From Myxococcales bacterium (GTDB lineage: Bacteria; Myxococcota_A; Polyangia; Polyangiales; Polyangiaceae), in the NCBI GenBank assembly GCA_020430845.1, contig JAGQJA010000263.1, positions 1-34,636 on the forward strand: a stretch of 34,636 bases of DNA. The letters run 5' to 3'. This document shows positions 1-34,636 of the stretch, piece after piece (the stretch's first letter is position 1; each line of letters starts with the position of its first letter). The notes under the pieces are model-generated. The model searched no databases. It had not been told where the DNA came from and saw only the letters and a program-made list of their open reading frames with translations. The position numbers were made by a program, and so were the translations under genes.

Positions 1-493
1 CGCGATCGCACGAGTGGTACGCGCGACACGAGAGCGGTCGCGCCTCGTATGCCGAGCACGCGCCGTCTGCGAGCACGGGGCACGGCACGCGCGCGCCGGC
101 GCGCTCATCGATGGAGAGCCCCGCCACCTTGTGCGCCGCGGCGGCCGCGCGCTCACCGACGGCGCGCGCGAGCTCGGGATCCCTGGCGATGAACGCGGCC
201 AGGTGGAGGATCTCCGCGCTCGACGCGAAGACCGTGCCGTAGCAGCAGTAGTCGCAGCCCGGCTCGCACGCGATGGGCAGGCGGCGCCCGGGCTCGACGC
301 GCGCCGTCACCTCGCGCGCGCCCTCCTCGGAGAAGCCGTGGCACGTCTCACACAGCTCGGCGACCGTCTGCTCGGCGCCGCGCCCGTCGTCCTTGGCCTC
401 GTCGAGGATCGACATCGAGACCTTGGCCTGGACCTCGATGAACGGGCGGAGCCCCGGATCGGTGTGGTCGAACGCGACGCGCCGCTCGCTCAC
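1..493 (-). CDS. YkgJ-type cysteine-cluster protein (partial, 3' end beyond window)
   Basis: Reading the minus strand from a GTG at 493 gives 164 uninterrupted codons running off the left edge of the window. The protein has the Cys pattern of the YkgJ / zinc-iron-chelating (CxxCxxxCC-like) family: C76, C80, C83 and C84 in a CEPGCDYCCYG block, then CPVLADGACSAYEARPLSCR (residues 138-157), which closely resembles the family's C...G.C..Y..RP..CR signature. An extra CETC pair lies at 48-51. The family is thought to bind a metal or Fe-S cluster; its substrate is unknown. The GTG overlaps the stop of the upstream hydrolase as GTGA, which supports this start and translational coupling. I made this call by direct translation of the reverse complement. 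Family assignment is firm; function is not known. Confidence 0.85.
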   Translation of the reverse strand, partial: MSERRVAFDHTDPGLRPFIEVQAKVSMSILDEAKDDGRGAEQTVAELCETCHGFSEEGAREVTARVEPGRRLPIACEPGCDYCCYGTVFASSAEILHLAAFIARDPELARAVGERAAAAAHKVAGLSIDERAGARVPCPVLADGACSAYEARPLSCRAYHSCDR

Positions 494-1185
494 TTGGCCC
501 TCTTGGTGGAGAGCCCGGCGCGGATGAACGACGCGACGGCCGCGACCACGCGCTGCGTCGCCTCTTCTTGCGTCAGGCCGCCGCTGCGCTTGAGCACCGC
601 GAACGAGTGATCGGCCCCCTCGATCGGCACCACCGCGGCGCGCGGGAGCTTGCTCGCCACCTTGGACAGCTCTTCGGCCGTGCCGAGCGAATCGCGTGTA
701 CCTTGCACAAAGAGCATCGGCACGTCGATCGCGGGCAGGTGCTCGTCGCGACGCACCTTGGGCTTGCCGGCCGGGTGCAGCGGGTAGCCCAAGAAGACGA
801 GCCCCGCGCCCGGGAACGCGTTGGACGCGGCCACCTGCGAGACGATGCGTCCGCCCATCGACTTGCCGCCGCAGAAGAGCCGGGCAGGCGTGGGCCCTCC
901 CCTTGCGCGCACGCTGGCGATCGCGGCGCGCCAGCACGCCTCGAGATCGTCGACGCGGTCGGGCATCTTCTTGCCGCGCTCGGTGTAGAGAAAGTTGAAC
1001 GTGATGACGTCGACGCCGGCGGCGGCGAGGCGACGGCTGATGTCGGCCATGAACGGGTGCGTCTGGCCGGCGCCGGCGCCGTGCGCGAGCAAGAAGGTCG
1101 CGCCCATCGGGTCCTTCGCGCGGTAGACGAGCGCCGTCGTCTGGCCGCGGCCCGCCACGTCGATCGAGAACGAATCGGGGTCCAC
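490..1185 (-). CDS. Tex30/KANL3-like alpha/beta hydrolase
   Basis: Cytosolic alpha/beta hydrolase of 231 residues. The oxyanion-type LLAHGAGAG loop is at about residues 32-40, the nucleophile elbow GGKSMGG puts the Ser at 109, the acid is probably Asp165 in QGTRDS, and the His is 193 in GADHSF. This HGAGAG...GGKSMGG arrangement is typical of the KANL3/Tex30 hydrolase-like family (dienelactone-hydrolase fold), whose bacterial substrates are mostly unknown. A GTG start at 1185 is preferred because an AGGAGGGGA run lies directly upstream. An in-frame GTG at 1206 would add seven residues, some encoded by that ribosome-binding stretch. The stop overlaps the start of the downstream YkgJ-type gene by 4 bp. 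It lies 46 bp from the upstream lipoprotein gene, so they probably share a transcript. Confidence 0.85.
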   Translation of the reverse strand: MDPDSFSIDVAGRGQTTALVYRAKDPMGATFLLAHGAGAGQTHPFMADISRRLAAAGVDVITFNFLYTERGKKMPDRVDDLEACWRAAIASVRARGGPTPARLFCGGKSMGGRIVSQVAASNAFPGAGLVFLGYPLHPAGKPKVRRDEHLPAIDVPMLFVQGTRDSLGTAEELSKVASKLPRAAVVPIEGADHSFAVLKRSGGLTQEEATQRVVAAVASFIRAGLSTKRAK

Positions 1186-1231
1186 TCCCCTCCTCTCTAC
1201 CAGCACCGTCGCCGGGATCGCTACGGCGACG

Positions 1232-2236
1232 TCAGAGGCGCACGACCCACTTGGCGAAGAGGGCGTGGGCGGCGGTGGGCGTCATCTCGGCCACCTCGGC
1301 AAATGCGCGCTCGCCCGTCGGGTCGTCGCGCACGGTGTCGCGCCACTTGCGGTAGAACGGCCAGAGCTTGCCGCGCTCGTCGAGCCACTGGCACACATAG
1401 CGGGCCAGCGCGTAGTGCAGGTCCTCGTCGTCGCCCCGAAAGGTGGTGTCGCTCATGCCGAAGAGGCGGTCGAGGCGCGCCTTGGGCTTCTCGGCGCTGC
1501 GCATCGCCTGGAGCAGCCGCGGGAGGCGCCAGTTCTTCGCGCCGTGGATCTCTCCCTTGCGGGGCAGCACGGGCGCCTCGAACACCGACGCGATGCCCTC
1601 GTTGATCCACGTGGGCGCATCGGGGAAGTCGGTCTCGACGAACGGGTGCACCAGCTCGTGCGTGAGCGTGCCCAGGCCGAGCCCGGCGTTCATGACCATG
1701 TCGCGCGTGCTCGGTTGGTAGAAGCCGTACTTGGAGATGCAGGGCCCCGAGTACTTCTTCTTGCAGAACGCCTGGTAGCGCGCGTCGTCGCCGAACAGGT
1801 AGACCGTGATCGCCTGCGCGGGGCGCGCGTCGAAGCGCCCGTTGAGGTAGGCCTCGGTCGAGCTGCGCACGAGCGAAGCGCTCCGCGCGAACGACGCGCC
1901 TTGGAAGCCCGGCGGCCCCACGAGGACGAACACGTCTCCGACGATCGCGGTGGAGATGTGCGCGCCGAGCTCGGCCTTGGCCGTCGTGATGCGCGCAGCG
2001 CGATCGGCCTCGAGATCGTACGGCGGTGCTTCGGGCGCGGGGGCCGCTGCAGAGGGCGTGGGGGTGGCGTCGGGCGCGGCGGGTGGCGCCTCCGACGACG
2101 ACGGCGACGCCATGGCGACCGCGGTGGCCGACGGCTTGGGCGCCTCGGTGGCCCGCGAGGGGGCGCGCGACGGCGACGTACACGCGGGGGCAAGCGCCAG
2201 CCCGCAGATCAGCACGAAAGAGTGAGCACGCTTCAT
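1232..2236 (-). CDS. Lipoprotein with gluzincin-type (peptidase MA-like) metallopeptidase domain
   Basis: Predicted lipoprotein of 334 residues. The signal peptide MKRAHSFVLICGLALAPAC puts the lipobox Cys at 19, followed by a Ser/Pro/Ala-rich tether to about residue 70. The globular part contains HELVH (193-197) and, 16 residues on, WINEGIASVFE (210-220). HExxH followed by NEGxA is the zinc site of gluzincin / peptidase MA-like proteins, so H193 and H197 plus E213 are the likely zinc ligands and E194 the catalytic base. Its substrate is unknown; it would act outside the cytoplasmic membrane. The start at 2236 is chosen over the in-frame upstream codon at 2257 because GAGGCAAGAC precedes it and it begins the signal peptide. 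It lies between the DUF2236 gene (63-bp gap) and the hydrolase gene, all on the minus strand. Confidence 0.85.
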   Translation of the reverse strand: MKRAHSFVLICGLALAPACTSPSRAPSRATEAPKPSATAVAMASPSSSEAPPAAPDATPTPSAAAPAPEAPPYDLEADRAARITTAKAELGAHISTAIVGDVFVLVGPPGFQGASFARSASLVRSSTEAYLNGRFDARPAQAITVYLFGDDARYQAFCKKKYSGPCISKYGFYQPSTRDMVMNAGLGLGTLTHELVHPFVETDFPDAPTWINEGIASVFEAPVLPRKGEIHGAKNWRLPRLLQAMRSAEKPKARLDRLFGMSDTTFRGDDEDLHYALARYVCQWLDERGKLWPFYRKWRDTVRDDPTGERAFAEVAEMTPTAAHALFAKWVVRL

Positions 2237-2299
2237 GTCTTGCCTCGTCCGACCCACTCGTCGCGCGGGCCTTGGAGATCGTGACGCGCGGCGTGCACT

Positions 2300-3466
2300 T
2301 CAGGCGGCGGCGAGGCCGGTCGGGAGGGGAAAGTCGTAGCTCGCGTTCTGCAAGCCGAGGGCGACGACGCGATCCCAGTAGCGGTTGCCCGCCGCGAGCG
2401 CGCGTTTGCGGGCGCCGGGGATGTTGCGCGCGGCCACTTCCATTCCCGAGACGACGCGCCGCAGGATGGGCAGCTCGTACCGAAAGCGCCCGCGCGCCAC
2501 GCCGAGCCCGTCGGCCAGCTCGTCACCGAGCAGCTCGCGGCACATCGCCGTACCGAAGCGCACCCTCCGCTCCGCAGCGCGACGCTCGGCGGGCGTGCGC
2601 GCGACCTCGAGCGGCGACGTGAGCAGCACGCGCGTGAGCTCGCGCGCGTCGGCGTCGGGCGGACCTTGGGTCGCGGCGATGAGCTCGGCGAGGCGCGCGG
2701 CGTCGAGCTCGGAGGTGGGGAGCAGCTCGGGGTCCACGCCGATGAGCCAGCCCGCCCAGCGCCACAGGTGCATGTACGCCTCGGCCTCCTCGGGTGGGAT
2801 CGTCATGCCCAGCGTGCGCAGCCCGTCGACGAGCACGAGCGAGAAGAGCAGCGTCGTGCCGGCCATGTCGTGCTGGTTGATGGGCGCGCCCCACGCGTCC
2901 TCGTCCCACTTGCCCGACGCGAGGATCATGCGGCGCACCTGCGCGTGGATGAGCCGTACCTTGAGCGTGATCTGCCAGCCCTCGGCGTGAGGTCGCATGC
3001 CGCCGCGACGGCTCACCGCCTGCACGAAGCGCGCGGTCTCGTTGAGGCGTCGCGCGGCCATGTCGCGCAAGCGCCCGGACATGACGAGCGGCTTGTTCCC
3101 GCCGGGCGACGCGTACCCGAGCACGAGCGAGCGCGCGCCGAGCACGAGACCTCCGAGCAGGCCCGCGCGCATGAGCATGTCGCCGCCGCGATCGCACGTG
3201 GGCCACTCGACCCACGCGGGCACGCGCTCTCCGAAGGCGACCAGCTCGCGCACGGCCTCGGGCGCGTCTTTGGCGTGCGCGGCGCCCTCTCGCAGCGCGC
3301 GCTCGAAGGCCGCCCAGCCGCTCGGGCCCGGGCGCGACGCGATCGCCTCGACCGCGCGGTCGGCGAGCTCGTCGACGCGGAACAAGAACGGCGCGAGGCG
3401 GTCGACACGATCGCCGTGCACCTCGCGGGCGAGCTCGACGTTCACGAAGCGGCGCGGCGTCTTCAC
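2300..3466 (-). CDS. DUF2236 / MpaB-like (rubber oxygenase family) protein
   Basis: About 388 residues. The core has the features of the DUF2236 / ER-bound oxygenase MpaB / latex-clearing-protein family: RRLNETARF (139-147), then VRLIHAQVRRM (170-180) with H174 at the family's proposed heme-ligand position, then GAPINQHD (193-200). Characterised members (Lcp rubber oxygenases, MpaB) are b-type heme oxygenases that cleave C=C bonds in isoprenoid chains; the substrate here is unknown. The start is uncertain. GTG at 3466 gives a compact N-terminus (KTPRRFVNVELA), while an in-frame ATG at 3523 adds 19 residues; neither has a strong ribosome-binding site. Residues upstream of 3523 look like non-coding frame. 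It is first in the minus-strand gene set and divergent from the gene starting at 3645. Confidence 0.85.
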   Translation of the reverse strand: MKTPRRFVNVELAREVHGDRVDRLAPFLFRVDELADRAVEAIASRPGPSGWAAFERALREGAAHAKDAPEAVRELVAFGERVPAWVEWPTCDRGGDMLMRAGLLGGLVLGARSLVLGYASPGGNKPLVMSGRLRDMAARRLNETARFVQAVSRRGGMRPHAEGWQITLKVRLIHAQVRRMILASGKWDEDAWGAPINQHDMAGTTLLFSLVLVDGLRTLGMTIPPEEAEAYMHLWRWAGWLIGVDPELLPTSELDAARLAELIAATQGPPDADARELTRVLLTSPLEVARTPAERRAAERRVRFGTAMCRELLGDELADGLGVARGRFRYELPILRRVVSGMEVAARNIPGARKRALAAGNRYWDRVVALGLQNASYDFPLPTGLAAA

Positions 3467-3644
3467 CCCGCCATGATGCCGCGGCGGGGCGGAGGCTGCA
3501 CTCCGAGCGCAGATGTGATCCATCGGGGTGCAATACCTACATTGTCTCCACTTGCGTCGTAGCGCGCGAAATCCCGCGGACGCGGCGCCGCGCGCGATTC
3601 CGCTGCCAGCCGAATCGCGGAACGTGCCTTGCACCTCTAGAGGT

Positions 3645-4889
3645 ATGCCGCGCGCGCTCGCATACGCCCTCGTGGTGACCGCGGTCACCCTCGGCGCCAC
3701 GAGCGAAGCCCGCGCCGCGTTGCCGTGCAGCCGGGGCGCCCTCGCGCGCGGTCCCGTCGCCGCGCCGACGCTCCCCGCCGACGAGCCGACGCTGCGCGTC
3801 TTGCGTGCGTCGGAGCGGGCCGCCGAGCTGGTCGTCGAGACCTCGATCGCCGAGCGCGCGCGCGCCTACGAGCGGGCGTTCCACGCGGCGCTGCCCGCGT
3901 GGCGGAGACTCACCGGGGTCATCGACACCGCGTCCGAGCGGCGCGCACACGAGGCGGCGGCGCACACGATCAACGTGCAGTACGGGGCCCGCATCGGGGC
4001 CGCCCAGCGCGCGCTCACCGAGCGTCGCAAGGCCCTCGCCGACGCCGAGCACGCGAGCGCGGCGCGCCTGGCCGAGGCCGCGCTCGCCAAGGGTGCCGAG
4101 ACCGAGTGGCTCGCCCTCCCCGACGCCGAGCGCGAGCGCAGGCTCGGTCGCTTCTCGCACGCGGAGCTCGCGGCGCTGTCGGCGCGGCTCGCCGCCATGC
4201 CCGCCACCGACAAGGACCGCGCGCGCGTCGCAGAGGCGCGTGAGCGGCTCGAGAACGCCTGCATCCCGCCGCAGCTCTGGGCCCTGCGCAAAGACGCGTT
4301 CGCGCGCGAGATGATGCCGGCGCTCGCCGCGTCCGATCTCGCGATGGTGTGGGAGGAGTTCGAGCGCGCCGACCGCGAGCGCGTCGACCAGGAGCTCTTG
4401 GGCAAAGACTGGGCGGCGCTGCGCGCGTCGAACGCCGCGCTCGCCAAGACGATCGACGCGGAGCTCGCGGCCCAGCGAGAGCGCACCCTCGCGGCGCTCG
4501 GCCCCGAGTCGCGAAAGCAGTTCGAAGAAGACTTCGAGCTCGTGGTGTGGCTCGAGCGGCGCGCGGGCGGGCTCGCGTGGTCGGCGCGCTTCAGCCCCAA
4601 GCCGTCGCTACGCCAGCTGCAGCTCGCGCAGGCGCTCGCCGAGAGCGTCGAGTGGATCACCCGGTCGCTCGAGGTGGGGCACTACGAGCGCGTGGGCGCG
4701 CCCGTCCTCGCGCGCACCGCCGACGAAGCGCTGCACCGGTACGCGACGCTCGGCAGGCGCCCCCCGCCCGAGCTCGTCAAGCGGCGGGCCGTCGGGGGCA
4801 GGCTGCTGACCACGGGCGACGAGGCGCTGCTCATCCCCTGGGGCTGGCTGCGTCACGGGATGACCCAGGTAGCGGAGCCGCGCTCTTGA
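3645..4889 (+). CDS. Exported, largely helical protein of unknown function
   Basis: Not recognised as a named family. The 414-residue product starts with a good Sec signal peptide (MPRALAYALVVTAVTLGATS, cleavage likely after the EARA stretch near residue 24). The rest is rich in Ala, Glu and Arg with long charged helical stretches that look able to form helical bundles or coiled coils. A few aromatic patches appear near the C-terminus (EDFELVVWLERRAGGLAW, and PWGWLRHG close to the end). An in-frame upstream codon at 3528 would give a 39-residue extension without signal-peptide character, so ATG 3645 (preceded by AGAGGT) is preferred. Its stop overlaps a TTG start of the signal-peptidase homologue, so the two are probably translated together and may act together in the periplasm or at the membrane. 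Confidence 0.75.
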   Translation: MPRALAYALVVTAVTLGATSEARAALPCSRGALARGPVAAPTLPADEPTLRVLRASERAAELVVETSIAERARAYERAFHAALPAWRRLTGVIDTASERRAHEAAAHTINVQYGARIGAAQRALTERRKALADAEHASAARLAEAALAKGAETEWLALPDAERERRLGRFSHAELAALSARLAAMPATDKDRARVAEARERLENACIPPQLWALRKDAFAREMMPALAASDLAMVWEEFERADRERVDQELLGKDWAALRASNAALAKTIDAELAAQRERTLAALGPESRKQFEEDFELVVWLERRAGGLAWSARFSPKPSLRQLQLAQALAESVEWITRSLEVGHYERVGAPVLARTADEALHRYATLGRRPPPELVKRRAVGGRLLTTGDEALLIPWGWLRHGMTQVAEPRS

Positions 4890-5890
4890 GCCTGCGCGCG
4901 ATGCGCGTGGCCGCCATCGTGTTGGCCATCGTGCCCGGCCTCGGGACGGGGCACCTGGTGCTCGGGCGCACGCGGCGCGCGCTCGTGTGGTTCGCGGCGC
5001 CGGCGGCGCTCATGACGCTCATCTGGGCGTTCTTTCCTCTGCTCGCGCGCACGATCGGGCTCCGCTCGGCGGTCGCGTTGGCCATCGCGCTCGGCGGCGT
5101 GCTCCTCGTCGCCGGCCCGCTCGACGCCGCGCGCGTGCGGCCCGGGTCGACGCGCGCCCCCAAGACGGTGGTGCTCGCGATCTACGCGGCGCTCGCGCTC
5201 GCCTCCACGTTCGCGCTCCGCGCGATGGCCGCGTCGGCGTTCGAGGTGCGCATGGTGCCGAGCATGGCCATGGCCCCCACGCTCGCGCCGGGCGATCGCG
5301 TGGCCGTCGACCGACGAAAGCGCAGCGCCCCCGCGCGCGGCGACGTGCTCCTCTTCGCCCATCCCAAGACCGAGGCCCCCTTCCTCGGCCGCGTCGTGGG
5401 TCTGCCCGGCGAGCGCGTCGAGGTCGCGCGTGGCCGCGTGCGCGTCGACGGCAAGCCGCTGCGCGTGTGCCCCGTCGCCAAAGACGTCGCGCTCGTCGAC
5501 CCGCCCACGCCGCTCGATCGTGGCGAGCTCTTCGTCGAGGGCGACGGCAACGCGAGCTACCTCGCCTTCGTCTCCGAGGCAGACAGCGACGCGCCGGCGC
5601 GTTCGTTCGAGGTCCCCGCGGGCTCGGTCTTCGTGCTCGGCGATCATCGCTCGCGGAGCGAAGACTCGCGCGAGTTCGGGCCGATCGCCATCGAGCGCGC
5701 GCTCGGCACGGCCGCCTACTACGCCGGCAGGACGAGTGCGTCCGACGCAGCCGGCCTCACCTTCGGCGCCAAGCTCGATCACGCGCAGCCCACCCAGATG
5801 ACCGCGCTCCACGCGCCCGCGATCCGTGGGTGTGCGGTCGGCGCGCCGATTCCGCCCGCGCTCGCCGCAGACGTGCGCGCGCCCCGCTAG
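4886..5890 (+). CDS. Signal peptidase I homologue lacking the catalytic Ser-Lys dyad
   Basis: A 334-residue membrane protein. Residues 1-115 hold about four hydrophobic segments; the rest matches the S26 signal peptidase I domain. Box B reads VPSMAMAPTLAPGD (124-137), where the family has PSxSMxPTL, so Ala128 sits at the nucleophilic Ser position. RGDVLLF follows (151-157). Box D reads FLGRVVGLPGE (166-176), with Gly168 where the general-base Lys of the KRVVGLPGD motif should be. Box E reads LGDHRSRSEDSREFG (251-265). The fold is thus conserved but both dyad positions are changed, so a pseudo-peptidase is likely unless Ser126 substitutes through a two-residue slip. The start is TTG 4886, overlapping the upstream stop (TTGA) with GGAG 8 nt before it; ATG 4901 is the alternative. 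The role may be binding rather than cleaving signal peptides. Confidence 0.8.
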   Translation: MSLRAMRVAAIVLAIVPGLGTGHLVLGRTRRALVWFAAPAALMTLIWAFFPLLARTIGLRSAVALAIALGGVLLVAGPLDAARVRPGSTRAPKTVVLAIYAALALASTFALRAMAASAFEVRMVPSMAMAPTLAPGDRVAVDRRKRSAPARGDVLLFAHPKTEAPFLGRVVGLPGERVEVARGRVRVDGKPLRVCPVAKDVALVDPPTPLDRGELFVEGDGNASYLAFVSEADSDAPARSFEVPAGSVFVLGDHRSRSEDSREFGPIAIERALGTAAYYAGRTSASDAAGLTFGAKLDHAQPTQMTALHAPAIRGCAVGAPIPPALAADVRAPR

Positions 5891-6032
5891 AGCGAAGCCG
5901 CGAATCAAGCCCGCGAATCGACGCCGGCGACGCACGAAGCCGCGACAAGACGACTGCGTGCGCGCGTTCACCACGTCGGCGCACACGCGCGCTCAATGCC
6001 CGCACGACGTGCGCTCGGGCCCGCGGAGTATC

Positions 6033-6060
6033 TTGACCGAGCAGGTGCGGGGCGTAGCAT
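6033..6060 (+). promoter_or_regulatory. Candidate sigma-70-type promoter for the kinase gene
   Basis: TTGACC at 6033-6038 and TAGCAT at 6055-6060, 16 bp apart, fit a housekeeping promoter. The expected transcription start is near 6067, only a few nucleotides before the GTG at 6071. No ribosome-binding site is visible there, so the message could be leaderless or nearly so. Based on motif reading only. Confidence 0.45.
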
Positions 6061-6070
6061 TCAAGCTAGC

Positions 6071-7616
<1,546 letters not shown>

Positions 7617-7639
<23 letters not shown>

Positions 7640-9386
7640 CCGCCGATTCATCAGCTTCATCGTCCTCTGGGCAGTCGTCCTGTCGCTCGTCGCATCTGCG
7701 AGCGCCAAGCCCAAGCCCAAGCCTGCGCCCGCGCCCAAGCCGGCGACCACAGCCCCCGAGCCCGACGACGCCAGCGCCAAGAAGGCGGAGGCCAAGGAGC
7801 GCTTCGAGAAGGCCATGGGGCTCTTCGAGAAGAAGATCTGGGACGCGGCGCTCGCCGAGTTCCTCGCGTCGCGCGCCGCCTACGCCACGCGCGGCAACAC
7901 GCAGAACGCGGCGATCTGCCTCCGGAACCTGAACCGCTTCGACGAGGCGCTCGACATGTTCGAGGCGCTGCTGCAGCAGTTCGGCAGCGGCCTCTCGCAG
8001 CCCGACCGCGAGCTCGTCGACAAGGAGATCCGGTCGCTGCGCGAGCTCGTGGGCACGATCGAGATCCGCTCCAAGGTCGACGGCGCGCAGGTGGCCATCG
8101 ACGGGCGCGAGCGCGGCACCACTCCGGTCGTCCCGCTGCGCATCGCGGCGGGCACGCACAGCGTCCGCGTGTTCAAGCAGGGCTTCTCGCAGTTCGAAGA
8201 GCGCGTCGACGTGGCCGGCGGGCAGACGCGCGTCGTCGAGCCCACGCTCGAGCCCCTCTCCCAGTCGGGCAGGCTGTCGATCACCGAGGACGGCGGAAAA
8301 GAGGCCGACGTCGTGGTCGACAACGTCGTCGTCGGCAAGACCCCGTGGCAGGGGCTCGTGTCGGTGGGCGAGCACGTGGTGCTCCTGCGCGGGGAGGGCA
8401 ACCTGGGCACGCAGCCCGCGCTCGCGACCGTGAACATCAACCAGGTCACGCCCATGGTGCTCGCGCTCGAGCCGCTCGAGGCGTCGCTCCGCGTCGAGGC
8501 CGCGCCCACGGGCGCCACGATCGTCGTCGACGGCGTGAGCGTAGGGAGTGGCGTCTGGGACGGGCGCCTGCGCAAGGGCCCACACAAGATCGAGGTCGCG
8601 CAGCGCGGCTTCCTCCCGCAAGAGCGCAAGGTCGAGCTCGCCGCCGGCGCCGCGCAGAAGGTCGCGATCCAGCTCGAGCGCGACCCCAACTCCCCGCTGT
8701 GGAAGACCGAGAAGCCGGCGCGCATCTTCGTCGAGGTGGCGCCGTCGTTCCCCATCGCGCTCGCGCTCGGCGGCGAGCTGCAAGACAGCTGCACGGGCCG
8801 CTGCTCGCCGAGCTTTCCGTTGGGCGTGGGCGGGCGCGTGCACGGCGGCTACGAGACGCCGTCTGGCCTCGGCATCGGCCTCGACGTCGGCTACCTGCTG
8901 CTCCAGCAAGACCTCTCCGGCCGAGACGCGACGCTGCGGCCCGTGGGCAAGCCCGCCGTCGTCGCCAACGCGAACGACGCGCTCACGTTCCGCGGGCTCC
9001 TCGTCGGCGGCGCGGCGCACCTGCACCGCGGCGAGAAGCTCACGTACCTCTTCCGACTCGGGCTCGGCGCGTTCGTGGCGTCGGCGTCCGACACACGCTC
9101 GGGAGACCTCGCCGGCGCACCGCTCGAGCAGCGGCGCACTCAGGCCGACCTCGTCTACCTGTACGCAGCCCCCGAGGCGCGCATCGGCTACCGGCTCGGC
9201 GCACGCTTCGAGATCTCGGCCGGCGTCGAGGCCATGTTCATGGTCGGTACGTCGCAGCCGCGGTGGGACGCGAACAAGTCGGTCGTGGCCGGCGCCCAGG
9301 GCCTCGCCCTCTACGATCCGCTCACGCTCTTCGGCGGCACGGTGTTCTTGCTCAACCCCGGCCTCGCCGCGCGCTTCGACTTCTGA
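7617..9386 (+). CDS. TPR / PEGA-domain protein with C-terminal outer-membrane beta-barrel-like region
   Basis: A 589-residue exported protein. An Arg-rich N-terminus and hydrophobic stretch (about 10-29) form a signal peptide ending near ASASA. A Lys/Pro/Ala linker follows, then helical TPR-like repeats (about 50-130: ERFEKAMGLFEKKIWDAALA, AAICLRNLNRFDEALDMFEA). Three consecutive PEGA-type beta modules come next (about 142-215, 218-287 and 288-360; for example VDGAQVAIDGRERGTTPV and AAPTGATIVVDGV). The remainder is Gly- and aromatic-rich with alternating strands and ends in Phe (RFDF), as outer-membrane barrels do. Kinase genes adjacent to PEGA/TPR genes are common in Myxococcota. It may be the envelope partner of the overlapping kinase. 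ATG 7617 lies inside the end of the kinase gene. Confidence 0.85.
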
Positions 9387-9604
9387 GAGGAGCGCCGCGT
9401 ATGCGGCACGCCGCCGCCGCGCGCCGCGCGCAATGGATACCGCGAGACCGCGCGCTGTAGACCGAGCGCGCTGTAGGTCGCGCGCGCACGTTGTGGTCCA
9501 GAGCCCGAAAAAACAGGGAGAAACGGGCACCTGGCGGGCCTCGGGTGGTACGCTCTTTGGTTGGCGCAGACCGTCCTCGCGCCCCATCCGGAAGGGTAGT
9601 TGCC

Positions 9605-12600
9605 ATGTCGTCCCTCTGGCCGAAGCAGCGCCGGCTGCTCCCGTGGATGAGCCTCGGCGTCAGCGTCGTCGCCGCGTGCTCGAGCGATCGCGGCGCCCCC
9701 GCTCCGCGCGACACGACGTCGACAGAGACGGCGTCGGCGTCCCGCCGCGTATCGTCGGGCCTCGACGTGGGCAGCCCGCCGCTCCCCGTCGCCTTTCGCC
9801 GCGAGGGGGGCGCGCTCACGGCCGAGACCGCGACGTTCTTGGCCTCGGTGCGTGGCGCCGACATCCACGTCACCCCGCGGCGCCCCGCACGCGAGACCAC
9901 GCGCGCGCCCCTCGCTTCGAGCGTCGGAGACGAGCTCGTGCTGCGCACCGTCGAGGTGCGGCGCGGCGCGACGGCGATCTCCACCGACGCGAGCCCTCAC
10001 GCGGCGCTCGCCGGCGCTTCGGTCGACATCCATCGCGGCGCGGTCGTCGAGCACGTGTCGTCGAGCTCCGACGGCGTCGAGCAGAGCTGGGCCTTCGCCG
10101 AAGAGCCCAAAGGAGACGGCGATCTCGTCGTGCGCGTGCGCGCGAGCGGCGAGGCCTTCGCCGGCGAGACCACCCACGGCGTCCACTTCTCGGGCACGAG
10201 CCTCGGCCTGCGCTACGGCGTGGCCACGTGGGTCGACGCGCGCGGAGAGCGCACGACGCTCCTGCCGAGCTTCTCGAACGGCGACATCACGATCACGGTC
10301 CCCTCGCGCCTGCTGCGCGCGTCACGCTACCCGGCCGTCCTCGATCCGACGATCACCCCCGAGGCCGAGGTCGATCAGCCCATCGCAGACGCGCCCGCGA
10401 CCGGCGATCAGTACGGGCCGGCCGTCGCGGCGCGCCCCGGCGGCAACTTCCTCACGCTCTGGTACGACCGACGCGGATCGCGGCCCTCGTACTACGTGGC
10501 GCGCGTCGACAACAACGGCGGCGTCATCGACCCGACGGGCATCTCGGTCGCGACGGGCGTGGGCCAGAGCCGCCCCGAGATCGTCGCAGGGGCCGAGGGC
10601 TTTCTCGTGTACTGGGCGGTGTCGTACGTCGACGGCTTCCAGACGCCCGGCGTCTACGGCGTGCGCCTCGACGCGATGGGGACGCCCATCGACAAGGCGC
10701 CGATCACGATCGCCGCGACGAGCAACTCGCAGTCCCCGTCGGCCGCGTACGATCCCGCGGCCAAGCGCTGGCTCGTCGCGTGGCAACGTTACGGCGGCAC
10801 GACGAGCTACGACATCGCCGCGGCCTTCGTGCCCGCGGTCGGCGCGCCGCAGCCGCTCTTCGACGTCACCAAAGAGGTCGGCACCGACTACCAGCCGTCC
10901 GTCGTCTTCACAGGCACCGATTTCTGGATCGCGTGGCGCAACGCCGCGCAGCTCCGCGGGCAGAGGGTCGGCCTCGACGGCAAGCTGAGCGGGAACATGG
11001 TGACGCTCGCGACGGGCTCGACGAGCTCGCTCTACGATCCGATCCTGGCCACGGACGGCGCACGCCTCCTGCTGACGTGGCGCGAGTACATCTCGGGCGC
11101 TGGCTACGACGTCAAAGGTCGGCGGCTCACGCTGGCCGGCGCGGCGCAGGACGCGGCCAACATCGCGATCTCGACCGGGCCCGACTACGACGACCGTCCG
11201 CGCGTGTCGTGGAACGGCACACACTTCGTCGTGACCTGGTACGCCAACTCCAACCTGCGCGCGGCCGCCGTACCGCCCACGGGCAACCCCTCGGCCGCGG
11301 TGACGCTGCTCTCGAGCCCGTACCTCTACGAGTACGCCATCGCGAGCGACGCCAACGGCTCGCTCGTCGTGCACCGTGACTACACGCCCGGTACGCGCTC
11401 CGACATCAAGGCGCTGCGCCTCAACAAGTCGAGCCCGCCCGGGGCGAACGGCGCGGCGTTCGTCGTGTCCAAGTCGGCCAACGCCGAGACCGAGCCCGCG
11501 GTCGCGTTCAACGGCACCGAGCACTTCGCCGCGTGGCTCGACACGCGCGAGTCACCGTTCGCGATCTGGGGTGCGAAGCTCGCGGCCAACGGCGCCGTCG
11601 TGAGCACCACCAAGCTCATCGCGGGTGCCGCCGATCTCTCCACGCTCGGTCGGCCCCGCGTCGCGAGCGACGGCGCGGGCTGGCTGGTCACGTACTACTT
11701 CTACAAGAACGACGGCACGCGCGGCGTCCGCGCCATCCGCGTCGACGCGGCCGGCCAGCCGAACGGGAACGCGTTCGACGTCGCCGTGGGGGCCAACGGC
11801 TCTCCCGAGACGAACCTCGACCCCGACGTGGCGTGGGACGGCACGAACTTCCTCGTCGTCTTCCAGCAGAACGCGCCCGACGGCAGCGGCATCCTGGGCG
11901 TTCGCGTGCCCCCCACCGGCAACGCGCCGCTCGACCCCGAGCCGGCCCGGCTCTCGCCCGTCAGCCCGGGCGAACAACGCTCGCAGCCCTCTGTGGCGTG
12001 GGACGGCACCAACTACTTGGTCGCGTGGACGCAGGTGCGCCCTACGCAAGGCGGCATCGACGAGAGCCACATCTACGGCTCGCGCGTCACCAAGGAGCGC
12101 AGCCCGCTCGACGGCGAGCTGGCCATCTGCACCGCCTTCTTGCTCCAGCAGGCGCCGCGCGTGGCGGCCGACCGCAAGACGGGCGGCTTCTTCGTGGTGT
12201 GGGACGACTATCGCACCGCCATCGCGGCCGCCGACATCTACGGCGGGCGCCTCAGCAGCCAGGGCGAGCTGCTCGACGGCCCCAACGGCCTCAAGATCGC
12301 CGCGGGGGCACACGACGAGTCGCGTCCGTTCGCGGCGCCGGGAGACGGCACCAACTGGATCGTGGCGTGGCGAGATCTGCGCAGCAAGGAGAGCTACGAC
12401 ATCTACGGCGCGTGGGTATCGAAGGCCGGCAAGGTGTTCGACACCGACGGCATGTTGCTCTCGGGCGAGAGCGGCGACGAGGACGCGCCCGTGCTCAGCG
12501 CCCACGGCGACGGCAAGGTGGTGCTCGCCTACCAGCGGCTCGACCCGCGCGTGACGTACGGCAGCTACCGCGTGCGCACGCGCAGCATCGAGAGCGGCGC

Positions 12601-13168
12601 GCCCGCGGGGACGGCGTGCCAGAAGGGCGACGAGTGCTCGTCTCGCGTGTGCGCCGACGGCGTGTGCTGCACGACGGAGTGCGGTCAGTGCGGCCAGTGC
12701 AACGCGCAGCCGGGGACGTGCCTGCCGCGGCCCAAGGGCGACGAGTCGCCGGCGTGCAACGGCTTTCGCTGCAAGGGCGAGCTCACGTGCCCGGTCAAGT
12801 GCGTCACGAGCGAGGACTGCGCGGCGAACGCGACGTGCGACACGGCGACGGGCAACTGCATCTCGCGCGTCGAGTGCTCCGACGAGAAGACGCTCAGAGA
12901 TCTCACGGGCAAGACGACGGACTGCGCGCCGTACAAGTGCGAGGCCAACGCGTGCCGCACGCAGTGCACGTCGGTCGACGACTGCGCGCCGGGCTTCGTG
13001 TGCGATCCCGCGGGCCGCTGCGCCTTCCCGCCCGCGGGCGGCGATGGCGGTGGATGTACGACGACGCCCACGAGCGGGCCGACGACGTCGACCTGGCTGC
13101 TCGCGCTCGGCGTCGCAGCGATCGCGCGCGCGTGCCGAAAGCGACGCCGTGCGATCGACAATGCGTGA
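9605..13168 (+). CDS. Giant repeat lipoprotein with Cys-rich module and MYXO-CTERM-like tail
   Basis: A 1187-residue surface protein. The signal peptide ends in a lipobox (SVVAAC, Cys25). From about residue 270 to 1000 there are roughly fourteen degenerate repeats of 45-70 residues, each with a core such as WNGTHFVVTWY, WDGTNFLVVF, WDGTNYLVAWTQ or GDGTNWIVAWRD, the pattern of a beta-propeller-like repeat. A Cys-rich stretch follows (about 1000-1140: CQKGDECSSRVCADGVCC, CVTSEDCAANATCD). The extreme C-terminus has GGGCTTTPTSGPT, a hydrophobic helix (TWLLALGVAAIA) and a basic end (RKRRRA), which fits the MYXO-CTERM sorting tail handled by a dedicated myxobacterial sorting system. Start ATG 9605 follows GGAAGGG; the in-frame upstream codon at 9491 lacks signal-peptide context. 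Ligand or role unknown; probably a cell-surface binding protein. Confidence 0.85.
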   Translation: MSSLWPKQRRLLPWMSLGVSVVAACSSDRGAPAPRDTTSTETASASRRVSSGLDVGSPPLPVAFRREGGALTAETATFLASVRGADIHVTPRRPARETTRAPLASSVGDELVLRTVEVRRGATAISTDASPHAALAGASVDIHRGAVVEHVSSSSDGVEQSWAFAEEPKGDGDLVVRVRASGEAFAGETTHGVHFSGTSLGLRYGVATWVDARGERTTLLPSFSNGDITITVPSRLLRASRYPAVLDPTITPEAEVDQPIADAPATGDQYGPAVAARPGGNFLTLWYDRRGSRPSYYVARVDNNGGVIDPTGISVATGVGQSRPEIVAGAEGFLVYWAVSYVDGFQTPGVYGVRLDAMGTPIDKAPITIAATSNSQSPSAAYDPAAKRWLVAWQRYGGTTSYDIAAAFVPAVGAPQPLFDVTKEVGTDYQPSVVFTGTDFWIAWRNAAQLRGQRVGLDGKLSGNMVTLATGSTSSLYDPILATDGARLLLTWREYISGAGYDVKGRRLTLAGAAQDAANIAISTGPDYDDRPRVSWNGTHFVVTWYANSNLRAAAVPPTGNPSAAVTLLSSPYLYEYAIASDANGSLVVHRDYTPGTRSDIKALRLNKSSPPGANGAAFVVSKSANAETEPAVAFNGTEHFAAWLDTRESPFAIWGAKLAANGAVVSTTKLIAGAADLSTLGRPRVASDGAGWLVTYYFYKNDGTRGVRAIRVDAAGQPNGNAFDVAVGANGSPETNLDPDVAWDGTNFLVVFQQNAPDGSGILGVRVPPTGNAPLDPEPARLSPVSPGEQRSQPSVAWDGTNYLVAWTQVRPTQGGIDESHIYGSRVTKERSPLDGELAICTAFLLQQAPRVAADRKTGGFFVVWDDYRTAIAAADIYGGRLSSQGELLDGPNGLKIAAGAHDESRPFAAPGDGTNWIVAWRDLRSKESYDIYGAWVSKAGKVFDTDGMLLSGESGDEDAPVLSAHGDGKVVLAYQRLDPRVTYGSYRVRTRSIESGAPAGTACQKGDECSSRVCADGVCCTTECGQCGQCNAQPGTCLPRPKGDESPACNGFRCKGELTCPVKCVTSEDCAANATCDTATGNCISRVECSDEKTLRDLTGKTTDCAPYKCEANACRTQCTSVDDCAPGFVCDPAGRCAFPPAGGDGGGCTTTPTSGPTTSTWLLALGVAAIARACRKRRRAIDNA

Positions 13169-13271
13169 ACGGCACGCTACGGCACACACGCGCCGCTAGC
13201 GTGATCCGAGCAATCTCAAGTGCTTGGCGCGTGGCGAGCGAGGGCCCCTGTCTTGCTTTGTGGAGAGAGCG

Positions 13272-13601
13272 ATGCAGCACCTCCTCCTCGAGCTCGGCTT
13301 CCCCTGCGACGACGCTCCGCCGACCGTGCGCCCGCAGGCGACGTTCCGCGTCGAGCTGCTGTCCAAGCCCTTCTACGGGGCCCGGCACGAGGTGGTCTGC
13401 ATCGACGCGCGCGATCACCGCGCCGAGCCCGACGACGTGCCGACCCTGCGCTCGCCCCGAGCTCCTGACTCGGGCTGGCGCCTGACCGCGGCAGCCGAGG
13501 ACGCGCCCCCTCGGCCCAAGCCTGCGCGGTCGTCGATGGTCGTGCCGAGCCACGCCAAGCCCGCCAAGAAGCGCAGGGCGCGCCGGCGAACTGCCGCCTG
13601 A
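13272..13601 (+). CDS. Small hypothetical protein with basic C-terminal tail
   Basis: Unrecognised 109-residue product. ATG 13272 follows TGGAGAGAGCG, a good ribosome-binding site, which decides it over the in-frame upstream codon at 13224. The N-terminal 55 residues look folded (MQHLLLELGFP, TFRVELLSKPFYGARHEVV). The C-terminal third is Pro/Lys/Arg-rich and ends in KPAKKRRARRRTAA, suggesting nucleic-acid or membrane-surface contact. No signal peptide is visible. It stands alone between the giant lipoprotein gene and the repeat island. Coding is moderately likely from codon pattern and ribosome-binding site. Confidence 0.6.
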   Translation: MQHLLLELGFPCDDAPPTVRPQATFRVELLSKPFYGARHEVVCIDARDHRAEPDDVPTLRSPRAPDSGWRLTAAAEDAPPRPKPARSSMVVPSHAKPAKKRRARRRTAA

Positions 13602-13654
13602 CTGGAAGGCCCGCGCGCGGTCCCCGGACCTGCGGGCGCGTCGAGCCCTGAGCT

Positions 13655-13719
13655 AGTACCGCCCGGCAGAAGTTCGGCCACATTCCGAGCATGACTTGGG
13701 GCCGATAGGACCAGTGGAA
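13655..13719 (+). repeat. Direct repeat copy 1 (head of IVS-like element)
   Basis: This 65-bp block recurs at 14200-14263. Both begin AGTACC, share CGGCAGAA(A)GTT, diverge over about 15 bp, and end with a near-identical 29-bp core (13691-13719 here, starting ATGACTTGGGG and ending GGACCAGTGGAA) with one 1-base indel. Each copy is followed downstream by a GTGNNN hexamer array. Confidence 0.8.
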
Positions 13720-13722
13720 TCG

Positions 13723-13781
13723 TTGACGTGGTCGTGGACGTGGTCGTGGACCTTGGCGTGAACGTGAACGTGGACCTGGAC
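13723..13781 (+). repeat. Left inverted repeat made of GTGNNC-type hexamers
   Basis: After TTGAC the sequence is a run of six-base units: GTGGTC, GTGGAC, GTGGTC, GTGGAC, CTTGGC, GTGAAC, GTGAAC, GTGGAC, CTGGAC. The reverse complement recurs at 14104-14162 with five mismatches in 59. If transcribed through, the two arms would form a very long hairpin. Confidence 0.85.
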
Positions 13782-13847
13782 TTCTCCACTTTGACGATCC
13801 CCGCGATGACGAAGCAAGCGGGGGCCGAAGGCGCCGAACGGGGAGGC

Positions 13848-14087
13848 ATGCTGAGCTTCCAACGTCTCGACGTCTATCAGCGGGCCATCGAGTTCCTCGC
13901 GCTCGTTGGCGACGTTGTCGCCGAGCTACCGAAAGGCCATGCCGAACGCAGCGATCAGCTCGTCCGAGCCGCAGAATCCGTCGTCCGCAACATCGCCGAA
14001 GGGGCGGGTCGCTGGTCGGATGCCGACAGCGCCAAGAGCATCCGCCTTCTCGAAGCCGTCGTCGCCATGTTGACCAAGATGTTCTGA
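13848..14087 (+). CDS. Four-helix-bundle (23S rRNA IVS-type) protein with internal deletion
   Basis: A 79-residue product. The N-terminal two thirds match the four-helix-bundle / S23 family: MLSFQRLDVYQRAIEF (1-16), then DQLVRAAESVVRNIAEGAGRWSDADSAK (about 37-64). Family members then continue with a YxIARGSAxE...LD helix of about 40 residues. Here the reading frame passes straight to SIRLLEAVVAMLTKMF, which looks like the normal C-terminal helix. The protein is therefore about 40 residues short of the usual 115-120, consistent with an in-frame deletion. ATG 13848 starts at the family's usual N-terminus, with GGGAGG very close before it. An in-frame ATG at 13806 and a GTG at 13728 would add repeat-encoded residues. 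Relatives form homopentamers; some are accessory proteins of retroelements. Function here is unknown and may be lost. Confidence 0.65.
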   Translation: MLSFQRLDVYQRAIEFLALVGDVVAELPKGHAERSDQLVRAAESVVRNIAEGAGRWSDADSAKSIRLLEAVVAMLTKMF

Positions 14088-14103
14088 CCGTCAACGTCTG
14101 GCC

Positions 14104-14162
14104 GTTCACCTCCACGTTCACGTTCACGTCAAGGTCCACGACCACGACCACGACCACGTCAA
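14104..14162 (+). repeat. Right inverted repeat, complement of 13723-13781
   Basis: Reads GTTCAC, CTCCAC, GTTCAC, GTTCAC, GTCAAG, GTCCAC, then three GACCAC and GTCAA; its reverse complement aligns with the left arm unit by unit. A further partial unit (GGTCCACGTG) continues to about 14172. Confidence 0.85.
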
Positions 14163-14199
14163 GGTCCACGTGCTCTTCAGACCTCCGGCACGCGTCATG

Positions 14200-14263
14200 A
14201 GTACCGGTCGGCAGAAAGTTGGCGAGATGACGACCATGACTTGGGGCGATAGGACCAGTGGAA
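14200..14263 (+). repeat. Direct repeat copy 2
   Basis: Second copy of the block at 13655-13719, with the conserved 3' core at 14235-14263. It is followed after 45 bp by four GTGCCC hexamers but no gene, so it looks like a solo or decayed element head. Confidence 0.8.
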
Positions 14264-14308
14264 GGGCCGATCGGTCTGCAGGTACAGATCGCCGCTACGC
14301 TCTCGTAC

Positions 14309-14332
14309 GTGCCCGTGCCCGTGCCCGTGCCC
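14309..14332 (+). repeat. (GTGCCC)x4 hexamer array
   Basis: Four perfect tandem GTGCCC units, flanked by GTAC before and CGATCTC after. Their position downstream of direct repeat 2 mirrors that of the GTGGTC/GTGGAC units downstream of direct repeat 1. A small hairpin (GTCCC-ATATA-GGGAC) follows at 14348-14362. Confidence 0.75.
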
Positions 14333-14466
14333 GATCTCGTCTCGCAGGTCCCATATAGGGACAGACGCTCGCCGCGGACGTGGGAAGGGCCCCCCGCGGG
14401 TTGGGGGCGTGGATCCCCATGGGTCCATCATGGAGCCTTCGAGATCCACCAATCGGCTTCGTGTAG

Positions 14467-14536
14467 TGAAAGAGCCTACCGAGCTAACGCTCGGGAAATG
14501 TTGCTTGCCAAGCAACCCCTGTTGGTAGGCTTTTCA
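14467..14536 (+). ncRNA. Candidate branched structured RNA upstream of flp
   Basis: An outer stem pairs 14470-14480 with 14524-14534 (AGCCTACC with GGTAGGCT at its core, one G-T pair). Inside are two perfect hairpins: GAGC-TAAC-GCTC at 14481-14492 and GTTGCTT-GCC-AAGCAAC at 14500-14516. The second has the exact shape of a tRNA anticodon arm (5-bp stem, TTGCCAA loop, GCC triplet as in tRNA-Gly), but there is no T arm, so it is not a normal tRNA. The outer stem is followed by TTTT, so an attenuator or terminator role is also possible. It lies about 150 bp before the pilin start. I do not recognise a named riboswitch class. Confidence 0.45.
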
Positions 14537-14685
14537 GTGACACTCGACGCGGGCGCATGGCACGGCTCGTGAAGAGAGGAATGTCGACTCGCGGTCGCGA
14601 CCCCAAAGGTCGGGTGGCGACGAAAACGCGTGTGATTCCGGCGAATCAGCGCGAACCTCAGAAACGGACCAAGGAGAGACACATC

Positions 14686-14841
14686 ATGAACAAGAGCATC
14701 CAACTTCTGAAGTCGCGCGGCGCCAGCATGGTCGAGTACGCGCTCCTTCTGGTTGCGGTCCTCCTGCTCGCCGCGGCGGCCTTCAAGGCGCTCGGCCCCA
14801 AGGTGGGTACGTCGGCGACGAACGCGGGCGCCCAGCTCTGA
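14686..14841 (+). CDS. flp: Flp-type major pilin
   Basis: A 51-residue type IVb (Flp/Tad) prepilin. The short basic leader MNKSIQLLKSRG is followed by ASMVEYALLLVAVLLLAAAAF, so cleavage after Gly12 puts Glu at +5 and Tyr at +6, the Flp hallmark for processing by the CpaA/TadV peptidase encoded next door. The rest is a short C-terminal tail (KALGPKVGTSATNAGAQL). ATG 14686 follows AAGGAGAGACACATC, a strong ribosome-binding site. The in-frame upstream codon at 14557 gives a basic, non-leader extension and is rejected. The mature protein should polymerise into the adhesive Tad pilus. The strong ribosome-binding site, the structured leader before it and the stem-loop after it suggest separately tuned, high expression. 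Confidence 0.93.
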   Translation: MNKSIQLLKSRGASMVEYALLLVAVLLLAAAAFKALGPKVGTSATNAGAQL

Positions 14842-14850
14842 TACGGTGTC

Positions 14851-14884
14851 GTGAAGGTGGGGGCGCTCGGGCTCCCACCTTCAC
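14851..14884 (+). promoter_or_regulatory. Stem-loop between flp and cpaA
   Basis: A perfect 11-bp stem (GTGAAGGTGGG with CCCACCTTCAC) around a 12-nt loop, starting 9 nt after the flp stop and ending 12 nt before the cpaA start. No T-run follows. It may stabilise the pilin message or partly terminate, giving more pilin than peptidase. Confidence 0.6.
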
Positions 14885-14896
14885 CATGAGACCCGT

Positions 14897-15439
14897 ATGA
14901 GCATCCACCCGTTCTTCATCGGAGCGGGCATCGTCGCAGCGCTCGCTGCGGTGTTCGACTGGAAGACGGGAGAGATCCCGAACTGGGTGACCCTTCCAGC
15001 TCTGCTCATCGCGCCGTTCGCGCACGCAGCACGTCAAGCGGCGGCCCACCAGACCGGAGAAGAAGCGCTCTGGGAGGCGGGCTATTCGTTGGGCGGCGCC
15101 CTCGTCTGCGCGATCGTGCCGATGATCCTCTATCGCCAGTCGGCGATCGGCGGGGGCGACTTGAAGCTCCTCGCCGCGCTCGGCGCGATCCTTCAGCCGT
15201 CGCTCGGCGTCGAAGCTCAGATGTATGGCTTCTTTGCGGCCACCATCCTCGCTCCGGCGCGGCTCGCCTACGAGGGCAAGCTCCTCTCGACGCTGAAGAA
15301 CTCGTTCGCGCTCGGCATGAACTGGTTCGTGCCGAAGTCGCGTCAGGCCTCCGTCGACGCCACGACCATGTCGTGGTTCCGCCTCGGCCCGGCGATCTTC
15401 TTCGGTGTGGTGTTCACGGCGTACCTCCACTGGACGTGA
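14897..15439 (+). CDS. cpaA: Flp prepilin peptidase CpaA/TadV
   Basis: A 180-residue A24-type aspartic membrane peptidase. The two catalytic Asp residues are visible: Asp21 in FDWKTGEIPNWVT (the D.....IPN..T motif) and Asp88 in IGGGDLK (the GxGD motif). About five to six hydrophobic segments span the chain, and the length fits the short TadV/CpaA class that lacks a methylase domain. It should remove leaders from both Flp-type pilins (14686 and 15563) and perhaps from the TadE-like proteins, inside the cytoplasmic membrane. ATG 14897 immediately follows the stem-loop; its ribosome-binding site is weak, consistent with low expression relative to pilin. Confidence 0.92.
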   Translation: MSIHPFFIGAGIVAALAAVFDWKTGEIPNWVTLPALLIAPFAHAARQAAAHQTGEEALWEAGYSLGGALVCAIVPMILYRQSAIGGGDLKLLAALGAILQPSLGVEAQMYGFFAATILAPARLAYEGKLLSTLKNSFALGMNWFVPKSRQASVDATTMSWFRLGPAIFFGVVFTAYLHWT

Positions 15440-15490
15440 TGGATCGCCGAGAAGGGACGTGATCGAGGGCGCGCTTGTTGCAATCCCTCT

Positions 15491-15510
15491 CGCGACGCAG
15501 CGGCGTCGCG
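15491..15510 (+). promoter_or_regulatory. Hairpin upstream of second pilin gene
   Basis: A perfect 8-bp stem CGCGACGC / GCGTCGCG with an AGCG loop inside the 123-bp gap between cpaA and the second pilin gene. No T-run follows, so an mRNA structure or weak attenuator is more likely than a full terminator. Confidence 0.4.
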
Positions 15511-15562
15511 TGTCCGTCGATGTATGGCGCTCAGCTCGGGAGTGTGACCGTTGGGAGGCAGC

Positions 15563-15736
15563 ATGAAACAAGTGAGGCTCGCGCGAGCACGTGCCCGAGG
15601 GGCCGTCGTCGTGGAGTACGCCTTCCTCCTCGTGGCGATCGCTGTGCCCGCGATGGCCGGCATCGGTGCCGGCGGCGTCGCGATGGTGCGCGAGTACAAC
15701 GCCGCGCGCTCCGCCATCCTGAGGCCGATGCCGTGA
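15563..15736 (+). CDS. Second Flp-like pilin or minor pseudopilin
   Basis: A 57-residue protein with a class-IVb leader: a basic start (MKQVRLARARARG) then AVVVEYAFLLVAIAVPAMAG, again with Glu at +5 and Tyr at +6 if cleaved after Gly13. It differs from the first pilin in having Pro in the helix and a longer basic leader, so it may be a minor subunit or a paralogue used in other conditions. ATG 15563 follows TTGGGAGGCAGC, a strong ribosome-binding site that decides it over the in-frame codon at 15551. Its stop overlaps the GTG start of the TadE-like gene, implying coupling with the pseudopilin genes rather than with the major pilin. Confidence 0.85.
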   Translation: MKQVRLARARARGAVVVEYAFLLVAIAVPAMAGIGAGGVAMVREYNAARSAILRPMP

Positions 15737-16221
15737 GCGACGCCCCCGACAACGCCGTCAAGCGCTTGAAGCGCGACACGCGAGGCGCCGTCCTCGCGGA
15801 GTTCGTCATCGCGCTCACGCCGCTGCTCATCACGTTCTTCTCGTTCGTGCAGATGGCCCGCATCGCCACCACGCGCCTGATGGTCAAGCACAGCGCCATC
15901 GTCGCGGCGCGCGCGGCCTCGGTCATCACGAACGGCAAGGACAACACGCCGGATCAGAACGGCGGCGCCAACCAGGGCATGGTCACCGACGCGGCGAAGC
16001 TCGCGCTCGGCCCCTGGAACAAGCAGATGGTCACCGTCACGACGGAGATCAACGACCAGTCGAGCAAGGCCGATCCCTACGGCGCCGTCACCGTCACGGT
16101 GCGCGCCACCTACCGCTGCTCGGTCCCGATGGGCAGCCTCTTCACGTGCCCCGGCGGCGTGAAGGTCTTCACCGAGCGCGCCATGATGCCCCACCAGGGC
16201 GCCCGCTACATCAAGGATTGA
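15733..16221 (+). CDS. TadE-like minor pseudopilin
   Basis: A 162-residue protein. After a basic N-terminus (VSDAPDNAVKRLKRDTRG) comes AVLAEFVIALTPLLITFFSF, the TadE signature with Glu at +5 and Phe at +6. A periplasmic domain follows, with many beta-type stretches (YGAVTVTVRATYRCSV) and two Cys (YRCSV and FTCPG) that could form a disulphide. TadE/F proteins are processed by CpaA/TadV and assist pilus assembly. The GTG start at 15733 overlaps the upstream stop as GTGA, and upstream in-frame sequence does not look coding. The next gene begins 4 bp after its stop. Confidence 0.85.
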   Translation: MSDAPDNAVKRLKRDTRGAVLAEFVIALTPLLITFFSFVQMARIATTRLMVKHSAIVAARAASVITNGKDNTPDQNGGANQGMVTDAAKLALGPWNKQMVTVTTEINDQSSKADPYGAVTVTVRATYRCSVPMGSLFTCPGGVKVFTERAMMPHQGARYIKD

Positions 16222-16225
16222 CCGG

Positions 16226-17758
16226 ATGGCCACAGCAGCGCTCCAGAAGAAGCCCAACTTGATCGAGGACCAGCGTGGCGCGGTCATGCTCACGGGCCTC
16301 TTCATGTCGTGCTTCCTCATCGGGAGCCTGTGGTTCGCGATCGGCATCGGCGACACGGTCGTCTTCCGCGATCGTATGCAGGAGGCCGCCGACCACGGCG
16401 CCTTCACCTCGGCCGCGCTGCACGCCAAGGGGATGAACTTCATCTCGGCGTGCAACCTCGTGCTGCTCGCGCTCGTCGCCGTTCACATCATCCTCGGCAT
16501 CATCCACGACATCTTGCTGGCGGTGTGCATCGTGTCGCTCGGCTTCGGCTGCGGCGCGTGGCTCACAGCGAGACGCATCTGGACGGGCTACTTCAAGGTG
16601 CTCAAGCCGGCCGCCAAGGCCATCCACGTGGCGGAGGTGCTCGCCGCGTACGGCTACCCGTACATCGGCGCGTACAAGGGCTACTCCACAGGCTCCACAT
16701 ACGGCGGCAGAAAGCACGGTAGAGACGCCGGCGAGGTCACCGTCATCCCGATGGGCTCGTCGATGATCCCCGGCGTGGCCATGCGGTCCAAGAAGAAGGG
16801 CCTGCCCGTCGAGGGCAAGCCGATGAAGCAGCTCTGCAAGAAGCTGTCGAACATGATCCTCGACCTCGGCATCCAGGCCTCGGGCCGGAGCCCGCGCGGC
16901 AAGGTCATGCGCATCTTCCGCAGCATCGTCGGAGGCGTCGTCGAGTTCCGGTACTGCAACGACCTCGGCACGGCCACGGGGCGGCTCGGCCAGATGGACT
17001 ACGACAAGATGTTGCAGGAGGGCAACAAGGCCATCGACGAGGTCAACAAGGACATCCAGGCGCAGAACCAACAGCAGCAGCAGCAACAGCAGAACGGCGG
17101 CGGCGGCGGTGGCGGCTCGCTCCAGCAAGAGCTCCAGAAGGTGCAGACCGGCACCGGCAGCTCCAAGGGCGGCCTCGACCCGGGCTTCGACGGCTTCTGG
17201 GGCGAAGAGGGTCCGCTGCTCCCGTGGGGTCCGGCCCGCAACGGCTCGCCGTGGATGCAGGTCTGGGCGCTCAACATGATGCCCGAGATCTCCGACACCG
17301 AAGGGCCCAAGGTCGCCGTCGGCGCGGGCACCAAGCGCATGGGCGCCGTACGCGCCACGATCACGCCGCGTCCGACCACGACGGTCTACCCCGCGCAGAG
17401 CGAGTTCTACTTCGACTGCACCAAGGGCTGGGCCGACGAGGAGTGCAACTTCGACGACAACGCCGGCTACCAGGTCAAGTGGCGCGCTCGCCTGCGCCGC
17501 GTCGACCTCCCAGGCATCGGCACCATGCTCGGCGGCTGGCTGGGCGAGATGCTCGGCAACCTCAAGAGCTACAAGGACTTCAAGGACAACGCCGTGGGCA
17601 ACGCGCTCAAGCGTGTGCTCGGCAGCGGCGGCGGCGCCAACGGCGCGACCAAGGGCGTGGGCGAAGCGCTCAACGTCTTCCTCGAGACGCCCGCCAAGAA
17701 GTTCTTGCGCGACATGGGCGCCAACTTCGACCCAACCCTCCCTGACATCTACCACTGA
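16226..17758 (+). CDS. TadG-like pilus-assembly protein without a recognisable vWA domain
   Basis: A 510-residue protein. Residues 18-60 (RGAVMLTGLFMSCFLIGSLW...GDTVVFRDRMQEAADHGAF) match the N-terminal TadG/TadE-type membrane segment and the following alpha helix, including the typical Q.AAD..A pattern. Unusually, two or three more hydrophobic segments follow (about 70-115). The middle has a low-complexity linker of eight Gln then seven Gly (about 283-298). The C-terminal half is soluble and aromatic-rich with a possible disulphide pair (FDCTKGWADEECNF). I see no von Willebrand A metal site (DxSxS), which many TadG proteins carry. It lies between two TadE-like genes, so a scaffold role in pilus assembly is inferred. 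Confidence 0.75.
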   Translation: MATAALQKKPNLIEDQRGAVMLTGLFMSCFLIGSLWFAIGIGDTVVFRDRMQEAADHGAFTSAALHAKGMNFISACNLVLLALVAVHIILGIIHDILLAVCIVSLGFGCGAWLTARRIWTGYFKVLKPAAKAIHVAEVLAAYGYPYIGAYKGYSTGSTYGGRKHGRDAGEVTVIPMGSSMIPGVAMRSKKKGLPVEGKPMKQLCKKLSNMILDLGIQASGRSPRGKVMRIFRSIVGGVVEFRYCNDLGTATGRLGQMDYDKMLQEGNKAIDEVNKDIQAQNQQQQQQQQNGGGGGGGSLQQELQKVQTGTGSSKGGLDPGFDGFWGEEGPLLPWGPARNGSPWMQVWALNMMPEISDTEGPKVAVGAGTKRMGAVRATITPRPTTTVYPAQSEFYFDCTKGWADEECNFDDNAGYQVKWRARLRRVDLPGIGTMLGGWLGEMLGNLKSYKDFKDNAVGNALKRVLGSGGGANGATKGVGEALNVFLETPAKKFLRDMGANFDPTLPDIYH

Positions 17759-17769
17759 GGACGACGTAC

Positions 17770-18312
17770 ATGCTTCGGAGACGAGTCAGACATCGAGCAG
17801 GAGAGCGCGGCGCCGCCATGGTGGAGGGCGTGGTCGTCATCTCGACGATGCTCGTGTTCTTCGGGCTCATCGTCTTCACGCGTAACTCGTACGCCGAGAA
17901 GCTCGACATCCAGCAGGGCACGCGCAGCGACGTCCTCTACTACGCGTCGCACGCGTGCGAGGGCGGACGCCCCAACGTCACCACGGGCACGCAGTCCGAG
18001 GACGTGACGGGCGAAGGCGGCGCGCGGGCCGAGGGGGTGGGCAGCCGCACGACCGAGCCGGGCGCCGCGGCGCTGGGCCGGAGCTGGAACACCGCATCGT
18101 CGAGCCGCGACAGCCGCGTCAACGGCGTCATGACCGTCGATCGCAACGCGACGGGCGGAGGCGGGGCCATCCAGCTCCAGCGCGCGCCCATCTCGCGCAG
18201 CGTGCACGCCGAGTCCACGGTCGCGTGCAACGAGAAGCGCTACGACAACCCCTGGACCGCGTGGGTCAAGTACGGCGTCGACTGGGCCAAGTCCGGCGGC
18301 GGAATCTTGTAA
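17770..18312 (+). CDS. TadE/TadF-like pseudopilin
   Basis: A 180-residue protein with a basic leader (MLRRRVRHRAGERG) followed by AAMVEGVVVISTMLVFFGLI, with Glu at the +5 position after the predicted cleavage at Gly14. Gly replaces the usual Tyr/Phe at +6. The periplasmic part is Gly/Thr/Ser-rich with two Cys (HACEGG near residue 61 and VACNEKR near 154) that could pair. It is probably a minor subunit cooperating with the TadE-like protein at 15733. It follows the TadG-like gene by 11 bp and precedes the next gene by 10 bp. Confidence 0.82.
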   Translation: MLRRRVRHRAGERGAAMVEGVVVISTMLVFFGLIVFTRNSYAEKLDIQQGTRSDVLYYASHACEGGRPNVTTGTQSEDVTGEGGARAEGVGSRTTEPGAAALGRSWNTASSSRDSRVNGVMTVDRNATGGGGAIQLQRAPISRSVHAESTVACNEKRYDNPWTAWVKYGVDWAKSGGGIL

Positions 18313-18322
18313 GGAGCGTTCG

Positions 18323-19306
18323 ATGTCGCTTTTGGGTCGTTCTCGCGAAAAGCTGAAGCACGTGAAGGGGCTCGTCCGGGTCTTCGCCTACTTCAGCGTC
18401 ATCGGGATCGGCGCCAGCTTCTGCTCGCTCCGCTCCGCCCACGCCGAGGTCCGGAACAACACCATCACCGTCGGCCGGCAGATGGCCGAGCTGGCGCGCG
18501 GCCCCCAGTCCGAGGTCAACCGCCTCTCGATCAACGGCCAGTCGATGTACGTCGGCAGCGCGCTCGCCGAAGGGTCGGTCAAGGACGTGCTCGACCGCTA
18601 CGAGGCCCACTGCCGCGCCAACCCCGGCGAGCCGGCGTCGAGCTGGAAGGAGCTCGCCAACAAGCCCGGCGGCGAGAAGCTCAAAGACACGGCGTTCGGC
18701 TCCGACGGCGTGATGCGCACCGAGCAGGGCGACGAGGGCACAGTCGTGTGCTTCACGCGCGGCGAGGACACCAAGCCCACCGCCCTCGAGGCGATGAAGG
18801 CCTTTGCCGCGACGGGCGAGCTCGGCGCGCTCGGCAAGCTGCGCTACGTTTACACGAAGAAGACCGACAAGGGGAACACGCTGGTCCTCACCGCGTGGAC
18901 CGAGTCCAAGTTCAACCTCGCCGAGCTCACGCCCGAGGAGGGCAAGGACGTCGCGGGTCGTGACTTCGACCACGCGCCGCGCTTTCCCGGCTCGACGCGC
19001 GTGCTCGCGACGCAGCTCGAGGGCACGCCCTACGGCATCAACGTCTACAAGACGGGCGCCAAGGTGGGCGAGGTCTTGGGCTGGTACGACGGCGAGATGA
19101 AGAAGCGCGGCTGGTTCGGGTTCGACCCGACCGACCTGCTCGCAGAGAGCGACGACGACAAGAAGGGCCTCGGCCGCCTGTACGAGAAGGACGGCGTCGT
19201 CCTGACCGTGGGCGCGCACGTCGAGCCCGACAACGGCACGTTCGTCTCGATCGGCCTCGCCGGCACGACCGCGGGCAAGGGCTCCGACATCAAGTCGAGC
19301 CTCTGA
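18323..19306 (+). CDS. Exported protein of unknown function in the Tad locus
   Basis: Not recognised. The 327-residue product has a long N-terminal signal (basic start, hydrophobic VFAYFSVIGIGASF, likely cleavage after RSAHA near residue 36). The mature region seems to hold two related alpha/beta halves: NTITVGRQMAELARGPQSEV...DVLDRYEAHCR (about 39-93) and FPGSTRVLATQLEGTPYGINVYKTG...VLGWYDGEMKKRGW (about 222-265). Two Cys lie in the first half (HCRAN and VVCFT). It follows the TadF-like gene by 10 bp with AAGGAGCG before its ATG, so it is co-transcribed with the pseudopilin block and is probably a periplasmic pilus-assembly or quality-control factor; that role is inferred from position only. 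Confidence 0.75.
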   Translation: MSLLGRSREKLKHVKGLVRVFAYFSVIGIGASFCSLRSAHAEVRNNTITVGRQMAELARGPQSEVNRLSINGQSMYVGSALAEGSVKDVLDRYEAHCRANPGEPASSWKELANKPGGEKLKDTAFGSDGVMRTEQGDEGTVVCFTRGEDTKPTALEAMKAFAATGELGALGKLRYVYTKKTDKGNTLVLTAWTESKFNLAELTPEEGKDVAGRDFDHAPRFPGSTRVLATQLEGTPYGINVYKTGAKVGEVLGWYDGEMKKRGWFGFDPTDLLAESDDDKKGLGRLYEKDGVVLTVGAHVEPDNGTFVSIGLAGTTAGKGSDIKSSL

Positions 19307-19355
19307 GCGACGCCGCGTACCTGCGCACAAAGCCACGTGTTTCCGCGCGAGAACG

Positions 19356-19371
19356 GGGCGACGCGTCGCCC
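19356..19371 (+). promoter_or_regulatory. 16-bp perfect palindrome in the cpaB upstream region
   Basis: GGGCGACGCGTCGCCC is a perfect palindrome in the 141-bp gap before cpaB; a second small hairpin (CGGGC-TCAC-GCCCG) lies at 19383-19396. It could be an operator for a dimeric regulator or the stem of a terminator lacking a T-run. Confidence 0.4.
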
Positions 19372-19409
19372 GATGACGCGGCCGGGCTCACGCCCGTGTG
19401 ATGCGAGCC

Positions 19410-19438
19410 TTCACGGACCGATTGTTGCTGTGTAGCAT
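19410..19438 (+). promoter_or_regulatory. Candidate promoter for the cpaB operon
   Basis: TTCACG (19410-19415) and TAGCAT (19433-19438) are 17 bp apart. The ATG of cpaB starts 10 nt after the -10 box and has no ribosome-binding site, so the transcript would be nearly leaderless. The same -10 sequence and spacing occur before the kinase gene at 6071. Confidence 0.45.
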
Positions 19439-19447
19439 CGTACCTGG

Positions 19448-20245
19448 ATGAATCGTCGCGCCGTCTTCATCGCGCTCGTGGTCGGCATCCTCGGCTTGTT
19501 CCTCTTGTTGCTCTATCAAAGGCGCTTCGAGACGGAGGCGTCGGGTGGTGACAAGGTCAAGCTCGTCATCGTCGTCAAGCAGATCGACCGCGGCAAGGTC
19601 ATCGTCGAGGACATGATCGCCACGCGCGAGGTCCCCTTGGCCTACGTCGAGGAGCGCGCGATCAAGGACAACGAGAAGAACAAGATCCTCGGCCTCCGCG
19701 TGGGCACGACCGTCAAGGCCCAGCAGACGCTGATGTGGACCGACATCGTCACCGCGAGCGAGGAGCGGCGCGAGCTCTCGTCGCTCGTCCTGCCCGGCAT
19801 GCGCGCCGTGTCGATCCGCACCGCGCGCGAGGACTCGAGCATCGCCCTCATCCGCCCGGGCGACTACGTCGACGTCATCGGCGTGCTCGGCGCGGGCCCC
19901 GCGAGCGAGGCCAAGAGCGCCGTGCTCCTGCTCCAGCGCGTGCTCGTGCTCGCGACGGGCGCCGACACGTCGCCCGACCAGGACGACTCGAAGAACAAGA
20001 GCGCCGACAAGGAGAACATCATCACCTTGAGCCTCACGGTCACCGAGGCGCAGATCCTCGCGCTCGCTTCCGAGCGCGGTCGCATCGCGGTCGCCGTGCG
20101 CCACCCCGACGATCAGCAGCGCACGCCCGGCATCGTCGACATCAACTTCGACTCGATCCTCGACCCGAACAAGCGCAGCGCCCTCACCGGCGTGCGCCGC
20201 ACGGGCCCGGTCAACCTGACGGCGCCCGCGCCCGGAGGTCAGTGA
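19448..20245 (+). CDS. cpaB: Flp pilus assembly protein CpaB/RcpC
   Basis: A 265-residue inner-membrane-anchored periplasmic protein. A single N-terminal hydrophobic segment (VFIALVVGILGLFLLLLY) precedes the SAF/CpaB domain: VVVKQIDRGKVIVEDMIATREVPLAYVEE (about 40-68), then GLRVGTTVKAQQTLMW and a RcpC-type region with MRAVSIRTARED...IRPGDYVDVIGVL (about 119-151). Known CpaB/RcpC proteins link the secretin to the inner-membrane platform. The stop is TGA at 20243-20245, and the secretin ATG uses its last base, so the two are tightly coupled. There is no visible ribosome-binding site before ATG 19448; see the promoter entry. Confidence 0.9.
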   Translation: MNRRAVFIALVVGILGLFLLLLYQRRFETEASGGDKVKLVIVVKQIDRGKVIVEDMIATREVPLAYVEERAIKDNEKNKILGLRVGTTVKAQQTLMWTDIVTASEERRELSSLVLPGMRAVSIRTAREDSSIALIRPGDYVDVIGVLGAGPASEAKSAVLLLQRVLVLATGADTSPDQDDSKNKSADKENIITLSLTVTEAQILALASERGRIAVAVRHPDDQQRTPGIVDINFDSILDPNKRSALTGVRRTGPVNLTAPAPGGQ

Positions 20246-21555
20246 TGCGCTTGCTCCACCGCGTCTTCCTGGTCACGTCGCTCGCGGCGTGCGCCGGGGG
20301 CGCGTTCGTCGCGCGGGAGCGCTCCGCGCTCGCCCAGAAGAAGGAGACCCACGACGAGATCGGCCTCGCCGTCGGCGAGACCAAGACGCTCTCGGCCGCA
20401 GGCGTCAAGGAGTACTCCGAGGGCGTCAAGGGCGTCGTCGACGTGGTCACCACGCCCGACGGCACGCGCTTCATCCTCACGGGCCGCAAGCCCGGCACCA
20501 CCACCCTGCTCCTCATCAAGAACGACGGCTCGCAGGCGGTGTACGACATCACCGTCGCGACGCGCAGCCCGCAGGTCGTCGAGCGCGAGGTGCAGCAGCT
20601 GCTCGAGGGCGTGGTCGGCGTGCGCGTGCGGCGCATCGGCGGGCGCATCTTCATCGAGGGCGGCGTCAGCACCGAGAACGACCAGAAACGCGTGCAGCAG
20701 ATCGCCAGCCTCTACCCGGGGCAGGTCGAGTCGCTCGTCATCATCGGCAGCGCGGCCGAGCGCAAGCTCCTCGTGCGCCTCGACTTCTTCTTCGTCCAGT
20801 ACGAGAAGACGTCGTCGTACGCCGTGGGCCTCGGCTGGCCCGACGCCATCGGCGGCACCGCCAACCAAGCGCAGGTCTTCCAGAACGCCTACACGTACGA
20901 CTTCGTCGCGCGCACCACCACCTCGGCGCAAGCGTCGATCGTCAACCAGCCCCTGCCGCGCCTCGACATCGCCTCGCGCCACGGCTGGGCAAAGATCGCC
21001 AAGCAGTCCAGCGTGATCACGGCCAACGGCAACGAGGCCACGTTCCAGAGCGGCGGCGAGCAGAACTTCCTGCAGGCCGTCAACCTGACGACGACGCTCG
21101 TGAGCGTGAAGTTCGGCACCAACGTCACGGTGCTGCCGCGCTACGACTCCAACTCGAAGGACCTCGAGATCAAGGTCGTGGCCGACGTGGCCGACCTCAC
21201 CCCGCCCGCGTCGGGCACCGTGCCCGGCCGCACCACGACGAAGCTCGAGACGCAGGTCACGCTGCGCCTCGGCCAGGCGCTCGTGCTCTCGGGCATCAAG
21301 ACGGCGACGCAGCGTCGCGACGTGCAAGGCCTCCCGGGGCTCAGCGAGATCCCCGTGCTCGGCCTGTTGTTCGGCAGCCACCGCCAAGAGAAGGCCGAGG
21401 TCGAAGGCGCGGTCTTCATCGTGCCGAGCGTGGTCGACACCGTGCCCAAGAGCGCGCTCGAGCTGATCAACAACGCGATGTCCACCTACAAGGAGTACAG
21501 TGGAGAGATCGAGTACGTAGACGCGTACCCGAAAGCTCCGCCGTCCGCGAAGTAG
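20245..21555 (+). CDS. cpaC: Tad secretin CpaC/RcpA
   Basis: A 436-residue outer-membrane secretin. A signal peptide covers about residues 1-32 (ending SALAQ). An N-terminal pilus/secretin domain follows (IGLAVGETKTLSAAGVKEYSEGVKGVVDVV), then a BON-like module (about 110-160: VEREVQQLLEGVVGVRVRRI, IFIEGGVSTENDQKRV), and then the secretin homology domain toward the C-terminus, including LRLGQALVLSGIKTATQRR and GLPGLSEIPVLGLLFGS (about 345-380), which is highly typical. It forms the channel through which the Flp pilus exits. It begins in overlap with cpaB (TGATG) and is followed after 20 bp by the FHA-CpaF gene. Confidence 0.93.
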   Translation: MRLLHRVFLVTSLAACAGGAFVARERSALAQKKETHDEIGLAVGETKTLSAAGVKEYSEGVKGVVDVVTTPDGTRFILTGRKPGTTTLLLIKNDGSQAVYDITVATRSPQVVEREVQQLLEGVVGVRVRRIGGRIFIEGGVSTENDQKRVQQIASLYPGQVESLVIIGSAAERKLLVRLDFFFVQYEKTSSYAVGLGWPDAIGGTANQAQVFQNAYTYDFVARTTTSAQASIVNQPLPRLDIASRHGWAKIAKQSSVITANGNEATFQSGGEQNFLQAVNLTTTLVSVKFGTNVTVLPRYDSNSKDLEIKVVADVADLTPPASGTVPGRTTTKLETQVTLRLGQALVLSGIKTATQRRDVQGLPGLSEIPVLGLLFGSHRQEKAEVEGAVFIVPSVVDTVPKSALELINNAMSTYKEYSGEIEYVDAYPKAPPSAK

Positions 21556-21575
21556 CGGGTGGCGCTCGGAGTCCC

Positions 21576-23450
21576 ATGCACTTGCAGGTCGTCGTGCAGT
21601 CAGACGATGGAATGCAGCGGACGGAGCTCTACCCCGCGAACGGCCCGCTGACGATCGGGCGCCACCCGCAGTGCTCGCTGCGGCTCGACAGCGACATGGT
21701 CTCGCGTCAGCACGCGGTCGTCGAGCCAGGCCCCGGATCGCTCCGCGTCGAGGACGTGTCGACCAACGGCACCATCGCCGGCGATCTGCTCTTGCGCCGC
21801 GAGGCCGTCGAGGTCCCGTACGGCACGCCCATCGTCGTCGGCGACTTCACGCTCTACGTCTTCCCCGCCGACGCCAACGGCGTCGCGCACCACACCGGCC
21901 ACGCCAACGGCGGCCCACCCCCGCACGGCCCGCCGCACCACGGTCCGCCGCAGCACCCGCCGCCCGGCCGCAGCAACGGCGTGAACGCGCGCTCGCACGG
22001 CCCCACCGTCGCGGTGCCGGCCGTCACCGGTCCGCAGCAGATGCACGCGCACGGCCGCGTCCCGTCGCTCGGGGCCACCGTGCCGCCGGGCCACCAGGTG
22101 CCGGTGCCCATGGCGCCGCCCACGAACCCGCACGCCGTGGGCCGACCTCAGCCGCCCGCGCAGATCCAGGCCAAAGAGGAGCCGCAAGACGTCGAGCTGC
22201 GCCGCGAGATCCACCGGCAGCTGCTCGAGCACCTCGACCTCGCGACGATGGACGCGAAGAAGCTCGACGACCCGTCGATGCGCCCCAAGGTGCTCAACGC
22301 GCTCCGACGCATCGTGGGCAACCTCGACGCGCGCATCCCGCGCGACATCGATCGCGACGGGCTCATCGGCGAGCTCGCCGACGAGGCGCTCGGCCTGGGC
22401 CCCCTCGAGCGCTTCTTGGCCGACCCGACCATCACCGAGATCATGGTCGTCGACCCCGACACGATCTACATCGAGCAGAAGGGCAAGATCATGCTCAGCG
22501 GTGCGCGCTTCACCGACGACGAGCGCGTGCGCGCCGTCATCGAGCGCATCGTGACGCCGCTCGGTCGCCGCATCGACGAGTCCTCGCCGCTCGTCGACGC
22601 GCGCCTCAAGGACGGCTCCCGCGTCAACGCCGTCATCCGCCCGATCGCGCTCCGCGGCTCGTGCATCACGATCCGCAAGTTCGCCAAGATCCCGCTCACG
22701 CTCGACAACCTCATCAAGTTCGGATCGATCACCGACCGCATGGGGCGCTTCCTCACGCGTTGCGTGCACGCCAAGAAGAACATCGTCATCTCTGGCGGCA
22801 CCGGCAGCGGCAAAACGACGCTGCTCAACGTGCTCTCGGGCGCCATCCCGGCCGACGAGCGCATCGTCACGATCGAGGATGCCGCCGAGCTCCAGCTCAA
22901 GCAGCCGCACGTCGTGTCGCTCGAGACCCGCCCCGCCAACCTCGAGGGCCGCGGCGAGTACACCATCCGCGACCTCGTCAAGAACGCCCTGCGCATGCGC
23001 CCCGACCGCATCGTCGTCGGCGAGTGCCGCGGCGGCGAGGCGCTCGACATGCTCCAGGCCATGAACACGGGCCACGACGGATCGCTCACCACGACGCACG
23101 CCAACTCGCCGCAAGAGGCCATCACGCGCCTCGAGACGCTCGTGCTCATGGCCGGCGTGGATCTGCCCGTGCGCGCCATTCGCGAGCAGATCGCGTCGAG
23201 CGTGCACGTCATCGTGCAGCAGAGCCGCCTGTCGGACGGCTCGCGCCGGGTGACGGCCATCAGCGAGGTCATCGGCCTCGAGCGCGACAGCGGCGAGATC
23301 GAGCTGCGCCCGATCTTCGAGTTCGTGCGCATGGGCACGGGCGAGGGCGGCAAGGTGATGGGCGAGTACCGCGCCACGGGCTACTTGCCCTCGTTCTTGA
23401 ACTTGTTCATCGTGATGGGTCTGGTGAAGCGAGGGGAGCCCTACCTATGA
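21576..23450 (+). CDS. cpaF: FHA-domain CpaF/TadA-type secretion ATPase
   Basis: A 624-residue fusion. Residues 1-95 are a canonical FHA domain with intact phosphothreonine-binding features: GRHPQCSLRL (about 29-38), SRQH (46-49) and STNGT (65-69). A His/Pro/Gly-rich linker follows (about 100-200), then the CpaF ATPase with Walker A GGTGSGKTTLLN (about 407-418), an Asp-box-like IVTIEDAAELQL, Walker B-type RPDRIVVGECRGGEALDML and His-box TTTHANSP. The ATPase hexamer powers pilus assembly at the inner membrane. The FHA domain suggests that recruitment or activity depends on threonine phosphorylation. The stop overlaps the tadB start (ATGA). A second, FHA-less paralogue lies at 26693. Confidence 0.93.
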   Translation: MHLQVVVQSDDGMQRTELYPANGPLTIGRHPQCSLRLDSDMVSRQHAVVEPGPGSLRVEDVSTNGTIAGDLLLRREAVEVPYGTPIVVGDFTLYVFPADANGVAHHTGHANGGPPPHGPPHHGPPQHPPPGRSNGVNARSHGPTVAVPAVTGPQQMHAHGRVPSLGATVPPGHQVPVPMAPPTNPHAVGRPQPPAQIQAKEEPQDVELRREIHRQLLEHLDLATMDAKKLDDPSMRPKVLNALRRIVGNLDARIPRDIDRDGLIGELADEALGLGPLERFLADPTITEIMVVDPDTIYIEQKGKIMLSGARFTDDERVRAVIERIVTPLGRRIDESSPLVDARLKDGSRVNAVIRPIALRGSCITIRKFAKIPLTLDNLIKFGSITDRMGRFLTRCVHAKKNIVISGGTGSGKTTLLNVLSGAIPADERIVTIEDAAELQLKQPHVVSLETRPANLEGRGEYTIRDLVKNALRMRPDRIVVGECRGGEALDMLQAMNTGHDGSLTTTHANSPQEAITRLETLVLMAGVDLPVRAIREQIASSVHVIVQQSRLSDGSRRVTAISEVIGLERDSGEIELRPIFEFVRMGTGEGGKVMGEYRATGYLPSFLNLFIVMGLVKRGEPYL

Positions 23451-24328
23451 GCGGACCCATGGCCGACGTCGCGCCGATGACCGAGATCCTGCGCTGGGCG
23501 AGCGTGGGCACGGTGTCGTTCGCGCTCTTCGCGGGCACGTGGGCGGCGGCCGCAGACGAGACGGGCCCGGCCTACCGGTACTGGGCGCGCTACACGGGCG
23601 GGCTCGAGCGCAAGCTGCGCCCCATGTTCAACTTCACGCCCGGCCGCCACATCGCGCTCGGGCAGCTGTTCGCGATGTTCTTCTTGCTCGTCGCGCACGT
23701 GCTGCTCACCGTGCCGTTCTGGTGGATGCTCCTCATCTTGATCGCCATCGGGCCCACGCTCTACATCGAGCACCAGCGGCGCGAGCGGGTCGAGAACATC
23801 GAGGAGCACCTCGACAACTTCATCCTCGCGCTCGCCAACGCGCTCAAGTCGACGCCGAGCATCGGCGCCGCGTTCAACTCGGTCGCCGTCGTCGTCACCG
23901 GCCCCATCCAGCAAGAGGTCGACCTCGCGATCAAAGAGATGAAGGTCGGCAGCTCGCTCGATCAGGCGCTCTTGCACATGGCCGCGCGCATCGGCAGCCG
24001 ACAGGTCGACTCGGCGCTGTCGGCGCTGCTCATCGGCCGACAGGTCGGCGGCAACCTCCCCAAGATCCTCGAGACCACCGCCGAGACGATGCGCGAGATG
24101 CGCCGCCTCGACGGCGTCGTCCGCACCAAGACCGCAGAGGGCAAGCTCCAGCTCTGGGTCATCGCGCTCATGCCCTTCGGATTGCTCGTGGGCCTCAACG
24201 CCCTCTGGCCGGGATACTTCAACCCGCTGACCACGAGCTTCACGGGCTACATCATCGTCACGGGCTGCACGATCTGCTGGGTGGCGGCCATCGTCCTGGC
24301 CCGCAAGGTGCTCAACGTGGACATCTAG
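23447..24328 (+). CDS. tadB: Tad platform protein TadB
   Basis: A 293-residue inner-membrane protein. Hydrophobic segments occur near residues 14-34, 68-105, and two near the C-terminus (LQLWVIALMPFGLLVGLNAL; YIIVTGCTICWVAAIVLA). The cytoplasmic T2SSF/GspF-type helical domain lies between them, with ENIEEHLDNFILALANALKS (about 117-136), then PIQQEVDLAIKEMKVG and GNLPKILETTAETMREMRRL. TadB pairs with TadC as the membrane platform on which the CpaF ATPase acts. Its start overlaps the CpaF stop by 4 bp (ATGA), and tadC follows after 10 bp. Confidence 0.92.
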   Translation: MSGPMADVAPMTEILRWASVGTVSFALFAGTWAAAADETGPAYRYWARYTGGLERKLRPMFNFTPGRHIALGQLFAMFFLLVAHVLLTVPFWWMLLILIAIGPTLYIEHQRRERVENIEEHLDNFILALANALKSTPSIGAAFNSVAVVVTGPIQQEVDLAIKEMKVGSSLDQALLHMAARIGSRQVDSALSALLIGRQVGGNLPKILETTAETMREMRRLDGVVRTKTAEGKLQLWVIALMPFGLLVGLNALWPGYFNPLTTSFTGYIIVTGCTICWVAAIVLARKVLNVDI

Positions 24329-24338
24329 GAGACCGCGC

Positions 24339-25256
24339 ATGTTCTCGCCCGGCACCAGCCCCATCGTCCTCATCCTCAAGTTTGCGTCGCTCGCCGCGCT
24401 CTCCATCGCGCTCGGGTCGCTCGTGTACGGCGTGGTCAGCGCGCCCACGCGCGTCGCCACGCGCCTCGGCCTGCGCGGGCTCAAGCGCCAGCGCGCGCTC
24501 GCCCAGAACGAGGCGTGGGCGAGCATCGAGCCCCTCGTACGCTGGCTCGGCGTGCGCATGAGCGGCATCCCCACCGAAGAGCAGCGCGAGGTCCTCGATC
24601 GACAGATCAACCTCGCGGGCGACTACATGGGCCTCACGGCGGACGAGTACATCGCGCTCAGCGTGCTGTCGGCCCTCGCGGGAACGGGCGTCGGCGCCGT
24701 GGCGGGCTACCTGCTCGAGATGGGCGGGCTGCTCGCGGTCGCCGGCGTCATGCTCGGGGGCGCGCTGCCGTACATGCAGATCAGCGGCGCCGCCCAAGAG
24801 CGCATGAAGTCCATCGGGCGCGGCCTCCCGTACGTCATCGACCTCATGGCCCTCTCGATGGGCGCCGGCCTCGACTTCCCGGGCGCCGTGCGGCAGGTCG
24901 TCGAGAAGACGAGCAACCCCGACGACCCGCTCGTCGAAGAGTTCACGCTCATCCTCCAGACCATCGGCCTCGGCCGCACGCGCAAAGAGGCGCTGCTCGA
25001 GTTCTCGCGGCGCGCGCCCGTCGAGACGGTCATCGAGTTCACCAACGCGCTCATCCAGGCCGAGGAGCGCGGAAACCCGGTCGCCGACGTGCTCCTCATC
25101 CAGGCCGCCGTCTCGCGCACGCGCCGCAGCGTCAACGCCGAAGAGGCCGCCGCGAAGGCCGGCGTTCAGATGGTCGGGCCGCTCATGTTAGTGTTCTTCT
25201 GCGTGATGGGCCTGCTCATGGGGCCGGCGATCATGACGATCACGGCTGGCCTCTGA
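24339..25256 (+). CDS. tadC: Tad platform protein TadC
   Basis: A 305-residue inner-membrane protein of the same T2SSF fold as TadB. An N-terminal membrane segment (LILKFASLAALSIALGSLVYG) is followed by a cytoplasmic stretch, two central hydrophobic segments (about 105-145), the T2SSF domain with YVIDLMALSMGAGLDFPGA (about 165-183), TRKEALLEFSRRAP and ALIQAEERGNPVADVL, and a C-terminal membrane segment (VGPLMLVFFCVMGLLMGPAI). ATG 24339 follows TAGGAGACCGCGC, a good ribosome-binding site. The next gene starts one base after its stop. Confidence 0.92.
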   Translation: MFSPGTSPIVLILKFASLAALSIALGSLVYGVVSAPTRVATRLGLRGLKRQRALAQNEAWASIEPLVRWLGVRMSGIPTEEQREVLDRQINLAGDYMGLTADEYIALSVLSALAGTGVGAVAGYLLEMGGLLAVAGVMLGGALPYMQISGAAQERMKSIGRGLPYVIDLMALSMGAGLDFPGAVRQVVEKTSNPDDPLVEEFTLILQTIGLGRTRKEALLEFSRRAPVETVIEFTNALIQAEERGNPVADVLLIQAAVSRTRRSVNAEEAAAKAGVQMVGPLMLVFFCVMGLLMGPAIMTITAGL

Positions 25257-25257
25257 C

Positions 25258-26133
25258 ATGAGAATCCTCAAGTTCCAGATCCGCCACAACACCGGGCAGA
25301 TCGAGCAGATCAACGTCGAGACCGAGCGCGTGCTCATCGGCAGCGGCGCGCACTGCGAGATCCGCCTTCCGCTCGATCAGGCGCGCGTCGAGCACGTGCT
25401 CATCGAGCTGGGCCCGGCCGGCGTCTTCGCGCGGGCGCTGAGCTTCGAGCCGGCGCCGATGATCAACAACATCCCCTTCACCCAGGCGCCGCTGCCGCCC
25501 GAGTCCGTGCTCGGCGTCAACCAGGTGCAGATCCAGGTGATGGTGGCCGAGGGCGAGCTCGGCGCGGGCGGCTCGGGCCAAGAGAAGAAGAAGGCGAGCC
25601 CCGGCGCGCTCATCGCGCTGCTGCTCATGCTGCCCGCCGCGGGCTACCTGTTCCTCGTCGACGACGAGCCGACCGGGATGGCGTCGGCCGCGCCCAAGCA
25701 ACCTCCCGAGCTGTGGGACGCCGCCGGCGCGCAGTGTCCCCATACGGGCGGCCAGGCGAGCGCGTTCGCCCAAGAACAGATGCAGATCGCAGACGCCAAA
25801 CGTGAGCGCCGTCCGTTCCACGTGCAGGACGGGATCCAAGCCGTGCCCATCTACGAGAAGGTCGCGACGTGTTTTCGCGCCGGCGGCGACCCACAATCGG
25901 CGGCCCTCGCCGAAGAGGCCTCGAAGTACCTACGTCGCGAAATCACTGAGGATTTCAGGACCCGACGAGTACGCCTGGAGCATGCGTTGGCTGTGCAAGA
26001 CTACGCAAGTGCTCAAAAGGAGGTCCGAATTCTTCTACAATTCGTGGAGGGCAAGACGGGCGACTACGTCACATGGCTCTCCAACCTCGACCGGAACCTC
26101 AAACTCCGCGTAGGCCGGCAGGACAAGAACTGA
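25258..26133 (+). CDS. Membrane protein with degenerate FHA domain and helical C-terminal region
   Basis: A 291-residue protein. The N-terminal 100 residues have an FHA-like beta pattern (ERVLIGSGAHCEIRLPLDQA, then VEHVLIELGPAGVFARAL), but the phosphothreonine-contact motifs SRxH and NG are replaced (ARVEH, INN), so binding may be lost. After a Gly/Lys linker there is one membrane segment (about 119-138: GALIALLLMLPAAGYLFLV). The C-terminal part is helical and TPR-like (VATCFRAGGDPQSAALAEEA, DYASAQKEVRILLQFVEG). The topology is FHA inside, helices outside. It lies one base after tadC and before the TadD-like gene. Probably an adaptor linking platform and periplasm. The last 200 bp have lower GC and rarer codons than the neighbours. 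Confidence 0.8.
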   Translation: MRILKFQIRHNTGQIEQINVETERVLIGSGAHCEIRLPLDQARVEHVLIELGPAGVFARALSFEPAPMINNIPFTQAPLPPESVLGVNQVQIQVMVAEGELGAGGSGQEKKKASPGALIALLLMLPAAGYLFLVDDEPTGMASAAPKQPPELWDAAGAQCPHTGGQASAFAQEQMQIADAKRERRPFHVQDGIQAVPIYEKVATCFRAGGDPQSAALAEEASKYLRREITEDFRTRRVRLEHALAVQDYASAQKEVRILLQFVEGKTGDYVTWLSNLDRNLKLRVGRQDKN

Positions 26134-26696
26134 GCGGCCGGGCGGCGATCTGCGCGATCGCGGTGCTCTGTTGCGCCTGCGCGGCCACCCCGGCCCAGCA
26201 GGCGCAGGCGAGCATGGCGACGATGGCGAACGAGCAGTCCCAGGACAAGCTGTTCGATCGCGGGCGCGCGTTCGCCGCCGTCGGGGACTCGACGCGCGCC
26301 GAGGAGTACCTCGCAGCCGCGCTGCAACGTGGCGCAGATCCCGCGAAGGTCATCCCCGTCTTGTTGGACGTGTGCATCCGCGACGGCCGGTACCGTTCTG
26401 CCATTTTTTATGCCGAAAACCACCTCCGCACACATCCTGCGGACGTGCCCACGCGCTTCGTGCTCGGAACCCTGTACGCCGCCATCGGCGAAGGCCCTCG
26501 CGCCAAGGAGCACCTCGAGCGTGTGGTCGAAGCCAAGCCCAACGAGGCGCGCGCGCACTACGCTCTCGCTGTGCTCATGCGCGATCAGCAGGACCCCGTG
26601 GGGGCCGACCGCCACTTTCGCGAATACCTGCGGCTCGCGCCCGACGGCTCACACGCCGAAGAAGCGCGCGCGTCCCTGCTGACGAGGATGCCGTGA
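26073..26696 (+). CDS. TadD-like TPR lipoprotein
   Basis: About 207 residues from ATG 26073. A hydrophobic signal with a lipobox-like end (AAICAIAVLCCACAATP) is followed by TPR repeats: KLFDRGRAFAAVGDSTRAEE, then RFVLGTLYAAIGEGPRAKEH, ARAHYALAVLMRDQQDP and ADRHFREYLRLAPDG. Tad loci usually encode TadD, a TPR lipoprotein needed for secretin assembly; position and domains fit. The start is uncertain: ATG 26073 lies 61 bp inside the upstream gene with no ribosome-binding site. A CTG at 26130 overlaps the upstream stop (CTGA), has AGGA six nt before it, and would start exactly at the signal peptide. The stop overlaps the GTG of the second CpaF gene. Confidence 0.8.
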   Translation: MALQPRPEPQTPRRPAGQELSGRAAICAIAVLCCACAATPAQQAQASMATMANEQSQDKLFDRGRAFAAVGDSTRAEEYLAAALQRGADPAKVIPVLLDVCIRDGRYRSAIFYAENHLRTHPADVPTRFVLGTLYAAIGEGPRAKEHLERVVEAKPNEARAHYALAVLMRDQQDPVGADRHFREYLRLAPDGSHAEEARASLLTRMP

Positions 26697-27841
26697 GCGA
26701 AGAGCTGATCCCGAAGGCCGTCTTCGAAGAGACGCTGCTGCAGTTCTTCGGGCCGATCCGCGAGTTTCTCGAAGACCCGGCGGTCAGCGACATCATGATC
26801 AACGGGCCCGACCAGATCTACGTCGAGAAGAAGGGCCTCTTGCACCTCACCAAGGCGCGCTTCGAGAGCCGCGAGGCGCTCGTGTCGGCGCTGCGCAACG
26901 CGGCGCAGTTCGTGGGCAAGCACGTCGACGAGATGCGGCCCATCCTCGAGGGACGTCTGCCCGACGGCTCGCGCATCGAGGCCATCCTCCCGCCCGCCGC
27001 GCCCGACGGGCCGTGCGTCTCGATCCGCCGGTTCTTCAAGGAGACGCTGACCGTCGACCGCCTCATCGGCTTCGGCGCCATGACCGAGGAGGTCGCGCTG
27101 TCGCTCCAGGCGATCGTCGCGGCCAAGCTCAACGTGCTCGTCGCCGGCGGCACGGGCAGCGGCAAGACGTCGATGCTCAACGCGCTCTCGTCGTACATCC
27201 CCGACGGCGAGCGCGTCGTCGTCATCGAGGACTCGCGCGAGCTCCAGCTGCAGCGCGCGCACGTGTGCATGCTCGAGGCGCGTCCGCCCGACCCGCGCGG
27301 CCGCGGCGAGGTGACGATCCGCGATCTGTTCCGCGCGACGCTCCGCCTGCGCCCCGACCGCATCGTCGTGGGAGAGATCCGCGGCGGTGAGGCGCTCGAC
27401 CTGATCCAGGCCATGACCTCGGGTCACGGCGGCTGCCTCTCGACGCTGCACGCCACGTATCCCCGCGACACGACCTCGCGCTTCGAGACGATGGCCATGA
27501 TGAGCGACATCGAGATGCCGCTCACCGCGCTGCGCGTGCAGCTCGCGTCGGCCGTCAACGTCATCGTGCAGGTCTCTCGACTGCAGGACGGCAGCCGCAA
27601 GATCACCCACGTGACCGAGGTGCTGGGCTACGACGCCACGGCGGGCCAGTACCAGATGCAGGACATCTTCGAGCGCCGCTATCACGGCTTCGACGAGCGG
27701 GGTCAGCTCATCAGCGACATCGTCCCCTCCGGCATCTTGCCCGTGTGTCTGCCGCAGCTCCACGAGCACGGCGTCGACCTGCCCGCGTCGGTATACGAGG
27801 CCGCCAAGCAGCAACCATCGTCGCGCGGACACTATGGCTAA
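26693..27841 (+). CDS. Second CpaF/TadA-type secretion ATPase (no FHA domain)
   Basis: A 382-residue ATPase. The N-terminal domain (FFGPIREFLEDPAVSDIMIN, QIYVEKKG) and the RecA-like core are complete: Walker A GGTGSGKTSMLN (about 152-163), VVVIEDSRELQLQ, RPDRIVVGEIRGGEALDLI, and the His-box LSTLHATYP. It lacks both the FHA domain and the 100-residue linker of the ATPase at 21576 and differs from it throughout, so it is a paralogue rather than a recent copy. It may drive a distinct step (for example retraction or a minor-pilin system) or form mixed complexes. The GTG start at 26693 overlaps the upstream stop (GTGA); its 3' end overlaps the next gene by 8 bp. Confidence 0.92.
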   Translation: MSEELIPKAVFEETLLQFFGPIREFLEDPAVSDIMINGPDQIYVEKKGLLHLTKARFESREALVSALRNAAQFVGKHVDEMRPILEGRLPDGSRIEAILPPAAPDGPCVSIRRFFKETLTVDRLIGFGAMTEEVALSLQAIVAAKLNVLVAGGTGSGKTSMLNALSSYIPDGERVVVIEDSRELQLQRAHVCMLEARPPDPRGRGEVTIRDLFRATLRLRPDRIVVGEIRGGEALDLIQAMTSGHGGCLSTLHATYPRDTTSRFETMAMMSDIEMPLTALRVQLASAVNVIVQVSRLQDGSRKITHVTEVLGYDATAGQYQMQDIFERRYHGFDERGQLISDIVPSGILPVCLPQLHEHGVDLPASVYEAAKQQPSSRGHYG

Positions 27842-29525
27842 TCCCGCGACGACCCACGTCATCGAGATCGAGGCGGGCATCGGGGAGCCAGCGTTCATCC
27901 CGCTCTGCATGGGGCAAGAGCTGCAGCCGATCAGCGTCGGCAAGAAGGGCATGTGGCGCATCGAGTCGCCCAAGGTGCTCGACGTGCACGCGTTCGTGTA
28001 CTTCGACGGCAGCGCGCTCTTTCTCCAGAGCGCGGATGAGTCGTCGGCGGCCGTCGTCGACGGCGCGCTCGTGGGCAAGGCGTGGACGGAGCTGCACGCT
28101 CCCTGCTCGATCGACATCGGCGCCGCGCGCCTTCGTTTTCGTTCGCTCATCGCGCAGGCCCAACCTGCCCCGCCGCCGCCCGCGCCCATGCAGCCGGCGC
28201 CCATGCCCCCGCCGCCCATCCACCAGCAGCACGCCGTGGGCGCGCCGGCGCCCCCGCCCGCGCCGCCGTCACGCGGTCGCAACGAGCGCCCGTTCGCTCC
28301 GGGCGCGTTCTCGAGCGGCGCAGAAGACGAGTCGACCCGGGTCGCGCCTCTCGAGACGAGCCGCGCCGGCGCGCTGCCCAAGCCCCCGCGCGAACAGGGG
28401 AGCGTCCGCCCGGCCGCGGGTCGACCACCTGAAGAGGACGTGCTCACCCGGCCCGAGGCGGCCCAGACCGGGTCGGGGCCGATGGCGATGCAGGCGCCGC
28501 CGGCGATGGGCAGCGGTCCGGGCGTGCCCAGCGGGCCCATGCAGCCCATGGCGCCGATGGCGCCGATGCAGAACGGCGCGCCGCCGGGGTACGCGCCCGG
28601 CTACGGGCCATCGCAGCCGCCCAACCCCTACCCGACCGGACCGCAGGGCCCGTTCCCCGAGCAGCAGTTCGGCCCGCCCCCGCAGCAGTTTGCCGGACCG
28701 CCGAGCGGGCCCTACCCGCAGCAGCCGGGTTTTGGCAACGCCTCGCAGAGCGGCGGGTACAACGCGTCGATGGGGGGCTTCGGCAACGCGTCGATGGGGC
28801 CACCGCCCGGCCCACCGCAAGATCCGGAGAGCTTCGCCGCCAAGTGGGAGGCGATGCCGGGGCCCCGCAAGATCCTCCTCGTGATGGCGCCGTTCGTCCT
28901 GCTCGCCACCGGCTACGTGCTCTTGTTCGACGACGCGCCTGCCCGGCCGACCCGTCCCACCGCCGCCGCCGACGCGGGCGTCCTCGACGCGGGCGCGCTC
29001 GCCGTCCCGGCGACCACGGGCCAGGTGCCTCCCCCCGGCACGACGGTCGCCGTTCCGGGCACCCTCACGGCCCCTCCCCCGGGCACCCCCGGCGTGCCGG
29101 GGACCGCGCCCCCCACGGCCCCTCCTGGCCTGACCGCCCCGCCGCCCACGGTCGCCGTCAGCCCCACGGCACCCCCCGGTACAGCCCCACCGCCCGTGAC
29201 GGCTCCCACGCCGGTCACGGCCGCGCCGCCCGGTACGGCCCCACCGCCCACCACGGCGACCGCAGCGGCCACCGAAGCGCCGCCCGCCGCGAGCGCGCTG
29301 ATGGCCCCCAACACCAACAAGTCGTGGGAGCGCGTCGCCGTCGACTTCCTCGCGGTGGGCAACTACGCCAAAGCTGCGGAGATCTATGAGTATCTCGCGA
29401 GCGTCACGCCCGATCCCCAGGCGCGGGTCACCTACAGCGAGGCCGCTCGCATCCTCCGCATGCAGATCGACGCCGGGACGGTGGCGCCCCCCGGCGGCGG
29501 GCCGGGCCCGGTCCCGCCCCAGTGA
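27834..29525 (+). CDS. Large FHA-like/Pro-rich/TM/TPR protein
   Basis: A 563-residue protein. Residues 1-105 form a divergent FHA-like beta fold (GKKGMWRIESPKVLDVHAFV, ALFLQSADESSAAVVDGALV, CSIDIGAARLRF) without clear phosphothreonine contacts. A 230-residue Pro/Gly/Gln/Met-rich region follows, then one membrane segment (about 346-364: ILLVMAPFVLLATGYVLLF) and a second Pro/Thr/Ala-rich stretch. The C-terminal 65 residues are helical and TPR-like (SWERVAVDFLAVGNYAKAAE, IYEYLASVTPDP). The order FHA-TM-TPR is the same as in the protein at 25258, so the two may be functional partners or distant paralogues. The low-complexity arms could span the periplasm. ATG 27834 lies inside the end of the CpaF2 gene. 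It is the last gene of the Tad locus. Confidence 0.82.
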   Translation: MANPATTHVIEIEAGIGEPAFIPLCMGQELQPISVGKKGMWRIESPKVLDVHAFVYFDGSALFLQSADESSAAVVDGALVGKAWTELHAPCSIDIGAARLRFRSLIAQAQPAPPPPAPMQPAPMPPPPIHQQHAVGAPAPPPAPPSRGRNERPFAPGAFSSGAEDESTRVAPLETSRAGALPKPPREQGSVRPAAGRPPEEDVLTRPEAAQTGSGPMAMQAPPAMGSGPGVPSGPMQPMAPMAPMQNGAPPGYAPGYGPSQPPNPYPTGPQGPFPEQQFGPPPQQFAGPPSGPYPQQPGFGNASQSGGYNASMGGFGNASMGPPPGPPQDPESFAAKWEAMPGPRKILLVMAPFVLLATGYVLLFDDAPARPTRPTAAADAGVLDAGALAVPATTGQVPPPGTTVAVPGTLTAPPPGTPGVPGTAPPTAPPGLTAPPPTVAVSPTAPPGTAPPPVTAPTPVTAAPPGTAPPPTTATAAATEAPPAASALMAPNTNKSWERVAVDFLAVGNYAKAAEIYEYLASVTPDPQARVTYSEAARILRMQIDAGTVAPPGGGPGPVPPQ

Positions 29526-29930
29526 CCCGGGCTCGTCGCGCGGGCGGCTGTGAGGGGCCGCCCCCCACCCTCCCACGCCGGAACGTTACGGAGGCTCGGG
29601 CCCCTACGGGTGTGGCCTCTCCCCCCCGGGTCACACGGAGGATCCATGAGGCGCGCGTGCGATGGCACGGGCCGTCCACCGACGGACAGGGGACGCCCCC
29701 GCCGAACAAATTGCGCGGCTCGGAGCTCACCGCACGGCGCCACCTCGCCAACTCGCGAAAAGCCGACAGCGTGACTGGAATATTCCGTTGGTGGGCTGGT
29801 GGTGCCCCGGTCCGGGACGGGGGTCCGCACGGATCCATCGCCTCGGGCACCCACATGTAGGTGCGCGCGTTTCCTCAGGATTTTCAAGCGGACAGAGATG
29901 GAACCACCTGTGCTTAGGAGACAACGAGGG
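29526..29930 (+). other. Gene-free interval between Tad locus and heme-lipoprotein operon
   Basis: I see no convincing gene in these 405 bp; the short frames here have poor codon pattern. Locally AT-richer spots contain a perfect 10-bp palindrome GGAATATTCC (29777-29786) and a TTTTC tract at 29880-29885, so promoter or operator elements for the downstream operon are plausible. No clear -35/-10 pair or T-run terminator was found. Confidence 0.5.
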
Positions 29931-31118
29931 ATGATGAAGAGAGCGCTTTGGCTTCTGGCAGCGGGTGTCGTCGTCGCGGCGGGTGCGCCCGCGTGCTCGG
30001 ACGACGCGGCGGGCGAGCTCAATCGGGGACCGCGCGGGACCAGCAGCGGCAACCCGAACGACCCCAACGACCCGAACAACCCCAACAACCCCGCCAATCA
30101 AGTCCCGCCGGAGGAGCAGCTCTTCCGCAAGGTGGAGCCCGACCTCCAGAAGAAGTGCGGCGGCTCCTGCCACACCGACGGCACGTACGTGCCGAAGCCG
30201 CCCCAGTTCTTGGCGCCGCCCGACGCGTACAAGTCGATCAAGGGCTACCCGAGCGCGGTCACCAAGGACGTCTACGCCAGCAGCCTGCTCTCCAAGGGCC
30301 CGCACGCCGGCCCGGCGGTCAACACCGACCCCGAGTTCGAGAAGAAGCTCGTCGAGTGGCTCACGGCCGAGTCGCTGGCGCTCGCGGCGCAGAAGCTCCC
30401 GTCGACCCCGCCCTTCCAGGTGCAGAACGGCCCCAACGACATCGATCTCACCCCCGCGGCGACGGGCGGCCTCACCGGCGTGCACCTCACTTTCGACGCG
30501 TCGCTGGTCGGCACGATCCTCCAGCTCGTCAACATCAAGCTCGTCGCGCCGGCCGGCCAGGACGTCCACATCCTCCAGCCCCGTTTCGTCAAGGTGAAGG
30601 CCGACAACAGCGAGGTCGTCGACGACAGCTTCTCGAACCTCGATCAGACGGTGCCCGGCGGCGCGGCCACGACGATGTCCCCCGGCCTGGTGCTCTTCTC
30701 CTCGCCGGATTGGTTCCCCTTCGATCTGGGCGCCGAGAAGCTCCGCGTCGAGGTGCAGAAGCTCGAGAAGGGCAAGGTCCAGGTCATCCAGGGCCCCGCG
30801 GCGTGCAAGGACGCGAACGCGTTCGGCGCGCAGGTCGCGGGGCTGCTCCGCGGCGGCTCGGGCATCAACTGCGCGGCCGGCAACTGCCACGGGGGCGGCG
30901 TCGGCGGCTACAGCCTCGCGGGCATCGCCAACAACGGCAACAACTTCGCCGACGCCTGCGCCGCCACGTTGCCCAAGCTCAATCAGGGCGCGGCGGCCAA
31001 CAGCCTCATCATCCAGAAGGCCGTCAACGCCGGTACGCCTCACTCGGGCGGCAAGGTGAACAACGGTCAGGCGTTCACGAACGCGTTCGTGAACAACATC
31101 AACACCATCTTCTTCTGA
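29931..31118 (+). CDS. Lipoprotein with two variant c-type-heme-like motifs
   Basis: A 395-residue lipoprotein. The signal peptide ends in a lipobox (AAGAPACS), followed by an NPND/NPNN repeat tether (about 41-54). CGGSCH begins at residue 76, a CX3CH variant of the heme c site, within a block resembling cytochrome c-like domains (KVEPDLQKKCGGSCHTDG). The central region is beta-rich (DIDLTPAATGGLTGVHLTFD). A second CAAGNCHGGG motif (CX4CH) begins near residue 314 in a C-terminal domain ending KAVNAGTPHSGGKVNN. Whether these non-standard spacings bind heme is unknown. The start is ATG 29931 (another ATG follows at once), with AGGAG about ten nt upstream. It is first of four same-strand genes and probably an outer-membrane-anchored redox or binding protein. 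Confidence 0.8.
   Translation: MMKRALWLLAAGVVVAAGAPACSDDAAGELNRGPRGTSSGNPNDPNDPNNPNNPANQVPPEEQLFRKVEPDLQKKCGGSCHTDGTYVPKPPQFLAPPDAYKSIKGYPSAVTKDVYASSLLSKGPHAGPAVNTDPEFEKKLVEWLTAESLALAAQKLPSTPPFQVQNGPNDIDLTPAATGGLTGVHLTFDASLVGTILQLVNIKLVAPAGQDVHILQPRFVKVKADNSEVVDDSFSNLDQTVPGGAATTMSPGLVLFSSPDWFPFDLGAEKLRVEVQKLEKGKVQVIQGPAACKDANAFGAQVAGLLRGGSGINCAAGNCHGGGVGGYSLAGIANNGNNFADACAATLPKLNQGAAANSLIIQKAVNAGTPHSGGKVNNGQAFTNAFVNNINTIFF
30051..30092 (+). repeat. In-frame NPND/NPNN codon repeat
   Basis: Short tandem units AAC-CCG-AAC-GAC, ending in AAC-CCC, encode the hydrophilic tether just after the lipobox of the lipoprotein at 29931. Such tracts can vary in length between strains. Confidence 0.6.
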
Positions 31119-31185
31119 CAGCCCACGGGCTGGCTCACGGTTTGCATCTTTCCAAGGTTTGGAAAGCGAGAAAGGTAGGGACACG

Positions 31186-32418
31186 ATGCGGCGAAGCACA
31201 TTGCGATCTGTCGCTGCGATTGGGATTGGCATCGCCCTCGCGGCCTGCGGCTCTGACGAGTCGAACGGGCCGGGCGGTATCACAGGGCCGACGGGACAGA
31301 ACCCGCAGCCCGACCCCAACGCACCGGCGACGCAGACGCCCGAGGAGGAGATCCGAAAGATCCTCGACGCGCGCAAGGTCGACTACGGCGAGGCGCTCCG
31401 CACGGCGAGCCTCAAGCTCGTGGGCGAGCTCCCGACGCTGACGGAGATCCAGTCGATCGCCAACGCCGCCTCTGACAACGACAAGAAGGTCGCCTACGAG
31501 GGTCACATCGACCGCATGCTCGGCGACCCGCGCTTCACCGAGCGCATGATCGCCTACTGGAAGGACACCTTCCGCATGGGTCAGGTCGGCCAGGTCCAGC
31601 AGAACCAGCCGAACAAGGACTTCGCGCCCAACTTCGCGGCGATGAACGTCGTGCAGGACGGCGACTACCGCCAGCTCTTCACCGCGACGACGGGCACCTG
31701 CCCCACGTACGACGCGCAGACCAACACGTTCACGCCGGGCAACTGCGCGGGGACCCAGCCCACGGCCGGTATCATCACCGACCCGGGCCTGATGGCGCAC
31801 TACTTCGCCAACATGGCCTTCCGCCGCGTCCGCTTCGTCCAAGAGACGTTCGCGTGCAGCAAGTTCCCCGCGGAGTACTCCGACACGCCGCAGCCCATGG
31901 GCGCTGGCACGTACACGGGCAAGTTCGCCTTCGAGAGCATCGTCGGCAAGAAGAACACGCCCAACGCGAAGATCGACTTCCACGACACGCAGGCCGTCAT
32001 CTGCGCGAACTGCCACGCGAACCTCAACCACGTCGCGCCGCTGTTCATCTTCTTCCGCGAGAACGGCACCTACGACACGAACCCGGCGAACGTCGACGTG
32101 CGCGTCCCGATCCAGGGCACGCCCCGCGCGACCCCGGCCGACTACCTGCCCGCCGGCGAGGCGCTCGCATGGCGCTTCGGCAAGGGCATCACCGACCTGC
32201 CCTCGCTCGGGCAGGCGCTCGCCACCGACCCCGAGGTCGCGCGCTGCGCGGTCAACCGCGTCTGGAACTACGCGATGTCGCGCGGCGACATCGTGGCCGA
32301 CCAGTCGCCCGTCCCGAACGCGGTCACCGACCCGTTCATGGCGGACTTCAACGCCAACTACAAACTCAAGGAAGTCTTCCGGAAGGTCTTCAAGGCCGAA
32401 GACTTCGTGAAGTTCTAG
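31186..32418 (+). CDS. DUF1549-like lipoprotein with CxxCH motif
   Basis: A 410-residue lipoprotein (signal peptide ending ALAACG). The first domain matches the DUF1549 pattern found in cytochrome-associated proteins of Planctomycetes and Myxococcota: KLVGELPTLTEIQSI (about 75-89), then HIDRMLGDPRFTERMIAYWK (about 107-126). Near residue 273 there is CANCHANLNHVAPLFIFF, a true CxxCH heme c motif. The C-terminal part (VARCAVNRVWNYAMSRGDIV, then NANYKLKEVFRKVF) resembles the DUF1553/DUF1585-type end of this family. ATG 31186 begins the signal peptide; the in-frame codon at 31159 adds nine polar residues and is rejected. Biochemical function of the family is not established. Probably a partner of the DUF1501-like product at 33132. 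Confidence 0.82.
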   Translation: MRRSTLRSVAAIGIGIALAACGSDESNGPGGITGPTGQNPQPDPNAPATQTPEEEIRKILDARKVDYGEALRTASLKLVGELPTLTEIQSIANAASDNDKKVAYEGHIDRMLGDPRFTERMIAYWKDTFRMGQVGQVQQNQPNKDFAPNFAAMNVVQDGDYRQLFTATTGTCPTYDAQTNTFTPGNCAGTQPTAGIITDPGLMAHYFANMAFRRVRFVQETFACSKFPAEYSDTPQPMGAGTYTGKFAFESIVGKKNTPNAKIDFHDTQAVICANCHANLNHVAPLFIFFRENGTYDTNPANVDVRVPIQGTPRATPADYLPAGEALAWRFGKGITDLPSLGQALATDPEVARCAVNRVWNYAMSRGDIVADQSPVPNAVTDPFMADFNANYKLKEVFRKVFKAEDFVKF

Positions 32419-32440
32419 GACCGGAGAGGGAGAAGAGACG

Positions 32441-33118
32441 ATGAAGCGTATAGCTCTGACCCTGATCGGCATCATCGCAGCGCTCAGCATGGGCTGCGAC
32501 GATGGCACCTCCGACTCACTCACCAACGGCGGTGGCGGAGGATCTCGCGATCCGAACTCCACGGCTGGCGGCGAGAACAGCACGTACGACCACAACAACG
32601 ACCCCGGCGCGGCTTCGGGTGACTCGACGTACCAGCCTCCCGAGGCTCAGGGCGCGGCCACCGTGAAGTACCAGGGGTCGCCCGAGGTCGCGTCGCGCAT
32701 GCACGGCTGCGGCAAGATCGCCTACTCGACGCTCGGGCGCCTGCTCGACTCGCGTGGCATCGCCGGCCAAGGCAAGCAGATCTACAACGGCGCGGGAGCC
32801 ACGCTCGGCGCGCCCAACTACAACGGCCGCGTGCCGGAGGCGTCGTTCGCGTCCACGTCGGCGATGGCGAAGCTCTTCGACATCTTCACGATGGGCGCAG
32901 ACAGCGTCGTCGCCCAGAACTACAACCCGCCTGCCTGCCCGAACGTGAAGGTGGTCGACGCGGGGAAGTTCACCAAGGACGGCCTCTCGTGCCTGCTCGG
33001 CAAGCCGGCCCGCGACGAGCACGTCGCGCTGGCCAACCAGGCCATCACCCAAAACCAAACCGATGGTGCGAAGATCGCCATCGCCGCTGCCCTCGCGGCC
33101 GCGCACACCTGCGAGTGA
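32441..33118 (+). CDS. Small lipoprotein of unknown function
   Basis: A 225-residue lipoprotein. The signal peptide MKRIALTLIGIIAALSMGC gives lipobox Cys19, followed by a Gly/Ser/Asn-rich tether (about 20-65). The folded part is Ala- and Asn-rich with four Cys (HGCGK, PACPNV, LSCLLG, HTCE at the extreme C-terminus), suggesting two disulphides. No family recognised. ATG 32441 follows GGAGAGGGAGAAGAGACG. It sits between the DUF1549-like and DUF1501-like genes with gaps of 22 and 13 bp, so it belongs to the same operon. It may be an accessory subunit of the surface complex the operon appears to encode. Confidence 0.8.
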   Translation: MKRIALTLIGIIAALSMGCDDGTSDSLTNGGGGGSRDPNSTAGGENSTYDHNNDPGAASGDSTYQPPEAQGAATVKYQGSPEVASRMHGCGKIAYSTLGRLLDSRGIAGQGKQIYNGAGATLGAPNYNGRVPEASFASTSAMAKLFDIFTMGADSVVAQNYNPPACPNVKVVDAGKFTKDGLSCLLGKPARDEHVALANQAITQNQTDGAKIAIAAALAAAHTCE

Positions 33119-33131
33119 GAGGAGCCGGATC

Positions 33132-34529
33132 ATGGTGGACGATCGTCTGAAGGATCTGCGCGGACCGAGTCGACGGGAGTTTCTCCGGTGGGCCGGCACC
33201 GTCGCCGCGCTCCTCGGTGTGGACCGAGCTCGCTTCTTGAACGTGATCGGCGAGACGGCCGGCACGGCGAACGCCGACGTCGCCGCCTGCGCCAGCACGA
33301 ACCTCGCGTTCTCGCTGGTCGGTGGCAACGGCGGTATCTCGAACATCCGCCTCATCGCCCCGCACGTGAAGGTCGCGAACGGCGGCAACGCCAACGCGCC
33401 CTTCCACGCCATCGGCAAGGCTGTCGCGGCGGACGGCTACGACAAGCCGTTCATGTACGCGCCGGAGTCGCCGTGGAAGAACGGCAAGTGGAAGTGGTCG
33501 GCCTTCATGGCCGGCACCAACGAGACCCACACGGCCACGCCGCAGACGGCCGCGACGGTCGCGACCGGCACCAGCATGCTCGCGGCGATCTCGGCCATCG
33601 CCACGACGGCCAACCCGTCGCTCGTCCCGGCCATCGCGATCAACCCGGTCAACTTCGGCACGGCGCCGGGCTCGCCCGCGGTCGCGTCGGTCAACAACGC
33701 GGCCGGCCTCGTCGACCTCTTCAACAGCGCCGCCTCGCGCGCGCTGCTGCAGGCCGACCAGAACGCGGCGCTGGCGGAGGCCTACTACAAGGCCTTCCTC
33801 AACCTGAACGCGGCGGCGAACCGCTCGAGCACCGTCAAGCAGTACGGCGTCGGCAAGGTCGCCATGAACCTGCTCGGTAAGAACCTCGCCGAGCAGCTCC
33901 GCCCCACGCCCGCCGACGAAGCCATCTTCGGCCTCGCCGCGGGAGCTCCCACCAACGTCACCGAGATCGTCCGCGCGATGATCACGGCGGTGAAGGCGTT
34001 CCGCCTGGGCCTGACGTCGCACGTCGTCGCGCCGTTCTACCGCGACGACCCGCACGGCCTCTTCGCCGGCGGCGACGCGGGCGCGACGACCAAGGCCCAG
34101 ATGATGGGCAAGTACTTCGACGGCCTTCTCCAGTTCGCGTCGGCCTCGCCCGACCCGTCCTGCTCGAGCAAGACCCTCGCGGACCGCATCATCATCACGG
34201 CTCACGGCGACACGCCCAAGTCGTACAACAACCGCGGCGGCTGGCCGGACGGCACGACCCAGAACTCGAACATCCTCCTGGTGATGGGCAACGGGTTCTT
34301 GCGCTCGGGTTGGTTCGGTGACTTCGACCCGGCCGGCAACGGCTCGGTCGCAGGCTGGGACCGCACCACGGGCGCGGCCACGCCGGGCGCGTACAACGGC
34401 GCGGATCTGGGCAACTCGGCCTCGGCCGCGGCGCTCTACGCGATGGCGCGCGGCGACATGCGACGTGTGCAGGACTTCTACCGAGGTCCCGCGCTCGGCG
34501 ACGGCGTCATCGTCCCGCAGAACCTGTAA
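33132..34529 (+). CDS. Tat-exported DUF1501-like protein
   Basis: A 465-residue protein. The N-terminus carries a twin-arginine signal (SRREFLRWAGTVAALLG, about 13-29), so it is exported folded. The C-terminal third has the DUF1501 look: DRIIITAHGDTPKSYNNRGG (about 352-371), SNILLVMGNGFLRSGWFGDF (about 377-396), then an ADLGNSASAAALY stretch. In DUF1501 relatives (alkaline-phosphatase/sulfatase-like fold) this region has an SEFGR..N..GG.DH pattern; here SEFGR is replaced by AHGDT, so catalytic metal binding may differ. ATG 33132 follows GAGAGGAGCCGGATC. DUF1501 genes commonly accompany DUF1549-type genes, matching the neighbour at 31186. It ends the operon, 24 bp before the terminator stem. 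Function unknown. Confidence 0.82.
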   Translation: MVDDRLKDLRGPSRREFLRWAGTVAALLGVDRARFLNVIGETAGTANADVAACASTNLAFSLVGGNGGISNIRLIAPHVKVANGGNANAPFHAIGKAVAADGYDKPFMYAPESPWKNGKWKWSAFMAGTNETHTATPQTAATVATGTSMLAAISAIATTANPSLVPAIAINPVNFGTAPGSPAVASVNNAAGLVDLFNSAASRALLQADQNAALAEAYYKAFLNLNAAANRSSTVKQYGVGKVAMNLLGKNLAEQLRPTPADEAIFGLAAGAPTNVTEIVRAMITAVKAFRLGLTSHVVAPFYRDDPHGLFAGGDAGATTKAQMMGKYFDGLLQFASASPDPSCSSKTLADRIIITAHGDTPKSYNNRGGWPDGTTQNSNILLVMGNGFLRSGWFGDFDPAGNGSVAGWDRTTGAATPGAYNGADLGNSASAAALYAMARGDMRRVQDFYRGPALGDGVIVPQNL

Positions 34530-34532
34530 TCG

Positions 34533-34544
34533 CTGTATATACAG
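34533..34544 (+). promoter_or_regulatory. AT-rich palindrome CTGTATATACAG after the operon
   Basis: A perfect 12-bp palindrome just after the stop codon. It also overlaps an ACCTGTA...TACAGGT inverted pair at 34522-34546. In this GC-rich setting it may be a protein-binding site or an mRNA 3' structure. Confidence 0.35.
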
Positions 34545-34553
34545 GTATTCCCC

Positions 34554-34596
34554 CTTTGCCCCGCCCCCCGATGAGGAGGCGGGGCAAAGTCGTTTT
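34554..34596 (+). terminator. Intrinsic terminator of the heme-lipoprotein operon
   Basis: A perfect 12-bp stem CTTTGCCCCGCC / GGCGGGGCAAAG (34554-34565 and 34578-34589) with a 12-nt loop is followed by TCGTTTTG. This is the clearest Rho-independent terminator in the window. Confidence 0.8.
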
Positions 34597-34636
34597 GTGG
34601 AGCGGGGGCGCGGGCGCGGACGCGGGGGCGGGCGCG

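Follow-up and report, generated by a model that had tools for sequence, protein, structure and literature searches.

A four-helix-bundle gene between mirror-image hexamer arms in a Myxococcales genome: perhaps a decayed passenger of an IS5-type transposon

Genes of the PF05635/TIGR02436 family are known from the intervening sequences (IVSs) of 23S rRNA where, as described in a section of PMC4990558, the protein (IVP) is encoded between inverted ends that form a long stem; the same section describes both the origin of these IVSs and the role of their protein as unclear. Some IVP genes lie outside rRNA, and a part of PMC3936711 reports them in cas loci. Another such gene is found in the stretch of 34,636 nucleotides from a Myxococcales bacterium that we analysed here as a whole (hereafter the window), between two arms built of hexamers and, farther out, two direct repeats. 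The question is what kind of unit carries this gene: an IVS that was copied back from RNA into DNA, as an earlier note on this DNA had considered, a passenger of a DNA transposon, a module that moves by its own means, or simply a structure of the host.

Table 1. Features of the unit, numbered from the first nucleotide of the window
Feature	Position	Strand	Basis or remark
CTAG before the left end	13653..13656	.	sole CTAG in 13400-14500
Left element end, the first direct repeat	13655..13719	+	13657-13677, TACCGCCCGGCAGAAGTTCGG, is the terminal inverted repeat of a congener MITE family
Left hexamer arm, units GTGGTC/GTGGAC/GTGAAC	13723..13781	+	repeat search, fold, register test
PF05635/TIGR02436 four-helix-bundle gene, 79 aa, 32 residues deleted internally	13848..14087	+	profile matches, comparison with relatives
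Right hexamer arm, mirroring the left one	14104..14162	+	repeat search, fold, register test
Left element end again (the second direct repeat), same orientation, with ATGAG where the first has CTAG; remnant of another element copy	14200..14263	+	

The arms, the direct repeats and the gene stand where the earlier note had placed them (Table 1). The arms are complementary at 54 of 59 positions, and as this falls to 40 of 53 after a shift by one hexamer, they pair in the order of their unit variants and not merely by type of unit; in the repeat search the pairing reaches 77 nt at 84% (13723-13799 and 14086-14162). The direct repeats comprise 48 nt at 79% (13655-13702 and 14200-14247) and 21 nt at 95% (13699-13719 and 14243-14263). 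A transcript of 13720-14172 is predicted to fold into a single long stem with the gene in its loop (-239.5 kcal/mol, z -9.75, none of 100 shuffles being as good). The gene scores 43.1 bits against PF05635 (23S_rRNA_IVP, cut-off 33.8) over profile positions 2-62 of 106, a match that is partial because 32 internal residues are missing relative to intact relatives (111 aa in L083 and L082), and 40.4 bits, above the cut-off, against TIGR02436 ("four helix bundle protein"). An alternative GTG start in the same frame lies at 13728, within the left arm. The closest solved structure is 2GSC, and a title cited in PMC3936711 concerns the pentamer of this IVP relative (2GSC/Xcc0516). No Rfam family matches the window at its gathering score and the unit lies in neither 23S nor 16S rRNA, so that the idea of a protein family and inverted ends of the 23S IVS kind, with their stem, occurring here outside rRNA is borne out.

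The nature of the direct repeats is more telling. The first one opens with TACCGCCCGGCAGAAGTTCGG directly after CTAG, and its start is matched at nine places in three congeners (G008, G010 and G001), where it bounds short palindromes or elements of about 180 bp as their terminal repeat; CTAG stands at one or both ends of eight of these nine copies, and both inverted ends can be recognised in four. In another genome (G007, locus L415) a diverged version with six mismatches lies directly outside a GTGGTC arm. A target duplication can be ruled out, the two direct repeats being 79% alike against 92% for the arms and both starting with the congener terminal repeat; because the second repeat duplicates the first end without inversion, the window contains two left ends, and the right inverted end of the unit is missing. 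The window copy thus has a terminal inverted repeat on its left only and CTAG at 13653 only; its right side has neither an inverted terminal repeat nor a CTAG, and there is no transposase close by. In contrast, terminal inverted repeats at both ends, as in IS5 elements and MITEs, are found in four relatives (L065, L241, L209 and L177), CTAG on both sides in L209, L241, L177 and nine of 12 two-armed hairpins, and an IS5-family transposase in relatives.

The window is contig C94 of a genome of 8.56 Mb in 806 contigs (G000), and only one further piece of its lineage is present there (C329:7316-7560), a partial one that holds the C-terminal part missing in the window copy together with the right arm, and from which the 5' or N-terminal part is absent. 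The PF05635 matches on four other contigs of the host (C76, C84, C393 and C151) belong to another subfamily. Synteny with congeners does not extend to the gene upstream of the unit, which leaves the window copy without a clean empty site; the Flp-TadV locus downstream is present in eight congeners, and in none of the eight was an IVP match or a hexamer tract found within the 1.5 kb examined. This locus begins in the window, at 14557-15439, with a Flp-like pilin frame (recognised by eye) and, after it, the gene of a prepilin peptidase (PF01478); it is a Tad-like locus, conserved in those eight congeners. Upstream of the pilin gene, 14468-14541 could form an RNA resembling a three-way junction (-37.5 kcal/mol, z -4.8; no Rfam match up to E 5), and 14308-14345 is a single tract of GTGCCC hexamers that matches the arms of a type of hairpin, gene-less and bounded by CTAG, of which four congeners have many copies.

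How general are the mirror arms? A first set of 58 relative genomes gave PF05635 matches in 34 (among the matches listed) and 104 loci, 100 of them among the matches listed and four extras from the host search. In the 102 loci with usable flanks, scored against mismatched flanks, inverted scores reached the 95th percentile in 39 and the 99th in 21, and direct scores in 36 and 17; this set includes tandem and paired genes, both repeat orientations are enriched in it, and the direct excess is partly owed to such genes. A profile of the window subfamily run against GTDB contigs yielded 393 relatives, and the best 80 of these 393, which were kept, span Myxococcota, Verrucomicrobiota, Thermodesulfobacteriota, Bdellovibrionota, Chloroflexota, Planctomycetota, Pseudomonadota and others. 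Seventy-six of the 80 have both flanks; 48 of their inverted scores are at or above the 95th percentile and 23 at or above the 99th, against 13 and 9 of the direct scores, each count including a run-of-N artefact (L245) without which the 95th percentile is reached by 47 of 75 inverted and 12 of 75 direct scores. An insertion of the gene into a pre-existing hexamer array seems unlikely for the 76-locus set, in which direct scores are rarely high, but may apply to some families of the 102-locus set, in which they are raised nearly as often as inverted ones. Compared with 577 control windows of the same geometry taken from the same loci, 73 related loci have a median score of 29 against 12; 50 of them reach the control 99th percentile and 32 exceed the control maximum, no control window being above 30.

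The arms of the 54 loci scoring at least 20 have a period of six in 46 cases, of seven in one and none in seven, and their unit varies among loci (TCGTGG, TCGTAA, TCTTAA, ACCTGC, CCCGTG and others). The register effect seen in the window is general in the 43 loci tested: over 30 nt, the best match between the arms has a mean of 28.1 when they are in register, against 21.5-21.7 after a shift by one hexamer. When the window was aligned with L171-L174 over 48 pairs (L170 being omitted because an arm indel removes the anchor), 92.9% of the cells were paired and 12 pairs had changed on both sides, a number reached in none of 500 shuffles and falling to at most two when the arms were slid. The sequence of the arms differs among lineages while both arms of one locus change together, which may reflect either selection for pairing or copying between the arms. 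Among ten pairs of L170-L174, dN/dS is 0.05-0.16, with dS near or above 1 and so near saturation, and these values suggest that the IVP protein is under constraint. A tree of 76 proteins, based on few columns, implies 21 phylum changes where 10 would be the minimum.

Indications of a carrier come from relatives in other Myxococcota. L065 (G003) reads, in order, CTAG (1372), GGGCGTGTCCCTGAAC, a CCCGTG arm, the IVP gene, a transposase in the opposed orientation, a CACGGG arm, GTTCAGGGACACGCCC and CTAG (2741, 2745); its GGGCGTGTCCCTGAAC ends are perfect with CTAG outside both, and the transposase is of the IS5 type with DUF4096. A stretch of 1.39 kb, with CTAG at either end, is common to two other loci, L241 and L209 (90.6% alike), whose flanks are unrelated. 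In L177 the order is CTAG-GGAGTGTCCCTGAATCGG, transposase, arm, IVP gene, arm, CCGATTAGGGACAGGCC-CTAG, and the transposase occupies two overlapping frames with matches to DUF4096 and DDE_Tnp_1; each frame also covers one half of the IS5 equivalog NF033580 (positions 2-114 and 109-258). In these relatives the gene, its hexamer arms and an IS5-family transposase constitute one element, which lies at unrelated sites.

This should not be generalised too readily. Of 235 deduplicated IVP loci, only seven have a piece resembling a transposase at a distance of up to 1.5 kb (the contrast, none in 200 kb farther out against seven in 655 kb of near sequence, being weak alone), and no CTAG ends were found at the closest relatives of the window (L170, L171 and L173), so that an IS5 carrier may explain some lineages only. 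CTAG lies within 350 bp on both sides of 19 of the 235 loci, six of which, outside G060, have matching ends above the 99th percentile of the null. Near the loci CTAG was counted 53 times against 16.8 expected (32 of 77 loci), an excess part of which may come from stop codons and intergenic position, since the control is mostly coding DNA, in which CTAG is rare. A count of end motifs gave 20 matches against about 1.8 expected, eight of these 20 being from the single G060 family.

Near-identical units occupy different genome sites in G031, G038, G043, G026, G060 and others, and in the window's own lineage (L170-L174) the alignment runs across arms and gene, the flanks being unrelated in the pairs compared. 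The Oligoflexia genome G060 has nine copies with a common right end, GAGTACAGGCCCTA, and differing flanks, with no clear terminal inverted repeat or target duplication. In one of its loci (L301, 1316-1581) the right end recurs inverted on the left, an arrangement that an inversion between the arms would produce. At L098, L064 (G039), L136, L137 (G020) and L119 (G043), two different IVP genes form a convergent pair of a kind that recurs in the genome. The multiple copies with the same ends that the earlier note had hoped to see are thus present in relatives, and in the host they amount to the one partial copy on C329.

Hexamer hairpins also occur without a gene. Element L194 of Sorangium So ceGT47 (G058) has arms with about 100 further matches, and 14 of 18 regions examined, chosen from matches that looked paired, are two-armed hairpins about 60-200 bp apart with no room for a gene and no evident CTAG end. 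The same genome has many heptamer and hexamer hairpins (L312-L329) with GTCTCCC and GTGCGC units, often beside gene ends. Gene-less CCCGTG/GTGCCC hairpins are frequent in G004, G006, G007 and G011 (at least 29, 40, 30 and 32 matches to the whole query, respectively), and 12 of 16 regions examined, mostly from congeners and again chosen among matches that looked paired, are two-armed; each of the 12 has CTAG at 30-50 bp beyond its left arm, and nine of them have it on both sides, where chance would give 0.06 per side. One of these hairpins (L405) still reads ..KTLRNYAAVV.., by eye the C-terminus of a transposase. Hexamer tracts, which are frequent in these genomes, are therefore mostly mirror pairs with defined ends where examined. 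As to empty sites, hairpin L312 is absent between matching flanks in five of five congeners, which have 62-301 bp instead of about 610, and element L194 is absent between matching flanks in G068, G069 and G070, G066 and G067 matching on the right flank only. Empty sites thus exist for these two, if not for the window copy, and with relatives both dispersed within genomes and absent at orthologous congener sites, the earlier view of a small, non-autonomous unit of a mobile type has gained support.

Several explanations compete for these observations. The IVP gene and its hairpin might be a self-sufficient mobile module acting through the IVP protein, with IS5 elements capturing it secondarily; most IVP loci have arms and no detectable transposase, mirror arms with different units occur in several phyla, and the nine G060 copies have a common right end but no clear terminal inverted repeat or target duplication. 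We nevertheless hold this to be rather unlikely, as IVP proteins show no recognised catalytic domain (only PF05635/TIGR02436), complete IS5 composites exist, and even in G060 a piece of an IS5-like transposase adjoins one copy (L186). A module resembling the 23S IVS, whose hairpin would be cut out of transcripts by RNase III and whose RNA would be copied back into DNA at new sites, would account for the protein family, for the inverted ends (as in the section of PMC4990558 cited above), for the strong RNA hairpin and for the absence of the 5' part in some copies (C329 of the host, L296 in G060). Such 5' truncation may or may not be a signature of retrotransposition, contig ends confusing most cases. 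However, three G061 copies begin at nearly the same internal point, unlike random truncation; an Rfam scan of 20 of the best 80 loci gave a cobalamin riboswitch as its sole match and no rRNA or LSU match in any of the 20; and there are composites with terminal repeats and CTAG on both sides. Moreover, a search of 11 genomes for RVT_1 gave matches in nine but none in G061 or G064, which have 16 PF05635 matches each, so that a retroelement dependent on reverse transcriptase is not supported. We consider this RNA route improbable, and the retro-copied IVS of the earlier note has to be given up as the favoured reading, given that the direct repeats are element ends and that relatives have an IS5 transposase, terminal inverted repeats and CTAG. 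Membership in IS200/IS605 or REP/RAYT is likewise unsupported, PF01797 (Y1 transposase) being found in 6 of the 11 genomes and not in five (G000, G002, G029, G047 and G058); neither enzyme is supported as a general mobiliser. Weak PF01797-like reading frames of about 270 aa gave 34 matches in G061 and 13 in G064.

It could also be argued that nothing moves, and that the hairpins are host structures, such as two-sided terminators at gene ends, with a host gene inside by chance. Many hairpins do lie between genes or just past them, and some IVP genes have conserved neighbourhoods (L218 and L234 of Verrucomicrobia align over 5 kb), but near-identical copies at unrelated sites and the absences of L312 and L194 described above already make this hard to hold for the families tested, and we regard it as more improbable still than the RNA route. 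That the mirror arms are chance low-complexity sequence hardly deserves belief: hexamer tracts are common in these genomes, as the earlier note had feared, yet the register test, the control windows, the fold and the covariation refute chance.

We therefore think it somewhat probable, on balance, that the unit in the window is a decayed, non-autonomous passenger module of an IS5-type DNA transposon, and not a retro-copied IVS. In the window, an IVP gene lies in a long hexamer hairpin adjoining the CTAG-preceded terminal repeat that bounds congener MITEs; among relatives there are composites, terminal repeats, CTAG on both sides, unrelated flanks and gene-less derivatives. For most loci seen, the window copy included, the mobilising enzyme is one that we infer: an IS5-family transposase, provided in cis or in trans, would cut at the terminal repeats and insert the element into CTAG, which would become duplicated. 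The IVP gene would be a passenger kept by selection, and the subterminal hexamer arms would lengthen, shorten and change by slippage, their complementarity being maintained by copying between arms (quasi-palindrome correction) or by selection for pairing. Later decay would have removed 32 codons and the right terminal repeat from the window copy, together with any transposase. In the G060 family and among the Sorangium hairpins the ends are of another kind or unclear. A broader proposal, which we make tentatively and with more doubt than conviction, is that IVP genes and hexamer hairpins are one mobile module across several phyla, with arms continually rewritten by slippage and arm-to-arm copying (possibly assisted by the IVP pentamer) into lineage-specific units that stay complementary, and with 23S rRNA IVSs as one landing place.

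There is nothing new in IVSs, IS5 elements, MITEs or foldback transposons as such. The window unit differs from the 23S rRNA IVS in lying outside rRNA, in having arrays of hexamers as arms and in that some of its relatives are within IS5 elements. IS5-family elements (NF033580 type) and their MITEs resemble the relatives of the window in transposase, terminal inverted repeats, CTAG on both sides and internally deleted derivatives, and are unlike the window unit in that the latter has a four-helix-bundle passenger and long hexamer arms, and no transposase or right terminal repeat. Foldback and Galileo elements are eukaryotic, Galileo with a transposase of the P superfamily, whereas the present ones are bacterial and their repeats lie, where seen, inside short terminal repeats. 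The Avd proteins of diversity-generating retroelements are pentameric four-helix bundles, a likeness to IVP; in contrast, no reverse transcriptase or variable repeat was seen beside IVP loci (the search being RVT_1 in 11 genomes). In the open-access PMC literature we found no description of IVP genes with mirror arms of hexamers or other repeats, or as passengers of IS5 or other insertion sequences, which is no proof of absence in print. A DNA transposon as carrier of the IVP family would offer a concrete and testable route, and suggests how such genes spread; and hexamers that are specific to each locus but matched between its arms are a natural record of how long bacterial palindromes change and yet stay palindromic.
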